Position numbers and translations under genes: made by a program
The notes under the pieces: generated by a model
Databases searched by the model: none
Told to the model about the DNA's origin: nothing
Seen by the model: only the letters and a program-made list of their open reading frames with translations
Part shown: positions 1 to 64,000 of the stretch, piece after piece
Layout of the letters: every line of letters starts with the position of its first letter
Position numbering within the stretch: the stretch's first letter is position 1
NCBI RefSeq assembly: GCF_001639105.2
Contig: NZ_CP015285.1
Location: 736,501 to 800,500 of the forward strand
DNA: 64,000 bases
From: Azospirillum humicireducens
Lineage (GTDB): Bacteria; Pseudomonadota; Alphaproteobacteria; Azospirillales; Azospirillaceae
Direction of reading: 5' to 3'

Positions 1-199
1 CCTTGACGGCCGGCGGTGTGCGCAGGTTCGGGTGCGGCGGCACCGACAGCGGAACCGCATTTTCAAGTGTCAGGCCGGCGGCTGTCCGAAGATCGGCCGG
101 AGCCGCCGCCGACAGAGCGGCAGGATGCAGCGCCCAGGCCGCGCACAGCGCGGCGGCGATGGCACGGTGTCTGCGGTCGGCGTGTCCCCAGCGGCCCAA
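1..199 (-). CDS. Secreted protein, N-terminal part only (cut by window start)
   Basis: An open minus-strand frame with strong G/C third-position bias runs off the window edge. Its first ~35 residues look like a Sec signal peptide: an Arg-rich start (RRHR), a hydrophobic core rich in Ala and Leu, then SAAA as a likely cleavage site. The mature part begins ADLRTAAGLTLENAVPL. The proposed start is a TTG at 199-197; a GTG further upstream (253-251) is in frame, but its codons are less typical. No ATG is available. It lies downstream of suhB on the same strand with a gap of about 120 bases. The family cannot be recognised from so little sequence. Confidence 0.42.
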   Translation of the reverse strand, partial: MGRWGHADRRHRAIAAALCAAWALHPAALSAAAPADLRTAAGLTLENAVPLSVPPHPNLRTPPAVK

Positions 200-322
200 A
201 ACGATGCGTCCCGTTAAACCCTTGTCGTGCAAACCATAGCCTATCGATCGCACCAGCCACAACCGCTCATCCGTCCCGCCCCGGTGTGGGGCAGGGCGGG
301 CGGATCGGTGCGGAAGCGGTGC

Positions 323-1120
323 TCAGCCCTTGGCGGACTTCAGCAGGCGGGCGACCGGGACCTGGAGGTGGCTGTTGGCGGCGAGAACGTTGCCGGTGAA
401 GACGGGATTGCGGCCACCCTCGATCTCGCCGACGAAACCGCCGGCTTCGGTGACCATCAGCACGCCGGCCGCGCAGTCCCACGGAGACAGCCCGCGTTCC
501 CAATAGGCGTCGAATCGGCCGGCGGCGGTGTAGGCGAGGTCGAGCGAGGCGGCGCCGAAGCGGCGGATGCCCGCGACCTCCTTCATCACCGCTTCCTGTT
601 CCTTCAGGAAGGTGGCGTGGTCGCCGCGGCCCTTGAAGGGGATGCCGGTGGCGATCACGCAATCTTCCAGCCGGCGGCGTTCGGAGACACGCAGGCGGGT
701 GTGATTGACGAAGGCGCCGGCCCCCTTCTCGGCCCAGAACAGCTGGTCGCCGATGGGGGCGTAGATGACGCCGGCGACGATCTCGCCATTCCGCTCGGCA
801 GCGATGGAGATCGCCCAGTGCGGCAGGCCGTGCAGGAAGTTGGTGGTGCCGTCGAGCGGGTCGACGATCCAGCGCGCCTCGGCGTCGCTGCCCTTGGACG
901 CGCCGCTCTCCTCCATCAGGAAGCCGAATTCGGGACGCGCCTTCTGCAGTTCCTCGCGCAGGGTGCGTTCGGCCTTCAGGTCGGCGGCGGACACGAAGTC
1001 GGCCGGCCCCTTGCGCGACACCTGGAGGTGTTCGACCTCGCCGAAGTCGCGGACGAGACCCCGGGCGGCCTTTTCGGCGGCGCGGACCATGACGTTGATG
1101 AGAGCGGAGCGGGTGGCCAT
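323..1120 (-). CDS. suhB: Inositol monophosphatase family protein (SuhB-like)
   Basis: 265-aa sugar phosphatase of the inositol monophosphatase fold, which uses Mg2+ to hydrolyse myo-inositol phosphates and related substrates. Visible family motifs are the acidic metal site EES at about 70-72, motif A WIVDPLDGTTN at 84-94 with the metal-binding aspartates D87 and D90, and motif B PWDCAAGVLMVTEAGG near 213-228 with D215. The length matches the family. In bacteria SuhB also binds NusA/RNA polymerase in rRNA antitermination; whether this homologue does so is not shown here. It lies about 100 bases downstream of efp on the same strand, so co-transcription is possible. Confidence 0.93.
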   Translation of the reverse strand: MATRSALINVMVRAAEKAARGLVRDFGEVEHLQVSRKGPADFVSAADLKAERTLREELQKARPEFGFLMEESGASKGSDAEARWIVDPLDGTTNFLHGLPHWAISIAAERNGEIVAGVIYAPIGDQLFWAEKGAGAFVNHTRLRVSERRRLEDCVIATGIPFKGRGDHATFLKEQEAVMKEVAGIRRFGAASLDLAYTAAGRFDAYWERGLSPWDCAAGVLMVTEAGGFVGEIEGGRNPVFTGNVLAANSHLQVPVARLLKSAKG

Positions 1121-1217
1121 GGGTGTTGGTGTACCGTTTTATGCAGGAACCAGAAAACAATACACCGGCCTCCGCGCTTGGCGAAGACCGGTGATGGCAG
1201 GACGGACCTGGGAAGGA

Positions 1218-1784
1218 TCAGTCCTTCGCGCGCTCGACATACTCGCCGGTGGCGGTGTCGACGACGACGCGGGTCCCGGCCTCGATGTGCGGCGGAACCA
1301 GGATCGACACGCCGTTTTCCAGCTTGGCCGGCTTGTAGGAGGAAGAGGCCGTCTGGCCCTTCACCACCGGGTCGGATTCGGTGATCAGCAGCGTGACCTT
1401 GCCGGGGATCTCGACACCCAGCGGCGAGCCTTCGTGGCTCTGCACCGTGACTTCCATGCCGTCCTGCAGGAAGACGGCCGGCTCGCCGATGATGTCGCGC
1501 GGAATGGCGACCTGCTCGAAGCTCTCCTTGTCCATGAAGGTGAAGCTGTCACCTTCGGCAAAGAGGAAGGTCATCTCATGCTCGTCCAGGCGAGCGCGCT
1601 CAACGGTCTCCTGGGTGCGGAACCGCTCGATCGACTTGTTGCCGGTACGAACGTCCTTCATTTCCAGCTGGATGAAGGCGCCGCCCTTGCCGGGCTGCAC
1701 GATGGCGGTTTTGGTGATGACCCAGAGCTTACCGTTGTGCTCCAGCACATGGCCGGGGCGCATCGTGTTGGCATTGACCTTCAT
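1218..1784 (-). CDS. efp: Elongation factor P
   Basis: 188-aa EF-P, which binds between the ribosomal P and E sites and relieves stalling at polyproline. The three-domain architecture and length are typical. The loop VQPGKGGAF carries a lysine at K33, the equivalent of E. coli K34 that is beta-lysylated by EpmA. The divergent neighbour at 2185 encodes that modifying enzyme, which supports a lysine-type modification. The Pro-Pro-rich TolA encoded at about 21 kb is an obvious local candidate for EF-P dependence (inference). Confidence 0.96.
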   Translation of the reverse strand: MKVNANTMRPGHVLEHNGKLWVITKTAIVQPGKGGAFIQLEMKDVRTGNKSIERFRTQETVERARLDEHEMTFLFAEGDSFTFMDKESFEQVAIPRDIIGEPAVFLQDGMEVTVQSHEGSPLGVEIPGKVTLLITESDPVVKGQTASSSYKPAKLENGVSILVPPHIEAGTRVVVDTATGEYVERAKD

Positions 1785-2184
1785 GGCGTACTCGTGAATT
1801 CCAGAATCAGGGCGGCGCGGACCCTACCAGCTTGACCGCCCATAGGCAACGGCGCGGAACGGTAACGGCGTGCGATCCGGGCCGTCTGCGTGCGATTCTT
1901 TGCCGTCCGGGGGCAAATCGCGCCTTGGATTTAGAATCGCTCCAGCAATGAGACGTTTGAAACATCCGCCCGGCCTCCGTTCACCGTTCCATCCGCAGCG
2001 GCAAGGGTTCGGCTGTCTGCCTGGGGAGAGTAGCACGAGGTCATTCCCGGCGGTATGCGCGTGCTGCAAAACCGGCCGGCGGGTGCGATGCCGCTGTGAC
2101 CATTGGCAACCCGGCTTGAGTACGCCGCCCGTGGATGTTCTGATGCGCCCGCACCCCTTTCGACTTTCCAGATGAGCGCGCCGC
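1785..2184. other. Efp/epmA divergent intergenic region, 400 bp
   Basis: This gap separates the start of efp (minus) from that of epmA (plus), so it should hold both promoters. It is slightly less GC-rich near 1905-1975. Short open frames exist on both strands but have no codon bias, no ribosome-binding site and no recognisable protein. I see no riboswitch consensus and no terminator hairpin. Confidence 0.5.
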
Positions 2185-3249
2185 ATGCCTGCCCACCGAC
2201 CCACCGAGCTTCCGCCCTGGCACCCCGAGGCGCTGGTCCGCCGCCGTCCCTATCTGGCGGCGCGCGGCCGGGTGTTGAACGCCGTCCGCCGTGTGTTCGA
2301 GGAGCTTGCCTTCGTCGAGGTCGACACGCCGGCCCTGCAGGTGTCTCCGGGAATGGAGCCGCATCTCCAGGCCTTCGCCACCGAACTGAAGGGACCGCAT
2401 CCGGACGACCGCCGGCCCCTCTACCTGCACACAAGCCCCGAGTTCGCGATGAAGAAGCTGCTGGTCGCTGGCGTGCCGCGGCTTTGGCAACTGGCGCATG
2501 TCTACCGCAACGGCGAACGGTCGGGGACGCACGCGCCGGAATTCTCGATGCTGGAATGGTATCGCGCGGGCGAGGGCTATCGCACCCTGATCGCGGATTG
2601 CCAGGAGCTTCTGCGCGCCGGGGCGGAAGCCGCCGGGCGGCGGAGCTTCGCGTTCCGCGGCATGACCTGCGATCCATTCGGGGTCTGGCGGGTGCTGACC
2701 GTGCCGGACGCTTTTCGCGAGTATGCCGGCATCGATCTGATGGCGACCTATGACGGCAGTCATGATCCCGATCCGGCGGCCCTGGCGGCGGAGGCCGCGC
2801 GCATCGGCATCGCCCCGCATGAGGGCGACCGCTGGGAAGACATCGTGTTCCGCATCATGTTCGACCGGATCGAGCCGCATCTTGGCGACGGGGTGCCTTG
2901 CGTGCTGACCGATTATCCGCTGTGCATGGCGGCGCTGTCGCGGCCGAAACCGGAGGATCCGCGTCTGGCCGAACGGTTCGAGCTGTATGCCTGCGGCCTG
3001 GAATTGGCGAACGCCTTCGGGGAGCTGACCGATCCGGCGGTGCAGCGTGCCCGCTTCGAAGCCGACATGGAGTTGAAGGAGCGTCTTTACGGGGAGCGCT
3101 TCCCGGTGGACGAGGATTTCCTGGCGGCGCTGGAACATGGCATGCCGCAGAGCAGCGGAATCGCCATGGGATTCGACCGGCTGGCGATGCTGTGCAGCGG
3201 CGCGGAGAGCATCGAGCAGGTGCTGTGGCTGCCGGTGGCGGGGGTGTGA
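2185..3249 (+). CDS. epmA: EF-P--(R)-beta-lysine ligase
   Basis: 354-aa truncated class II lysyl-tRNA synthetase homologue (also called GenX, PoxA or YjeA) that attaches beta-lysine to EF-P. It lacks the N-terminal OB-fold anticodon-binding domain of LysRS and starts directly in the catalytic core. Class II motif 2 is seen as HVYRNGERSGTHAPEFSMLEWY (about 105-126, shown split: HVYRNGERSG and THAPEFSMLEWY), and motif 3 as GIAMGFDRLAML near the C terminus. The ATG at 2185 fits the family N terminus; another ATG 13 bases upstream is out of frame. Its divergent partner is efp. The aminomutase EpmB, which makes beta-lysine, is not in the window. Confidence 0.93.
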   Translation: MPAHRPTELPPWHPEALVRRRPYLAARGRVLNAVRRVFEELAFVEVDTPALQVSPGMEPHLQAFATELKGPHPDDRRPLYLHTSPEFAMKKLLVAGVPRLWQLAHVYRNGERSGTHAPEFSMLEWYRAGEGYRTLIADCQELLRAGAEAAGRRSFAFRGMTCDPFGVWRVLTVPDAFREYAGIDLMATYDGSHDPDPAALAAEAARIGIAPHEGDRWEDIVFRIMFDRIEPHLGDGVPCVLTDYPLCMAALSRPKPEDPRLAERFELYACGLELANAFGELTDPAVQRARFEADMELKERLYGERFPVDEDFLAALEHGMPQSSGIAMGFDRLAMLCSGAESIEQVLWLPVAGV

Positions 3250-3261
3250 GGGTGGGTATCC

Positions 3262-3305
3262 CCCTCTCCCCAAGGGGGGAGGGGGGCCCTTGGAAGGGGA
3301 GAGGG
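3262..3305. repeat. GC-rich palindromic repeat (CCCTCTCCCC family), single copy
   Basis: The inverted repeat CCCTCTCCCC (3262-3271) / GGGGAGAGGG (3296-3305) has an inner AAGGG/CCCTT extension. It sits between the convergent ends of epmA and the FadL-type gene, where it could end transcription, although no T-run follows. It is one member of a family also present near 16.8, 28.6, 37.9 and 43.9 kb. Confidence 0.75.
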
Positions 3306-3314
3306 CAATCACCC

Positions 3315-4649
3315 TCAGAACGTGAACTTCGCCTGCAGGCCGATCAGGTCGATGCTGCTCTTGTACTCGGCGGTCAGGTTGCCGCGGCCGGCCTCGGCAC
3401 CGGTCAGGTCGTCGGTCAGGTTGACCGAGGCCTTCGGCACGAAGACGTGGGAGTAGGCGGCGTCCACGCGCAGACTGTCCGTCACCTGATAGCCGGCGCC
3501 GACCGACAACCAGTAGCGGTTCTGCTCCGGAATGCGGGGCGTGCGGTATTCGACGTCGACCGCGCCCTTGTCGAAGGCGATGCCGCCGCGCAGCGTCAGC
3601 TTGTCGGTCACCTTGTAGGAGGTGCCGAGCGCGTAGTACCAGGTGTCCTTCCAGTGCTCCTCCGTCAGGGAGTTGAGCGCCGGGTTGGCGATGTTGACGC
3701 GCAGTTCCTTGAAGCGCGACCAGTTGGTCCACTGCACGTCGGCCATCACCGCCCAGCGGTCGTTCACCTCGTGGTAGAGGCCGATGGAGGCGATTTCCGG
3801 CGTGATCAGGTCGGCATTGGCCGCCTGGGAGGGCAGGGCGCCGGCCAGCGATGCCGGCAGACCGGTGAAGGAGATGTTGCCGGTCAGAGAGTGCTTGACC
3901 GCCGATCGGTAGCCGATGCCGATGCGCGTGCCCTTCACCGGTTCGATGAGGGCGCCCAGGGAGACACCCCATCCCCAATCATCGCCGGTCACGTCGCTCT
4001 TGACGTCGAGCGCGCCCGGACGGCCCAGGCGGCTGGCGCCGAAGTCGGAGGACTGCGACAGCTTGGCCTTGGCGTACTGGATCTGCACGCCGCCGCCGAT
4101 GATGATCATCGGGTTGATCCGGTACGACACCGTCGGCACGAAGTTGTAGGTGCGCAGGTCCGACCGGATGCCGTGATAGCGGCCGATCCAGCTGTCGCCG
4201 TAATCGGTGACGAGACCCCAGGGGCCGTTGGCCGACAGGCCGACCTTCAGGTCGTCGTCGATCGAATAGACGAAATAGCCGGCCGGGACGATGGCGTCCT
4301 GCGCGATGTCGCCGGGCGAGGCGTTGCCGCTGATCGCGGTCCCGCCCAGCCGCTGGGCGCGGGTGGCGCTGGCGCTGTCGACCTTCGACTTGACGATGAC
4401 GCCGGTGGCGGTTTGCACCGCCTCGATTCCCGTGACCAGGCCCATGGTCGCCGGATTGTAGAACATGGAACTGGCATCGCCGTTGCCGCCGGCCGTCACG
4501 CCGGCATAGGCGGTGCCCTGGCCCGATACGCTCTGCTCCTTCAACGCAAATCCGGCGGCGAACGCGGTCGAGGCGGTCGCGATCGGTGCGGTTACCGCAA
4601 TGGCGGCAGCGGCGGTCATCAGGCGGGTCTTGAGCGTCATCGGAGACAT
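3315..4649 (-). CDS. OmpP1/FadL/TodX family outer-membrane transporter
   Basis: 444-aa outer-membrane beta-barrel predicted to take up long-chain fatty acids or other hydrophobic compounds. The chosen ATG (4649-4647) follows GGGGAAGGAACC, a good ribosome-binding site, and gives a signal peptide ending STAFA|AGFALKEQS. The mature N terminus matches the FadL hatch (FALKEQSVSGQGTAYAG), followed by SSMFYNPATMG near 60-70, which is the family's NPA signature. The C terminus ends in Phe (AKFTF), as expected for Bam-dependent barrel insertion. A longer open frame to 4769 exists but would place 40 extra residues before the signal peptide. Confidence 0.9.
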   Translation of the reverse strand: MSPMTLKTRLMTAAAAIAVTAPIATASTAFAAGFALKEQSVSGQGTAYAGVTAGGNGDASSMFYNPATMGLVTGIEAVQTATGVIVKSKVDSASATRAQRLGGTAISGNASPGDIAQDAIVPAGYFVYSIDDDLKVGLSANGPWGLVTDYGDSWIGRYHGIRSDLRTYNFVPTVSYRINPMIIIGGGVQIQYAKAKLSQSSDFGASRLGRPGALDVKSDVTGDDWGWGVSLGALIEPVKGTRIGIGYRSAVKHSLTGNISFTGLPASLAGALPSQAANADLITPEIASIGLYHEVNDRWAVMADVQWTNWSRFKELRVNIANPALNSLTEEHWKDTWYYALGTSYKVTDKLTLRGGIAFDKGAVDVEYRTPRIPEQNRYWLSVGAGYQVTDSLRVDAAYSHVFVPKASVNLTDDLTGAEAGRGNLTAEYKSSIDLIGLQAKFTF

Positions 4650-4854
4650 GGTTCCTTCCCCAAATTGTGTTATTGACGCAATGATACATAAACTGACGCT
4701 TACGTAAAGAGTGGCCCGCCGTTTTTTGTTGGCTGCACAAGCAGTGTTGCGGCCCTGCATCGGTTCCAAAAGCCGGAAAAGAAAAGTGGCCGCAGAGCGG
4801 CATCACCGGCGGGAGAAGGCTCTCCGGCCGGGGCGCCGCCTTGCGGCGGAATTA

Positions 4855-4901
4855 GATCGGATCGCGTAAAATCGGGATCGATTTGGAGCGCGAATCCGAT
4901 C
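4855..4901. repeat. Imperfect inverted repeat
   Basis: GATCGGATCGCG (4855-4866) faces CGCGAATCCGATC (4889-4901), giving a 12-bp near-perfect palindrome with a ~22-base A/T-rich loop. It lies directly beside the stronger palindrome at 4916-4955, and the two together look like one intergenic repeat unit. Confidence 0.55.
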
Positions 4902-4915
4902 GCCAAACATAAAGC

Positions 4916-4955
4916 TACAGCGTCGTGCGTTTCATATTAAACGCACGACGCTGTA
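4916..4955. repeat. Perfect 17-bp hairpin in intergenic region
   Basis: TACAGCGTCGTGCGTTT (4916-4932) is perfectly complementary to AAACGCACGACGCTGTA (4939-4955), with a 6-base loop CATATT. It starts about 45 bases after the TSUP stop codon on the minus strand. No T-run follows on either strand, so it is not a standard intrinsic terminator. From memory it resembles intergenic palindromes common in Rhizobiales; that likeness is not verified here. Confidence 0.85.
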
Positions 4956-5000
4956 TCCAGTGATTTCAGTGGAGAAAAAGCGCCGGCAGACCCCGGCGCG

Positions 5001-5807
5001 TCAGGCGACCCAGGCCACGGCGGCGGCGAACCACTCGCGCAGGATGTTGTGCTCGTCGCTCCACACCAGCTTGGCGGTGATCACGACGGAGGCGACGACC
5101 AGCATCGGACGGACGACTCGGGCGCCGTTGCGGATCACCATATGGGCGCCGACCTGGGCGCCGATATACTGGGCCACCCCCATCAGCAGCCCAATCGTCC
5201 ACAGCACATGGCCGCCGATGATGAAGAACAGCAGAGACGCCACGTTGCTGGTCAGGTTCAGCACCTTGGTGTGGGCGGTCGCCTTGCGCAGATTGTGGCC
5301 CAGCAGCGAGACGAAGGCGATGGCGAAGAAGGTGCCGGTGCCCGGCCCGAAGAAGCCGTCGTAGAAGCCGATTCCGGTCCCGATGCTCAGTGCGAAGGCA
5401 TGCTCGCCGATGCGCTGGTGGGCGTCGACATCGCCGGCCTTGGGCGACAGCAGCAGATAGATGGCGATGCCGATCAGCAGGATGGGAATGACGTCGCGCA
5501 GGAAGCTGGGATCCAGCATCTGCACCAGCGTGGCACCGGCTCCCGCGCCGATGAAGGTGCAGAGGATCATCGTGCGCATCGCCGCCGGATTGACCTCGCC
5601 CCGGCGGACGAACTTGATGGTGGCGGACAGCGATCCGAAGCTGGACTGCAGCTTGCCGGTGGCCAGCGCCTCGGCCGGCGACAGTCCCGCGGCCAGCAGG
5701 GCGGGAATGGTCAGAAGGCCGCCGCCGCCGGCGATGGAATCGACGAAGCCGGCCAGCAGGCCGACGGCGAACAGGATGCCCAGCGACTCGGGCGTCAGAA
5801 GATCCAT
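5001..5807 (-). CDS. Sulfite exporter TauE/SafE (TSUP) family membrane protein
   Basis: 268-aa inner-membrane protein with about eight hydrophobic segments arranged as two similar halves. The N-terminal half contains the family pattern GFVDSIAGGGGLLTIPALL (about 20-38) and the second half GFYDGFFGPGTGTFFAIAF (about 147-165). These paired glycine-rich motifs are typical of the YfcA branch of TSUP permeases. The family moves sulfur-containing or small organic anions across the inner membrane; the substrate here is unknown. No sulfur-metabolism gene is adjacent. Confidence 0.88.
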   Translation of the reverse strand: MDLLTPESLGILFAVGLLAGFVDSIAGGGGLLTIPALLAAGLSPAEALATGKLQSSFGSLSATIKFVRRGEVNPAAMRTMILCTFIGAGAGATLVQMLDPSFLRDVIPILLIGIAIYLLLSPKAGDVDAHQRIGEHAFALSIGTGIGFYDGFFGPGTGTFFAIAFVSLLGHNLRKATAHTKVLNLTSNVASLLFFIIGGHVLWTIGLLMGVAQYIGAQVGAHMVIRNGARVVRPMLVVASVVITAKLVWSDEHNILREWFAAAVAWVA

Positions 5808-5862
5808 GATCCTAGGAAAGTCCGCTTAGGGGTGCCGGCCGGCAGGGGCGGAATATGTACGC

Positions 5863-6537
5863 TCAGTCGGCCGAACCGGCAAGCGCCGCCTCGATGGCGG
5901 CATTCAGCGCCCGGACCCCGGCGCCCGGTCCTTGAGGATGGCCCCAGACGGCGTTGACCACGGCCAGGAAGTCGGCGCCTGCGGTGACCAGCGGCGTGCA
6001 ATTGTCGGCGGTGATGCCGCCGATGGCGACGCAGGGGACCTCCATCAGCTCCGACCACCAGCTCAGCAGCTCCGGCTCCGCCTTGTACTCGGCCGTTTTG
6101 GTGGTGGTGGGGAAGAAGGCGCCGAAGGCGACGTAATCGGCCCCCTCCTCGCCGGCGATCATGGCGAGATGGCGGCTGTCATGGCAGGTGACGCCGACGA
6201 TGGCGTCGTTGCCCAGAATCTTGCGGGCATCGCGAAAGGGCGTGTCCTGCTGCCCGACATGGACGCCGTCGCAGCCTGTCTCCCGCGCAAGGCGCGGATG
6301 GTCGTTCAGGATGAAGGCGACGTCCCGCTCCTGCGCGATCGGGCGCAGAGCATCGCAGGCGCGACGGATGTCGTCCTCGGAGCAGTCCTTGAGGCGGAGC
6401 TGCACGCAGGCGACATCGCCGGCGTCCAGCGCTTCCCGAAGAAGCGGCGCGAACGCCGCCGGCTCCAGGGCCGGCGGCGTCACGAGGTACAGACGGCAGG
6501 CGGCAGGTTCCGCCTGCACCGGCTTTCCCTTGGCCAA
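5863..6537 (-). CDS. thiE: Thiamine phosphate synthase
   Basis: 224-aa TIM-barrel enzyme that joins HMP-pyrophosphate and HET-phosphate (thiazole phosphate) to form thiamine monophosphate. Family signatures visible are VQLRLKD near 45-51, the pyrophosphate/metal region [22 protein letters not shown] (split: [10 protein letters not shown] and GCDGVHVGQ, about 75-96), GVTCH, the phosphate loop TTTKT, and [10 protein letters not shown] near 175-184. It begins 3 bases after the restored aldolase stop codon, implying one transcript. thiL, the next enzyme in the pathway, is at 55.9 kb. Confidence 0.93.
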
Positions 6538-6540
6538 GTT

Positions 6541-7469
6541 TTACTCCCGGCCCTGGTAGATCTTCATGATCCGGTCGAGCAGCTTGAGGGCGTCCTCGCG
6601 CGGGCGCTGGAAGGCGTTGCGGCCGATGATCGAGCGTTGCCGCCGCCGTCACGGATGGCGCGCGCGTCCTCGAACACCGCATCCTCGCCCTTGGTGGCGC
6701 CGCCGGAGAAGACCACGATGCGGCGGCCGTTGAAGGTGCACTGCATGATGTGCTTCACCCGCTCCGCCTGGGTGGCGATCGGGATGTTCTTGGACTCGTA
6801 GACCTTCTTGGCTTCCGCCTGTTCCAGATGAGCCGACGGCAGCTTCACCTTGATGATGTGGGCGCCCAGCAGCGCGGCCATGTGGGCGGCGTAGCCGATC
6901 ACGTCGATGGCCAGCTCGCCATCCTTGGTGACGGCGCCGCCGCGCGGGTAGGACCACAGGACCGTGGCGAGGCCGTAGGACTTGGCTTCCTTCGACAGCT
7001 CACGGAACTCTTCGTACTGGTTGTACATCGAGTCGGAGCCGGGATAGATGGTGAAGCCGATGGCCGAGCAGCCCAGGCGCAGCGCGTCCTGGACCGAGGC
7101 GGTGACGGCCTGGTCGGCGTTTTCCTTCTGGGTGGACAGCGAGTTGGCGCTGTTCATCTTCAGGATCAGCGGGATCGACCCGGCGAAGGTGCCGGCGCCG
7201 GCTTCCAGCGAGCCCAGGGGAGCGGCGTAGGCGTTGCAGCCCGCGTCGATGGCCAGCTGGTAGTGGTAGTGCGGATCATAGCCGGCATCGTTGGGGCCGA
7301 AGCTGCGGGCGGGCCCGTGCTCGAAGCCCTGGTCGACCGGCAGGATCACCAGCTTGCCGGTGCCGCCGAGCTTGCCTTCCATCAGGATGCGGGCGAGGTT
7401 CGCCTTGGTGCCGGGATTGTCGCTCTCGTAGTTGGCGAGAATGTCTTTGACGCGGCGCGTGAGCTTCAT
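6541..7469 (-). CDS. Class I fructose-bisphosphate aldolase, frameshifted near its 3' end
   Basis: Class I (DhnA/FbaB-type) aldolase, Schiff-base enzyme of glycolysis and gluconeogenesis. Family sequence is clear throughout: ILPVDQGFEHGPARSF near 45-60, LWSYPRGGAVTKDGE, IIKVKLPSAH with the candidate Schiff-base lysine, and FSGGATKGEDA. The start ATG (7469-7467) follows AGGGAAGAGCCACA. After AIRDGGGN the frame breaks at about 6635: one C (plus strand) appears missing. Restoring it gives GSIIGRNAFQRPREDALKLLDRIMKIYQGRE and a stop at 6541, three bases before thiE. As read, translation ends at 6564 with an unrelated tail. This may be a sequencing error or a recent mutation. Confidence 0.85.
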
Positions 7470-7634
7470 TGTGGCTCTTCCCTGGGGCATTCTTGGAATG
7501 GCGCCGTCTTAGCCCGTATTCGGCCGTTTTGCAACGGTGGGAGGGGCATAAAGCGGCCATTTGCCGCGTCTGAACGGCCTAGGGCATGCGGAGGGGCCGT
7601 GCCCGCATGGTGAGTGTCGCACCCGCCCAAGGGG

Positions 7635-7880
7635 TTAGGGCAGAAGGGTGTGCAGTGCGATGTACAACCCATAGCCGGCACCGCCCAGCACCGCCCAGGC
7701 CCCCGCCGTCAATCCGATCCAGACCGCCAGCAGGCGGACGCCGCGCATCTTCTCCGGACCGTCGCCGGGGCCTGCGGACCCCAGCCCGCTTCGGTCCGCC
7801 GGCCGGACGCTTGCGGCGTGCCCCGGATGGCGAGGTTGCGCGATCGCCGGGGCCGGCGTGGTCAGCGAGGTGATGCTCAT
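7635..7880 (-). CDS. Small single-span membrane protein, unknown function
   Basis: 81-residue-scale protein starting MSITSLTTPAP. A flexible Pro/Gly-rich N-terminal half is followed by one hydrophobic segment (LLAVWIGLTAGAWAVLGGAG) near the C terminus. Third positions are strongly G/C, which supports real coding; the opposite strand lacks this bias. An ATG 18 bases upstream (7898) would add MPDDLP. No family recognised. It lies between the aldolase and the gene at 7991, all on the minus strand. Confidence 0.55.
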   Translation of the reverse strand: MSITSLTTPAPAIAQPRHPGHAASVRPADRSGLGSAGPGDGPEKMRGVRLLAVWIGLTAGAWAVLGGAGYGLYIALHTLLP

Positions 7881-7990
7881 GGGCAAGTCATCCGGCATCG
7901 GAGGGAGGGTGCTGTGTCACAAAGATATCCTTACGTGACGTTACACCACCTTTGCGCGGCGAGGCTGTGCGAAAAAGCGGTAGTCCCGGC

Positions 7991-8437
7991 TTAACCCTGC
8001 TCGCGTGCCAGCCAGTCGCGGCATAGGGCCTCCAGCACGGCGGTGCGGTGCAGCCCCCGTCCTTCAGCGGCTGTGACGGCGCCAAGGTCGAGAATTGCCG
8101 GGCATTTGGTCAGCAGCACCCCGCCGCGGGCAACGGCGATTGCAGCCAATCGGTCCGCCATGTCGGGTCTGCCGGTGAACAGGACCAGCCTCGAGCCGGA
8201 CGCCAGCGCCGCCTGCGCCTCTCCGGCGCGGTCGCCGCAATCGAGCAGGCCGGTGACCTCCAGCTCCGGATGGGCCTTGCGGACCCGTTCCACCACCCCA
8301 TTCAGCCACAGGGCGCCGGCCGCAGGCGGAGCCATCAGCACGAGCGGCATTCCGGTCGAGCCGACGGCGGCTGCGGCTGCCAGGGCGTCGTCCAGCCCGC
8401 GGATCAGGATGGGCCGGCATTGCGGAGAGGCGGTCAT
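7991..8437 (-). CDS. Conserved hypothetical protein, ~148 aa
   Basis: Soluble protein beginning MTASPQCRPILIRGLDDALA, with alternating beta/alpha patterns (PLVLMAPPAAG, LEVTGLLDCGDRAGEA, RLVLFTGRP, GGVLLTKCPAILDLG) suggesting a Rossmann-like or flavodoxin-like alpha/beta fold. Two cysteines occur in LLDCGD and LTKCPA. A start 18 bases upstream (MCLDLP) is also open. I do not recognise the family. Codon bias supports the minus strand over the overlapping plus-strand frames. Confidence 0.6.
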   Translation of the reverse strand: MTASPQCRPILIRGLDDALAAAAAVGSTGMPLVLMAPPAAGALWLNGVVERVRKAHPELEVTGLLDCGDRAGEAQAALASGSRLVLFTGRPDMADRLAAIAVARGGVLLTKCPAILDLGAVTAAEGRGLHRTAVLEALCRDWLAREQG

Positions 8438-8683
8438 CGGCAGGTCCAGGCACATCGCGGCAGCGGGAAAGGGCGGCGCATGTTAGCCGTGGCCGGTTGC
8501 GGCCGGAACGGGTGAATCGGAGATCCGGGGGGCGCGATCCTGCGGTTGAGAGAATTGAGGCAGGTCAAACCCTGTGATCGCGGTCCCGGAGTATGGTTGG
8601 TCGCATCGGACCCAATCTCTGGGGACAGGGTGCCAGCGCGCCGGGGTCCGTTTCATGGGAATCGATCCCTCGGGAATGCCGCG

Positions 8684-9028
8684 ATGATGGAATACAAGGG
8701 TTACAAGGCCCAGATCGACTTCGACAATGACGCGGGCGTCTTCGTTGGCGAGGTCATCAACACCCACGACGGCATCACCTTCACAGGCCGCTCTGTGGAC
8801 GAGCTGCGCGAGTCTTTTCGCCGCGCGGTGGACGATTATCTCGACCTGTCCTGCGACATGGGCGGGGACGGGGAGCAGCCTTTCTCCGGCCGGCTCTCCA
8901 TCCGCGTCAACCCCATCCTGCACCGGGCCGTCGCCGATTGTGCCGCCCGCGAGGGCAAGAGCCTGTCGGCCTGGATTGCCGAATGCCTGGGCCGGGCTGC
9001 CGGGGTGGCGAAGGTGAAGGCTGGCTGA
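8684..9028 (+). CDS. HicB-like antitoxin-type protein without adjacent toxin
   Basis: 114-aa protein of two parts. Residues ~3-60 (YKGYKAQIDFDNDAGVFVGE and SVDELRESFRRAVDDYL) match the HicB alpha/beta fold, and residues ~70-110 (FSGRLSIRVNPILHRAVADC, GKSLSAWIAECL) match a ribbon-helix-helix DNA-binding domain. This is the usual HicB-family layout. HicA, a ~60-aa partner expected immediately upstream or downstream, is absent: the 228 bases upstream are non-coding and a terminator follows. It may act as a lone transcriptional regulator or be a toxin-antitoxin remnant. Confidence 0.8.
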   Translation: MMEYKGYKAQIDFDNDAGVFVGEVINTHDGITFTGRSVDELRESFRRAVDDYLDLSCDMGGDGEQPFSGRLSIRVNPILHRAVADCAAREGKSLSAWIAECLGRAAGVAKVKAG

Positions 9029-9059
9029 GGAGCCGCAAAATTCCGGCCGCTTCGCATAA

Positions 9060-9093
9060 AAAAGGGCGCCTTCCCGTGGGAAGGCGCCCTTTT
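9060..9093. terminator. Bidirectional intrinsic terminator
   Basis: A 16-bp palindrome AAAAGGGCGCCTTCCC / GGGAAGGCGCCCTTTT with a minimal loop has A-runs before and T-runs after it on both strands. It lies between the convergent ends of the HicB-like gene and gap and can end transcription of both. Confidence 0.9.
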
Positions 9094-9109
9094 CCTGCCG
9101 ATGCAGGGC

Positions 9110-10117
9110 TTACTTGGCGTTCGCCATGGCGACTGCGGTGTCGCTCATGCGGTTGGAGAAGCCCCACTCGTTGTCGTACCAGGTCATGATGCGGACGAAG
9201 TTGCCGTCGATGACCTTGGTCTCGTTCAGCGCGAAGATCGAGCTGTGCGGATCATGGTTGAAGTCGGTCGAAACCAACTCCTCGGTGTAGGCGCCCAGCA
9301 CGCCCTTCAGCGGGCCGTTGGCGGCGTCGGAGATCGCCTTGGTGATCTCTTCGACCGAGGTGGCGCGGCCGGCGGTGAACTTGAAGTCGACGACCGACAC
9401 GTTCGGGGTGGGCACGCGCATCGCGGTGCCGTCCAGCTTGCCCTTCAGCTCCGGCAGAACCTTGCCGACCGCCTTGGCCGCGCCGGTCGAGGTCGGGATC
9501 ATGTTCAGGGCCGCGGCGCGGGCGCGGTGCAGGTCCTTGTGGTTGGTGTCGACGATCCGCTGGTCACCCGTGTAGGAGTGGATCGTGGTCATGAAGCCCT
9601 TCTCGATGCCCACCAGATTGTGGAGGACATGCGCGACCGGGGCCAGGCAGTTGGTGGTGCAGGAGGCGTTGGAGACGATCTTGTGTTCGGCGGTCAGCTT
9701 GTCGTGGTTGACGCCGTAGACGACGGTGATGTCCTCGTCGGTCGCCGGGGCCGAGATCAGCACCTTCTGCGCACCGGCTTCCAGATGCTTGGCGGCGTCG
9801 GCGCGCTTGGTGAAGATGCCCGAGCATTCCATGGCGATCTCGATGCCGAGATCCTTCCACGGCAGCTTGGCCGGGTCACGCTCCTGAACGACCTTGATGG
9901 AGTGGCCGTTGACGATCAGCACGCCCTCGCCGGTCTCGATGGTGCCGGGGAAGCGGCCGTGGACGCTGTCATACTTCAGCAGGTGAGCGTTGGCCTTCAG
10001 ATCGGCGAGGTCGTTGATCGCCACGACCTCGACGTCCTTGCGGCCGCTCTCGTAGATGGCGCGCAGAACCAGACGGCCGATGCGGCCAAAACCGTTGATC
10101 GCTACCCGTACAGCCAT
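9110..10117 (-). CDS. gap: Type I glyceraldehyde-3-phosphate dehydrogenase
   Basis: 335-aa NAD(P)-dependent enzyme of glycolysis and the Calvin cycle. It has the N-terminal nucleotide-binding pattern INGFGRIGR (7-15) and the catalytic cysteine C153 in SNASCTTNCLAP. The catalytic His lies in the HSYTGDQ region, and the C terminus contains WYDNEWGFSNRM. It lies 75 bases after tkt on the same strand, the usual alphaproteobacterial tkt-gap pair. In many relatives pgk follows; here a terminator follows instead. Confidence 0.97.
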   Translation of the reverse strand: MAVRVAINGFGRIGRLVLRAIYESGRKDVEVVAINDLADLKANAHLLKYDSVHGRFPGTIETGEGVLIVNGHSIKVVQERDPAKLPWKDLGIEIAMECSGIFTKRADAAKHLEAGAQKVLISAPATDEDITVVYGVNHDKLTAEHKIVSNASCTTNCLAPVAHVLHNLVGIEKGFMTTIHSYTGDQRIVDTNHKDLHRARAAALNMIPTSTGAAKAVGKVLPELKGKLDGTAMRVPTPNVSVVDFKFTAGRATSVEEITKAISDAANGPLKGVLGAYTEELVSTDFNHDPHSSIFALNETKVIDGNFVRIMTWYDNEWGFSNRMSDTAVAMANAK

Positions 10118-10192
10118 GACTTCCTCCAGTTGGATATTGGGGCGCCCGAATTCTGCTGGACGCCCCTTCGGCTTCTCTCAGAGACGCGCGCC

Positions 10193-12187
10193 TTACAGGC
10201 GCGCCTTGACGGCGTCCACGACCGCTTCGGCGGTGATGCCGAAGTGCTTGTACAGTTCCTGGTAGGGGGCCGATTCGCCGAAGCCGGACATGCCGACGAA
10301 GGCGCCCTTGTCGCCCAGCCAGCGGTCCCAGCCCAGACGGATCGCCGCCTCGACGCCGACGCGCACGCCGGTGCCGAGCACGGAAGCCTTGTAAGCGTCG
10401 TCCTGGCGCTCGAACAGTTCCCAACTCGGCATAGACACAACGGCGGTGCCGATGCCCTGGGCCTGCAGGACCTTGCGGGCCTCAACCGCCAGCGACACTT
10501 CCGAACCGGTGGCGAGGATTGTCGCCTTGCGCTCGCCCTCGGCCTCGACGATCACGTAGGCGCCGCGGGCCGACAGGTTTTCCGCCGTGTGCTCGGTGCG
10601 CAGGGTGGGGACGTTCTGGCGGGTCAGCGCCAGCACCGACGGGGAGCCGGTGGCCTCCAGCGCGATCTGCCAGCATTCGGCGGTCTCGACCGCGTCGGCC
10701 GGGCGCAGGACCAGCAGGTTCGGGATGGCGCGCAGCGCCGCCAGATGCTCGACCGGCTGGTGGGTCGGGCCGTCCTCGCCGAGACCGATGGAATCGTGGG
10801 TCATCACGAAGACGGTGCGCTGCTTCATCAGCGCGGCCAGACGGATCGCCGGACGGCAATAGTCGGCGAACTGCATGAAGGTGCCGCCGTAGGGGATGAT
10901 GCCGCCATGCAGCGTCATGCCGTTCATCAGCGTCGCCATGCCGTGCTCGCGCACGCCGTAGCGGACGTAGCGGCCGGCGAACTCGCCCTTGCCCTTCACG
11001 TCGGCGGTGTTCTTGACCTTGGTGTTGTTCGACGGGGTCAGGTCGGCGGAGCCGCCGACCATCTCCGGAATCGCCGGCACCAGCACTTCCAGCGTGTTGC
11101 CGGAGGCGACGCGGGTCGCCCAGCTCGGCTTCTCGGCGCTGATCTTCTGCTTGAAGGCGACGACGGTGTCGGCCAGCGCGCTCGGCACGCCATGGCCGAA
11201 GGCCTCGTCGAAGGCCTTGCCGGCCTCGGCGCTCAGGGTGGCGCGGCGGCTGCTCCAGGCGGAGTAGGCGTCGGCGCTGCGGGTGCCGGCGGCGCGCCAG
11301 GCGGACAGCACGTCGTCGGGAACGACGAAGGGCTCATGGGTCCAGCCGATGGCGGCGCGGGTCGCGGCGATCTCGTCGGCGCCCAGCGGCGAACCGTGGC
11401 AGGCGTGGCTGTTGGCCTTGTTCGGCGCGCCCTTGCCGATGATGGTGCGGCAGGCGATCAGCGTCGGCTTGTCGGTGGAGGTGCGGGCCTGGGCGATGGC
11501 CTTCGACACGGCGTCGGTGTCGTGGCCGTCGACGGCGATGGTGTTCCAGCCGTAGGAGCGGAAGCGCGCCTGGGTGTCGTCGGTGAAGCTGAGGTCGGTC
11601 GTGCCGTCGATCGAGATGTGGTTGTCGTCCCACAGCACGATCAGGCGGTTCAGCCCGAGATGGCCGGCCAGCGAGCAGGCCTCGTGGCTGACGCCCTCCA
11701 TCAGGTCGCCGTCCGACGCGATGACGTAGGTGTAATGGTCGATCAGCTCGTCACCGAAGCGGGCGTTCGTGATCCGCTCCGCCAGCGCCATGCCGACGGC
11801 GGTGGAGACGCCCTGGCCCAGCGGGCCGGTGGTCATCTCGATGCCGAGGCTGGGGTCGACCTCCGGGTGGCCGGGGGTCAGGCTGTGCAGCTGGCGGAAG
11901 CGCTTGATCTGGTCGATGGTCATCCGCTCGTAGCCGGTCAGATAGGCCAGCGAGTAGAGCAGCATCGAGCCGTGGCCGGCCGACAGCACGAAGCGGTCGC
12001 GGTCGGGCCAGGTCGGGTTCTTCGGATCGAACTTCAGGAACTGCGTGAACAGGACCGTGGCGACGTCGGCCATGCCCATCGGCATGCCCGGGTGGCCGGA
12101 CTTCGCGGCCTCGACCGCGTCCATGGAGAGCGCGCGGATCGCGCTGGCCATCGTGTGGAGGGAGGGCTGGGCGGAGGCAGCGGACAT
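10193..12187 (-). CDS. tkt: Transketolase
   Basis: 664-aa thiamine-diphosphate enzyme moving two-carbon units between sugar phosphates (pentose phosphate and Calvin pathways). Visible are the N-terminal substrate/TPP motif [15 protein letters not shown] (about 28-42), the TPP/Mg motif [14 protein letters not shown], and the C-terminal pyrimidine-domain sequences [10 protein letters not shown] and [16 protein letters not shown]. The start chosen is the ATG at 12187-12185, preceded by CAGGAAACGCCAG. A longer frame to 12244 adds an Arg-rich stretch without family support. Codon use is typical of the window. Confidence 0.96.
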
Positions 12188-12469
12188 CTGGCGTTTCCTG
12201 CGGGGTCGGGCGCGGTTGCGGCGTCGGCGACGATGCCAAGTCAACGGGTGTGGCGCGGTCGCCGGAAGAGGCGCCGCGAAACGGGCGCACCATGCAGAAC
12301 CGTCGTCCGCAGGTCAACATGGGAATGGGATAGGCGCGGGCATGGCTGGGAAGGTGCGATGGGATGGCATGCGCGAGGCCGGGCATGCACCGATGCGGCG
12401 AAAAATCCGTGAAGCAATCAACCAAAGTGAGAAGAATTGTTTCGGCCGCCCGAGCGATTGCGAGAAGAT
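12188..12469. other. Divergent intergenic region tkt / unknown locus
   Basis: This 282-bp gap lies between the start of tkt (minus) and the small ORF at 12470 (plus). The 12400-12480 part is A/T-richer than its surroundings and probably carries promoters. No gene or clear regulatory motif recognised. Confidence 0.4.
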
Positions 12470-12586
12470 ATGAATATCAAAACAATTTATCGCCTTGCCG
12501 GCGGGTCGTTGAAGCCCTTTCGGCGCTCAGCCCGAACGGTCGGCGGTCTATACGATCTGCCGCCGGAACACCGTCCGTCCTGGTGA
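12470..12586 (+). CDS. Small ORF upstream of and overlapping the 12583 gene
   Basis: 38-aa frame beginning MNIKTIYRLAGGSLKPFRRS and ending PPEHRPSW, with a GAGAAG-type ribosome-binding site. Its stop TGA overlaps the GTG start of the next frame by four bases (GTGA), which permits translational coupling. Alternatively the two frames are one gene broken by a single missing G: inserting it would read ...HRPSWVNEAPG... Codon bias moves from this frame to the next one at that point, which suits either reading. No family recognised. Confidence 0.4.
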   Translation: MNIKTIYRLAGGSLKPFRRSARTVGGLYDLPPEHRPSW

Positions 12587-12936
12587 ACGAAGCCCCCGGA
12601 CCGGTCTATGGGCTGGTCGCCGACGAGTCGGTCCACGCGCTGCATGCCAAGGGCTTCTATGGGCCGGGGGGCGTCAACCCGATGCCCGTGGACAGCCCGG
12701 ACACGGTCCTGGTCGCCAACACGCCGCGACGGAAACAGGAGGATTCCGTATTGGCCTGGGTTATCCGCGGCCTCGTCTTCGGCGGTGCCGTCTTCGAGGT
12801 GATCGAGATTGAGGAACTCGGCAACCTGCTGCACAGGAAGGATTCCCGGCGCACCGTCGTCGGCGAGGCTGTGGCGGACATGGAAGACCTGCATGAGGGC
12901 GGGGAAGCGCTCGAAATCGAGGGTGGGCTGGTCTGA
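12583..12936 (+). CDS. Hypothetical protein of about 117 aa
   Basis: The frame from GTG 12583 has strong G/C third-position bias, better than any competing frame on either strand. The product starts VNEAPGPVYGLVADESVHAL, has a central hydrophobic stretch SVLAWVIRGLVFGGAVFEV (about 66-84) that could be a buried helix or a weak membrane segment, and ends with an acidic tail rich in Glu, Asp and Gly. No known domain recognised. It follows the 12470 ORF with a 4-base overlap and precedes the DUF4164-zapA pair by 125 bases. Confidence 0.55.
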   Translation: MNEAPGPVYGLVADESVHALHAKGFYGPGGVNPMPVDSPDTVLVANTPRRKQEDSVLAWVIRGLVFGGAVFEVIEIEELGNLLHRKDSRRTVVGEAVADMEDLHEGGEALEIEGGLV

Positions 12937-13061
12937 ACCTGTCCGGCCGCCGGCGGGCCGCGGCGTCCCGTCCGGCCCCGCCGCGGCGAATGACGGTTGA
13001 CGCAGCGCCGCCGGCTGCCCAACTCTAGCTGGACCGGTCGGCGACGATCCGGCGCATCGTC

Positions 13062-13313
13062 ATGGCAGATCAAGGGCCGTCTTTGCCCATGGACACTCTG
13101 AAAGCCGCAATCGACCGCCTCGGCCGGGCCGTGGAGCGTCTGGACCATGCCGCCGCCGCCCGTGAGGAACGGGTCGGCCGGCGCGAGCAGGAAATGGCGC
13201 AGGCGCTGGAGACGGCGCGGGCGGAGCGGGCGACCGCCCAGGCAACGGCGGAGGCAGTGTCCCAGCGGTTGGAGGTCGCCATCGCCCGCCTGCAACATGT
13301 GTTGGAGAGCTGA
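13062..13313 (+). CDS. DUF4164-type small coiled-coil protein
   Basis: 83-aa highly charged protein, almost wholly predicted helix with heptad-like spacing (DTLKAAIDRLGRAVERLDHA, then REQEMAQALETARAERATAQ). Short coiled-coil proteins of this kind sit directly upstream of zapA in many Alphaproteobacteria, and this one ends 4 bases before zapA. A link to cell division is suggested by position only. Confidence 0.75.
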   Translation: MADQGPSLPMDTLKAAIDRLGRAVERLDHAAAAREERVGRREQEMAQALETARAERATAQATAEAVSQRLEVAIARLQHVLES

Positions 13314-13317
13314 CGTC

Positions 13318-13626
13318 ATGCCCCAGGTCGACATCGAGGTGAACGGCCGCCTCTACCGCATGCTGTGCGAGGATGGACAGGAGCCGCGGCTGCGCGAACT
13401 GGCCGCCTATGTGGACGACCGGCTGCGCCGGCTGACCGGTGGCGGCCGCAGCGGGTCGGAGGCGCAGATGATGCTGATGACCTGCCTGGTGCTGGCCGAT
13501 GAACTGCAGGATGTGATGTCCGGCAAGGGAATTGCGCCCGCCATCGATGAAGGCGCGGTGGTCGGCGAACTCGATCGTGTCGCAAAACGCATCGAAGAGG
13601 TTGCCGCGCGGCTCGAGCGCGCCTAG
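13318..13626 (+). CDS. zapA: Cell division protein ZapA
   Basis: 102-aa FtsZ-associated protein that bundles protofilaments at the division ring. The N-terminal beta-rich part (MPQVDIEVNGRLYRMLCEDG) and the helix LRELAAYVDDRLRRL match ZapA, and a C-terminal coiled coil follows (ELDRVAKRIEEVAARLERA). The gene starts 4 bases after the DUF4164-like gene and is followed at once by 6S RNA, the conserved zapA-ssrS-fthC order. Confidence 0.9.
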   Translation: MPQVDIEVNGRLYRMLCEDGQEPRLRELAAYVDDRLRRLTGGGRSGSEAQMMLMTCLVLADELQDVMSGKGIAPAIDEGAVVGELDRVAKRIEEVAARLERA

Positions 13627-13636
13627 ATTGGGTTTC

Positions 13637-13805
13637 GGAAGGACCGCTGCCTGGTTCGACAGGCTGCAATAATCCCCAGGGCCGATAACCTTGATCTCTA
13701 GGGAGCTGTCCCTGTCCGGCCCATCGGGCCGGGTACACGGCGCCCACCTGCTCATGCAGGCCATGGAGGATAGGCACATGGCCACCGGCCGAGGCGGCAC
13801 CTTCC
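13637..13805 (+). ncRNA. ssrS: 6S RNA
   Basis: The ~170-base stretch between zapA and the 5-formyltetrahydrofolate cyclo-ligase gene is the standard place for 6S RNA, which binds the RNA polymerase housekeeping holoenzyme. The ends can pair: GGAAGGACCGC at 13637-13647 with GCGGCACCTTCC at 13794-13805, with one A/A-C/C interruption. The interior is an interrupted rod with a central unpaired region around 13665-13690 opposite 13760-13780. No open frame with codon bias covers it. The exact ends are approximate. Confidence 0.8.
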
Positions 13806-13873
13806 ACCCCTCTTTCCCAGGGTCACCCTTCTTCCCGGGGCGCCCTCTTTCTCCCCCTTGTGTGCAGTCCGCG

Positions 13874-14458
13874 ATGACCGATCCGCAAGCCAAGGACGCC
13901 GCCCGACGCGAGGCGCGCGTCCGGCGCGACGCCGTTGCCGACTCCGACCGTCCCACCGCATCCGCCGCCGTGTGCCGCCGCATCGCCGAACTGGCGGCGG
14001 ACGGGCATCTGCCGCAGGGGGCCGTCGGCGGGTATTGGCCGCTCGGCTCCGAACTCGACGCCCGGCCGGCTTTGCTTCATCTTAAACAGTCAGGGCATCC
14101 GGTTTCCCTGCCGGTTTCGGGACCGCGCGGCACCGCGCTGGTCTTTCGCGACTGGGATCCGGAAGCGCCGATGGCCGTTGGCCGCTATGGCATCAGGGAG
14201 CCGGCCGACGGGCGCGCGGTGCTGCGCCCGTCGCTTCTGCTGGTGCCGATGCTGGCCTATGACCGCAACGGGCACCGTCTGGGCTATGGCGCCGGCTATT
14301 ACGACCGGACGCTGGACAGGCTGCGGGCGGGTGGGGCGGTTCTGGCGGTGGGCATCGCCTTCGCGGTGCAGGAGATGCCGGCGGTGCCGGTCGACCGCCA
14401 CGACGAGCGGCTGGATTGGATCGTGACGGAGCGGGAAACGCTCCGCATTCACAAGTGA
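13874..14458 (+). CDS. fthC: 5-formyltetrahydrofolate cyclo-ligase
   Basis: 194-aa enzyme (YgfA family) converting 5-formyl-THF to 5,10-methenyl-THF with ATP. The family hallmark GYGAGYYDRTLDRL lies at about 140-153, preceded by LLVPMLAYDRNGHRLG. The ATG at 13874 yields an N terminus (DAARREARVRRDAV) typical of the family. A longer open frame upstream is actually the 6S RNA. Co-occurrence with 6S RNA is widely conserved in Proteobacteria. Alternative gene names are ygfA and fau. Confidence 0.93.
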   Translation: MTDPQAKDAARREARVRRDAVADSDRPTASAAVCRRIAELAADGHLPQGAVGGYWPLGSELDARPALLHLKQSGHPVSLPVSGPRGTALVFRDWDPEAPMAVGRYGIREPADGRAVLRPSLLLVPMLAYDRNGHRLGYGAGYYDRTLDRLRAGGAVLAVGIAFAVQEMPAVPVDRHDERLDWIVTERETLRIHK

Positions 14459-14480
14459 GATTACCGGGAAGGTTGGGGCG

Positions 14481-15305
14481 ATGCGGATTCTGTTCTTCGG
14501 CGATGTGGTGGGCCGGGCCGGGCGCGAGGCGGTGCTGGCGCACATGCCGATGCTGCGCGAGAAGCTGGACCCCGACCTGACCGTGGTGAACGGCGAGAAT
14601 GCCGCCGGCGGCTATGGCGTTACCGTCAAGATCGCCGAGGAGTTCTTCGAGGCCGGCATCGACGTGGTGACGCTGGGCAACCATAGCTGGGACCAGAAGG
14701 AACTGGTCTCCACCATCGAGCAGCAGCCGCGCATCGTCCGCCCGGTGAACTACCCGGAGGGCACGCCGGGCCGCGGCCATGTGCTGCTCCAGGCGCGCGG
14801 CGGGCGCAAGGTGCTGGTGGTGAACGTGCTGCTGCGCCTGTTCATGGAACCGATGGACGATCCGTTCGCCGCGGTCGATCGGGTGCTGAAGGCGCATCGC
14901 CTGGGGCCGGGGGGCGTCGATGCCGTGCTGATCGACATGCATGGCGAGGCAACCAGCGAGAAGATGATCATGGGCCATTTCTGCGACGGCCGCGCCTCGC
15001 TGGTGGTGGGGACCCACAGCCATGTGCCGACCGCCGACCACATGGTGCTGCCGAAGGGCACCGCCTACCAGTCCGATGCCGGTATGTGCGGCGACTACGA
15101 CAGCGCCATCGGCATGAAGAAGGAGGTGGCGCTGGCCAAGATGGTGCGGAAGCTGCCCACCGAGCGGCTGTCCCCGGCGGAAGGGGAGGGCACCGTCTGC
15201 GGCTGCTATGTCGAGACCGACGACCGCACCGGGCTGGCCGTGCGTATCGAGCCGTTGCGCATCGGCGGGCGCCTGAGCCAGACCTTGCCGGAACGGATGC
15301 AGTAG
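14481..15305 (+). CDS. TIGR00282-family metallophosphoesterase (YmdB-like)
   Basis: 274-aa phosphoesterase related to Bacillus YmdB, which hydrolyses 2',3'-cyclic nucleotides. Metal-binding motifs are at the expected places: GDVVGRAG (D8), VVNGENAAGG (N/E ~39-41), TLGNHSWDQKE (N and H ~67-68), and a C-terminal VVGTHSHVPTAD. The start 22 bases after the cyclo-ligase stop, on the same strand, suggests an operon. The biological role in Proteobacteria is not settled. Confidence 0.9.
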   Translation: MRILFFGDVVGRAGREAVLAHMPMLREKLDPDLTVVNGENAAGGYGVTVKIAEEFFEAGIDVVTLGNHSWDQKELVSTIEQQPRIVRPVNYPEGTPGRGHVLLQARGGRKVLVVNVLLRLFMEPMDDPFAAVDRVLKAHRLGPGGVDAVLIDMHGEATSEKMIMGHFCDGRASLVVGTHSHVPTADHMVLPKGTAYQSDAGMCGDYDSAIGMKKEVALAKMVRKLPTERLSPAEGEGTVCGCYVETDDRTGLAVRIEPLRIGGRLSQTLPERMQ

Positions 15306-15477
15306 GGCGTTCACGGCTCGACCCCGGCCGCGCCGCAATCTCGCCATATTGACTTTCTAATCCCGTGGGTGTCGTCTCCCGCGCCGAAAAGGTGCGGTGG
15401 GGCGGCAGACCTGTTACATGTGTCGTGCGCTCACCCCGCCCGATTGACCATTTTCCGTTTCGAGGCTCGTTCGACCC

Positions 15478-16230
15478 ATGGCCGGTCATTCCCAGTTCAA
15501 GAACATCATGCACCGCAAGGGCGCGCAGGACGCCAAGCGGTCCAAGATCTTCAACAAGCTCGCCCGCGAAATCACCGTGGCCGCCAAGAGCGGCCTGCCG
15601 GACCCGGCGGCCAACCCGCGTCTGCGCGCCGCCATCCTGGCCGCCCGCGTCCAGAACATGCCGCGCGACCGCATCGACCGCGCCATCAAGCAGGGCACGC
15701 CCGGCGGCGGCGACGACGCGAACTACGAGGAGGTGCGGTACGAGGGCTATGGCCCCGGCGGTGTCGCGCTCATCGTCGAGGCGCTGACCGACAACCGCAA
15801 CCGCACCGCCGCGGAAGTGCGCTCCAGCTTCACCAAGTACGGCGGCAGCCTGGGCGAGACCAACTCGGTCAGCTTCATGTTCAACCGCGTCGGCGCGATC
15901 TTCTACCCGGCGGCCGCGGCGGATGCCGATGCCATGTTCGAGGTGGCGCTGGAAGCCGGTGCCGACAATGTCGAATCCGACGAGAACGGCCATGAGGTGA
16001 CCAGCACGGTCGAGAATTTCGGCGCCGTGCGCGATGCGCTGGAGGCCAAGTTCGGCGGGGCGGAAAGCGCGCGCCTGACCTGGCGTCCGCTGAACACCGT
16101 CGCACCGAGCGAGGATGCCGCCGCCAGCCTGCTGAAGCTGCTGGACGTGCTGGAGGACAACGACGACGTCCAGGTGGTCGAAGGCAACTTCGACATCTCC
16201 GACGAGCTGATGCAGAAGCTGACCGCGTAA
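15478..16230 (+). CDS. yebC: YebC/PmpR family protein
   Basis: 250-aa member of the YebC/TACO1 family, annotated as a transcription regulator but increasingly tied to translation of proline stretches. The signature [20 protein letters not shown] begins the protein, followed by [13 protein letters not shown] and a conserved [14 protein letters not shown] near 85-99. The length is standard. It precedes ruvC in the common yebC-ruvCAB order with a 36-70 base gap depending on the ruvC start. Confidence 0.95.
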
Positions 16231-16266
16231 CATCGACGCGGGTCTTGCAGGCGGAGAGCGGGTGCC

Positions 16267-17364
16267 GTGTTTGCGCGGGCAGGACGAACTGATGCGGCGA
16301 TGCCTTCGCCGGTGCGGCTGCTGGGGATCGACCCCGGTCTGCGCCACACCGGCTGGGGCATCATCGACGTGGCGGGCAACCGTCTGAGCCACGTCGCCGA
16401 CGGCGCGGTGCATTCCGACGACTCCTGTCCGCTGGCCGAGCGGCTTTTGCAGCTCCACGACGCCCTGTCGGCGGTGGTGGAGCGCTACCGCCCCGACGAG
16501 GCGGCGGTGGAGGAGACCTTCGTCAACAGCAACGCGGTCTCGACGCTCAAGCTGGGTCAGGCCCGCGCCGTGGCGCTGCTGGTGCCGGCCCAGGCCGGGC
16601 TGGCGGTGGCGGAATACGCCAACAACATGGTGAAGAAGGCGGTCGTCGGCCAGGGCCGCGCCGAGAAGGCGCAGGTCCAGACAATGGTGCGCCTGCTGCT
16701 GCCCGGCTGCGAGATCGGCTCGCCGGACGCCGCCGATGCGCTGGCCGTGGCGATCTGCCACGCGCACCACCGCGCAAGCTGGACGATGTGGCGGAAGAAC
16801 GCCGAAGCGCCGCGACAAACCCTCTCCCCCCCGGGGAGAGGGCAGGGTGAGGGGGACGCGCGGCGCGCCTCTCCCAAGACTCCACGCAACGCTTCCCCCT
16901 CACCCCGACCCTCTCCCCGGGGGGGAGAGGGGGATAGTCCCCTGGGGGAAGTGGGGGATATGGCGCGGGTTGCGAAAGCGAAGCCCACTGAATACACAAC
17001 GGGACGCGCGCGCGACCTGCGGATGAACGCCACGGATGTGGAAAAGATCGTCTGGCAGAAGCTGCGCAATGCCCAGCTCGGCGCGAAATTCCGGCGGCAG
17101 GAACCCATCCTCGGCTTCGTCGCTGACTTCGTCGCCCATGACCATCGCCTGATCGTCGAACTGGACGGCGGCCAGCATGCCGAGCAGCGCGCCGCCCATG
17201 ACGAGAGGCGGTCGCGCATGCTGGAGCAGGCCGGCTTCCGCATCCTGCGCTTCTGGAACACCGACGTGATCGACAACCTTGACGCCGTGCTGGAAACCAT
17301 CCGCGCGCGTCTCGAAGAGACCCCCATTCTTCGCAGCCAGCCCTCGGGCCGGGAGTTCCCATGA
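16267..17364 (+). CDS. ruvC: RuvC resolvase fused in frame to a DUF559 nuclease domain
   Basis: 365-aa predicted fusion; RuvC alone is usually about 170-180 aa. Residues ~16-170 are a complete RuvC, the Holliday-junction endonuclease, with catalytic acids D22 (GIDPG), E82/E83 (VEETFV), D154 and D157 ([17 protein letters not shown]). Residues ~183-231 are a low-complexity Pro/Gly/Arg linker encoded by a palindromic repeat pair. Residues 232-350 match DUF559 (COG2852): [31 protein letters not shown], then D287, E299 and Q304 in the ADF...[11 protein letters not shown] region, and [10 protein letters not shown]. The start is GTG 16267 after GGCGGAGAGCGGG, or ATG 16300. The stop overlaps ruvA by four bases (ATGA). 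A separate start at ATG 16960 for the nuclease part is possible. Confidence 0.85.
16820..16934. repeat. Inverted doublet of the CCCTCTCCCC palindromic repeat, inside the ruvC frame
   Basis: Unit A (16820-16855) is a CCCTCTCCCC...GGGGAGAGGG hairpin followed by CAGGGTGAGGGGG. Unit B (about 16893-16934) is the mirror image, CCCCCTCACCCCGA followed by the hairpin. The tails face inwards, opposite to the arrangement at 28.6 and 37.9 kb. The doublet is translated as the linker between RuvC and the DUF559 domain. Confidence 0.85.
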
Positions 17365-17987
17365 TCGCCAAGCTGACCGGCATCGTCGATTCCACCGGCA
17401 CCGACTGGGTCGTGCTCGACGTGAACGGCGTCGGTTACCTGCTGTCCTGCTCCAACCGCACGCTGTCGCGCATGGTGACGGGAGAGCGCGTGTCGCTGGT
17501 GGTCGAGACCTTCATCCGCGAGGAACGCATCGTCCTGCACGGCTTCGGCGATCAGGCCGAGCGGGAGTGGTTCAAGCTGCTGACCACCATCCAGGGCGTC
17601 GGCGCCCGGCTGGCGCTGTCGATCCTGGGCGTGCTCGACCCCGACCAACTGACCCGCGCCATCGCGTCGCAGGACAAGACCGCGCTGGTGCGCGCCGACG
17701 GCGTCGGGCCGAAGGTGGCGGCGCGCATCCTCAACGAACTGAAGGACAAGGTCGGCAATCTGGCGCTCGGTCCCGCCGCCAGCGCGGGCGCGCCGGCCGG
17801 CAAGGGTGCGCCTGCCGCCGTTCCCGGTGCCAGCCCGGCGCTGGCCGATGCGGTGTCGGCGCTGGTCAATCTCGGCTATGGCCGGTCGGAGGCCTTCGGC
17901 GCGGTCGTCGCCGCCGGGCGGGTGCTGGGCGATGACGCCGGCGTGTCCGATCTGATCCGCCAGGGCCTCAAGGAACTGAGCCAATGA
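17361..17987 (+). CDS. ruvA: Holliday junction branch migration protein RuvA
   Basis: 208-aa junction-binding subunit that tetramerises on four-way junctions and loads RuvB. It starts [20 protein letters not shown] (OB-fold domain I), with helix-hairpin-helix motifs around [19 protein letters not shown] (about 71-89) and [18 protein letters not shown] (about 112-129). A Gly/Ala/Pro-rich linker leads to the C-terminal RuvB-binding domain ([13 protein letters not shown]). It overlaps ruvC and ruvB by four bases at either end. Confidence 0.96.
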
Positions 17988-19057
17988 GCGACCCCAATTC
18001 TGATCGTCTGGTCCAGCCGGGTCAGGGCCACGGCGATTCGGGCGAGGCGTCGATCCGTCCGCTGTCGCTCGCCGAGTTCATCGGTCAGCGCCAGGCGCGC
18101 GAGAACCTGTCGATCTTCATTCAGGCCGCGCGATCCCGCAACGAGGCGCTGGACCATGTGCTGTTGTTCGGCCCGCCGGGGCTGGGCAAGACCACGCTGG
18201 CGCAGATCGTCGCGCGCGAGCTTGGGGTGGGGTTCCGCGCAACCTCCGGGCCGGTCATCGCGCGGGCCGGCGATCTGGCGGCGCTGCTGACCAACCTGCA
18301 GCCGCACGACGTCCTCTTCATCGACGAGATTCATCGCCTTAATCCCGCCGTGGAAGAGGTGCTCTATCCCGCCATGGAGGATTTCCAGCTCGACCTCATC
18401 ATCGGCGAAGGCCCGTCGGCGCGGTCCATCCGGATCGACCTGCCGCCCTTCACCCTTGTCGGCGCCACGACGCGCAGCGGCCTGATCACGCGGCCCCTGC
18501 GCGAACGCTTCGGCATTCCCGTGCGCCTGCAGTTCTATGAGCCGGACGAGCTGGAGCTGATCGTGCGCCGCGCCGCCGGGGTGCTCGGCATGGGCATCAC
18601 GCCCGAGGGCGCGCGCGAGATCGCCAACCGGTCGCGCGGGACGCCGCGAGTCTCGGGCCGGCTGCTGCGCCGGGTGCGTGATTTCGCCGCAGTCGCCGGC
18701 GTCGAGGAGGTCGACAAGCGCGTCGCCGATGCAGCATTGACCCGGCTGGAGGTCGACCGGCTGGGACTCGACAGCATGGACCGCCGCTATCTCGGGCTTG
18801 TCGCCAACAATTACGGCGGCGGGCCGGTCGGCGTGGAGACGCTGGGGGCGGCGCTGGGAGAGCAGCGCGACGTGCTGGAGGAGGTGGTCGAACCCTACCT
18901 GATCCAGCAGGGCTTCCTGCAGCGCACCCCGCGCGGGCGCATGCTGACCGACCAGGGTTTCCGTTATCTCGGCCTCAACCCGCCGAACGCGCCGCTCCGG
19001 CAGCTCGACCTGCTGGACCGGGTTCCCGACCCGACGGACGAGGACGGCGATGAGTGA
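17984..19057 (+). CDS. ruvB: Holliday junction branch migration helicase RuvB
   Basis: 357-aa AAA+ hexameric motor driving branch migration. Walker A is [12 protein letters not shown] (about 55-66), Walker B is [12 protein letters not shown] (about 107-118), sensor 1 is [11 protein letters not shown], and the arginine-finger region is LRERFGI. The C-terminal winged helix contains [17 protein letters not shown] and [16 protein letters not shown]. It overlaps ruvA by four bases and the thioesterase gene by eight. Confidence 0.97.
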
Positions 19058-19529
19058 CGCTCCCGCACTCTCCGGCTGGTTCGCGGAGGACGGCACCCAC
19101 CGCTATCCGCTGCGGGTCTATTACGAGGACACCGACGCCGGCGGCATTGTCTACCACGCCAATTACCTGCGATTCGCGGAGCGGGCGCGCACGGAAATGC
19201 TCTATCTGATGGGCTTCCGTCAGAAAGAGATGGCCGAGGGCTCGGGCGATGTCACAGGTGTGTCATTTGCGGTACGGCGCCTGACCATCGATTTTGACGC
19301 GCCTGCCAAGCTGGAGGACACGCTTGAAGTGGAAACCCGAATCGTCGATATCCGCGGTGCCTCCTTCGCAGTTGCACAAGTCATCCGCCGCGACGGTCGC
19401 GTGCTGGCGCGCGCCGACCTGCAGCTGGTGACGATCAACCGGGCCGGGCGGGCCGTGCGCCTGCCGGACCCGGTGAAAGCGGCGATGGAGACGCTGTACG
19501 CAAGGCAAAGCGCCTCTTCGCCACCCTGA
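19050..19529 (+). CDS. ybgC: Tol-Pal system-associated acyl-CoA thioesterase YbgC
   Basis: 159-aa hot-dog thioesterase. The family active-site stretch [20 protein letters not shown] (about 25-44) holds the catalytic Asp. It heads the tol-pal block in most Proteobacteria and may act on acyl-CoA or acyl carrier protein at the membrane. It overlaps the end of ruvB by 8 bases and is followed 58 bases later by tolQ. Confidence 0.92.
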
Positions 19530-19587
19530 TCTTCTGATTTCTCTTCCACCTCCCCGTGCCAACAGCGCAAACGCGAGACTGACTGCG

Positions 19588-20322
19588 ATGGACGCCCTGC
19601 AAACCGCCCAACTGGCCGGCAACGCCGCCGCCACGACGGCACATGAGATCACCATGCTCGGCCTGTTCTGGCAGGCCGATGCGGTCGTCAAGATCGTGAT
19701 GCTGATGCTCATCGTCGCCTCGGTCTGGTGCTGGGCGATCATCATCGAGAAGCTGATGCGCATCCGCCGCCTGAACGCCCAGGCCGACGCCTTCGAGGAG
19801 GCGTTCTGGTCCGGCGGCTCGCTGGATGCGCTCTATGACCGCATCGGCCAAGCGCCGGCCGACCCGATGGCCGCGACCTTCGCCGCCGGCATGCGCGAGT
19901 GGCGCCACGCCGCCGATCGCGGCATCGCCGGAACCATGAAGGGCTCGCTGCAGCAGCGGGTGGAGCGGGTGATGGCTGTGACCATCGGCCGCGAGATGGC
20001 GCGGGCCGAACGCTACATGACCTTCCTGGCTTCGGTCGGCTCCACCGCTCCCTTCATCGGCCTGTTCGGCACGGTGTGGGGCATCATGAACTCCTTCACC
20101 TCCATCGCCGGTTCGGGCAACACCAGCCTCGCCGTGGTGGCGCCCGGCATCGCCGAGGCACTGTTCGCCACCGCCATGGGCCTGCTGGCCGCCATCCCGG
20201 CGGTGCTCTCCTACAACAAGTTCTCCACCGATCTCGGCCGCTACGCCGACCGGCTGGACACCTTCTCGGGCGAGTTCTCGGCGATCCTGTCGCGCCACCT
20301 CGAGGAGCGGGGAGCCGCCTGA
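19588..20322 (+). CDS. tolQ: Tol-Pal system protein TolQ
   Basis: 244-aa inner-membrane protein of the proton-driven TolQR motor. Three transmembrane segments are visible: [20 protein letters not shown] (about 32-51), [20 protein letters not shown] near 145-165, and the [21 protein letters not shown] region near 178-200. The conserved [10 protein letters not shown] and [16 protein letters not shown] patterns match TolQ/ExbB. tolR starts 4 bases after its stop. The next genes complete the system. Confidence 0.95.
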
Positions 20323-20325
20323 ACC

Positions 20326-20808
20326 ATGGCCGGACAACTCGCAGGCAAATCCCACGGGCGCGGCAAGCGCCGGGGCTATCGCGCGATGGCCGAGATCAAC
20401 ATGACGCCCTTCATCGACGTCATGCTGGTCCTGCTGATCGTCTTCATGGTGGCCGCCCCGATGCTGACCGTCGGCGTGCCGGTCGACCTGCCCAAGACCA
20501 ATGCCGCTCCGCTGGAGCAGCAGAAGGATCCGCTGTTCGTCACGGTGCAGACCGACGGCCGCGTCTTCGTGCAGGAGACGCCGGTCGAACTGACCAACAT
20601 GGTGCCGCTGCTGATCGCCGTGACCAACAACAACCCGGAGGCCCGCATCCTGGTTCGCGGCGATGCCAAGATCGCCTATGGCAAGATGCTGGAGGTGATG
20701 GGCACCATGAGCGCCGCCGGCTTCAAGAAGGTCGGACTGGTCGCCGAGATGCCGAACGGTGCGACCGCGACCAGCACGCGGGTCGGCGCACCCAAGCCGG
20801 CGCATTGA
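20326..20808 (+). CDS. tolR: Tol-Pal system protein TolR
   Basis: 160-aa single-span protein of the TolQR stator. The membrane helix with its proton-path aspartate reads [20 protein letters not shown] (about 26-45). The periplasmic domain follows ([20 protein letters not shown] and [20 protein letters not shown]). An Arg/Lys-rich N terminus gives N-in topology. It is transcribed with tolQ and tolA. Confidence 0.94.
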
Positions 20809-20824
20809 GGCGGGCGGAACTCCC

Positions 20825-22012
20825 ATGCGCAAGCCCCTGATCGCATCGGCGGTGCTGCACGTCGCGCTGGTCGCGCTGATGGTGCTCGGCATGCCGCCCA
20901 GCGATCGCAAGCTCGAAATCGCCTCCTCGATCCCGATCGAGATCGTCGACGTCGGCGAGATCACCGAAGCCGCCCGCGTCGAGAAGGGCGAGCCGAAGCC
21001 GGCCGCCAGCGCTGCGGCCCGACCGCCCGTGCCGGAAGCGAAGCCCGCCCCGCCGGCTCCCGAGCCGCCGGACGAGGAGGACGAACCGCCACCGCCGCCT
21101 CCGCCGCCGACGAAGACGCCGGAGCCGCCGAAGGTCGCCCAGGTGCCGCCCCCCCCGCGCGAGCCCACGCCGCCGCCCAAGCCGGCCCCGACGCCGCCAC
21201 CCCCTCCGCCACCCCCTCCGCCGCCGCCCCCGGATCCGGCGCCGTCACCGACTCCCAAGCCGCCGGAGCCGCCGAAGCCTGAGCCTCCGAAACCGGAGCC
21301 GCCCAAGCCCGAGCCGCCCAAGCCCGAGCCTCCCAAGCCGGAACCGAAGAAGCCCGAACCCCCGAAGCCGGAACCGCCCAAGCCGGAGCCGCCGAAGGTC
21401 GAGCCGAAAAAGCCGGAGCCGCACAAGGAGCCGCCGAAGGAGGTTGTGAAAGCCGAGCCGAAGAAGACGGAGGCTCCCGCCAAGCAGCCGGAGAAACCGT
21501 CGGCCAAGACCGACCCGCTGTCCGACCTGCTGTCGAACGTCGGGAAGATCAAGCCGTCGGACAGCCCGAAGGCTGACGGCAAGGCATCGGCCAGCGCCAA
21601 CAGCGACGCCAAGCCCAGCCAGAAGACCGCCTCGGCGGCTCCTGCCGGGGCGGCGAAGGCGACGAACGGACCCGACAGGCCGTTCAAGCCGTCGGGCCGT
21701 GCGCTGGACGCCATCCGCGGGCAGCTCAGCAAGAACTGGAACTTCGACAGCGGCCGCAAGGACGCCGCGTCGATGCAGATCGAGATCCATGTGGAGGTCG
21801 GCCGCGACCACAGCGTGGTCCGCGCCTGGATCGACGACAAGTACCGGTCGCGCTACATGAGCGACGCCGCCTTCCGCGCGTCGGCGGACGCCGCCGTGCG
21901 CGCGGTCAAGCGGTCGAGCCCGCTGGAGTTGCTTTCCAGCGAGTTCACGGCTGACACTTATGAAAGCTGGCGCTACATCGTGTTCAATTTCGACCCGAGG
22001 GACATGTTCTGA
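20825..22012 (+). CDS. tolA: TolA-type protein with long proline-rich spacer
   Basis: 395-aa periplasm-spanning protein linking the TolQR motor to Pal/TolB. The N-terminal helix ([20 protein letters not shown]) anchors it. Residues ~45-230 are a Pro/Lys/Glu-rich rod, including a run of 13 prolines and tandem PPKPE units, and residues ~290-395 form the C-terminal TolA/TonB-like domain ending NFDPRDMF. The spacer is polyproline-type, not the Ala/Lys-rich helix of E. coli TolA. Many PPP motifs imply EF-P-dependent translation. ATG 20825 is preceded by GGCGGGCGGAAC; a longer upstream frame is antisense-like overlap with tolR. Confidence 0.9.
21255..21430 (+). repeat. Tandem 15-bp repeats encoding PPKPE in tolA
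   Basis: Imperfect 15-base units of the type CCCAAGCCCGAGCCG repeat about ten times, encoding PPKPE/PKPEP, with KKPEP variants interspersed. Synonymous differences between units show they are not all recent copies. Length variation among strains would be expected here. Confidence 0.85.
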
Positions 22013-22014
22013 CC

Positions 22015-23367
22015 ATGACGACGAAGACGAGGCTTCTGTTGAAGCTGGCCGGGGCCACCGGCGCGCTTCTCCTCTCCCTCGGCGTTGCCGCTCCGCAGGA
22101 GGCGCGCGCCGAGTTGCGCATCGACATCACGCGGGGCGTGTCCGAACCGCTGCCCATCGCGATCACCAGCTTTGCCGGTGCGGGCGGGCGCGATGCGCAG
22201 ATGGGCGCCGACATCTCCAAGGTCATCTCCGACGACCTGGAGCGCTCCGGCCTGTTCAAGCCGCTGGACCCGCGTGGCTTCCTCCAGACGCCGGACCAAC
22301 TGAGGACCGGCGAGCCGCGCTACCAGGACTGGAAGGCGCTGGGTGCCCAGGCGCTGGTCGCCGGCAACACCACGACGGGCGCCGACGGCCGCATGAAGGT
22401 CGATTTCCGCCTGTGGGACGTTGCCGCCGGCCAGTACATGCAGGGGCTGAGCTACAGCGCCTCGCCGCAGGAATGGCGCCGCATCGCCCACATCGTCGCC
22501 GACGCCATCTACAAGCGACTGACCGGCGAGGACGGCTATTTCGACACGCGCATCGTCTATGTCGCCGAATCTGGCCCGGCGAACGCGCGCAAGAAGCAGC
22601 TGGCCATCATGGACCAGGACAGCGCCAACCATCAGTTCCTGACCGACGGGCAGACGCTCGTCCTGACGCCGCGCTTCTCGCCGACGTCCCAGGAAATCAC
22701 GTACATGTCGTACTTCAACAAGAAGCCGCGCGTGTACCTGTTCAACATCGACACCGGCCGCCAGGAGGTCCTGGGCGACTTCCCCGGCATGACCTTCGCC
22801 CCGCGCTTCTCGCCGGACGGCAACAAGGTCATCATGTCGATGGCCCAGAACGGCAACACCGACATCTATACGCTGGACCTGCGCACCCGCCGCCAGACCC
22901 AGCTGACCGACGCGCCGGGCATCGATACCGGTCCCAGCTATTCGCCGGACGGGCAGCGGATCGTCTTCGAATCGGACCGCGGCGGCACCCAGCAGCTCTA
23001 CACCATGAGCGCCGACGGGTCCGGCGTGAAGCGGCTGACCTTCGGCGAAGGCCGCTACGGCACGCCGGTGTGGTCGCCGCGCGGCGACCTGATCGCATTC
23101 ACGCGCCAGCGTGGTAGCAGCTTTGCAATCGGCGTAATCCGTCCGGATGGGACGGGGGAACGAATCCTGACCGAAGCCTTCCATGTCGAAGGTCCGACCT
23201 GGGCGCCGAACGGCCGTGTTCTCATGTTCTTCAAGGACTTGCCGTCGGGCGACGGCCGCGGGCGCAATGCCAAGCTGTACAGCATCGACATCACCGGCGC
23301 CAACGAGCGCCGCGTCAGCAGCCCGGTCGATGCATCGGACCCCGCATGGTCGCCCTTGATTCCCTAG
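22015..23367 (+). CDS. tolB: Tol-Pal system beta-propeller protein TolB
   Basis: 450-aa periplasmic protein. The signal peptide ends near [15 protein letters not shown]. The N-terminal domain ([14 protein letters not shown]) is followed by a six-bladed WD40-like propeller with repeated motifs such as [27 protein letters not shown] and [13 protein letters not shown]. It binds Pal through the propeller. Two bases separate it from tolA. Confidence 0.96.
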
Positions 23368-23517
23368 TGGAGTAGCCCTATTTTGCGGCCACGCGAGAGC
23401 AATGCTCAAGACTTAGGCCGGATGTTGTCTTTTCGTCGGGGCTTGGCGGAAAGAAGCGGCTCTCGCGGAGACTATTATCCGGTCAATCAACAAGTTTCGT
23501 TCAAGGGGTCCCTGAAC

Positions 23518-23988
23518 ATGCGTATGAAGTTCCTCGCCCTCGCCGCGGTCGCTCTGCTCGCCGCTTGCGAATCCACTCCGAACGACGCCGCCAACGGCGC
23601 GAACACCGGTGCCCAGCAGTCGTCGGTCCGTCCGGGCTCGGCGGAAGATTTCGTCGTCAACGTCGGCGACCGCGTCTTCTTCGGCCTGGACCGCTACGAC
23701 CTGTCGCCGGAAGCCCGCGCCACCCTGGACCGCCAGGCCAAGTGGCTGCAGACCTACGGCTCGGTCACCGTCACCGTCGAGGGCCATGCCGACGAGCGCG
23801 GCACCCGCGAGTACAACCTGGCCCTGGGTGAGCGCCGCGCCAACTCGGTGAAGAACTACCTGGCCGCCAAGGGCATCACCGCCAACCGCGTCAATGTCGT
23901 GTCCTACGGCAAGGAGCGTCCGGCGGTTGTTGGCTCGAACGAGGCCGCCTGGTCGCAGAACCGCCGTGGCGTGACCGTCGTCAACTGA
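23518..23988 (+). CDS. pal: Peptidoglycan-associated lipoprotein Pal
   Basis: 156-aa outer-membrane lipoprotein. The lipobox is LLAAC at about 14-18 after a short signal peptide. The OmpA-like domain includes VFFGLDRYDLSPEAR, VTVEGHADERGTREYNLALG and VNVVSYGKERP, with the peptidoglycan-binding D and R of the NxxLSxxRA-like region (LGERRANSVKNYL). Start ATG 23518; a second ATG two codons later is also possible. The 150 bases after tolB suggest a promoter of its own. Confidence 0.96.
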   Translation: MRMKFLALAAVALLAACESTPNDAANGANTGAQQSSVRPGSAEDFVVNVGDRVFFGLDRYDLSPEARATLDRQAKWLQTYGSVTVTVEGHADERGTREYNLALGERRANSVKNYLAAKGITANRVNVVSYGKERPAVVGSNEAAWSQNRRGVTVVN

Positions 23989-24022
23989 TGACGCCGGTCC
24001 CCGTCTGACGGGGATTGAAGGC

Positions 24023-24064
24023 AAGGCGCCGCCGCCGGGCAACCGGTGCGGCGCCTTTTCTTTT
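24023..24064 (+). terminator. Intrinsic terminator after pal
   Basis: AAGGCGCCGC (24023-24032) pairs with GCGGCGCCTT (24048-24057) and is followed by TTCTTTT. It is 35 bases after the pal stop and separates pal from cpoB. Confidence 0.88.
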
Positions 24065-24225
24065 GGCGGCGGCACGTTCCGGCTGGGGCATAGGACGACG
24101 GCGGTTCTTTGCGCCGCTGCGAAACTTCTGCTAAACAGCGGCCATTGCGTCGCCTTTTTCGTTTGCCATGGTCGCCGGGGGTGCTTCCGCCCTCCGGCCT
24201 CAGATCTCCTCAGGATCCCACGCGC

Positions 24226-25077
24226 ATGACCCACATCCGTCCCGTCGCCGCCCTTCTGCTGGGTGGCATGCTCGCGGCAAGTCCCGCACTGGCCCAGTCG
24301 AAGGGGCAGATCGAGCGGCTGCACTCGCTGGAAACGCAGGTCGCGGCGCTTGGCGGGCCGGTGGAGGTGGCGCAGCTGTCGCCCTCCGTCGCGGCGGATT
24401 TCGAGATCCGGTTGCAGAACCTGGAGCGCTCGATGCAGGAGCTGACCGGCAAGTACGAGGAATCGACCTATCAGATCACGCAGCTGCGCGACCGTCTGGA
24501 GAAGGTCAACGCCGACATCGATTTCCGCCTGAAGGATCTGGAGAAGGGCGGCAGCGCCATGGGTGGCGCCATGGGCGGTGCGATGTCCGACTCCGCGCCG
24601 CCGAAGGCCGCCGCCAAGACCGACGACAGGAAGTCCGCCGACAAGCCGGCGCAGACCGCCGCCGCCAACCCGCCCTCCACCGCCGGGTTGTCGCCGGAAA
24701 AGCAGTATGAGCAGGCCTTCGAGCTGCTGCGCAATTCCGACTATGACCGGGCGGAAAAGGCGCTTCAGGAGTTCATCGTCAAGAACAAGAGCCATGCCTA
24801 TGCCGGCAACGCGCAGTATTGGCTCGGCGAGAGCTATTACGTCCGCAAGAAATATCCGGATGCGGCCCAGGCGTTCGGCGAGGTGCTGTCCAAGTACAGG
24901 ACCAATCCCAAGGCCCCCGACAGCCTGCTGAAGCTGGGCATGACGCTGCAGGAGATGAACCGCAAGTCGGATGCCTGCACCGCCTTCAACCAGCTGTTGA
25001 CCAAGTTTCCCGAAGCCTCGGCCAACGTCAAGCGCCGCGCCGATACGGAGCGCAAGCGTCTGAATTGCCCGGCCTGA
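24226..25077 (+). CDS. cpoB: Cell division coordinator CpoB (YbgF)
   Basis: 283-aa periplasmic protein coordinating Tol-Pal with peptidoglycan synthesis. A signal peptide ending SPALAQS is followed by an N-terminal coiled coil (residues ~25-110, with LQNLERSMQELTGKYEE) that forms trimers in homologues. A linker rich in Ala, Gly and Lys leads to three TPR repeats (EQAFELLRNSDYDRAEKALQ, AQYWLGESYYVRKKYPDAAQ, LLKLGMTLQEMNRKSDACTA). Start ATG 24226 fits the signal peptide. Confidence 0.93.
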   Translation: MTHIRPVAALLLGGMLAASPALAQSKGQIERLHSLETQVAALGGPVEVAQLSPSVAADFEIRLQNLERSMQELTGKYEESTYQITQLRDRLEKVNADIDFRLKDLEKGGSAMGGAMGGAMSDSAPPKAAAKTDDRKSADKPAQTAAANPPSTAGLSPEKQYEQAFELLRNSDYDRAEKALQEFIVKNKSHAYAGNAQYWLGESYYVRKKYPDAAQAFGEVLSKYRTNPKAPDSLLKLGMTLQEMNRKSDACTAFNQLLTKFPEASANVKRRADTERKRLNCPA

Positions 25078-25115
25078 TTGCCGACGGCACCGCCGGGCAG
25101 GGCGACTCCGCTCCG

Positions 25116-26435
25116 GTGACGGCGGCGGAGTTCGGCCGCGCGATGGCGGCGCTGGACGGGTTCGAGCCGGCCCCCGCCGTGGCGGTCGGACTGTCCGGTG
25201 GTGGCGACAGTCTGGCGCTGGTCCTGCTGATGCGGCATTGGGTCGCAGAGCGGGGCGGCAGCCTGCTGACGCTCACCGTCGACCATGGGTTGCGTGCCGA
25301 ATCCACCGACGAGGCGTCGGCCATCGCGCAGGCGATGGCCCGCCTCGGCGTTCCTCACCGCGTCCTTCGCTGGGAGGGGGAGAAGCCGGTGGCCGGACTG
25401 CAGGCAGCGGCACGGGAGGCACGCCACCGGCTGCTGGCGGACGCCTGCGTCGAGGCCGGCATCCTGCATCTGGCGCTGGCCCATCATCGCGACGATCAGG
25501 CGGAGACTGTGCTGTTGCGGCTGGCCCGCGGATCCGGCACCGACGGGCTGGCCGGCATGGCCGCGGTGCGCGCCGACGGCGCGGTCCGGGTGATCCGTCC
25601 GCTGCTGGGATTTTCCCATGGCCGCCTGCTGGAGACCTGCCGCGCCGCCGGGTTGGACTGGATCGAGGATCCCTCCAACCGGAACCCGCGCTTCGCCCGT
25701 GCCCGGCTGCGGGCCGCCCGCGATGTGCTGGGCGGGGAAGGTCTGGACGCTGACCGGCTGTGCGAGGTCGCCCGCCGGGCCGGACGGGCGCGCGCCGCGC
25801 TGGAGCAGGCGACCGCGGACTTGCTGGCGCAGGCGGCCGTCATCCATCCCGAAGGCTGGATCACGCTGGCGCCGGCCCCGCTGTTCGCCGCGCCGGAGGA
25901 GATCGCACTGCGGGCGCTGGCTCAGGCGCTGGCGGCGGTCGGCGGGGCCGGACCGCTGCGGGACGAGGCGCTGGCGCGTCTGCTCGGCTCTCTGGCCGAG
26001 GGGCGGGGCGGGACGCTGGGCGGCTGCGTGGTGCGGCTGCACCGGGGAGCCGTCATGGTCGCGCGCGAACCGGCATCGGTGGAGCATCGGCTCGTGTCGC
26101 CCGGCGGTCGCGTCCTGTGGGATGGGCGCTTCGACCTGCGGCTGTCGAACCGGTGGGAACAACCCTTGGAAGTCAGGGCGCTTGGCATCGCAGGCTGGCG
26201 CGAACGGGTGGGGCGGAGCGGGCATTCGAGGTTGTCCGGCCTCCCGGCTCTCGTGCGGGAAACGCTGCCAAGCCTTTGGTTGGGAACGGAAATGCTTGCC
26301 ATCCCGATGATTGGTGGCGCATACGGGTTCTGCGCGGATGGACAGGCCCCGGCGGACTGCGCGATCTTCCGTCCGATTTCGCTGTTGGGAAGACCAGCTT
26401 TTACGGTTGTTTCGGACCGGCGCGGCATTATTTAA
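25116..26435 (+). CDS. tilS: tRNA(Ile)-lysidine synthase
   Basis: 439-aa enzyme placing lysidine at C34 of tRNA-Ile(CAU), which changes its identity from Met to Ile. The PP-loop ATP site is VGLSGGGDSLALVLLM (about 26-41), and the family motif LALAHHRDDQAETVLLRLARG follows (about 116-136, in pieces). The C-terminal domain contains CADGQAPADCAIF. Start is uncertain: GTG 25116 is used here, ATG 25143 is possible, and a TTG at 25065 overlaps cpoB. The order cpoB-tilS-ftsH is conserved in Alphaproteobacteria. Confidence 0.92.
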   Translation: MTAAEFGRAMAALDGFEPAPAVAVGLSGGGDSLALVLLMRHWVAERGGSLLTLTVDHGLRAESTDEASAIAQAMARLGVPHRVLRWEGEKPVAGLQAAAREARHRLLADACVEAGILHLALAHHRDDQAETVLLRLARGSGTDGLAGMAAVRADGAVRVIRPLLGFSHGRLLETCRAAGLDWIEDPSNRNPRFARARLRAARDVLGGEGLDADRLCEVARRAGRARAALEQATADLLAQAAVIHPEGWITLAPAPLFAAPEEIALRALAQALAAVGGAGPLRDEALARLLGSLAEGRGGTLGGCVVRLHRGAVMVAREPASVEHRLVSPGGRVLWDGRFDLRLSNRWEQPLEVRALGIAGWRERVGRSGHSRLSGLPALVRETLPSLWLGTEMLAIPMIGGAYGFCADGQAPADCAIFRPISLLGRPAFTVVSDRRGII

Positions 26436-26517
26436 TCAGGGAACGTGCCCGTAGGAGTCCGGGGTGCGGCCTTGTCGGCGCACCGCATGGCGATGGGTTC
26501 GCAGAAAGGCGTGTGAC

Positions 26518-28455
<1,938 letters not shown>

Positions 28456-28477
28456 GGCTTCGGTACTGGAAATGAGA

Positions 28478-28507
28478 AAGGCGGCGCTGCGAGGCGCCGC
28501 CTTTTTT
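28478..28507 (+). terminator. Intrinsic terminator after ftsH
   Basis: AAGGCGGCGC (28478-28487) pairs with GCGCCGCCTT (28494-28503), followed by a T-run (TTTTTTCTT). It lies 23 bases after the ftsH stop. Confidence 0.92.
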
Positions 28508-28539
28508 CTTGCGGGAGTGTTTGTAGTGGATGAGCGCTC

Positions 28540-28662
28540 GCCCCCTCCCTAACCCTCCCCCGCTTTGCGGGAGAGGGGACTGCCGCTGTCATATGGCTAA
28601 ACCGCGTCACCAAGTGTCTTGCCCCCTCTCCCGCGTTAGCGGGGGAGGGATGGGGAGGGGGC
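28540..28662. repeat. Inverted doublet of GC-rich palindromic repeat
   Basis: The left unit has the tail CCCCCTCCCTAACCC, then a CCCCCGC/GCGGGAGAGG hairpin. About 45 bases later comes the mirrored unit with a CCCTCTCCCGC/GCGGGGGAGGG hairpin and the tail GGGATGGGGAGGGGGC. The outer ends GCCCCCTCCC / GGGGAGGGGGC are inverted repeats. It sits between the convergent ends of ftsH and the 28687 gene. Confidence 0.85.
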
Positions 28663-28686
28663 AGACTGGCAGGCTCGGGACAACCC

Positions 28687-29850
28687 TCAGAACGCGCCCT
28701 TCTGTTCGCGGCGGCGGTCGAGCGCCACGTCGAACTGGCGGAGCAGCTTCTGCATGCCTTCGAAGTAGAGCTTGCGCGACGGCGTATTCTTCATGCAGCG
28801 GGCGTCCAGGTGGGCGACGCTGGTCAGGGCCGAGACGCAGTAGCCGAGCAGCCAGTAGCGCGAGCGGATGCTGCGCAGATAGTCGCGGAAGGGCTCCGGC
28901 TGGCCATTCATGAAGCTGCTGAAGGCGGTCTCGTAGTCCGACAGGATGGTGCGGATGTCGAGAAGAGTCGTCTCCAGCAGCTTGCCGACCTTCTCGATGT
29001 GCATCAGCAGCTGGGTCTCGTAGGGCTTGTGCATGCGGATGTCGACCGGAATGCACTCGCGCGACTTCAGCCAGGTCAGGATGATGCGGGCGCGCGGGGC
29101 GATGCGACGCAGCTGATATTCGTAGAAGGTGGTCCCCTTCCAGGCGCTGAAGATGGTGTCGGCCTCCGCCCGCTCGATGCCGAAGGCGGAGACGAACAGG
29201 CCGGCCTCTTCCAGGTTGGGATTCCAGATCGCTTCCAGGAAGCGCTCGATGCTTTGGGCGTTGCCCTGGCTGCCGGAGAGCGCCTTGCGGACGATCGGCT
29301 CGATGCGGGCGCGGATCAGGCGGCGGAGCTGGTGGTCCTCCTCGTTGCTGATCAGCCAGTGGCGCGGATCGACGTTGACCTTCTCCCCCTCGAAGCAGGT
29401 CTTGAGCAGGAAGGCGTCGAGCGACGGAACGTCGTCGATCATCGACAGCATCTTCATGTCGCCGATGATGCCGTTTTCCTGCGGTCCGTGCTTGATGCCG
29501 AACTGCTCCTCCAACAGCGCCTCGCTGTTGCGGCCGCGCAGATAGACGGCGACGCCCCCGGATTCGGGCGATTTGGCGTTGTGCGGCACATAGATGCCGG
29601 TTTCGACCGGCCGGCTGCCGCCTTCCAGCTCCTCGTCCTCCGCGATCGGATCGCCACCGTCGTCGTCGCGGTCGTCGAAGTTCGGGTACTTGAACAGGAT
29701 GCAGTTGTTCAGGCCCTGCGCCTTGAACATGCGCTGCTCTTCGGGGATTTCGCGCGTGATGGCGATGAGATTCATCGACACGCTGGACCCGCCGTAAAGG
29801 ATCTGCTCAAGGATCGGAGAAACCGAGTCCATTTTCTTACGAGCGCGCAT
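28687..29850 (-). CDS. Conserved hypothetical protein, 387 aa
   Basis: Soluble, largely helical protein with no signal peptide or membrane segment. It starts MRARKKMDSVSPILEQILYG and has an acidic loop (FDDRDDDGGDPIAEDEELEG, about 58-77) in its N-terminal third. The C-terminal half is mostly charged helices (HIEKVGKLLETTLLDIRTIL, then KLYFEGMQKLLRQFDVALDR). A start six codons in (29832) is equally possible. I do not recognise the family. It is followed by the repeat doublet and is separated from fabI by a terminator, so it is probably transcribed alone. Confidence 0.7.
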   Translation of the reverse strand: MRARKKMDSVSPILEQILYGGSSVSMNLIAITREIPEEQRMFKAQGLNNCILFKYPNFDDRDDDGGDPIAEDEELEGGSRPVETGIYVPHNAKSPESGGVAVYLRGRNSEALLEEQFGIKHGPQENGIIGDMKMLSMIDDVPSLDAFLLKTCFEGEKVNVDPRHWLISNEEDHQLRRLIRARIEPIVRKALSGSQGNAQSIERFLEAIWNPNLEEAGLFVSAFGIERAEADTIFSAWKGTTFYEYQLRRIAPRARIILTWLKSRECIPVDIRMHKPYETQLLMHIEKVGKLLETTLLDIRTILSDYETAFSSFMNGQPEPFRDYLRSIRSRYWLLGYCVSALTSVAHLDARCMKNTPSRKLYFEGMQKLLRQFDVALDRRREQKGAF

Positions 29851-29909
29851 GAATATTACCCAAATCCGCGAATATTGCGCAAATCATAAACGCCGCCTCT
29901 GCAAACGCA

Positions 29910-29937
29910 AAGAGGGATCGGCGGGCCGATCCCTCTC
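29910..29937 (-). terminator. Intrinsic terminator after fabI
   Basis: AGAGGGATCGG (29911-29921) pairs with CCGATCCCTCT (29926-29936) around a 4-base loop, about 50 bases after the fabI stop on the minus strand. The minus strand continues TTTGCG, a short T-run. Confidence 0.75.
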
Positions 29938-29985
29938 TTCATCATGCGATTGCAGGCGCGTCGCCGTGGCTCAACCTGGCCGGCC

Positions 29986-30834
29986 TCAGCCGGCCTTCGG
30001 CGTGCCGCCCAGCGAGCCGAGCAGGCTGGCGACCTCGGCCGCCTCGTCCACCGCGACCATGCCGACGGTGTGGTAGCCGCTGTCGACATGCATCACCTCG
30101 CCGGTGACGCCGCTGCCGAGATCCGACATCAGGAACAGGCCGGCGCCGCCGACCTCCTGGATGGTGACGTTGCGCTTCAGCGGGGCGTTCAGCTCGTTCC
30201 ATTTCAGGATATAGCGGAAGTCGCCGATGCCGCTGGCGGCCAGTGTCTTGATCGGGCCGGCGGAGATGGCGTTGACACGGATGTTGCGGCCACCCAGATC
30301 GACGGCCAGATAGCGCACGCTGGCCTCCAGCGCCGCCTTGGCGACACCCATCACATTGTAATGGGGCATGACGCGCTCGGCGCCGTAATAGGATAGGGTG
30401 AGCAGGCTGCCGCCGTCCTTCATCAGCGGCACGGCGCGTTGCGCCACCGCGGTGAAGGAGTAGCAGGAGATGTCCATGGTGCGCAGGAAGTTGGCCCGCG
30501 TCGTGTCCAGGTACAACCCGTCCAGTTCGTTCTTGTCGGAAAAGGCGATGGCATGAACCACGAAGTCCAGCCCGCCCCATTCCTTTTCGATGGCGGCGAA
30601 GGTCGCATCGATGCTGCCCTCGTCCGTCACGTCGCAGGGCAGGACCAGCTTGGCGCCGACCTGTTCGGCCAGCGGCTTCACCCGCTTCAGCAGCGCATCG
30701 CCCTGATAGGTGAAGGCAAGCTCCGCCCCGTGCTGGGCCAGGGTGGAGGCGATCCCCCAGGCGATCGAACGATCGTTGGCCACGCCCATGATCAGGCCAC
30801 GCTTGCCGGACATGAGCGGCATCGGATTGGACAT
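29986..30834 (-). CDS. fabI: NADH-dependent enoyl-ACP reductase FabI
   Basis: 282-aa short-chain dehydrogenase catalysing the last step of the fatty-acid elongation cycle. It has the FabI-type nucleotide motif GKRGLIMGVANDRSIAWGIA (about 10-29), the HAIAFSDK region, and the catalytic Tyr-x6-Lys in PHYNVMGVAKAALE. The start ATG (30834-30832) is preceded by CACGAGGTTCCG. A triclosan-type target family. Its divergent neighbour is the BrkB-like gene, and the ~120 bases between them hold both promoters. Confidence 0.95.
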   Translation of the reverse strand: MSNPMPLMSGKRGLIMGVANDRSIAWGIASTLAQHGAELAFTYQGDALLKRVKPLAEQVGAKLVLPCDVTDEGSIDATFAAIEKEWGGLDFVVHAIAFSDKNELDGLYLDTTRANFLRTMDISCYSFTAVAQRAVPLMKDGGSLLTLSYYGAERVMPHYNVMGVAKAALEASVRYLAVDLGGRNIRVNAISAGPIKTLAASGIGDFRYILKWNELNAPLKRNVTIQEVGGAGLFLMSDLGSGVTGEVMHVDSGYHTVGMVAVDEAAEVASLLGSLGGTPKAG

Positions 30835-30952
30835 CGGAACCTCGTGAACGACGGATGTGCTGCGGCTCCAGCCGCTAAAAGTGCGGCGCATCCTACACGA
30901 AAGCGCCCACCGGTCAAACCGACGCGGGCGGTCTTGCCGCAGGAGGCGTCGC

Positions 30953-32323
30953 ATGTCATTCCCTAAGGACGAATCCCGCCCGGAGGAGGAGGAGCGCAGC
31001 CGCATTCTCGGCGGGCTGAGGGAACTGGGCGGCTTCTTCGGCCATTCGATGCTGCGCTTCTACAACGACAACTGCTTCCAGACCGCGGCGGCGCTGACCT
31101 ACACCTCGCTGCTGGCGATCGTGCCGATCATGACCATCGGCTTCGCGATCTTCTCGGCCTTTCCGGCCTTCAGCGCGCTGCAGATGCGGATCCAGACCGC
31201 CGTCATCAAGAATCTGGTGCCGGAGATCGGCGACGCGATCCTGGAATATCTCGGCCGCTTCATGGCGAATGCCGGCCAGATGCCGATCTTCGGCGTGATC
31301 GGGCTGGCGATGTCGGCGGTGCTGCTGATCTGGACTATCGAAGGGTCCTTCGCCACCGTCTGGCGGGTGCGGGAGCCGCGGTCCTACGTCACCCGCATCC
31401 TGTCCTTCTGGGCGGTGGTGTCGCTGACGCCGCTGTTCGCCGGTGCCAGCCTGTCCTTGTCCAGCACGCTGTGGACCGCGCTGGAACTGGCGCATCTGGA
31501 GGGGATGGTCCATCCGCTGGCCGGCATCGGCATGCTGCTGCCCTTCTTGCTGCAACTGATCGGCTGCACGCTGCTGTACCTCATCATCCCCAACCGCGAC
31601 GTCTTCTGGCTGGACGCCCTGTGCGGCGGGGCCATCGGCTCGGTCCTGCTGGAGGGATCGAAGGCGATCTTCGGCTGGTACATGCGCGAATACCCGGCCT
31701 ACCAGACCATCTACGGCGCCCTGTCGGTCGTGCCGATCTTCCTGTTCTGGCTGTACATCGCGTGGTCGACGGTGCTGTTCGGCGCGGTGGTCGCTGCATC
31801 CCTGCCGGAATGGCGGGCCGGCAAGGTCACCCGCGGCGGCATGGAGGGGCTGCTGCCGGCCCAGCGGCTGGCGCTGGCGCTCGCCGTCCTGCACGAGCTG
31901 ATGGAGGCGAGCCGGCTGGGCGTGGGGCTGCGCCGCCGCACGCTGGTCGGCCGGGTGCCGGTGGGGACCTTGCTGATCGACGGCATCCTGGAACAGCTGC
32001 GCGACGCCCATTGGGTCGCCCACACCACGCGCGACGCCTGGGTGGTGACCCGCGACATGGGCGAGGCGACGCTGCTGGAGCTGATGAAGGCGCTGGGCAT
32101 CGGCATGCGCGGCTCCGTCCACGGGCTGGGCGGGCTGAACTTGCCCTGGCAGGAGCGCACCGCCCGGCTGCTGGACGCCGCGGAAGCCAGCCAGAGCGAC
32201 CTGTTGAGCGTACCGCTGAAGACGCTGCTGAACGACGACCCGCCGCCTGAAGGGCAACCGGCGGGGCAGGGGGAAAGACAGGGAGCGGCGGGGCCGGTGC
32301 CGCTGCGGGCGGTGAAGAAGTAG
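30953..32323 (+). CDS. YihY/virulence factor BrkB family membrane protein
   Basis: 456-aa protein with about six transmembrane helices in residues ~35-285 (SLLAIVPIMTIGFAIFSAFP, VIGLAMSAVLLIWTIEGSF, and so on). The family signature NCFQTAAALTYTSLLAIVP lies near 31-49, and FGWYMREYPAYQTIYGALSVVP follows in the last membrane part. A cytosolic C-terminal ~170 residues resemble the regulatory extension seen in the longer alphaproteobacterial members. An excellent ribosome-binding site GCAGGAGGCGTCGC precedes ATG 30953. Function is unproven (the name RNase BN is a historic error). Confidence 0.88.
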   Translation: MSFPKDESRPEEEERSRILGGLRELGGFFGHSMLRFYNDNCFQTAAALTYTSLLAIVPIMTIGFAIFSAFPAFSALQMRIQTAVIKNLVPEIGDAILEYLGRFMANAGQMPIFGVIGLAMSAVLLIWTIEGSFATVWRVREPRSYVTRILSFWAVVSLTPLFAGASLSLSSTLWTALELAHLEGMVHPLAGIGMLLPFLLQLIGCTLLYLIIPNRDVFWLDALCGGAIGSVLLEGSKAIFGWYMREYPAYQTIYGALSVVPIFLFWLYIAWSTVLFGAVVAASLPEWRAGKVTRGGMEGLLPAQRLALALAVLHELMEASRLGVGLRRRTLVGRVPVGTLLIDGILEQLRDAHWVAHTTRDAWVVTRDMGEATLLELMKALGIGMRGSVHGLGGLNLPWQERTARLLDAAEASQSDLLSVPLKTLLNDDPPPEGQPAGQGERQGAAGPVPLRAVKK

Positions 32324-32327
32324 CCGT

Positions 32328-32714
32328 TCAGGCGACGGCGGGCGAACCGGCTGTCGGCTGCGGCGGCGGGCCGAAACGGTTCTCCGCGGCATCGCCCTTG
32401 GTCACCGTCCAAACGAGGAGGACGATCCATCCGATCACCGGAACAATCGCCAACAGCAGCCACCAGCCGGACCGCCCGACGTCGTGTAGGCGGCGGGCGG
32501 ATACAGCCAAGCCCGGCAGCAGCAGTGCCAGATTGACGATCGAGCTCAGGGGGCTGGCATCCTCGAATGGAAAGAGAGCGACATCGATGATGCCGGTGAC
32601 GATGCTGATCAGCACGGTGAACAGAACCCAGTACCAGTATTCGGATCGCAGTGCGCGGCCGGAGAACCCGACATATTGGGAAAACACCGACCTGATGGCT
32701 TCGAAGAAATTCAT
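32328..32714 (-). CDS. DUF805 family membrane protein
   Basis: 128-aa protein with three to four transmembrane helices. The N terminus (MNFFEAIRSVFSQYVGFSGRA) and the motif ARRLHDVGRSGWWLLLAIVP (about 71-90) are DUF805 hallmarks. Function is unknown; a small inner-membrane protein. It ends 4 bases after the BrkB-like gene on the opposite strand, so the two converge. Confidence 0.9.
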   Translation of the reverse strand: MNFFEAIRSVFSQYVGFSGRALRSEYWYWVLFTVLISIVTGIIDVALFPFEDASPLSSIVNLALLLPGLAVSARRLHDVGRSGWWLLLAIVPVIGWIVLLVWTVTKGDAAENRFGPPPQPTAGSPAVA

Positions 32715-32862
32715 TGTCCGCTACCTCGGCGAATGGCCTGCCGCGATTGGAGAGCCTGATGGAGCCACGATCCGCAGGCAATCGGTGCGGTGCAACACTC
32801 TCTGTCGAGACAAATCGGCTCCGGCCACAGCGTGGCGCCATCCTGGACAGGGCGCTGCATAC

Positions 32863-32892
32863 GAAAACGGCCCGCCCCGGAGGGCAGGCCGC
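32863..32892 (-). terminator. Intrinsic terminator after the DnaJ-like gene
   Basis: On the minus strand GGCCTGCCC pairs with GGGCGGGCC (one G-T pair) around TCCG, followed by GTTTTCG. It is about 45 bases after the DnaJ-like stop codon. Confidence 0.75.
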
Positions 32893-32933
32893 ATGTCGAT
32901 GCCGCCGCAGGCACGGCGATCGGATGCTATCGC

Positions 32934-33899
32934 TTACTCCAGCCCCGCCTTCCTGCGGACGTCGTAGCTGCGGGTCTTCGCCCACTGTTCCACGAACTTG
33001 ACGAGTTCGGCGTCGGGCGGGTCGGGCAGGACGACCTTCAGCTTCACATACTGGTCGCCCGGCTGCTTGGTGGCCTGATTGACCACGCCCCTGCCGCGCA
33101 GGCGCAGGACCGAGCCGGTGTTGGCGCCCGGCGGCACCTTCACCGCGACCTTGCCGCTGATGGTCGGGACATTGACGGTGGCGCCCAGCACCGCCTCGTT
33201 CAGGGTGATCGGCACCTCGACATGGATGTCGCTGTCCTGCCGGGTGAAGAAGGGGTGACTTTCGACATGAACCTCGACGATGGCGTCGCCGTTGGGCATG
33301 CCGCCCATGCCCGGCAGGCCCTGGCCCTTCAGGCGCAGCTTGGTCTCGTTCTCCGTCCCAGGCGGGATGGCGACGTCGATGCTCTTGCCGTTGGACAGGT
33401 TGATGCGCCGCTTCGACCCGTTCGCCGCCTCCACGAAGGGGACGGTGACGGAATAGGAGATGTCGCTGCCGCGAACCTTCGGCCCGGTCGAGCCGCCGGT
33501 CGAGCCGCCCATTCCTGCCCCGCTCCCGGCCCCGCCGGGGCGGCGCCGGCCGCCGCCGAACAGGTCGGAGAACCAGTCGTCACCGCCGCCGAAGAAGCTG
33601 TCGTCGGCGGTGCCGCTGTAGGCCTTGCCCCGGCTGGTCCGGCCGCGGGCGCCGAAGCCCGCGTGCCGTTCCTGCCCGGACGGGTCGATCTCGCCCCGGT
33701 CGTAGCGGGCGCGCTTCTCGGCATCCGACAGCAGCGTGTAGGCGGCCGAGATTTCCTTGAACCGCTCCTCGTTGGCGGCGTCGCCCGGTTTCAGGTCCGG
33801 GTGATGCTGCTTGGCGAGCTTGCGGTACGCCTTCTTGATGTCGTCGGCACTGGCGGACCGGCTGACGCCGAGAACGCTGTAGGGATCGCGCGTGGCCAC
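32934..33899 (-). CDS. DnaJ C-terminal domain co-chaperone (CbpA-like)
   Basis: 321-aa J-domain protein. The J domain (residues ~5-70) contains the HPD motif in [11 protein letters not shown], required to stimulate DnaK. A Gly/Ser/Arg-rich linker (about 75-130) leads to two C-terminal peptide-binding beta domains ([14 protein letters not shown] and [19 protein letters not shown]). There is no CxxCxGxG zinc domain, which distinguishes it from DnaJ proper and fits CbpA-type proteins. The DNA-curving activity of E. coli CbpA is not implied. Confidence 0.9.
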
Positions 33900-33950
33900 G
33901 GGCAGAGAGTTCCCGCCCCAACGGGGCTCAAGGGTTGCAGGTTGGACGTG

Positions 33951-34424
33951 TTACGAATTGCCGACGATCTTCCACGTACCGTCGGCCTGTTTGCAAGCGG
34001 TTCCGTATGCCTGCTCCGTTCGGCCCTTGACCACGATGGTCTGCTGGAACTCGCGGCAGTAGGTTCCGGTGTTGCTGTAGCCGTCACGGGTGGTGACGAT
34101 GGTGCCGGAGTTGCCCGACTGCGGGTTGTTCCAGGTGATGCGGTCCCCGACCGGGGCGGCATAGGCCTGGCGGGCCGCCGTCTCGGCATAGCCGGCATCG
34201 GCCTTGTCGAGGGAGCTGCCGACCTCGCGGCCGATGAAGGCGCCCAGCAGGGTGCCGACGCCGGTCGCCACCAGCTTGCCCGTTCCGCCGCCGATCTGCG
34301 AACCGATCAGGCCGCCGGCCACCGCGCCGCCGACCGTGCCGACCGTTTCCTTCTGACCGCCCAGCTGGCAGCCTGCCAGCAGGGCCGCGACGATCACGGC
34401 CGGAACGACTTTCTTCACGAACAT
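33951..34424 (-). CDS. Glycine-zipper outer-membrane lipoprotein (17 kDa antigen-like)
   Basis: 157-aa lipoprotein. The signal peptide ends in the lipobox LLAGC (C19), and residues ~28-70 form a glycine zipper of the 2TM type (TVGGAVAGGLIGSQIGGGTG). The C-terminal part (about 95-155) has two cysteines (C123, C144) and resembles the surface-antigen domain (TGTYCREFQQTI). ATG 34424 is preceded by CGAGGCGCAAGG. It probably sits in the outer membrane; such proteins are stress-linked envelope components in related bacteria. Confidence 0.85.
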   Translation of the reverse strand: MFVKKVVPAVIVAALLAGCQLGGQKETVGTVGGAVAGGLIGSQIGGGTGKLVATGVGTLLGAFIGREVGSSLDKADAGYAETAARQAYAAPVGDRITWNNPQSGNSGTIVTTRDGYSNTGTYCREFQQTIVVKGRTEQAYGTACKQADGTWKIVGNS

Positions 34425-34621
34425 CCTTGCGCCTCGAAAAGGTTGGTTGCCGCGGCACCTTATCGGTGGCTTCGCGGTGGACAGTGATATAAGCGACCCT
34501 ATCCTTGCTGTGAATTGTGATGAGGCTGTGACCCTTTCGCTTTTGCACAGAAGATCGCCCCCGCCCCCCGTTTTCGGACGGTGCGGGACCCATCGAGGCA
34601 GGACCCGATCGTAACAGGACC

Positions 34622-35239
34622 ATGGGCATGACCGACAGCAGCGAGCGCGACCCATACGAACTCTTCGCCGAATGGATGAAGGAGGCCGAGCAGAGCGAGC
34701 CCAACGACCCCAACGCCATGGCGCTGGCGACCGCCGATGCGGCCGGCGTTCCGTCGGTGCGCATGGTCCTGCTGAAGGGCATCGATCCGCGCGGTTTCGT
34801 CTTCTACACGAACACCGAGAGCCGGAAGGGCGAGCAACTGCTCGCGAATCGGAACGCCGCCCTCTGCTTCCACTGGAAGACCCTGCGCCGGCAGGTGCGG
34901 GTCGAAGGGGCGGTGGAGGTCGTGACCGACGCCGAGGCCGACGCCTATTTCGAAAGCCGCCCGCGCGAAAGCCGCATCGGCGCCTGGGCATCGCAGCAGT
35001 CGCGCCCGCTGGAAGGCCGGTGGGAACTGGAGAAGCGGGTGGCGCAGTTCACCGCGAAATACGCCATCGGCACCGTCCCGCGGCCGCCGCATTGGACCGG
35101 CTTCCGCATCCTGCCCTCGCGGATCGAGTTCTGGCGCGACCGGCCTTTCCGCCTGCACGACCGGCTGGTCTTCCACCGCGCCGGGGAGGCGACGGACGCG
35201 GCGCCGCAGGGTTGGACGACCGAGCGGCTGTATCCCTGA
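34622..35239 (+). CDS. pdxH: Pyridoxamine/pyridoxine 5'-phosphate oxidase
   Basis: 205-aa FMN enzyme making pyridoxal 5'-phosphate. Family blocks visible are [14 protein letters not shown] (N-terminal), [20 protein letters not shown] (FMN binding), [19 protein letters not shown] and the C-terminal [17 protein letters not shown] ending RLYP. ATG 34622 or 34628 is the start. The ~200 bases upstream separate it from the divergent lipoprotein gene and hold both promoters. Confidence 0.96.
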
Positions 35240-35292
35240 GCAATGGCCCCGAACATTGGCTCTGGGCAGAAGCCCGGAGCGGAAGGCGACTC

Positions 35293-36216
35293 GTGAGCGA
35301 AAACCTGGACAGCGGGGCTCGGGCGGACCGTCTGCGCCGCCACGCCACCTATGCCAGCGTGGCGGTGGCTTCCACCCTGATCGCGGCCAAACTGGGGGCC
35401 TATCTGCTGACCGAATCGGTCAGCATCCTGTCGTCGCTGATCGATTCGACCACCGACCTGATGGCGTCGCTGGTGACGCTGCTGGCGGTGCGCCAAGCCA
35501 TGCGGCCGGCCGATGCCAACCATCGCTATGGCCATGGCAAGGCGGAGGCGCTGGCGGCGTTGGCCCAGGCAGCCTTCATCGCCGGTTCGGCCGTGCTGCT
35601 GACCGTCGAGGCCGTGCGGCGAATCGTCCGGCCGGAACCGATCGAAGAGGGGACGGTCGGCATTGCGGTGATGCTGCTGTCGATCGTGCTGACGGCCGGC
35701 CTCATCACCTTCCAGCGCCGGGTGCAGGCGGCAACCGGGTCGGTCGCCATCGGGGCCGACCGGCTGCATTATTCCGGCGACCTGTTGATGAACAGCGCCG
35801 TCATCGCCGCCATCCTGCTGACCGAGGCGACCGGTCTCGCCATCGTCGATCCGTTGTTCGGCATCGGTATCGCGCTGTTCCTGCTGAACGGTGCCCGCGG
35901 CGTGGCGCGCGACGCGCTGGACGTCCTGATGGACCGCGAGCTGGGACAGGAGGAACGCGACCGCATCGCGGCGCTCGCCCGCGCCGAGCCGGGCGTGCGC
36001 GGCCTGCACGACCTGCGCACCCGCAATGCCGGCACCGGCTGCTTCATCGAACTGCATCTGGAACTGGACGGCACCCTGACACTGACCGCCGCCCATGAAA
36101 TTGCCGACCGGGTGGAGCGGCGCCTGCGGGACGCCTTCGTCAACGCCGAGGTGCTGGTCCATCAGGAGCCCGCCGGGCTGGCCGACGACCGGCTGGACAA
36201 CCGCATCGGCGGTTGA
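35293..36216 (+). CDS. Cation diffusion facilitator (FieF-like) metal efflux protein
   Basis: 307-aa CDF transporter exporting Zn2+, Fe2+ or similar ions in exchange for protons. Six transmembrane helices are expected. Metal-site residues of FieF are present: two Asp in SSLIDSTTD (about 47-54) and His-x3-Asp in LHYSGDLLMN, while HRYGHGKAEALAALAQ carries the interface site. The cytosolic C-terminal domain (about 210-300) has conserved His residues. Start GTG 35293 follows GGAAGGCGACTC. The gene follows pdxH by 53 bases. Confidence 0.9.
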   Translation: MSENLDSGARADRLRRHATYASVAVASTLIAAKLGAYLLTESVSILSSLIDSTTDLMASLVTLLAVRQAMRPADANHRYGHGKAEALAALAQAAFIAGSAVLLTVEAVRRIVRPEPIEEGTVGIAVMLLSIVLTAGLITFQRRVQAATGSVAIGADRLHYSGDLLMNSAVIAAILLTEATGLAIVDPLFGIGIALFLLNGARGVARDALDVLMDRELGQEERDRIAALARAEPGVRGLHDLRTRNAGTGCFIELHLELDGTLTLTAAHEIADRVERRLRDAFVNAEVLVHQEPAGLADDRLDNRIGG

Positions 36217-36408
36217 GGACAAGGTCTCAAGGCTTGTCGGGACCGCTTCCGGGTTGGTCCATACGATACGGTTCGGTATTGCGGGAGATCCCGTATTTCG
36301 TGACGAATATCAGTTGATGCACAATTTCAGGGCGTGGCCTCTCCTAAAGGTATCCTACCAAAGGACAGGGGGGGAGGGCCCATCCCGGACCGCCGGTTCG
36401 TTGCGAAC

Positions 36409-37872
36409 ATGTCTCAAAAGCGCAATAATAATGCTTGGGAGAAAGCGCTCGATTACAAAACAGCAAGAATGGTGGGCATAATGGATGGAAGCTTCACGCT
36501 TCGGCCGCATCTGATCGCGGACATCGCGACGGAAGCCGGCAATCTCGGCATCGAGATCGCGGACATCGCCGGCCACATCGAGGATGTGAACGCCCGCGTC
36601 ACCCACCAGTCGGAGGTCTTCACGCAGCTGCGGGACACCGGCGCCAAGATGTCGCGCAGCACGCAGCGAATCTCCGATGCTTCGGCGGTCGCGCGGTCGG
36701 TGACGGAGCAGGCCCGGCAGGAAGTCGACAGTTCGCATGACCGCGTGCAGCGGTCGCTGTCCGATATCCATGCGCTGGTGTCGTCGGTGACGGGCATCGA
36801 GGGGCAGATCGCCGGCCTGCGCGATGCGCTGGACCGCGTCGGCAAGGTCGCCAAGGAGATCTTCACCATCGCCAAGCAGACCAATCTGCTGGCGCTGAAT
36901 GCCACCATCGAGGCGGCGCGGGCCGGAGAGGCCGGGCGTGGCTTCGCCGTGGTCGCAAACGAGGTGAAATCGCTGTCGACCAAGACCAGCGAGGCGACGA
37001 CGGAGATCGACGCGACGCTGAAGGTGCTGAATGAACAGGCCCAGCGCCTGATGGCCGAAAGCTCGGCCAGTGCGGCCAAGGCCCGTGCGGTCAGCGAAGG
37101 CACGGCCGCCATCGGCACGGTGATCGAGACGGTCGGCCGCGCCATGCGCGAGCTGAACGGCGAGACCGACAAGATCGACGCCGCCTCGGCCGAGATCGGC
37201 GCAAACTGCGGCGAACTGGAGCACGAGATCGCCGATCTGGCCGCCGGCGTGAAGCTGTCCAGCGACAACCTCGCCCAGGCGCGCGACCGGGTTAACAATC
37301 TGGTCGGCATGAGCGAGCGGCTGATCGGCGTCACCGCGGAGCTGAACATCGAGACGGTCGACACGCCTTTCATCGCCGCGGTGAAGGACGCCGCCGCCAA
37401 GGTGTCCGCAGCCTTCGAGGAGGCGCTGGCCCGCGGCGACATCAGCGAGGCCGATCTGTTCGACCGCAGTTACCAGCCGGTCGCCGGATCGGACCCTCAA
37501 CAGGTGACGACCCGCTTCACCCAGCTGTGCGACCGCCTGCTGCCCGGAATCCAGGAGCCGGTGCTGTCGGCCAACGGACGGATCGTCTTCTGCGTGGCGG
37601 TGGACGACAACGGCTATCTGCCCACCCACAACCGGCAATTCAGCCAGCCGCAGGGCAAAGATCCGGTGTGGAACGCCGCCAACTGCCGCAACCGGCGCCT
37701 CTTCAACGACCGCGTCGGTCTGGCCGCCGGGCGCAGCACCAAGCCATTCCTGCTGCAGACCTACCGCCGCGACATGGGCGGCGGGAAATACGCCCTGATG
37801 AAGGACGTCTCGGCGCCCGTCACGGTGCGCGGCCGGCACTGGGGCGGGCTGCGGCTGGCCTACAAGGTGTGA
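36409..37872 (+). CDS. Soluble methyl-accepting chemotaxis protein with C-terminal extra domain
   Basis: About 487 aa with no transmembrane helix and no HAMP domain, so cytosolic. Residues ~20-300 are coiled-coil signalling domain with the receptor tip [20 protein letters not shown] and [17 protein letters not shown]. Residues ~345-487 form a separate globular domain ([20 protein letters not shown], then [20 protein letters not shown] and [18 protein letters not shown]) that may be a sensor. The start is unclear: ATG 36409 is used; 36469 and 36481 are in frame and preceded by weak sites. The first 25 codons are unusually A/T-rich. Confidence 0.85.
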
Positions 37873-37880
37873 GGAGAATT

Positions 37881-38020
37881 CGGGCTTGCCCCTTCCCTAA
37901 CCCTCCCCCGCTCCGCGGGAGAGGGAACTCCGCCGCTTCGACACCTGACTCCCTCTCCCGCGATCGGACCGGCCGTTGGCCGGCCGAGAGCGGGGGAGGG
38001 TCGGGGAGGGGGCAAGCCCG
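37881..38020. repeat. 140-bp palindromic repeat doublet with 12-bp terminal inverted repeats
   Basis: It begins CGGGCTTGCCCC (37881-37892) and ends GGGGCAAGCCCG (38009-38020), exact inverted copies. Inside are two mirrored units: CCCTAACCC plus a CCCCCGC/GCGGGAG hairpin on the left, and CCCTCTCCCGC...GAGCGGGGGAGGG on the right with an extra GGCCGG/CCGGCC stem near 37965-37985. It lies between two same-strand genes. Confidence 0.9.
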
Positions 38021-38139
38021 CTTCAACCTCCTTCCAAGGCGCTTACGGCAGCACCACCGTGTACATGGCGGTGAATCGCGCTAAACTCGCCGGCCAAAGG
38101 GGTTGAGACGGCGCAAACTTGCGCTTCGGAGGCGGGGGA

Positions 38140-38964
38140 ATGGGCTTCACGGTTACCTTCTGGGGCGTGCGCGGCACGATTCCCTGCCCGATGGCCTCGC
38201 ATCTGGGCTTCGGCGGCAACACCTCCTGCGTCGAGGTGCGGGCCGGCAAGCAGCACATCATCATCGATGCGGGAACCGGGCTGCGCGCGCTGGGACGCAA
38301 GCTGCTGGCGGAGGGGGTGAGCAGTGCAACGCTGCTGCTGAGCCACACCCACCTGGACCATATCAGCGGCTTTCCCTTCTTCGCGCCGGCCTATACCAAG
38401 GGCTTCGGCCTGCGGGTGATCTCCGGCCATCTCACCGGCAGTCCGGATATCGAGTCGGTGATGGCGCGCCAGATGGAGCGTCCGCTGTTCCCGGTGCCGC
38501 TGCGCACGATGGGCGGCGACCTGAGCTTCCTGGAGGTGCCGCCGGGCCACAGCTTCAAGCTGGAGGGCGGGGTGCGCATCCACACCGCGGCGCTGAACCA
38601 TCCCGACGGCGCCACCGGCTACCGGATCGAATATCAGGGACGCTCGCTCGCCTATGTCACCGACACCGAACATGTGCCGGACCATCCCGACCGCAACATC
38701 CTGAACCTTGTCGACGGGGTCGACCTGCTGCTCTACGATTCGACCTATACCGACGAGGAGTGGTCGCAACGGATCGGCTGGGGCCATTCCACCTGGATGG
38801 AGGCGGTTCGGATCGCCCGCGCCGCCCATGTGAAGACTCTGGGCCTGTTCCACCACGATCCCGACCACGACGACGCCGCGATGGAACGGATCGAAGCCGC
38901 GGCGAAGGCGGAATTCCCCAACTGCTTCGCCGCGCGCGAAGGCACGACGATCTCCCTGGATTGA
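38140..38964 (+). CDS. MBL-fold metallo-hydrolase
   Basis: 274-aa metallo-beta-lactamase fold phosphodiesterase/hydrolase. The metal motif HxHxDH is present as LLSHTHLDHISGFPFF (about 73-88). Other metal ligands lie in ALNHPDGATGYR, VTDTEHVPDHP and the C-terminal LFHHDPDHDD. N-terminal FTVTFWGVRGTIPCP matches the subgroup that contains cyclic-nucleotide phosphodiesterases and tRNase Z-like proteins. ATG 38140 follows GGAGGCGGGGGA. Substrate unknown; a three-unit tandem repeat begins just before the stop codon. Confidence 0.88.
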   Translation: MGFTVTFWGVRGTIPCPMASHLGFGGNTSCVEVRAGKQHIIIDAGTGLRALGRKLLAEGVSSATLLLSHTHLDHISGFPFFAPAYTKGFGLRVISGHLTGSPDIESVMARQMERPLFPVPLRTMGGDLSFLEVPPGHSFKLEGGVRIHTAALNHPDGATGYRIEYQGRSLAYVTDTEHVPDHPDRNILNLVDGVDLLLYDSTYTDEEWSQRIGWGHSTWMEAVRIARAAHVKTLGLFHHDPDHDDAAMERIEAAAKAEFPNCFAAREGTTISLD

Positions 38965-38994
38965 TCTCCCTGGATTGATCTCCCCGGATCGATC
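38949..38994. repeat. 14-bp tandem repeat spanning a stop codon
   Basis: Two exact units GATCTCCCTGGATT (38949-38962, 38963-38976) and a diverged third, GATCTCCCCGGATC (38977-38990), are followed by a decayed fourth. The first unit includes the last codons and the TGA of the MBL gene, so the following copies repeat the gene end in the intergenic space. Confidence 0.88.
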
Positions 38995-39034
38995 CGCCTG
39001 ATCCGATCTTCCCGGACTGAATGCTCCCCATAGA

Positions 39035-40270
39035 ATGACGGCCACAATCCTGATCCTGTTCGGCGCCACCTATCTGGGCATGGCGCTGGGCCGCTTTCCC
39101 GGTCTCAGCATCGACCGAACCGGCATCGCGCTCGTCGCCGCCATCCTGCTGCTGGCAACCGGGGCGCTCGATACCGGCCAGCTGGTGGCGGCGGTCGATT
39201 TCCCGACGATCTTCATCCTGCTGGGGCTGATGATCCTGTCGGCGCAATATGCCGGCAGCGGCTTCTACGACTGGTGCGCGCTGAAGGTGGCCCAGGCGGC
39301 GCGGTCGCCGGCGCGGCTGCTGGCGGTGATCGTGCTGGTCGCCGGCGGGCTGTCGGCGGTGCTGGCGAACGACGTGGTCGTCTTCGCCATGACGCCGATG
39401 CTGTGCCTTGGCCTGCTGGCGCGCAAGCTGGACCCGCGGCCCTACCTGATCGCGCTGGCGGGCGCCGCCAATGCCGGCTCGGCGGCGACGGTGATCGGCA
39501 ATCCGCAGAACATCCTGATCGGGCAGGTCGGGCATCTCGATTTCTGGCGCTTTGCGGCGGTGTGCGGTGGCCCGGCGCTGGCCGCGATGCTCATCGTCTA
39601 CCTGACCGTCTGGTTCGTCTGGCGCGGCCGCTTCGGCGAACCCTCACGGGAGGGGATGGGCGCAGAGGTGGCGCCGGTGGCGCTCGACCGCTGGCAGCTG
39701 GGCAAGGCGGTGGCGGCGACGCTGGCGCTGCTGGTGCTGTTCACCCGCGACATCCCTCAGGAACATTCGGTGCTGCTGGTGGCAGGCGTGATGATGGTCA
39801 GCCGGCGCATGGCCAGCCGCGACATGCTGGGCATGGTGGACTGGCACCTGCTGGTCCTGTTCGCGGCGCTGTTCGCCATCAACCATGCGCTGGGGCTGAC
39901 CGGCATCCCGGCGGCGCTGGTCGGCGATCTCCAGGCTGCGGGATGGCTGCCCGACCGGCTGGCGGTGATGGTCCCGCTGGCGCTTGCCGGCAGCAACAGC
40001 ATCGGCAACGTGCCGGCGGTGATCCTGCTGCTCGCCGCCTGGCCGAACCCGCCGGAAGGGGCGCTGTACGGGCTGGCGCTGCTGTCGACGCTGGCCGGCA
40101 ACCTGCTGCTGCCGGGAAGCCTTGCCAACATCATCGTGGCGGAACGGGCAGCGGCCTCCGGCGTGCGGCTGGGGTTCGTGGAGCATGCCCGCTGCGGCGT
40201 GCCGATGGCGCTGCTGTCGATGGCGGTGGCGGCGGTCTGGTTGTGGGCCGGCGGCTGGATGGCCCCTTGA
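39035..40270 (+). CDS. SLC13/ArsB/NhaD-type (ion transporter superfamily) permease
   Basis: 411-aa inner-membrane protein with about eleven hydrophobic helices in two inverted halves. Each half has a re-entrant motif: ANDVVVFAMTPMLCLGL (about 110-126) with IGNPQNILIGQ (about 153-163), and in the second half GSNSIGNVPAVILLL. These fit anion or sodium/proton transporters of the ArsB/NhaD/DASS group. The substrate cannot be told from sequence alone. No arsenic gene is nearby. It stands 70 bases after the MBL gene. Confidence 0.85.
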   Translation: MTATILILFGATYLGMALGRFPGLSIDRTGIALVAAILLLATGALDTGQLVAAVDFPTIFILLGLMILSAQYAGSGFYDWCALKVAQAARSPARLLAVIVLVAGGLSAVLANDVVVFAMTPMLCLGLLARKLDPRPYLIALAGAANAGSAATVIGNPQNILIGQVGHLDFWRFAAVCGGPALAAMLIVYLTVWFVWRGRFGEPSREGMGAEVAPVALDRWQLGKAVAATLALLVLFTRDIPQEHSVLLVAGVMMVSRRMASRDMLGMVDWHLLVLFAALFAINHALGLTGIPAALVGDLQAAGWLPDRLAVMVPLALAGSNSIGNVPAVILLLAAWPNPPEGALYGLALLSTLAGNLLLPGSLANIIVAERAAASGVRLGFVEHARCGVPMALLSMAVAAVWLWAGGWMAP

Positions 40271-40382
40271 AGGAAGGGCTGCAAAGGACTGGCTGCAATT
40301 AACGGGCTGTATTTCGTAATCGTATTGCGATTCTGTAAAGTGCAAGACTCTTTTTCGAACTGCGACAAATGGAGTAGTCTCT

Positions 40383-41636
40383 ATGCGCACCGGGGGAGGG
40401 CGCGCTGTGAGTTTGGTCGTCCAGTTCATGGAGTTCATCGAGAGCGCGCCGAACCAGTCGCTTCGGGCGCTGAGCGACCGCGTGCTGCGCAAGTGCCGGG
40501 AGGTGACGGGGGCCGAAGCCGGAACGGTCTTCATGCTGCGCGGGCAGGGGCGGGGACGGCATCTGGAGGCGGTCAGCGCCCAGAACGACGTGATCCGCGC
40601 CAAATCCGCCCTGTTCACGGTGCCGATGAACCAGACCTCCATCGTCGGTTATGTCGCCGCCACCGGCGAGACCCTGCTGCTGGACGACGCCTACGAGATT
40701 CCCGAGGAGCGGCCCTACCGCTTCAACCCCGCCTTCGACCAGCGTACCGGCTTTCGCACCCGCTCGATCATGGCCTTCGCCCTGAAGGGGGCCCGCGGCC
40801 GGCCGATCGGGGTGGTGCAACTGATCAACCGCCGGTCCATGCCGGGGGAGGCGGGGCCGCCGATCTTCCTGCCCTACCACGAGCAGATGATCGCCCCGGT
40901 CAACCACATCGTCGGCCGCGCCCTGGAGCGGGCTGCGACGCTGGAACGGCTGACCGAACGCAACCGCGCCCTGACCAGGGAGCGCCGCCGCGTCGCCGAA
41001 CTCCAGGCGGAGACGGAGCGCGCCTTCATGGTGTCGGTCAACCTGCTGGCGCGCGCCGCCGAGGTGCATGACGAGGAGACCGGCAACCACATCCTGCGCG
41101 TCAACGAATACTCCTATGCGCTTGCTGGCTGGGCCGGCTGCAGCCGTGCCTTCTGCAAGGAAATCCGCTTTTCCGCAGCCCTCCACGATGTCGGCAAGAT
41201 GAGTGTCGATCAGGCGGTTCTGCACAAGAAGGGCCGGCTGGACGAGCGTGAACTGGCGGAGATGCAGAGGCATCCCATCTACGGCCACGACATCCTGATC
41301 GCGTCCGACCGGCTGAAGATGGCCGCGGACATTGCGCTGTGCCATCACGAGCAGTGGGCCGGCACCGGCTATCCCCAAGGGCTGAAGGGCGAGGAGATCC
41401 CGCTTGCCGCCCGCATTGTCGCCATCGCCGACTGCTATGACGCCCTGCGCAGCGCCCGTCCCTACAAGCCGTCCTTCAGCCATGAGAAGACGGTGGACAT
41501 TCTGCTGAACGGCGACGACCGGCTGGATCCCAAGGTGCATTTCGATCCCCGTCTTCTTGCGCTGTTCTCCACCCGCCATGCGGAGTTCGATGCGATCTGG
41601 GTGGCGCTGAAGGACCAGGAGAAGATCGAGGCGTGA
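40383..41636 (+). CDS. GAF-HD-GYP domain protein, predicted c-di-GMP phosphodiesterase
   Basis: 417-aa cytosolic protein. Residues ~15-180 are a GAF-like sensor domain (ALSDRVLRKCREVTGAEAGT, VQLINRR). A short coiled coil leads to an HD-GYP domain (about 215-400) with the metal motif ALHDVGKM, the downstream HxxxG region HPIYGHDIL, and GYP in HHEQWAGTGYPQGL. All catalytic signatures look intact, so c-di-GMP hydrolysis is expected. Two starts are possible: ATG 40383 and GTG 40407, the latter after GGGAGGGCGCGCT. The A/T-rich 112 bases upstream suggest a promoter. Confidence 0.9.
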   Translation: MRTGGGRAVSLVVQFMEFIESAPNQSLRALSDRVLRKCREVTGAEAGTVFMLRGQGRGRHLEAVSAQNDVIRAKSALFTVPMNQTSIVGYVAATGETLLLDDAYEIPEERPYRFNPAFDQRTGFRTRSIMAFALKGARGRPIGVVQLINRRSMPGEAGPPIFLPYHEQMIAPVNHIVGRALERAATLERLTERNRALTRERRRVAELQAETERAFMVSVNLLARAAEVHDEETGNHILRVNEYSYALAGWAGCSRAFCKEIRFSAALHDVGKMSVDQAVLHKKGRLDERELAEMQRHPIYGHDILIASDRLKMAADIALCHHEQWAGTGYPQGLKGEEIPLAARIVAIADCYDALRSARPYKPSFSHEKTVDILLNGDDRLDPKVHFDPRLLALFSTRHAEFDAIWVALKDQEKIEA

Positions 41637-41699
41637 AGAACGCCGGCAGGAGCCGGCCTGTCATGAAGGACGCTTCCGGCACTCCGCCAAACACACTCC

Positions 41700-41713
41700 T
41701 TGATCCGTATCAA
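41700..41713 (+). promoter_or_regulatory. FNR/FixK-type binding site
   Basis: TTGATCCGTATCAA is a perfect match to the TTGAT-N4-ATCAA consensus of FNR/FixK/Anr regulators. Its centre lies about 55 bases before the hypD start codon. With activation spacing of -41.5, transcription would start near 41748, just before the GAGGGAGCGACC ribosome-binding site. This suggests oxygen-limited expression of hypD. Confidence 0.8.
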
Positions 41714-41761
41714 CGCGAACGGTCGGTGTTACGGGTGAAATGGCGGGCAGAGGGAGCGACC

Positions 41762-42874
41762 ATGAAGTATGTCGAAGAGTTCCGTGATCCGGTTCTTGCC
41801 CGCAATGTCGCCGCTGCCATTGCTCGGGAGGTGCGGGCCGACCGGTCCTATCACTTGATGGAGTTCTGCGGCGGGCATACCCATGCCATCTCCCGCTATG
41901 GCATTCCCGATCTTCTGCCTGCAAATGTCCGCATGATCCATGGGCCGGGCTGCCCTGTCTGCGTTCTGCCGGTGGGGCGGATCGACGACGCCATCGCGCT
42001 TGCCCGCCGGCCGGAGGTGACCATGTGCACCTATGGCGACGTCATGCGCGTGCCAGGGTCGGGGCGGCTCAGCCTGCTGAAGGCCAAGGCGCAGGGCGCC
42101 GATGTCCGCATGGTGGTGTCGGCCGACGCCGCGGTGCGCATCGCCGCGGAGAATCCGGGGCGGCAGGTCGTGTTCCTCGCCATCGGCTTCGAGACGACGA
42201 CCCCGCCCACCGCGCTGGCGGTGCGGGCGGCCGCGGCGCAGGGGCTGACCAACTTTTCCGTCTTCTGCAACCATGTGCTCACCCCTTCGGCCATCCAGGG
42301 CATCCTGTCCGGACAGGAGGAGGGGCTGTCGCTGGACGGCTTCGTCGGGCCGGCCCATGTCTCGGTGGTGATCGGCTCGGAAGCCTATGCCCCCGCCGCG
42401 GTGGAGCATGGCAAGCCGGTGGTGATCTCCGGATTCGAGCCGCTGGACGTGCTGCAGTCGATCCTGATGCTGGTCCGCCAGATCAACGACGGGCGGGCGG
42501 AGGTGGAGAACCAGTTCACCCGCGCCGTCACCGCCGATGGCAACCGCAAGGCCCAGGCGATGGTGGCCGAGATCTTCGAGACGCGCCCGTCCTTCGAATG
42601 GCGCGGTCTGGGCAGCATCCCGCACAGCGGATTGAAGCTGCGCGAGGCCTATGCCTCCTTCGATGCCGAACGGCGCTTTCCCATCGCCGGGACCAGCGTT
42701 CCCGACCACAAGGGCTGTGATTGCGGGGCCATCCTGCGCGGGGTGAAGCGGCCGGTCGACTGCAAGCTGTTCGACACCGTCTGCACGCCGGAGAATCCGA
42801 TGGGCTCCTGCATGGTCTCGGCCGAGGGAGCCTGCGCGGCGCATTACACCTATGGACGGTTCAGAGACGCCTGA
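41762..42874 (+). CDS. hypD: Hydrogenase maturation protein HypD
   Basis: 370-aa [4Fe-4S] scaffold on which the Fe(CN)2CO cofactor of [NiFe]-hydrogenase is built with HypC. Conserved Cys signatures are present: MEFCGGHTHAISRYGI (about 33-48) with the essential CGGHTH, HGPGCPVCVLP (about 60-70), GFETTTPPTAL, and the C-terminal iron-sulfur cysteines DHKGCDCGAILRG, CKLFDTVCTPENPMGSC. It stands alone: no hypA, B, C, E or F or hydrogenase gene occurs in the window. A perfect FNR/FixK box lies upstream. Confidence 0.96.
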   Translation: MKYVEEFRDPVLARNVAAAIAREVRADRSYHLMEFCGGHTHAISRYGIPDLLPANVRMIHGPGCPVCVLPVGRIDDAIALARRPEVTMCTYGDVMRVPGSGRLSLLKAKAQGADVRMVVSADAAVRIAAENPGRQVVFLAIGFETTTPPTALAVRAAAAQGLTNFSVFCNHVLTPSAIQGILSGQEEGLSLDGFVGPAHVSVVIGSEAYAPAAVEHGKPVVISGFEPLDVLQSILMLVRQINDGRAEVENQFTRAVTADGNRKAQAMVAEIFETRPSFEWRGLGSIPHSGLKLREAYASFDAERRFPIAGTSVPDHKGCDCGAILRGVKRPVDCKLFDTVCTPENPMGSCMVSAEGACAAHYTYGRFRDA

Positions 42875-42961
42875 CCGGACGGCATCAGGCCGGCCAGGCT
42901 GCTGCGGCCTTTCACCGCAGACCGCCCACCGCAGGCTGGACGAGTGCCGTGCGGTTCAAAC

Positions 42962-42975
42962 ATGATGCAGATGAA
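42962..42975 (+). promoter_or_regulatory. Weak FNR/FixK-like site upstream of the Usp gene
   Basis: ATGATGCAGATGAA matches TTGAT-N4-ATCAA at 8 of 10 defined positions. It lies about 90 bases before the Usp start codon. In view of the perfect site before hypD, joint anaerobic control is possible, but two mismatches make this uncertain. Confidence 0.35.
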
Positions 42976-43056
42976 ACAATCCGCTCGGCCTTTCATTGGC
43001 CCGGCGGAGAATGGCGGACGTCGAAGGACATCGCATTTCATTCCGGGAGGGCCCCC

Positions 43057-43878
43057 ATGACCTACAAGCACATCCTCGTTCACCTCGACAGCAGCCCCCA
43101 TGTCGAGGCGCGGCTCGATGCCGCCATCGCGCTGGCGCAGCGCCACGGTGCTTTCCTGCGTGGACTGTTCGCCCAAGGCGACCGCAACGCCACCAGCGTG
43201 ATCGCCCGCCGGTCGAGCGACCATCTCGTCGAGGCTTCGGCGCGCAGCGAGGCGCTGTTCCGGGATAAGCTGGCGGCGGCCGGTCTGCAGGGCCAATGGC
43301 ATGGATTGACCCATGGCGAATACAACCACGTCATCCGCGAGGTCATCATCTGGTCGCGCTTCGCCGACCTGACCGTGTTGGGGCAGTATGACCGCGACGC
43401 CGGAACGCAGGCGGCGCCGGAGGAGTTGAACGAGCAGGTGGTGCTGAATTCCGGCCGTCCGGTTCTGGTCGTGCCCTATGCCGGCCGCTTCCCGGTGATC
43501 GGCAAGCGCGTCGCCGTCGCCTGGAACGCGGAGCGCGAGGCCGCCCGTGCTCTGTCCGATGCCATGCCGGTGTTGGAGAAGGCCGCCGAGGTGACGGTGA
43601 TCACGGTTCTGACCCAGGCATCCGGCTCCGCGCCCGAGGCGCCGCGGGTCGGTCTTCTCGACCATCTCGCCTTCCACGGCGTGACGGCCGAGCAGACCCA
43701 TTTCACCGTCAACGACATCGGCGCGATGGACGCCCTGCTTGCCCGTGCCATGGACACCGGCGCCGACCTGCTGGTGATGGGCGCCCACGGCCACTACGGT
43801 TTCCCGTTCCTGCACCGCGGCAGCGGAACCCGGCATGTCCTGCGCACCTGCCCGGTGCCGCTGCTGCTGTCGCATTGA
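43057..43878 (+). CDS. Tandem universal stress protein (UspA family)
   Basis: 273-aa protein with two Usp domains. The first (residues ~1-145) starts KHILVHLDSS and ends GRPVLVVPYAG; the second (about 150-273) begins VAVAWNAEREAARAL and contains the ATP-binding pattern LLVMGAHGHYGFPFLHRGSGT ending PLLLSH. The first domain's glycine loop is weaker (DLTVLGQYDRDAG). ATG 43057 follows CCGGGAGGGCCCCC. Such proteins are often induced under stress and low oxygen; a weak FNR-like site is upstream. Confidence 0.92.
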   Translation: MTYKHILVHLDSSPHVEARLDAAIALAQRHGAFLRGLFAQGDRNATSVIARRSSDHLVEASARSEALFRDKLAAAGLQGQWHGLTHGEYNHVIREVIIWSRFADLTVLGQYDRDAGTQAAPEELNEQVVLNSGRPVLVVPYAGRFPVIGKRVAVAWNAEREAARALSDAMPVLEKAAEVTVITVLTQASGSAPEAPRVGLLDHLAFHGVTAEQTHFTVNDIGAMDALLARAMDTGADLLVMGAHGHYGFPFLHRGSGTRHVLRTCPVPLLLSH

Positions 43879-43902
43879 GCGTCTGTCGATTGTCCCATCC
43901 AT

Positions 43903-43936
43903 GCCTCTCCCGCTGAGAGCGGGGGAGGCATGGTGG
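43903..43936. repeat. GC-rich palindromic repeat, single copy
   Basis: GCCTCTCCCGCT...AGCGGGGGAGGC forms a hairpin with the short loop GAG, followed by ATGGTGGGGGGC. It lies between the convergent ends of the Usp gene and the CHASE3 chemoreceptor gene and could serve as a transcription end. Confidence 0.75.
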
Positions 43937-43952
43937 GGGGCTGCCGCCTCCG

Positions 43953-45638
43953 TCACGCCGCCTTGACCCCGTCCAGGAAACTCTGCACCTCCTGGCGCAG
44001 GCGGGTGGACTCGCTGCTGAGGTGGTCGGCGACGCTGCGGACCTCGCCGGCGGCGCGGCCGGTGTCGCCGGCAGCGCGGGTGACGCCGACGATGGTGCTG
44101 CTCACCTGCTGGGTGCCCTGGGCCGCTTCCTGGACATTGCGGCTGATCTCCTGTGTCGCAGCACTCTGCTGCTCCACCGCCGAGGCGATGGTCGCCGAGA
44201 TCTGGCTGATCTCCGTGATGATGCGGCCGATCTCGTCGATGGCGGCAACCGCCTCGCGGGTGGCGCTCTGGATGGTGGCGATCTGGCCGGTGATGTCCTC
44301 GGTCGCCTTGGCGGTCTGGTTGGCGAGGCTCTTCACTTCGCTCGCCACCACGGCGAAACCCTTGCCGGCCTCGCCGGCGCGCGCCGCCTCGATGGTCGCG
44401 TTCAGCGCCAGCAGGTTGGTTTGCGCGGCGATGTTGTTGATCAGATCCACCACCTCGCCGATCTTCTGTGCACCGTTGGCAAGGCTGGAGACGACGGTGT
44501 TGGCGCGTCCGGCGCCGCTGACCGCCTGATCGGCGACGCGGGTCGATTGCGAGACCTGCCGGCCGATCTCGGCGATGGAGGAGGACAGCTCTTCCGCCGC
44601 CGCGGCCACGGTCTGGACATTGGCGGAGGCCTGCTCGGCCGCCGAGGCCACCGTGGTGCTCTGGCGGTTGGTCTCTTCGGCGGTGGAGGTCAACGTGCCG
44701 GCCGACTGCTGCATCTGGGTGGCTGCACCCGACAGGCTCTGGACCACCGCGGTCACATTGTTTTCGAAGGCGCGTGTCAGCTCTTCCAGACGGGCGGCCC
44801 GGCGGGTCTTGGCCTCATCCTCGGCGCGCTGGGCGGCGGCGAGGCGGTCGGCCTCGATGGCATTGCGCTTGAACACATCGACGGCCTCGGCCATGGCTCC
44901 GATCTCATCACGGCGGCCGACGCCGGGAACTTCGACCGACCGGTTGCCGCCGGCCAGCCGGCTCATGGCTGCTGTCATGGCGACGATGGGGCTGGCAATG
45001 GCGCTGCGCAGGAGCATGCCGGCAGCGATGGCGACCAGGACAGAGGCGAGCGCGCCGGCGATGGCGGCGGAGTAGCCGGTGGAGAAGGCGGACCGCTGCT
45101 CCACATAACGCATGTCCAGCAGGGTACGTTCGGCGTCCTCGATCTGCACCACCAGGGTGCGGATGCTGTCCATCGCCGACTTGCCCAGCGCCTTGGCCTC
45201 CATCGCGCGGGCTTCCTCGCGCGTTTCGGGCTTGGACATCAGGGCGATCTCCTTCTCGGCAATGGTGCGGCGCCAGACGTCGGCATGCTTGCGCAGCTCT
45301 TCCAACCGGGCCTGCTGCTGCGGGTTGTCGGCTGTCTGCGATTTCATCTCGGCCAGTGCACGGTCGAAGGTTTGGGCACCTTTGCGGTAGGGCTCAAGGA
45401 AGGCTTCGTCGCCGCTGACCAGATAGCCGCGCAAGCCGGTCTCCTGGTCGATCATCGCCGTCAGCACCGTGCCGGTGTTCTGGATCACCCGGTAGGTGTG
45501 GATCGTCCAGCCGATGGATGCCTGGATTGACGATAAGGTCGAATAGTTGGCGGCACTGATGATGCTGGTGATGGCGATCAGGGCGGTAAAGGCGGCCATA
45601 ATCTTGCCGCCGATACGGAGGTTCATGAACCAGGACAT
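43953..45638 (-). CDS. Methyl-accepting chemotaxis protein with CHASE3 sensor
   Basis: 561-aa transmembrane chemoreceptor. TM1 is at ~13-31, a periplasmic helical CHASE3 domain at ~32-188 ([42 protein letters not shown] in the usual CHASE3 pattern), TM2 at ~190-211, HAMP at ~212-265, and signalling domain at ~290-560 with the tip [20 protein letters not shown]. The C terminus lacks an NWETF-type CheR tether. ATG 45638-45636 follows GAGGCGCAAAAAG; two upstream ATGs are possible. Confidence 0.93.
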
Positions 45639-45951
45639 CTTTTTGCGCCTCATGTGACCGAAGGGGCATTCTGTTTGCGCGGACAATCGCCTCGCTTGCC
45701 GAATTGCATTCAAATGGGTGAGTGGCTTACCCAATCGAATGCACCCACTGATACGGCGGCATTCGAGACTTCGATCATCGAAAATATTTCGTATGTCGAA
45801 ATCTTCGGTCTATTACATAGAGGCTATGCCGGATTTCCAAACAAAGCGCCGGCAACGCTCCTGTTCTCTCCCGTTGCTTGCAGGGAGTCTTGTTTGCGAT
45901 ACAGGGGTATGGACAGGACATAGTGTCGCATCGAACGCGCGATTGTCCGGT
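45639..45951. other. Intergenic region, A/T-richer, 313 bp
   Basis: This gap is upstream of the CHASE3 chemoreceptor and downstream of the GNAT gene (both minus). The part at 45740-45830 is clearly A/T-richer than the surrounding genome and contains short TCGAAAAT/ATTTCG-like inverted elements, which suits a promoter region. No gene recognised. Confidence 0.45.
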
Positions 45952-46413
45952 TCAGCGGCGCAACCGCATGTCGATGTGGGGAATCCCGAAATCGTCATAG
46001 GACTCGGTGATCCTGACGAAACCGAAGCTGCCGTAGAAGCGCTCCAGATGCTGTTGGGCGCCGATCACCACCTCGCGCTCCGGCCAGCGTTCCGCCAGCA
46101 CCGCAAGGGACTCGGCGACAAGCGCCCGTCCCAGTCCGGTGGAACGCTGCGACGGATCGACTGCCAGCCTCCCGAATGAGGCCGGGGCATCCGGCCCGTC
46201 CTCGCCCGGATCAAGACAGCGTGCACAGCCCACGACGAAACCGGCTGAGTCGGTGGCGATCAGGTGCAGGGCGCCCGGATCGCGGCCGTCGATGTCGGGG
46301 TAGGGGGAGGCCTGCTCGACCACGAACACCCGGCTGCGCAGGGCCAGCAGGCCGTGCAGTTCGCGAAGGCTCAGGGCGTCGAAGGGGACACGGCGGATGG
46401 GCGGTCTGGACAT
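45952..46413 (-). CDS. GNAT family N-acetyltransferase (ElaA-like)
   Basis: 153-aa acetyltransferase. The N-terminal LSLRELHGLLALRSRVFVVEQ is typical of the ElaA branch, and the acetyl-CoA loop reads RLAVDPSQRSTGLGRALVAE (Q/RxxGxG/A motif). The C-terminal beta strand GSFGFVRITESYDDFGIPHIDM follows. Start ATG 46413; ten residues more are open upstream. The substrate is unknown. It ends after the 46430 gene with a 16-base gap, same strand. Confidence 0.88.
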   Translation of the reverse strand: MSRPPIRRVPFDALSLRELHGLLALRSRVFVVEQASPYPDIDGRDPGALHLIATDSAGFVVGCARCLDPGEDGPDAPASFGRLAVDPSQRSTGLGRALVAESLAVLAERWPEREVVIGAQQHLERFYGSFGFVRITESYDDFGIPHIDMRLRR

Positions 46414-46429
46414 CGGGGAGGCGTACCGG

Positions 46430-46840
46430 TCAGGCGACCGCATTGCGGATCATATAGTCGGCGATATCCTTGGGCTTGATCTTGACCTCGGTCAGCGGTT
46501 CGTCGGCGGTCATCGCCTTGGCGACCAGCAGGCTGTTCTGCACATTGGTCAGGGCGACGCGGAAAATGCCGGCCGCGCCCTTCAGCCGCGGGTAATAGGT
46601 GGGGTCGATCACCTTTTCACGTCTGCCGAGTCGGGCCAGCGCGTTCTCCTCGTCCAGCCCGTCGATCTCCTTGGCGTCGATCAGCTTCCAGTCGGTCTCG
46701 CCACCCCAGCCGGTGGCGACGGCGGATTTCACGGCGGCCTCGTCCTCGGCGACGCCCAGCTTGAAGATGTGCTTCCCCTGCCCGACGTCGGACGCCCATT
46801 TGGTCAGGGCGGCGCTGCGCGCGACGAAGACGACGGCCAT
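46430..46840 (-). CDS. Conserved hypothetical protein, 136 aa
   Basis: Soluble protein starting MAVVFVARSAALTKWASDVG, with a GWGGETDWKLIDAKEI centre and a C-terminal helix (DIADYMIRNAVA). Codon bias is good. I do not recognise the family. It lies in a same-strand run (FliL-like, this gene, GNAT), which suggests co-transcription but not a function. Confidence 0.65.
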   Translation of the reverse strand: MAVVFVARSAALTKWASDVGQGKHIFKLGVAEDEAAVKSAVATGWGGETDWKLIDAKEIDGLDEENALARLGRREKVIDPTYYPRLKGAAGIFRVALTNVQNSLLVAKAMTADEPLTEVKIKPKDIADYMIRNAVA

Positions 46841-46879
46841 GACGACTTGATCCTCTTGAGGAGAAATGGTGGAAGCGGG

Positions 46880-47362
46880 TTACTGCAGCGACGACTGGCG
46901 CGCGATCGGCGTGATCAGGATGCGGGTGACCACGTCCTTGCCGAACATGGCGATCACCGATTCATCGATGCGGCGGCGCAGGGCCGGGACGTTGGCGATG
47001 TTGCCGCGGACGATCCAGCCTTCGTCGATGCCCTTGTAGATGGCGGTCAGCACGGCGTCGTGCAGGCGGGGGATGCTCAACTGCACCTCGCCCAGCCGCA
47101 GGGCGTCGCCGATCTCGAGGTTCACTTCGACCTGGGTGTATTTCTCGATCCGGCCCCCATTCACCACCGGAACCATCAGCGGTTTGATTCGCACCGACGG
47201 GGGCAGGGCGCCAGGCGCCCCTTCGGCGGCGGAGGCGGGCAGGGCGGCCGTCAGGATGCCCGCCAGCGACAGCGCTGCGACCAGGGCGGCGCGGGCGGCA
47301 CCGGAAAAGCTGCGGGCCGGAATGCTGTTCGAATTGGGATCGGCAGGCTGAAGGCTGCGCAT
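46880..47362 (-). CDS. FliL-like domain protein with signal peptide
   Basis: 160-aa exported or anchored protein. A hydrophobic segment (AALVAALSLAGILTAALPAS, about 25-44) is followed by a FliL-like domain: SVRIKPLMVPVVNGGRIEKY, VEVNLEIGDALRLGE, LHDAVLTAIYKGI and ALRRRIDESVIAMFGKDVVT. The same pattern occurs in the protein at 55343-55798, so the two are paralogues. FliL-type proteins act near flagellar stators, but no flagellar gene is in the window. Start ATG 47362 is chosen for the signal; longer frames are open upstream. Confidence 0.65.
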   Translation of the reverse strand: MRSLQPADPNSNSIPARSFSGAARAALVAALSLAGILTAALPASAAEGAPGALPPSVRIKPLMVPVVNGGRIEKYTQVEVNLEIGDALRLGEVQLSIPRLHDAVLTAIYKGIDEGWIVRGNIANVPALRRRIDESVIAMFGKDVVTRILITPIARQSSLQ

Positions 47363-47483
47363 CGGGAGCACCGCGAAGAACCGGAAGGTGTCGAAGCCTA
47401 CCGGTCCGCCGCGATGCTTGCAACCTTGGCCCATGCTCTCAGGGTTGGCCCGGATGCGGGCGGTCACCGCAAATCGGTGTCCG

Positions 47484-47995
47484 TCAGGCCGCCTTCTTGC
47501 CGCTGGCGGCGATTGCCTTCTTGTTGACGTCGCCGATGGCAAGTTTGTTCAGCAGCGAGTCGGTGTCCTTTTCCTCCTGAAGGGTTTCGTCCAGCAACTG
47601 GGCGACCTTGTCCAGGCCGCAGGCGGTGGCATAGGCGTGGAGCGTGCCGTAGCTGGCGATCTCGTAATGCTCCACCTTCTGGGCGGCGGCGATCAGGGCG
47701 GCGTCCTGGACCTCCGGGGCGAGCCCCATTTCGAGGATTTCCTGGGCTTCGCTGATCAGCCCCTCCATCGCGTCGCAATGCTTGCCGCGGGGGCGGGTAT
47801 CCAGCTCCTCGAAGGCCTGTTGCAGCCGTTCGATCTGGCCGTTGGTCTGTTCGAGGTGGGTTCGAAGGCTTGGCGGAGCTGGTCGGAATGGGCGGCCTTG
47901 ATCATCTTGGGGAGGGCCTTCGTGATCTGCTTCTCGGCGTGGTAGATGTCGCGGAGATCCTCGATCAGCAGATCCTGCATCGTCTTGGCAGCCAT
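47484..47995 (-). pseudogene. DUF892 (YciE/YciF) ferritin-like protein, frameshifted
   Basis: The N-terminal part, from ATG 47995, reads MAAKTMQDLLIEDLRDIYHA and EKQITKALPKMIKAA, then LRQAFE. The C-terminal part in another frame continues THLEQTNGQIERLQQAFEEL and LISEAQEILEMGLAPEVQDA, then QKVEHYEIASYGTLHAYATA. Together they are a standard ~170-aa DUF892 four-helix bundle with Glu/His metal-site candidates. The break is at about 47861-47862, where one T (plus strand) seems missing from TTT. It could be a sequencing error, so the gene may be intact in vivo. Members respond to stress. Confidence 0.82.
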
Positions 47996-48182
47996 GGTGA
48001 CGGTCCTTCCTCGCTGTGGATGTCCATCCGGCGGGCGTTTGCGGAGCGGGGCTCCTGCGCGCCGGATCGGCAGCGTGGACAACAGCGGCGACGGCCGGGT
48101 GTTGCAGTCTCGAACGGGGACTGACCATCGGGCGAATGGGCTGACGGATGGCCGGGCGAATGAGTGCCGAAGGAGGATTCAT

Positions 48183-48455
48183 ATGACGGCAGGCAAAGGG
48201 GATGGCGAGGTTCTGTTCGAGTTCCAGCGGGTCGGCAGCTATCTGCGGGTCACCGCCATCGACGCCCAGACCGGCGTGGAGGTGACGGTGGCCGGCCCGG
48301 CGACCGGCAGCCAGGAACTGCTGAAGCGGACGGCGATCAACAAGCTGCGCTTTGTCCAGAACAAGGGCGGCCAGAACAAGGATGCCAAGGCGGCACCAGG
48401 GCAGAAATCCGGTCCCGGCACTGGCACCAAGCCGCGAACCGGCGGGCTTTACTGA
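48183..48455 (+). CDS. Small conserved hypothetical protein, 90 aa
   Basis: ATG 48183 follows CGAAGGAGGATTCAT, a near-ideal ribosome-binding site. The protein begins MTAGKGDGEVLFEFQRVGSY; residues ~8-62 look like a small alpha/beta unit (VLFEFQRVGSYLRVTAIDAQ, TGSQELLKRTAINKLRFVQN). A basic Gly/Lys/Pro-rich tail follows (GPGTGTKPRTGGLY). Resembles small alphaproteobacterial proteins of unknown function; no role can be assigned. Confidence 0.72.
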   Translation: MTAGKGDGEVLFEFQRVGSYLRVTAIDAQTGVEVTVAGPATGSQELLKRTAINKLRFVQNKGGQNKDAKAAPGQKSGPGTGTKPRTGGLY

Positions 48456-48468
48456 CCTCCGTCCGGTG

Positions 48469-48512
48469 CCGTAAAAAAGAAAACGCGCCGCCGGTCGGGA
48501 CCGGGCGGCGCG
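48469..48512 (-). terminator. Intrinsic terminator on the minus strand
   Basis: CGCGCCGCC (48484-48492) pairs with GGCGGCGCG (48504-48512); on the minus strand the hairpin is followed by TTTTCTTTTTT. On the plus strand no T-run follows. It therefore ends a minus-strand transcript, which implies one starting between here and about 48.8 kb. Confidence 0.8.
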
Positions 48513-48624
48513 GATCGAAGTCTGGCTTTGCTGATGGTGAGCGCCGGCATGCCCCCGTCGGCGGTCCGGGCAGTAACCTCGGGCCGCCGGTCGTAGAGCG
48601 AACCGCTCGACCCCGACAGTAGAC

Positions 48625-48714
48625 CTATGCCTGCCCGTTGACACTGGCGCAGGGGGTGTAACGCTTGTAGAACCGCGCATCGCTGAACGAATGGCGCATA
48701 TGAAGGGCGCTCAT
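48625..48714 (-). CDS. Possible small protein, 29 aa
   Basis: ATG at 48714-48712 opens a 29-codon frame (starts MSALHMRHSF, ends SVNGQA) with strong G/C third-position bias. A terminator on the same strand begins about 110 bases after its stop. A GGACGG stretch lies 8 bases upstream. The same frame is open further upstream without a clear start. No homologue known to me. Confidence 0.3.
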   Translation of the reverse strand: MSALHMRHSFSDARFYKRYTPCASVNGQA

Positions 48715-48829
48715 CCGCGCCGTCCGTTCGGATCGCGATCGGCGGACGTGGACCGATCGTTTCCGGGCCGGCCTTGCGGGGCCGGTTGTTCTCCGGAGCC
48801 AAGGACCGAAACACCAGAGGATCGAGGCG

Positions 48830-49315
48830 ATGGTTCGTGTGACGGCTTTCCTGCGCGTGTCCTTCATGTCGGCGGCGCTTGCGGCAACCCTGCTTGCTGC
48901 CCAGGTGGCGACCGCAGCGGGGACCGCGCAGCCGGGCGGAGGGCCGAATGCCGGCGTCCACACCGCGCAGGGGCAAGGCGGTCAAGGTCATGGAGGGCAG
49001 GCGGTGTCGCGGTCCGGTGGCGACAAGCAGGCCGGCCCGGCCAACGCGGCGCCGCTTTCCACGGCTCCCCCGTCGTCGACACCGGCCGCCGGCTGCCTGA
49101 AGCCGGGCGTTCCGCTGTGCATGGACGACCAGGCCACCTTCCTCAGCGCCGACAGGATGTCGTCCTGCCAGGGCGAGGTGAAGGAGTATGTCGACAGGTC
49201 GATGACCTATCTGACCTGCCTGAACGACGAGAACATCGCCACGGGGCGCGAATTGAGCCGGAATGTCGATCGTTTCAACTGCCGCCTGTCGGGCCGGAAG
49301 GGCTGCGCCAACTGA
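48830..49315 (+). CDS. Secreted Cys-containing hypothetical protein, 161 aa
   Basis: A signal peptide (FMSAALAATLLAAQVATAAG, cleavage near residue 29) precedes a low-complexity Gly/Gln/Ala/Pro segment (about 30-85). A compact C-terminal part (about 88-161) has six Cys: GCLKPGVPLCMDDQA, SSCQGEVKEY, TYLTCLNDE, FNCRLSGRKGCAN, suggesting disulfide bonds. Predicted periplasmic. No family recognised. Codon bias supports it over the antisense frames. Confidence 0.65.
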   Translation: MVRVTAFLRVSFMSAALAATLLAAQVATAAGTAQPGGGPNAGVHTAQGQGGQGHGGQAVSRSGGDKQAGPANAAPLSTAPPSSTPAAGCLKPGVPLCMDDQATFLSADRMSSCQGEVKEYVDRSMTYLTCLNDENIATGRELSRNVDRFNCRLSGRKGCAN

Positions 49316-49495
49316 GACGCGCCTCCGGACGGAGGTGGAGACCTGAACATTGGGCCTGTTCTTGGCACCGACCTTCGGCGACCGCGAGAAATGGTCGCGT
49401 CTTCAATCAATCCGATATGGCCTGTACCGGCCGGACACGCACACGGGCCGGATCCCGGCAGGGACCAGCCCGTGTTGCATACGGACTTTACTCGT

Positions 49496-49939
49496 TCAGC
49501 CTGCCTTGCGGCGGGTCTGGCGGCCGGAGCTGCGGCCCAGGCCGATGCGCTTGGCGAATTCCGACCGCTGCGCGGCATAGTTCGGCGCGACCATCGGGTA
49601 GTCGGGCGGAAGTCCCCAACGGGCGCGGTACTCGTCCGGCGACATGTTGTAGGTCGAACGAAGGTGCCGCTTGAGCATCTTCAGCTTCTTCCCGTCTTCC
49701 AGGCAGACGATGTACTCGGGCGTCACCGACTTGCGAATCGGAACGGCCGGCTTCAGCGGTTCCGCCGCGACCTCACGGGGCTGACCATTCAGTCCGGTCA
49801 GCGACGAGTAGACCGTATTGATCACGTCGGGGATTTGCTGAGCAGGCAACACGTTCTTGCTGACATACGCCGATACGATGTCGGCGGTCATCCGCAGCAG
49901 CGCATTGTCCGGTACATCGGCGCGAAGCTGGTCGCTCAT
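49496..49939 (-). CDS. MucR/Ros family transcriptional regulator
   Basis: 147-aa regulator. The C-terminal zinc-finger region is recognised as YIVCLEDGKKLKMLKRHLRS followed by MSPDEYRARWGLPPDYPMVA (about 87-126), the family core. The N-terminal helices (DNALLRMTADIVSAYVSKNV) match the oligomerisation region. MucR proteins are H-NS-like silencers binding A/T-rich DNA, controlling polysaccharide, motility and cell-cycle genes in Alphaproteobacteria. The A/T-rich 100 bases upstream of its start may allow self-control. Start ATG 49939. A hairpin at 49443-49477 follows the gene. Confidence 0.92.
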   Translation of the reverse strand: MSDQLRADVPDNALLRMTADIVSAYVSKNVLPAQQIPDVINTVYSSLTGLNGQPREVAAEPLKPAVPIRKSVTPEYIVCLEDGKKLKMLKRHLRSTYNMSPDEYRARWGLPPDYPMVAPNYAAQRSEFAKRIGLGRSSGRQTRRKAG

Positions 49940-50500
49940 TGCACTGTGTCCTGGCTTTTCATTTGTCCGTACGAACCAAGTTGCATACCGTGATTTGAGT
50001 GTCAATATAATTTCGGCAAGCGGCAAATTAGTTGCTCTTGCCATTCAGAACAAAGGAGCAAGGTGCAAATCAGCTTTCGCTGAAAACCGTCATCGCGTCG
50101 TGGCTGTGTCGCGGCTTTAAGGGGCGTCTAGTAAGCGCCGGCTTGCGATTTTCCGACGACTGGGATGCGGTAATTGGCTGATTTCCAACTCCTATAACGA
50201 ATCGGTTATCTCCCTTGCTTCAGGGGATCGACAACGAAGGGGTGAAACACGTCTCTAAACTTTCGCGGGAGTTGGGCGCGCTCCGGTCGGACCCGCAAGA
50301 TGTCGGCCCCGATATCGGCAGGGAGGAGGCCGATGCGGCAAGCCGCGGCAAGCGGGCCTGACCCCGTCCCGACCTAGCCATGCATCCACGTCATGGTGTG
50401 GCTGTGGCGGTTTGTACCGACATCTGGTAGGGTGCGGGCGTCTTTCACCGCTTCACCGATGATCGCATCCGCTACCGCACGCACCGGAGTTTCCGTCGTC
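49940..50500. other. Intergenic region mucR / rpiB, 561 bp
   Basis: The first ~110 bases are A/T-rich for this genome (TTGAGTGTCAATATAATTTC area) and probably hold the mucR promoter and MucR sites. A weak 39-codon frame lies at 50242-50361. The last 140 bases precede rpiB. No tRNA or riboswitch pattern found. Confidence 0.5.
50242..50361 (+). CDS. Doubtful small ORF, 39 aa
   Basis: A GTG after CGACAACGAAGG opens a 39-codon frame (VKHVSKLSRELGALRSD, ending ASRGKRA). Third-position G/C is moderate in its second half. It has no recognisable homologue and could equally be non-coding. Confidence 0.2.
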   Translation: MKHVSKLSRELGALRSDPQDVGPDIGREEADAASRGKRA

Positions 50501-50938
50501 ATGACCGTCAGCACTGTGGCACTCGCCTCCGACCACGCCGGCTACGAGCTGAAGGCTCAGATCGCCCGGCAATTGGAGGCCGCCGGCTACACCGTCCTCG
50601 ATCTCGGTACCGACGGGCCGGCTTCGGTCGACTATCCGGATTTCGCCGCGGCGCTGGCCGCCGCCGTCACCGACGGCCGGGCGCAGCGCGGCGTGCTGAT
50701 CTGCGGCAGCGGCATCGGCATCAGCATCGCGGCCAACCGCCATCCCGGCATCCGTGCCGCCCTGGTCCATGACGTCACCACCGCGCGCCTGTCGCGCGAG
50801 CACAACGACGCCAACGTGATCGCACTGGGCGCCCGCATCGTCGGGCCGGAGATCGCCAAGGACTGCGTGGACGCCTTCCTGAAGGCCGAATTCGAAGGCG
50901 GCGAGCGCCACAGCCGCCGCATCGCCAAGATGGGCTGA
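50501..50938 (+). CDS. rpiB: Ribose 5-phosphate isomerase B
   Basis: 145-aa RpiB/LacAB-type isomerase interconverting ribose 5-phosphate and ribulose 5-phosphate. Signatures: ALASDHAGYELK (about 8-19), VDYPDFAAALA, and the catalytic Cys in RGVLICGSGIGISIAANR (C66-68 region), with HNDANVIALGARI near the end. It starts the rpiB-glyA-nrdR group, common in Alphaproteobacteria. An upstream frame extension has no family support. Confidence 0.95.
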   Translation: MTVSTVALASDHAGYELKAQIARQLEAAGYTVLDLGTDGPASVDYPDFAAALAAAVTDGRAQRGVLICGSGIGISIAANRHPGIRAALVHDVTTARLSREHNDANVIALGARIVGPEIAKDCVDAFLKAEFEGGERHSRRIAKMG

Positions 50939-51085
50939 GCGCCACCGGCGCCGCCTCTCCTGGCCCAGCACTAGGCCGCAGAAGCCCGCAACCGGGGCGC
51001 GACAGATCCCGGACCGACCAGTATGGAAGCCGTTCGTCCGGGCCTCCCGGACTGCTTCATGCCCTTCGATGAGGAACTTTCCGCC

Positions 51086-52387
51086 ATGACCAGCAGCAAC
51101 ACCGCCGAGATCGGCCGCTTCTTCGCCGCCTCGCTCGCCGAGACCGATCCCGAACTGGCCCGCGCGGTGCGCGACGAGCTGGTCCGCCAGCAGGAGCAGA
51201 TCGAACTGATCGCGTCCGAGAACATCGTCTCGCAGGCGGTGCTGGAGGCGCAGGGCTCGGTCCTGACCAACAAGTATGCCGAGGGCTATCCGGGCAAGCG
51301 CTATTACGGCGGCTGCGAGTTCGTCGACGTCGCCGAGAACCTCGCGATCGAGCGCGCCTGCAAGCTGTTCAACTGCGAGTTCGCCAACGTGCAGCCGAAC
51401 TCCGGCTCCCAGGCCAACCAGGCGGTCTTGCTGGCCCTGCTGCAGCCGGGCGACTGCGTGCTCGGCATGTCGCTGGCCGCCGGCGGCCACCTGACCCATG
51501 GCGCCGCCCCCAACATGTCGGGCAAGTGGTTCAAGGCCGTGCAGTACGGCGTGCGCAAGGACGACCACCTGATCGACTTCGACCAGGTCGAAGCGCTGGC
51601 CCGCGAACACAAGCCGAAGCTGATCATTGCCGGCGGTTCCGCCTATCCGCGTGTTCTCGACTATGAGCGCTTCCGCGCCATCGCGGACGAGGTCGGCGCC
51701 ATCTTCATGGTGGATATCGCCCACTATGCCGGTCTGATCGCCGGTGGCGTGTATCCGAACCCGTTCCCCTATGCCGACGTGGTCACCACCACCACCCACA
51801 AGACCCTGCGCGGCCCGCGCGGCGGCATGGTGTTGACCAACAAGGAAGACATCGCAAAGAAGATCAACTCGGCGGTGTTCCCCGGCCTGCAGGGCGGTCC
51901 GCTGATGCATGTCATCGCCGCCAAGGCGGTGGCCTTTGCCGAGGCGCTGCGTCCGGAGTTCAAGACCTATGCCCAGGCGGTGGTCGACAACGCCCAGGTG
52001 CTGGCCAAGACGCTGATCGGTGGCGGGCTGGACATCGTGTCGGGCGGCACCGACAGCCACATCGTGCTGGTCGACCTGCGTCCGAAGAACCTGACCGGCA
52101 AGGCTGCGGAAGCCAGCCTGGAGCATGCCGGCATGACCTGCAACAAGAACGGCGTGCCGTTCGACCCGCAGAAGCCGATGATCACCTCCGGCGTCCGTCT
52201 GGGCAGCCCGGCGGCGACCACCCGCGGTTTCGGCGTAGCCGAGTTCAAACAGGTCGGCGAGATGATCGTCGAGACGCTGGACGGTTTGGCCGCCAGCAAC
52301 TCCGGCGACAACACGGCGGTCGAGGCGGCGATGCGCGAGCGTGTGCGCGGCCTGTGCCGTCAGTTCCCGATCTATCCGACTCTCTAA
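51086..52387 (+). CDS. glyA: Serine hydroxymethyltransferase
   Basis: 433-aa PLP enzyme converting serine and THF to glycine and 5,10-methylene-THF. PLP-Lys signature [19 protein letters not shown] is complete. Other blocks are [40 protein letters not shown] and [16 protein letters not shown] 51086 follows GATGAGGAACTTTCCGCC; a Met nine codons upstream is less likely. 148 bases after rpiB and 50 before nrdR. Confidence 0.96.
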
Positions 52388-52436
52388 GGCCCGACTCTCT
52401 GATCAGACCTTTTGATCCGACCAAGGTGATCGACAG

Positions 52437-52904
52437 ATGCGCTGCCCGTTCTGCGGAAACGAGGATACCCAGGTCAAGGACTCGCGCCCGACCGAAGACA
52501 ACTCGGCCATCCGCCGGCGGCGCTTCTGTCCCAGCTGCAGCGCCCGCTTCACCACCTTCGAACGCGTCCAGCTGCGCGAGCTGACGGTGGTGAAGAGCAA
52601 CGGGCAGCGCGAGCCCTTCGACCGGGAGAAGCTGTTGCGGTCGATGAGAATCGCGCTGCGCAAGCGCCCGATCGATGCCGACCGCATCGACCGGGTGGTG
52701 AACAGCATGGTCCGTCAGCTGGAATCCTCCGGCGAAAGCGAGATCCCGTCGAAGCAGATCGGCGAGAAGATCATGGAGGCGTTGCAGACGATGGATCAGG
52801 TCGCCTACATCCGCTACGCCTCGGTCTACAAGGACTTCCGCGAGGCGTCGGACTTCAACGAGTTCGTTGAACAGCTGGCACCGGAGGCTTCGCCTGGGAT
52901 CTGA
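52437..52904 (+). CDS. nrdR: Transcriptional repressor NrdR
   Basis: 155-aa regulator of ribonucleotide reductase genes. The N-terminal zinc ribbon has four Cys ([17 protein letters not shown] and [16 protein letters not shown]). The ATP-cone follows ([20 protein letters not shown] and [19 protein letters not shown]). Length and order after glyA are typical. Followed by a strong terminator. Confidence 0.96.
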
Positions 52905-52935
52905 CCCGGCGGGCGGGAATAGGGCCTCACAAGAC

Positions 52936-52974
52936 GAACCCCCGCGAAGGATGTCTTCGCGGGGGTTCTTTTTT
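52936..52974. terminator. Bidirectional intrinsic terminator nrdR / hppA
   Basis: GAACCCCCGCGAAG (52936-52949) pairs with CTTCGCGGGGGTTC, followed by TTTTTT on the plus strand. It lies between the convergent ends of nrdR and hppA. On the minus strand the tail is less T-rich (GTCTTGT), so it mainly serves nrdR. Confidence 0.9.
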
Positions 52975-52994
52975 GGGGCGGGTGTGCTGCCGCG

Positions 52995-55097
52995 TCAGGC
53001 CAGCTGGGCCAGGATCGCCAGCAGCAGGATCGCCACGATGTTGGTGATCTTGATCATCGGGTTCACCGCCGGGCCGGCGGTGTCCTTGTAGGGATCGCCG
53101 ACGGTGTCGCCGGTCACCGCCGCCTTGTGGGCGTCGGAGCCCTTGCCGCCGTGATTGCCCTCCTCGATGTATTTCTTGGCGTTGTCCCAGGCGCCGCCGC
53201 CCGACGTCATCGAGATGGCGACGAAGATGCCGGTGACGATGGTCCCCAGCAGCATCGCGCCCAGCGAGGCGAATCCCGCCGCCTGGCCGCCGATGGCGGC
53301 GATGACGACATACAGAACCACAGGGGCCAGAACCGGCAGCAGAGAGGGGATCACCATCTCCTTGATCGCCGCACGGGTCAGCATGTCCACCGCCCGGCCA
53401 TAGTCGGGCTTGGCGGTTCCCTCCATGATGCCGGGGATCTCGCGGAACTGGCGGCGCACCTCCACCACCACCGAACCGGCGGCGCGGCCGACGGCGGTCA
53501 TGCCCATGGCGCCGAACAGGTAGGGCAGAAGGCCGCCCACCAGCAGGCCGACGACGACATAGGGGTCGTTCAGCCGGAACTCCACCGGCACGTTCGGGAA
53601 GTAATGGCCCAAGTCCTGAACATAGGCTGCGAACAGGACCAGCGCGGCCAGCCCGGCGGAGCCGATGGCGTAGCCCTTGGTCACCGCCTTGGTGGTGTTG
53701 CCGACGGCGTCCAGCGCGTCGGTGGTGACGCGGATGTTGGCGGGCATGTCCGACATCTCGGCGATGCCGCCGGCATTGTCGGTGACCGGCCCATAGGCGT
53801 CGAGCGCCACCACCATGCCGGCCAGCGCCAGCATCGTCGTCGCGGCGATGCCGATGCCGAAGACGCCTGCCTGGCCATGGGCGATCAGAATGCCGGCGCA
53901 GATGACGATCACCGGCAGGGCAGTCGATTCCATCGAAACGGCCAAGCCCTGAATGACGTTGGTGCCGTGTCCGGTCTCCGACGCCTTGGCGACGCTGCGC
54001 ACCGGGCGGAAGGCGGTGGAGGTGTAGTATTCGGTGATCCAGACCAGCAGACCGGTGACGCCCAGCCCGACCAGGGCCGAGACGAACAGGTTGAACCCGT
54101 TGATCGAGGTGCCGTCGGACATCGGAATGGCGCGGGTGAAGCCGAACAGGATCGCGGTGACGATCAGGATCAGCACCAGCGACAGTCCGGCCGCGACGAT
54201 CAGCCCCTTGTACAGCGCCTTCATGATGGCGTTGTCGGCACCGAGCTTCACCGCGAAGGTGCCCGCGACCGAGGCGAGGATGCAGACCGCGCCGATCAGG
54301 AGCGGATAGACCAGCATCAGCCGCAACACGCCCCCGGAAAAGAAAATCGCCGCCAGCAGCATGGTGGCGACGATGGTGACGGCATAGGTTTCGAACAGGT
54401 CGGCGGCCATGCCGGCACAGTCGCCGACATTGTCTCCGACATTGTCCGCGATGACCGCCGGGTTGCGAGGATCGTCCTCCGGGATGCCGGCCTCAACCTT
54501 GCCGACGAGGTCGGCGCCGACGTCCGCCCCCTTGGTGAAGATGCCGCCGCCCAGCCGGGCGAAGATGGAGATCAGCGACGCGCCGAAGCTGAGCGCCACC
54601 AGCGCCTCCAGGATCGTGCGGACCTCCACCGGGTCGCCGACGCGGTAGACCAGCGTCAGGATTCCGAAATAGCCGCCGACTCCCAGCAGCCCCAGCCCGA
54701 CCACCAGCATGCCGGTGATCGCCCCCGATTTGAAGGCGATGTCCAGCGCCGGCGCCAGCCCGTTGGTCGCGGCCTGCGCCGTGCGGACGTTGGCGCGGAC
54801 CGACACGTTCATGCCGATATAGCCGGCGCTGCCCGACAGCACGGCGCCGATCAGGAAGCCCAAGGCCACCGGGAAGCCCAGCGTCGCCCACAGGATGACC
54901 AGCAGGACGGCGCCGGCGATGGCGATGGTGGTGTATTGGCGGTTCAGGTAGGCCCGAGCCCCTTCCTGTACCGCTGCGGCGATGGCCTGCATCCGCTCCG
55001 ATCCCGGCGATGCGGCCATGACTTCTTTTCCGGTGCGAAAACCGTAGGCCAGCGCGAGCAGGCCGGCGGCGATGATGACGATGAACGCTAAAGCCAT
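52995..55097 (-). CDS. hppA: Membrane-bound proton-translocating pyrophosphatase
   Basis: 700-aa integral membrane enzyme with about 16 helices that couples PPi hydrolysis to H+ pumping. The signature [20 protein letters not shown] and [20 protein letters not shown] (about 195-240) is complete, as is the C-terminal [20 protein letters not shown]. In the K+-type region the sequence is [15 protein letters not shown]: Lys rather than Ala, the K+-independent class. It is typical of photosynthetic and many non-photosynthetic Rhodospirillales. It shares no operon with its neighbours. Confidence 0.96.
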
Positions 55098-55342
55098 CGC
55101 ATCCCCCGATTGATTTCAAGGTCGCGCCCAGGAAAGGCTGTCTCCCGACCGTAATCAAATGGGGGAGAAGTCGGGCGCAAGTATTCCCGGAAAAAAGCAT
55201 GCTCCCCGCGCCGCCGCTTTGCAACCGCCCCCCGGTCAGAGGCGGCGCGGCGAAATGGCCGCGGGATACCCTGGCCTTTGCAGGTGGCGCCGGTCTTTTG
55301 CGCTGCACAACAGGCGTGGATTTCAGGCAAATATGCGGCAGA

Positions 55343-55798
55343 TCAGAGATTGCGTTGCGTAACCGCCTGAACAAGAACGTCGTGCACGGCATCCTTGCCG
55401 ATCACTTTGCCCGCTGCCTCGATCAGTTTTGCCTTTACGGCAGGAATATTGACCAAAGCGCCATTCAGGATCGACTGGTCGGCAATGCCCCCGTAAAGCG
55501 CGGTCAGGAAGGCATCGGTCAGGCGCGGCTGGTTGGCCTGGGCCAGCGGCTGTTTCTCCAGGACCACCTCAACCGCGACGACGACGGTCACGAACTGCTC
55601 GACTCGGGACGGGCCGATCATCGGGACCACCAGCGGCGGCAGGCGGACGAACGCGGTTGGAGGCTTCGGCGGCGGTTCCACCTTCTTCGGCTGGTCCGGC
55701 TGCTCAGTGAAATATTTCTGGTAGACGAACCAGCCGCCGAAGCTGGCGCCGCCCAGCAGCACGATGCCCAGGACGAGAACGATCAGGGCCTTGACCAC
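55343..55798 (-). CDS. FliL-like domain protein with one membrane anchor
   Basis: 151-aa protein. An N-terminal membrane helix (ALIVLVLGIVLLGGASFGGW, about 4-23) is followed by a Pro/Lys linker (PKKVEPPPKPPTAFVRLPPL), then a FliL-like domain with VVVAVEVVLEKQPLAQ, DAFLTALYGGIADQSILN and KLIEAAGKVIGKDAVHDVLV. It is paralogous to the protein at 46880. FliL helps stators at the flagellar motor, but no flagellar genes are nearby; the role here is unknown. It follows thiL by about 95 bases on the same strand. Confidence 0.72.
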   Translation of the reverse strand: MVKALIVLVLGIVLLGGASFGGWFVYQKYFTEQPDQPKKVEPPPKPPTAFVRLPPLVVPMIGPSRVEQFVTVVVAVEVVLEKQPLAQANQPRLTDAFLTALYGGIADQSILNGALVNIPAVKAKLIEAAGKVIGKDAVHDVLVQAVTQRNL

Positions 55799-55892
55799 CG
55801 CAGCACACCTTCGCAGACGCAGAACCGCCGCACCCTGCGCCGGTCATGCTTTCGATTGTCTTAAGGGTTAAGGGGCGGGAGAGGAAACCCGG

Positions 55893-56900
55893 TCAGAAAT
55901 GATCCCAGCCGCGGCGGGTCAGCGGCAGGGCGGCCCCGGCAGCGTCCAGGACGGTGACCTCGCCGGGGCTGCCGGGGGTGAGTTCGCCGATCTCGGTGAT
56001 GGCGACCCCACTGTCCACGGCCAGGGCGGCGAGCGCATCGCGTGCCGAAGGCGGGGCAGCGAACAGAAGCTCGTAATCGTCGCCGCCGGTGATGGCCAGG
56101 GCCAGCCGGGCGGAATCGCCGTCGATGGCGCCGCGCGCCGCCTCCGACAGCGGGACCGCATCGGCCCGCAGCAGGGCGGCGCAGCCCGACTCCTCGCAGA
56201 GATGGCCGAGATCTGCGACCAGCCCGTCCGACACGTCCATGGCGCCGCTGGCGAGCCCGATCAGGCGCGGCCCCACCGTCGTGCGCGGGTCCGGCCGGCG
56301 CATGCGGCGCAGCAGCTGGGCGCGGGTCTCCTCGTCCGGGATATCGAGCCGGCCATAGGCGATCTCAAGCCCCAGGGCGGCGTCGCCGATGCTGCCGGTG
56401 ACGAAGACGCGGTCGCCCGGACGCCCACCCCAGCGGGGCAGGGCGCGGCCGGTGGGGACCAATCCGAAGGCGGTCACCGCCAGGGTGATGGGGCCGGTGG
56501 TGGAAACCGAATCGCCGCCGGCCAGCGCGATACCGAATTGCCGTTGGTCCTCGCCCAATCCTGCGGCGAAGCCTTCCAGCCAGGATTCGTCCAGCCTGCG
56601 GGGCAGGGCGGTCACCAGCGTGTAGGCCAGCGGCTCGGCTCCCATGGCGGCGAGGTCCGACAGGTTGCTGCGCATCAGCTTGGCGGCGATGTCCGCCGGC
56701 GCGTCATCGGGGAAGAAATGCACCCCGGAAACCATGGCGTCGGTGGTGACCACCAGTTCCCGCCCCTCCGGGACGCCGAACACGGCGGCATCGTCCCGCA
56801 GGCCGCGGGCACCGGGAAACCCGGCGGCCAGCGGCTTGAAGAAGCGGGTGATGCGGCCGAACTCGCCGAGAGGGGGAGAGGGGGCTTCTTCCAGAGTCAC
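55893..56900 (-). CDS. thiL: Thiamine-monophosphate kinase
   Basis: 335-aa ATP-dependent kinase forming thiamine pyrophosphate, the active cofactor (also needed by transketolase at 10-12 kb). Family blocks include GLRDDAAVF near 36-44, VVTTDAMVSGVHFFPDDAPA, LVTALPRRLDESWL, FVTGSIGDAALGLEI, and DVSDGLVADLGHLCEESG near 220-237. The start overlaps the nusB stop by four bases. The first codons carry GC-rich sequence like the repeat family (56868-56885). Confidence 0.95.
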   Translation of the reverse strand: MTLEEAPSPPLGEFGRITRFFKPLAAGFPGARGLRDDAAVFGVPEGRELVVTTDAMVSGVHFFPDDAPADIAAKLMRSNLSDLAAMGAEPLAYTLVTALPRRLDESWLEGFAAGLGEDQRQFGIALAGGDSVSTTGPITLAVTAFGLVPTGRALPRWGGRPGDRVFVTGSIGDAALGLEIAYGRLDIPDEETRAQLLRRMRRPDPRTTVGPRLIGLASGAMDVSDGLVADLGHLCEESGCAALLRADAVPLSEAARGAIDGDSARLALAITGGDDYELLFAAPPSARDALAALAVDSGVAITEIGELTPGSPGEVTVLDAAGAALPLTRRGWDHF

Positions 56901-57487
56901 TCCTCGCCCGAACCGCGGCCGGGGTCGGGCTTGGCGAGGTCTTCGGCACGGAGCGCGCGGGCAACGTGATCGAGCACGCCGTTCACCATCGCCGGCTCGC
57001 GGCCGGAGAAGAAGGCGCGGGCGACGTCGACATATTCGCTGATGAGGATGCGCGGGTGGGTGTCCAAATGGACCGCGATCTCATAGGCGCCGGCGCGCAG
57101 GATGGCGCGCAGCAGCAGCTCCAGCCGGTCGAGCGGGAAGCGCGGATCGAGTGCCGCACCCAACACCCCGTCGACTTCGGCGCGGCGGTGGATCGCGCCG
57201 CGCACGATGTCTGCGAACAGCTGCGGATCGCCGGAGACGAATTTGTCGCCGTCGATCTCCTCGCCCAGCCGGTGGGCGACGAACTCGCCGACGACAGTCT
57301 CGACCGGGGCCTGGGCCAGGTCGATCTGGTACAGCGCCTGGGCGGCGGCCAGACGGGCGGCCTTGCGGCGCGCCTTGGCGGAGCCGCCGCCGGTCTTGTT
57401 CTTGCGGGACTTCGATTTGCCCTTGGAGGCGCCGCCGGTGGAGGCGCGTTCGGGTGTCACGGGGCTGCCCGCGTCGTCGTTGCTCAT
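56897..57487 (-). CDS. nusB: Transcription antitermination factor NusB
   Basis: 196-aa factor which with NusE binds boxA of rRNA leaders. A basic Lys/Arg-rich N-terminal extension (about 20-45: SKGKSKSRKNKTGGGSAKAR) precedes the NusB fold (RRKAARLAAAQALYQIDLAQ, LELLLRAILRAGAYEI, EYVDVARAFFSGREPAMVNG). It is ~40 residues longer than E. coli NusB because of that extension. In operon between ribH and thiL. Confidence 0.94.
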   Translation of the reverse strand: MSNDDAGSPVTPERASTGGASKGKSKSRKNKTGGGSAKARRKAARLAAAQALYQIDLAQAPVETVVGEFVAHRLGEEIDGDKFVSGDPQLFADIVRGAIHRRAEVDGVLGAALDPRFPLDRLELLLRAILRAGAYEIAVHLDTHPRILISEYVDVARAFFSGREPAMVNGVLDHVARALRAEDLAKPDPGRGSGEE

Positions 57488-57522
57488 GGTCTGCAGTCGC
57501 TAAAAGAGAGGAGATGTCGGGG

Positions 57523-57987
57523 TCAGCGCGGATAGAGGCGGAATTTGCGCTTCAGGTCAATCATGTCAAGACAGGCCCGCGCGGCGCGGCCCCCCATATT
57601 GACCGATCCGACATTGGCACGCGCCCAGGCCTGCTCGCGGTTTTCCACCGTCAGGATGCCGTTTCCAACCGCCAGACTGTAGCGCAGGGCCAGATCCTGC
57701 AGGCCGCGGGCGCTTTCGGCACAGATCGTTTCGTAGCGCGTCGTCTCGCCCCGGATGACGCAGCCCAGCGCCACATACCCGTCGAACCGCTTGCGGGCGG
57801 TGAAGAAATCCATCGAGCGGATGGCGTACATGATCGCCGCCGGAAGCTCCAGACAGCCGGGCACGCCGTAGCGGATGTGCGTGGCGCCGGCACGGTCAAG
57901 CTCCGTGACGGCGCCACGCACCAGCTCATCGGCGATGTCCTCATGGACGCGGGCGTCCACGACCATGATGTGGGGCGTGTCGGTCAT
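57523..57987 (-). CDS. ribH: 6,7-dimethyl-8-ribityllumazine synthase
   Basis: 154-aa enzyme forming the riboflavin precursor lumazine. The conserved blocks VPGCLELPAAIMYAI (about 57-71) and YVALGCVIRGETTRYETICA (about 84-103) are present, with GNGILTVENREQAWAR following. In most lumazine synthases the residue after ETT/ATT is the active-site His (TTHY); here the codon CGC gives Arg. Activity may be reduced or another residue may serve. In operon between ribB and nusB. Confidence 0.93.
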   Translation of the reverse strand: MTDTPHIMVVDARVHEDIADELVRGAVTELDRAGATHIRYGVPGCLELPAAIMYAIRSMDFFTARKRFDGYVALGCVIRGETTRYETICAESARGLQDLALRYSLAVGNGILTVENREQAWARANVGSVNMGGRAARACLDMIDLKRKFRLYPR

Positions 57988-58005
57988 CCGGCGGCGTTCT
58001 GGTCC

Positions 58006-59145
58006 TCAGTCGTCGCCGGGGTCGGCAGCGCCCGGCGTGATGGCGCGGTGGCCGACCACGGTCAGGCCGTAGCCTTCCAGCCCGATGATCGGCTTCTTGC
58101 GGTTGGACAGCAGCACCATCTTGCGCACGCCGAGATCCAGCAGGATTTGCGCGCCGATGCCGTAGTCGCGCAGTTCCGGCGCGCTGCTCGACTGGCCTTC
58201 CAGCCGGGCCTTCAGCACGGTGGACAGGCCGTTCGGGTTCGGCTCGCGCAGCAGCACGACGACGCCGCGGCCTTCCTTGGCGATCAGCTCCATCGAGGCA
58301 TGGAGGTCGGCGTCGCGGCCGGAATTGCGGTCGCCCAGCACGTCGTCCAGCACCGACTGGGCATGCATGCGCACCAGCACCGGCTCGTCGCCGGAGATGT
58401 CGCCGCGCACCAGCGCGATGTGCTCCGCATACTGGATCTTGTTGATGTAGACGTAGCTCTGGAACCGGCCGCCGAAGCGGCTGTCCAGCGTCCCGGCCAG
58501 CACCTGCTCGACGATGGTCTCGGTCCGGCGGCGGTAGGCGATCAGGTCGGCGATGGTGCCGACCTTCAACCCGTGGAACTGGGCGAACTGCACCAGATCC
58601 GGCAGGCGGGCCATGCTGCCGTCGTCGTTCATGATCTCGCAGATCACGGCGGAGGAGGAGTGGCCGGACAGCCGGGCGATGTCGACCGACGCCTCGGTAT
58701 GGCCGGCGCGCACCAGCACGCCACCGTCGCGCGCCAGCAGCGGGAAGATGTGGCCGGGGGTGGCGAGATCCTGAGGGCCGGACGCCGGGTCGATGGCGAC
58801 CGCGATGGTGCGGGCGCGGTCGGCGGCCGAGATGCCGGTGGTGACGCCCTCGCGCGCCTCGATCGAGACCGTGAAGGCGGTCTGGTGGCGCGAGGCGTTC
58901 TGTTGCGCCATCAGCGGCAACCGCAGCCGTTCGATGTTCGGCCGGTCCATGGTGAGGCAGATCAGGCCGCGGCCATGCTTGGCCATGAAGTTCACCGCTT
59001 CCGGCGTGGCGCAGGAGGCGGGGATCACCAGATCGCCCTCATTCTCCCGGTCCTCGTCGTCGACCAGGATGAACATCCTGCCCTGACGCGCCTCTTCGAT
59101 GATCTCTTCGGCCGTCGACAGGTATTGGTGAAACTCGGACGTCAT
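58006..59145 (-). CDS. ribB: 3,4-dihydroxy-2-butanone-4-phosphate synthase with degenerate GTP cyclohydrolase II domain
   Basis: 379-aa RibBA-like protein. The DHBP-synthase half (residues ~10-205) is intact: FILVDDEDRENEGDLVIPAS with catalytic acids, GLICLTM, GVTTGISAADRA, and RAGHTEASVDIARLSG. The second half (about 215-370) aligns to GTP cyclohydrolase II but lacks the three zinc cysteines: the expected HSECLTGD...CDCG is VRMHAQSVLDDVLGDRNSGR and DLHASMEL. It keeps ELRDYGIGAQILLDLGVRKM. So RibB activity is likely, cyclohydrolase II activity unlikely. ATG overlaps the ribE stop by four bases. Confidence 0.93.
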   Translation of the reverse strand: MTSEFHQYLSTAEEIIEEARQGRMFILVDDEDRENEGDLVIPASCATPEAVNFMAKHGRGLICLTMDRPNIERLRLPLMAQQNASRHQTAFTVSIEAREGVTTGISAADRARTIAVAIDPASGPQDLATPGHIFPLLARDGGVLVRAGHTEASVDIARLSGHSSSAVICEIMNDDGSMARLPDLVQFAQFHGLKVGTIADLIAYRRRTETIVEQVLAGTLDSRFGGRFQSYVYINKIQYAEHIALVRGDISGDEPVLVRMHAQSVLDDVLGDRNSGRDADLHASMELIAKEGRGVVVLLREPNPNGLSTVLKARLEGQSSSAPELRDYGIGAQILLDLGVRKMVLLSNRKKPIIGLEGYGLTVVGHRAITPGAADPGDD

Positions 59146-59729
59146 TCCTGCCCCGCGAGCCGGGCGACATAGCGCGCCAGCATATCGATTTCGAGATTGA
59201 CCGGATCGCCCTCCTTCAGCCCGCCGAAATTGGTGGCGGTCTGGGTGTGGGGGATGATGTTGACGCCGAAGCGGCTGCCCTCGACCTCGTTGACGGTCAG
59301 CGACACGCCGTCGATGGCCACCGAGCCCTTCGACGCGATGTATTTGGCGAGAGTGGCCGGCGCTTCGAAGGTCAGGCGCAGCGATTCGCCTTCGGGGCGG
59401 ATCGACAGCAGCCGGCCGACGCCGTCGACATGGCCGGACACGATGTGCCCGCCCAGCTCGTCGCCAACCTTCAGGGCGCGTTCCAGATTGACGCGCGTGC
59501 CGGGTTCCCACCCGCCGAGCGTCGTCTTCGACAGGGTTTCCCCCGAGGCCTGGATGACGTATGTCCCCGGTCCCTTTTCGATGACCGTCAGACAGACGCC
59601 GTTGTGGGCGATGGACGCCCCGATCGCGATCGTCTCCGTGTCGAAGGCGGTCTCGATGGTGAACCGGGTGTCGCCCTGCCGCTCCACGGCCCGGACGCGC
59701 CCGACATCGGTGATGATTCCGGTGAACAT
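59142..59729 (-). CDS. ribE: Riboflavin synthase, alpha chain
   Basis: 195-aa enzyme that dismutates two lumazines to riboflavin. Two similar lumazine-binding halves: MFTGIITDVGRVRAVERQGD with IAHNGVCLTV in the first, and GHIVSGHVDGVGRLLSIRPE with VAIDGVSLTVNEV in the second. ATG 59729 gives the family-typical start MFTGI; 16 extra codons upstream are not conserved. It follows ribD by 102 bases and overlaps ribB. The same gene is called ribC in some genomes. Confidence 0.96.
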   Translation of the reverse strand: MFTGIITDVGRVRAVERQGDTRFTIETAFDTETIAIGASIAHNGVCLTVIEKGPGTYVIQASGETLSKTTLGGWEPGTRVNLERALKVGDELGGHIVSGHVDGVGRLLSIRPEGESLRLTFEAPATLAKYIASKGSVAIDGVSLTVNEVEGSRFGVNIIPHTQTATNFGGLKEGDPVNLEIDMLARYVARLAGQE

Positions 59730-59831
59730 GCCGGGGAATTTAGCAGGTTTCGCGGCCAGGGGAAGCGCGCGCGACACCGCGGGCGGCGCAACGGTCTGTT
59801 GCGTGGCCTGGACCGGTGGCGAAAGCGATGG

Positions 59832-60956
59832 TCAGGCCGCTATCCGGCGATAGCTCTCGGCGAGATCGGCTCCGGCTCTGCGCACAGCGGTGCGTTCGAA
59901 GCGGATCATCGCCGACAGCGCCTCGACTCCGAAGCCGGCGACCGCCGACAGTCCGTCGCCGCCGATCAGCGACGCGGCGCGGAACCACTCCAGGCGATCG
60001 ACCAGCGCGGCGCCGAGCAGGGAGCCGGCCATCGCCGCGCCGCCCTCCACAAGGACGCGGGTGATGCCGCGGGAGGCCAGGGCCGACAGGGCGGCGGCCG
60101 GATCGACGCGGCCGTCCGCAGCGGCGGCGACCGGAAGCACCTCGACACCGAGCGCGATCAGCGCCTGCGAGCGTGCAGGGTCGGGGGTGGGGCCGGTGAC
60201 GACCCATGTCGGAATGCGCCTGGCCCCGACGGCGAGCTTCGCCGTGGGGGGCAGGCGCAGGCTGCTGTCCACCACCACGCGCACCGGGCTGCGGTCTTCC
60301 AGGCCTGGCAGGCGGCAGGACAGTTCGGGATCGTCGGCCAGCGCGGTGCCGATGCCGACCAGGATCGCGTCATGGCCGGCACGCAACCGGTGGCCCCAGG
60401 CGCGGGCGGTCGGGCCGGTGATCCATTGCGACTCGCCGGTGCGGGTGGCGATGCGGCCGTCCAGCGTGCTGGCGACCTTCAGCGTGACCAGTGGGCGGCC
60501 CAGCGTGATGCGGTTGAAGAAGCCTTCGTTGAGGGCAAGCGCCTCGGCCTCGCAGACGCCGGTGACGACCTCGATCCCGGCGTCGCGCAGACGGGCCAGC
60601 CCGCCGCCGGCGACGCGAGGATCCGGGTCCTGGCAGGCGACGACGACGCGCGCCACCTTCGCCTCCACCAGCGCCAGGGCGCAGGGCGGCGTCTTGCCAT
60701 AATGGTTGCAGGGTTCGAGCGTGACGTAAGCGGTTGCCCCCTCCGCCCCGCCCGGCAGGTCGCGGACGCGGGTCAGCGCCTCCGCCTCGGCATGGGGACG
60801 GCCGCCGGGCTGGGTCCAGCCGCGGCCGATCACGGCACCGTCGCGGACCAGCACGCAGCCGACCGCCGGATTGGGCCATGTCCGCCCCAGCCCGCGCGCG
60901 GCGAGGGACAGGGCGGCGCGCATGTGGCCCAGGTCGGTGTCGGGTGAAACGGCCAC
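59832..60956 (-). CDS. ribD: Bifunctional riboflavin biosynthesis deaminase/reductase RibD
   Basis: 374-aa enzyme. The N-terminal deaminase domain has the zinc site GGRPHAEAEAL and EPCNHYGKTPPCALALVE (H, C, C ligands). The C-terminal reductase domain (about 150-370) begins PLVTLKVASTLDGRIAT and contains VVVDSSLRLPPTAK, TRVLVEGGAAMAGSLL. GTG 60956 is chosen since the frame upstream runs into bamE; an internal Met at 60923 begins HMRAALSL. First gene of the rib group. Confidence 0.94.
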   Translation of the reverse strand: MAVSPDTDLGHMRAALSLAARGLGRTWPNPAVGCVLVRDGAVIGRGWTQPGGRPHAEAEALTRVRDLPGGAEGATAYVTLEPCNHYGKTPPCALALVEAKVARVVVACQDPDPRVAGGGLARLRDAGIEVVTGVCEAEALALNEGFFNRITLGRPLVTLKVASTLDGRIATRTGESQWITGPTARAWGHRLRAGHDAILVGIGTALADDPELSCRLPGLEDRSPVRVVVDSSLRLPPTAKLAVGARRIPTWVVTGPTPDPARSQALIALGVEVLPVAAAADGRVDPAAALSALASRGITRVLVEGGAAMAGSLLGAALVDRLEWFRAASLIGGDGLSAVAGFGVEALSAMIRFERTAVRRAGADLAESYRRIAA

Positions 60957-60972
60957 GATAACGGTCAGGCGA

Positions 60973-61467
60973 TCAGCTGCCGGGACCCTTGCCCTTGGTG
61001 TCCTTGGCCGAGAAGCGGCCAACGTTGCCCATCATCTGTTCCAGGAAGCCCATCTCGCGGCCGGCGGTGGGCGTCGTGCGCTCCACCAGGTCGATGTCCT
61101 GGCCGTTCGACTTGTCCAGCGTCTTGATCTCGCGCAGGACGCCGGCATCGTCGAAGCGGGCGATGACGACGCGGCGCTCCGTCACCTCCGGCTCGAAGAA
61201 GGCGGTCTTCTCGGTCTTCTGACCGATATAGTACCAGACATTCTGATCGAAGGTGCCCACCGAGGTCGGCGTGCCCAGAACCGCGGCGACGTCGTCGCGC
61301 CGGCTTTGGCCGGGCTGCAGCTCCGCCACCAGCTGCGGGTCCGTCAGGTTGCCGCGGGTGGCGACGATGGGGGAGCAGCCGGCCGCGGCGAGGGCCGCGA
61401 ACAGGACGCTTCCCAGGAGGGCGGTGCGAATGACGGCGCGCGGGGCGGAAAAGTTCGATCTGGTCAT
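60973..61467 (-). CDS. bamE: Outer membrane protein assembly factor BamE
   Basis: 164-aa lipoprotein of the Bam complex. The signal peptide ends at a lipobox-like LAAAGC (about 26-31). The SmpA/OmlA domain follows (LQPGQSRRDDVAAVLGTPTS, VWYYIGQKTEKTAFFEPEV, VLREIKTLDKSNGQDIDLV), with a C-terminal tail typical of Alphaproteobacteria. It ends 17 bases before ribD on the same strand but diverges from the cytochrome-chaperone gene on its other side. Confidence 0.92.
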   Translation of the reverse strand: MTRSNFSAPRAVIRTALLGSVLFAALAAAGCSPIVATRGNLTDPQLVAELQPGQSRRDDVAAVLGTPTSVGTFDQNVWYYIGQKTEKTAFFEPEVTERRVVIARFDDAGVLREIKTLDKSNGQDIDLVERTTPTAGREMGFLEQMMGNVGRFSAKDTKGKGPGS

Positions 61468-61599
61468 GGTGCTCGGGCTATGATGGAGCCGGCGGGGCAT
61501 GGGACTGCCTGCTGACGCGGATAGTCGCTTGGGCGGGACAATCGCACCGGGCGCTTCGCCCTGTCAACGAGACTCCGAGTCGGGGAAGGGCTGCCGTTC

Positions 61600-62181
61600 G
61601 TGTCTGAGAGTTTCATGGATCGCCTGCTGGCTCCTCTGCTGAATGGCCTGAGCGGCGGCGCGCGCGCCCGCAATGTGGAGGCGGTGGGCGGGCTGTTCAC
61701 CGGCATCGTCGCCCAGGCCCGCCAGCCCGGCTTCTACGCCGCGCTCGGCGTGCCCGATACGCTGGACGGCCGGTTCGAGATGGTGGCGTTGCATCTGTTC
61801 CTGGTCATGCGCCGGCTGAAGGGGCAGGGGGCGGCGGCAGCCAAGCTGTCGCAGCGTCTCTATGAGACGATGGTCGACGATTTCGAGAAGTCGATCATGG
61901 AGCTGGGGGCCGGCGACAGCGGCATCGCCCGGCGCGTGAAGACGATGGCGCGCGGCATGGCCGGACGAATCCGCGCCTATGATGAGGCGCTGGCTGAGCC
62001 TGGCGACAATCGGCTGGAGGTGGCGTTGGACAACAACCTGTATGGCACGGTCGATCCGGTGCCGGTCGGGGCGCTTCCCGCCATGGCCGCCTATGTGCGC
62101 GCCTGCGCCGCCACGCTGGATGAACAGCCGCTGGAGTCGCTGATGCGCGGCCAGCTGCGCTTCGCCCCTGCGCCCGCCTGA
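61600..62181 (+). CDS. Ubiquinol-cytochrome c chaperone family protein (CBP3-like)
   Basis: 193-aa protein of the CBP3/UQCC family, thought to help assemble cytochrome bc1. GTG 61600 or ATG 61615 is the start. The domain spans ~30-165 with ALGVPDTLDGRFEMVALHLF, VMRRLKGQGAAAAKLSQRLY and ETMVDDFEKSIMELGAGDSG, RRVKTMARGMAGRIRAYDEA. These residues match the family well. It is followed by the DUF177-rpmF-plsX group, the conserved alphaproteobacterial order with bamE opposite. Confidence 0.92.
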   Translation: MSESFMDRLLAPLLNGLSGGARARNVEAVGGLFTGIVAQARQPGFYAALGVPDTLDGRFEMVALHLFLVMRRLKGQGAAAAKLSQRLYETMVDDFEKSIMELGAGDSGIARRVKTMARGMAGRIRAYDEALAEPGDNRLEVALDNNLYGTVDPVPVGALPAMAAYVRACAATLDEQPLESLMRGQLRFAPAPA

Positions 62182-62355
62182 CCGGCACACACTATATTAT
62201 AGTGCGCATTATGGTGCGCACGGGGGCCGCCGGCTTTGCAGAGGGCTTGCCTTTCGCGGCCGGCCGCTGCATGTGACTCGGAAGCGGGCGGGCGTCTGTT
62301 GCTCCCGTCGGCCCCTTGCGACCGCCGCCTTGGTTCCACCAGAGAGTCTTTCGCC

Positions 62356-62943
62356 ATGAGCCCTGTGAACGGTGCCCTGCCGGCCCCGGAATTCTCGCGC
62401 ATCGTCACCGCCGACGCGGTGCGCCGCGCCGACATGACCGAGACCATCGAGGCGACGGAGGCGGAGCGCCGCGCCCTTGCCGAGCGGCTGGAGCTTGAGG
62501 CGATCGGCAGCCTGACCGCCACGGTGAAGCTGCGCGCGGTGCGGGGCGGCCAGATGATCCGCGTGTCCGGCACGCTGGAGGCCGATGTGGTCCAGACCTG
62601 CGTCGTCACGCTGGAGCCGGTGCCGGCCCATGTCAGCGAGAGCTTCGAGGCGCTGTTCGCCCCGCCGTCGATGGTCGAGGAACCGGGGCTGGAGATCGAT
62701 TTCGACCCCTCTTTGTCGGACGAGGACATCCCCGAGCCGATGGAGAACAACCGAATCGACATCGGCGAGCTTGCCGCACAGCATCTGTCGCTCGGTCTCG
62801 ATCCCTATCCGCATGCCGAGGGCGTGGAGTTCGAGGGCTATGACGAGGGTGATGACGGGGAACCGGCCGAAGACGCAGCGGCGGAAGAGCCGGAGAAGCC
62901 CAATCCGTTCGCCGTTCTGCAACAATTGAAGCAGCGGAAGTGA
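62356..62943 (+). CDS. DUF177 (YceD-like) protein
   Basis: 195-aa protein preceding rpmF. The family sequence includes LTATVKLRAVRGGQMIRVSG, TLEADVVQTCVVTLEPVPAH with the single conserved Cys of the CVxTLxP motif, and an acidic C terminus (PLSDEDIPEPMENNRIDIGE; DEGDDGEPAEDAAAEEPEKP) ending NPFAVLQQLKQRK. In bacteria and plastids it is tied to 23S rRNA processing. ATG 62356 begins MSPVNGALP. Confidence 0.92.
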   Translation: MSPVNGALPAPEFSRIVTADAVRRADMTETIEATEAERRALAERLELEAIGSLTATVKLRAVRGGQMIRVSGTLEADVVQTCVVTLEPVPAHVSESFEALFAPPSMVEEPGLEIDFDPSLSDEDIPEPMENNRIDIGELAAQHLSLGLDPYPHAEGVEFEGYDEGDDGEPAEDAAAEEPEKPNPFAVLQQLKQRK

Positions 62944-63133
62944 CTGCGGTCTTGCGTCCCCCGCGGTTCCTTGTATAAGGGCCGGAATTTCCACCCCCTC
63001 CAATGAGCGGCGCGGGGTTGCGAAATGGGGGTTGTTCGGGCTTGCCCTTCGGGAGCATTTGCCTTATTGAATGCCGCTCGCGCTGGGCGGCCCCTGTTCG
63101 GGCCGCCCTTTCCAATGAAGAGAGTTTACGGTC

Positions 63134-63322
63134 ATGGCTGTTCCGAAGAAGAAGACCTCCAAGTCGCGGCGCAACATGCGGCGTTCGCACCACGCTCTGC
63201 CGACCTCGGCGTACAACGAGTGCCCGAACTGCGGCGAGCTGAAGCGTCCGCACCACGTCTGCGGGTCTTGCGGCCATTACGACCAGCGCGAAGTGGTTCA
63301 GAGCGGCACCGCGGCCGCTTGA
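63134..63322 (+). CDS. rpmF: 50S ribosomal protein L32
   Basis: 62-aa ribosomal protein starting [21 protein letters not shown] zinc-ribbon pattern is present: [21 protein letters not shown], giving four cysteines in two CxxC pairs. The order DUF177-rpmF-plsX is near-universal in Proteobacteria and links translation to phospholipid synthesis. Intergenic space to plsX is about 80 bases with a hairpin (GGGGCG/CGCCCC near 63356-63373). Confidence 0.96.
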
Positions 63323-63404
63323 TCGCGATCGCGTTGTCTGAGGTCCCGATGATCAGGGGCGTTCTTCGCCCCTGCCGGGGTCGTAGCCGGGGAGCCTGTT
63401 CGCG

Positions 63405-64000
63405 GTGAGCCAGCGCCTGACCATCGCCCTGGATGCCATGGGTGGCGATCTCGGTTCCGAGATGGTCATTGCCGGGGCGGACATCGCGCGGGAGCGCCAT
63501 CCCGACGTGCGTTTTCTGCTGTACGGCGACCGGGAGCGGATCGAACCGCTGCTGAACCAGCGGCCCGCGTTGAAGGCGGTGGCGGAGATCCGCCATACCG
63601 CCGACTTCGTGGCCGGAGACGCCAAGCCGGCAGTGGCGTTGCGCGCCGGCCGCCAGTCCAGCATGAGGCTTGCCATCGACGCCGTGGCGTCGGGTGAAGC
63701 CGCCTGCGTGGTTTCGGCCGGCAACACCGGCGCCCTGATGGCGATGGCGAAATTCGTGCTGAAGACGCTGCCGGGCATCGACCGGCCGGCGATGGCATCC
63801 TTCTTCCCGACACAACGGGGCGAGAGCGTGATGCTGGATCTCGGCGCCAACGCCGAATGCCAGCCGGAAAACCTCGTCCAGTTCGCCGTGATGGGGGCCG
63901 TCTTCGCGCGCGCCATCCTGGGGCTGCCGGAGCCGTCGATCGGTGTGCTGAACATCGGCTCGGAAGACATGAAGGGCAACGAGGTGGTGCGTGCCGCGGC
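63405..64000 (+). CDS. plsX: Phosphate acyltransferase PlsX (5' part; window ends)
   Basis: The first ~198 residues of the acyl-ACP:phosphate acyltransferase that makes acyl-phosphate for phospholipid synthesis. GTG 63405 after CCGGGGAGCCTGTTCGCG gives VSQRLTIALDAMGGDLGSEM with the family motif DAMGGD. Further blocks are SAGNTGALMAMA, MLDLGANAEC and IGVLNIGSEDMKGNE. The gene runs off the end; full length is expected near 340-350 aa. Confidence 0.94.
   Translation, partial: MSQRLTIALDAMGGDLGSEMVIAGADIARERHPDVRFLLYGDRERIEPLLNQRPALKAVAEIRHTADFVAGDAKPAVALRAGRQSSMRLAIDAVASGEAACVVSAGNTGALMAMAKFVLKTLPGIDRPAMASFFPTQRGESVMLDLGANAECQPENLVQFAVMGAVFARAILGLPEPSIGVLNIGSEDMKGNEVVRAA

Follow-up and report, generated by a model that had tools for sequence, protein, structure and literature searches.

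The window analysed here is a stretch of 64,000 nucleotides (C1:736501-800500) of the Azospirillum humicireducens genome, which comprises 6.86 Mb in 7 contigs, and it contains a hypD gene that follows an FNR/FixK-type box and a predicted promoter and lies between genes for a GAF-HD protein and a universal stress protein (Table 1). The open reading frame that holds hypD opens earlier, at GTG 41633, when it is delimited mechanically, but we set the start of the gene at the ATG because relatives begin with the same ATG-AAR-TAY. The product matches the hypD equivalog model TIGR00075 over residues 2-368 with 458.9 bits (cut-off 192.8) and PF01924 with 507.3 bits (cut-off 25), and the solved HypD 2z1d aligns to it with an E-value of 1.4e-83. 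The CGGHTH, GPGCPVC and GFETTTP (GFETT) motifs and the C-terminal cysteine-rich segment align with those of 2z1d, which agrees with the preliminary description of a complete gene with all iron-sulfur and CGGHTH signatures; the predicted product is an intact, ordinary HypD. The roles of these motifs are those given in PMC6886295, according to which HypC and HypD jointly make up the scaffold bearing Fe(CN)2CO. The Azospirillum gene shares its full length and its motifs with this known HypD (2z1d) and differs in its setting, as it is not adjacent to hypC or hypE.

Table 1. Features at the hypD locus (positions are those of the window)
Feature	Position	Strand	Basis
GAF + HD_5 domain protein, upstream neighbour, outside the system	40383..41636	+	domain match
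FNR/FixK-type box TTGATCCGTATCAA	41700..41713	+	exact match to TTGATNNNNATCAA
Predicted -10 element TGAAAT	41736..41741	+	AAAT spacing conserved in congeners
Predicted transcription start (plus or minus a few bases)	41748	+	box centre plus 41.5
Likely ribosome-binding site GAGGGAG (predicted)	41750..41756	+	5 bases ahead of ATG
hypD, [NiFe]-hydrogenase maturation protein HypD, 370 aa (ATG to stop)	41762..42874	+	TIGR00075, PF01924, 2z1d alignment
Universal stress protein, downstream neighbour, outside the system	43057..43878	+	Usp PF00582; start by eye

The gene had been described as an orphan, without hypA, hypB, hypC, hypE, hypF or hydrogenase genes in the window, and the search of the window for hypA, hypC, hypE, hypF and large-subunit genes bears this out; for hypB, absence from the window rests on that description and on the location of a hypB copy on C6. 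No match to hypA, hypC, the HypF zinc finger or a hydrogenase large subunit was found in the window (G000:C1:736501-800500), and the sole hypE-model match listed there (56367-56798, - strand; C1:792867-793298) scores 39.2 bits against a cut-off of 251.6 and is probably another AIR-synthase-type protein, e.g. thiamine-phosphate kinase, rather than hypE. The whole genome contains one PF01924 match, the window hypD; the preliminary description had named a second hypD within a complete hyp cluster elsewhere as the finding that, together with a lack of oxygen response of this copy, would speak against it, and a second copy was rejected, as no further PF01924 match is present in this genome.

The partners of hypD, for which a full-genome search had been proposed, were all found on other contigs, which supports the suggestion that the window gene has moved away from a hyp set whose other members are all present. 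The genome has three HypC-type genes (on C6, C3 and C7), one HypF gene (on C7), one HypE above the cut-off and four HypA matches, spread over C7, C2 and C3, of which one is partial. On C6 there is a hupK-hypB-hypC-hypE operon without hypD, in which the gene ahead of hypB matches only the C-terminal part of the large-subunit model and is taken by us to be hupK. C7 carries a small and large subunit pair, presumably of the HupUV type with a HupV-like sensor-type large subunit, a full-length HupL, a b-type cytochrome, hupD, a hupF/hypC-type gene, HupH, HybE/rubredoxin-type genes and hypF; for the small subunit of the C7 uptake enzyme, the one open reading frame tried gave no family match. On C3, hycI, hypA, hypC, a formate/nitrite transporter and a complex-I-like large subunit lie together, with formate dehydrogenase nearby; this large subunit best fits NuoD-type models, below their cut-offs, and we call the cluster group-4-like because of its neighbours hycI, hypA, hypC and the formate/nitrite transporter. 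A hydrogenase-free genome was rejected, since large-subunit matches are present. The hyp set is thus complete in pieces, the window hypD being one of these, and the canonical hypCDE adjacency is absent from this genome.

The PF00374 match at C2:143775 was not counted as a proven hydrogenase, as NuoD models fit it best. This region (G000:C2:143775-153122; L017, L276) contains the NuoD-like large subunit, membrane genes that look complex-I-like by eye, and a HypA match about 9 kb off, and it may be a group-4-related complex. In the gap between hypC and hypE on C6, inspection by eye in three frames revealed no hypD remnant and instead an inverted-repeat element. This imperfect inverted repeat (L016, about 7140-7268) is of the ATCCCCGC...GCGGGGAT / ATTCCCGC...GCGGGAAT kind, and a search of the window for one of its arms with up to 3 mismatches yielded no copy.

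Solitary hypD is a trait of the genus. HypD was found in 43 of 45 Azospirillum genomes, and HypE above the cut-off in the same 43; the two genomes without either (G016 and G039) have one weak [NiFe] large-subunit match (E 2.3e-7) in one case and none in the other. In 39 of the 43 hypD-bearing genomes, including this one, hypD is solitary, i.e., has no HypC or HypE match within 1.5 kb (the loci of G018 and G029 are cut short). Each of these 39 genomes has hypE behind hypC at another locus, and the gap between the two hits is at most 637 bp, so there is no room for a hypD between them. Seven complete clustered copies occur in six genomes (G002, G012, G017, G022, G041 and two in G043); G017 and G022 have them in addition to the solitary gene, and the remaining four have clustered copies only. 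A third hypD copy of G017 is a fragment and was left out of the counts and the tree.

The clusters of these six Azospirillum genomes (L189, L194, L195, L198, L202, L203 and L204) are of a second, distant hypC-hypD-hypE type, with a HypD that is about 50-55% identical, and they either take the place of the solitary hypD or exist beside it. The surroundings of the solitary gene vary as well. The universal stress protein gene follows hypD in 17 of the 39 genomes, called here the A. lipoferum group, the GAF + HD_5 protein was matched near hypD in only 6 of the 39, and the remaining 22 are without any of the window neighbours, save chemotaxis-receptor matches in G011 and G022. In the window, a block of metallo-beta-lactamase, CitMHS transporter and GAF-HD genes (38119-41636) stands between a chemotaxis receptor gene and hypD; this block is present only in some genomes of the A. 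lipoferum group, and in others the receptor gene is directly ahead of hypD.

The preliminary description placed a perfect FNR/FixK box about 55 bp before hypD, and this was confirmed by the exact match, the box having the symmetric TTGAT-N4-ATCAA form with its end 48 bp and its centre about 55 bp before the ATG, and by footprinting beyond this one genome. The exact pattern TTGATNNNNATCAA occurs in one place in the 64-kb window, the hypD box, and shuffled windows had a mean of 0.02 boxes, with at least one box in 2 of 100 shuffles. Genome-wide, it occurs in 12 places against 0 for the reversed control, and the relaxed pattern TTGAYNNNNRTCAA in 32 places in 6.86 Mb against 2 for the control. All 39 solitary genes of the genus have the box 35-70 bp before the start, 36 of them exactly and 3 with one mismatch (G017, G022 and G031). 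Across the aligned upstream regions of these genes cTTGATcCGnATCAAcGC is kept, with base conservation of 0.95-1.00 at the ten fixed positions of the box, and much of the flanking sequence diverges. A chance origin of the box was rejected on the basis of the shuffles, the reversed control and this conservation. No box was found in the 300 bp before the 7 clustered congeneric hypD genes (at least 3 mismatches), which is a weak control, as these genes are mid-operon.

The distance from the box to the ATG varies among the congeners, but the word AAAT starts exactly 24 bases after the end of the box in 33 of the 39, the -10-like word being absent or altered in the other 6. A box at about -41.5 is the layout of a class II FNR promoter. 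Because of the fixed AAAT spacing, we place the hypD box near -41.5, in a predicted class II layout.

For the comparison outside the genus we took the best 80 of 569 candidate hypD loci, which are hence close relatives, and counted L066 as an Azospirillum locus. Among these best 80, the closest named HypD relatives are those of A. melinis, A. lipoferum and A. oryzae (94-96% identity). HypE is near HypD in 53 of the 53 non-Azospirillum loci of this set with 2.5 kb on both sides, making hypC-hypD-hypE a steady order around hydrogenases among the best 80 of 569, and in 0 of its 10 Azospirillum loci; L090 was left out of the 53 because its HypE is lost at a cut flank. None of the 70 non-Azospirillum loci of this set has a box with at most one mismatch in the 300 bp before hypD. 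Of the 20 genomes with hypD from the remaining genera of the family, 15 have it clustered and 4 solitary, and in 1 (G055) it is located at a contig start, an artefact that was left out of the box counts and the tree. The solitary copies of these sister genera (G046, G048, G049 and G057) have no box with at most one mismatch, and the box is therefore not needed for a solitary hypD.

In the three genomes of the sister genus g3 (G049, G048 and G046; loci L215, L216 and L224), hypD is directly downstream of an apparent 5-aminolevulinate synthase gene, the family match having been made in L215 (G049) only. The one-mismatch sites in these g3 loci are not placed at the start of hypD or of hemA, and a box at either gene was therefore rejected.

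If hypD had been detached once, the solitary HypDs would be expected all on one side of one branch. The maximum-likelihood tree, rooted at the midpoint, contained 81 HypDs, 65 of them copies from the family and 16 drawn from the 70 non-Azospirillum loci. In it the 43 solitary HypDs form one side of one branch with support of 100/97, and the trait of being solitary or clustered requires a single change in all 200 bootstrap trees (100%). The solitary HypDs branch among the clustered HypDs of Magnetospirillum, Telmatospirillum, Gallionella and similar bacteria, in an order that the tree leaves unsettled, and the clustered congeneric HypDs group far away from them, together with two other members of the family (100/100). 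This fits a single detachment that predates the genus, after which a few species replaced the solitary gene by a second, complete cluster or added such a cluster to it.

The operon of the partners was examined in the 39 solitary genomes, of which 36 had its upstream region (G005, G018 and G001 lacked it). It consists of hupK-hypB-hypC-hypE in the 17 genomes of the A. lipoferum group and of hupF...hupK-hypA-hypB-(hypF)-hypC-hypE in the others, as far as the stretch reached. A TTGAY-N4-RTCAA site, the genome-wide density of which is 32 sites in 6.86 Mb, is present ahead of the operon in 34 of the 36, at a distance of about 0.6 kb from hupK in G044; the box is absent in G014 and G025. The word CARGAT follows 21 bases after this box in 27 of the 34 and is absent or altered in 7. 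The partner-operon box is mostly TTGAC...RTCAA, unlike the form at hypD, and because the box forms differ, hypD and the partner operon may answer to different members of the regulator family. In this genome, 8 of the 32 sites have an identified gene downstream. Four of these genes are ccoN, hemA (5-aminolevulinate synthase; box at C1:2322351), moaA and moeA, of which ccoN and hemA are classical low-oxygen targets, and the other four are KdgT, LysR, MgtC and a weak AurF match, none of which is, to our knowledge, a known low-oxygen gene.

We consider it very probable that the gene encodes a normal HypD that was detached once, and that a common low-oxygen regulator, rather than a common operon, now coordinates it with its partners. 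As an iron-sulfur scaffold, HypD would work with HypC (and HypE/HypF) to assemble the Fe(CN)2CO group of [NiFe]-hydrogenases, and in an ancestor of Azospirillum and some sister genera hypD would have left the gap between hypC and hypE to become a transcription unit of its own. In Azospirillum, this unit has an FNR/FixK-type box in the predicted layout of a class II activated promoter, and the operon from which hypD departed has a separate box of the same kind. Low oxygen would then act through an FnrN/FnrL-like or FixK-like protein to turn on hypD and the partner operon in parallel, and co-regulation in trans would replace operon linkage. From the sequences we infer that the predicted boxes bind FnrN/FixK, that transcription responds to oxygen, that the detachment happened once, and that this HypD serves all hydrogenases of the cell.

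It had also been suggested that the gene might serve another maturation process under low oxygen, and a second role of the solitary HypD outside [NiFe]-hydrogenase maturation would agree with its detachment from its partners and with neighbours that differ among clades. We found no support for such a role and regard it as highly improbable, because HypD and HypE co-occur fully over the 45 genomes, being jointly missing in two that have no [NiFe] large subunit or only the weak match, and because the gene is the only HypD match in its genome and fits the equivalog strongly. It is possible, though somewhat doubtful, that another regulator of the CRP/FNR family, such as FixK under FixLJ or a nitrogen-oxide-responsive protein, binds the box and that the trigger is not direct oxygen sensing of the FnrN type. 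TTGAT and TTGAC box types overlap between members of this family; the genome encodes a FixK-like protein beside an FnrL-like protein with N-terminal cysteines (193.3 and 180.2 for the FnrL-like and FixK-like proteins against an NCBIfam equivalog cut-off of 300), and 15 of the 26 Crp-type HTH matches in the genome pass the cut-off. However, the symmetric form of the hypD box and the boxes at ccoN and hemA speak against this, and a different family member would alter the regulator and leave the general idea as it is.

The detachment itself could have been neutral shuffling in multireplicon genomes, the box being carried along or re-gained without any selective effect of separateness, which we think rather unlikely. 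The scatter is not confined to hypD, as hypF and hypA likewise lie apart from hypB-hypC-hypE here, the neighbours of hypD differ among clades, and scattered hup/hyp genes were in print in 2011 (PMC3169532, in the passage on these genes). Nevertheless, all 39 solitary genes have retained the box whereas much of their flanking sequence has diverged, and this suggests that regulation is under selection, even if the move was neutral. A bolder form of the favoured reading by shared low-oxygen regulation would be that regulon linkage has stably replaced operon linkage genus-wide for one core step of [NiFe] cofactor assembly, and that the separate box of the single hypD makes HypD, on which three HypC-type chaperones and more than one hydrogenase depend, an independent oxygen gate that sets the amount of cofactor; this is speculative, and we judge it improbable.

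Control of hyp genes by low oxygen has a published precedent in the FnrN-driven hypBFCDEX operon of Rhizobium leguminosarum. PMC3534401, in which Hernando 1995 is cited, describes this operon as driven by an FnrN-type promoter, likewise a low-oxygen FNR-type promoter over hyp genes including hypD; there one promoter serves the whole operon, whereas Azospirillum has separate boxes, here on different contigs. For Azospirillum sp. B510 and A. brasilense Sp245, a genome-wide scatter of the hup and hyp genes, like that described here, was stated in 2011 (PMC3169532); the passage of that paper on these genes does not single out hypD, its detachment or any box. Magnetospirillum and other relatives, the HypDs of which are among the nearest, have a clustered hypC-hypD-hypE and no box directly before hypD. 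Scattered hup/hyp genes and Fnr control of hyp operons were thus already known, and the hypD-specific detachment is apparently unreported: in titles and the openings of abstracts, a coverage with few subscription papers, we found no report of it or of its box. With its box of the same kind retained across the genus, the detachment is a clean natural example in which to study whether an operon can give way to shared regulation when a multi-protein scaffold is built. Annotators should note that an orphan hypD in Azospirillum probably is the functional copy, which studies of hydrogenases in these plant-associated nitrogen fixers have to take into account.

Some of the box sites in this genome fall inside predicted genes. 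The box at C3:505818 was considered as a promoter element of the group-4-like cluster and rejected as weak, since it is flanked by a HypA-like gene on one side and a LysR gene on the other. With no clear gene in 3 kb, two further boxes at C1:1474169 and C1:1474316 (TTGATGCATGTCAA and TTGATCTGCATCAA) lie 147 bp apart.
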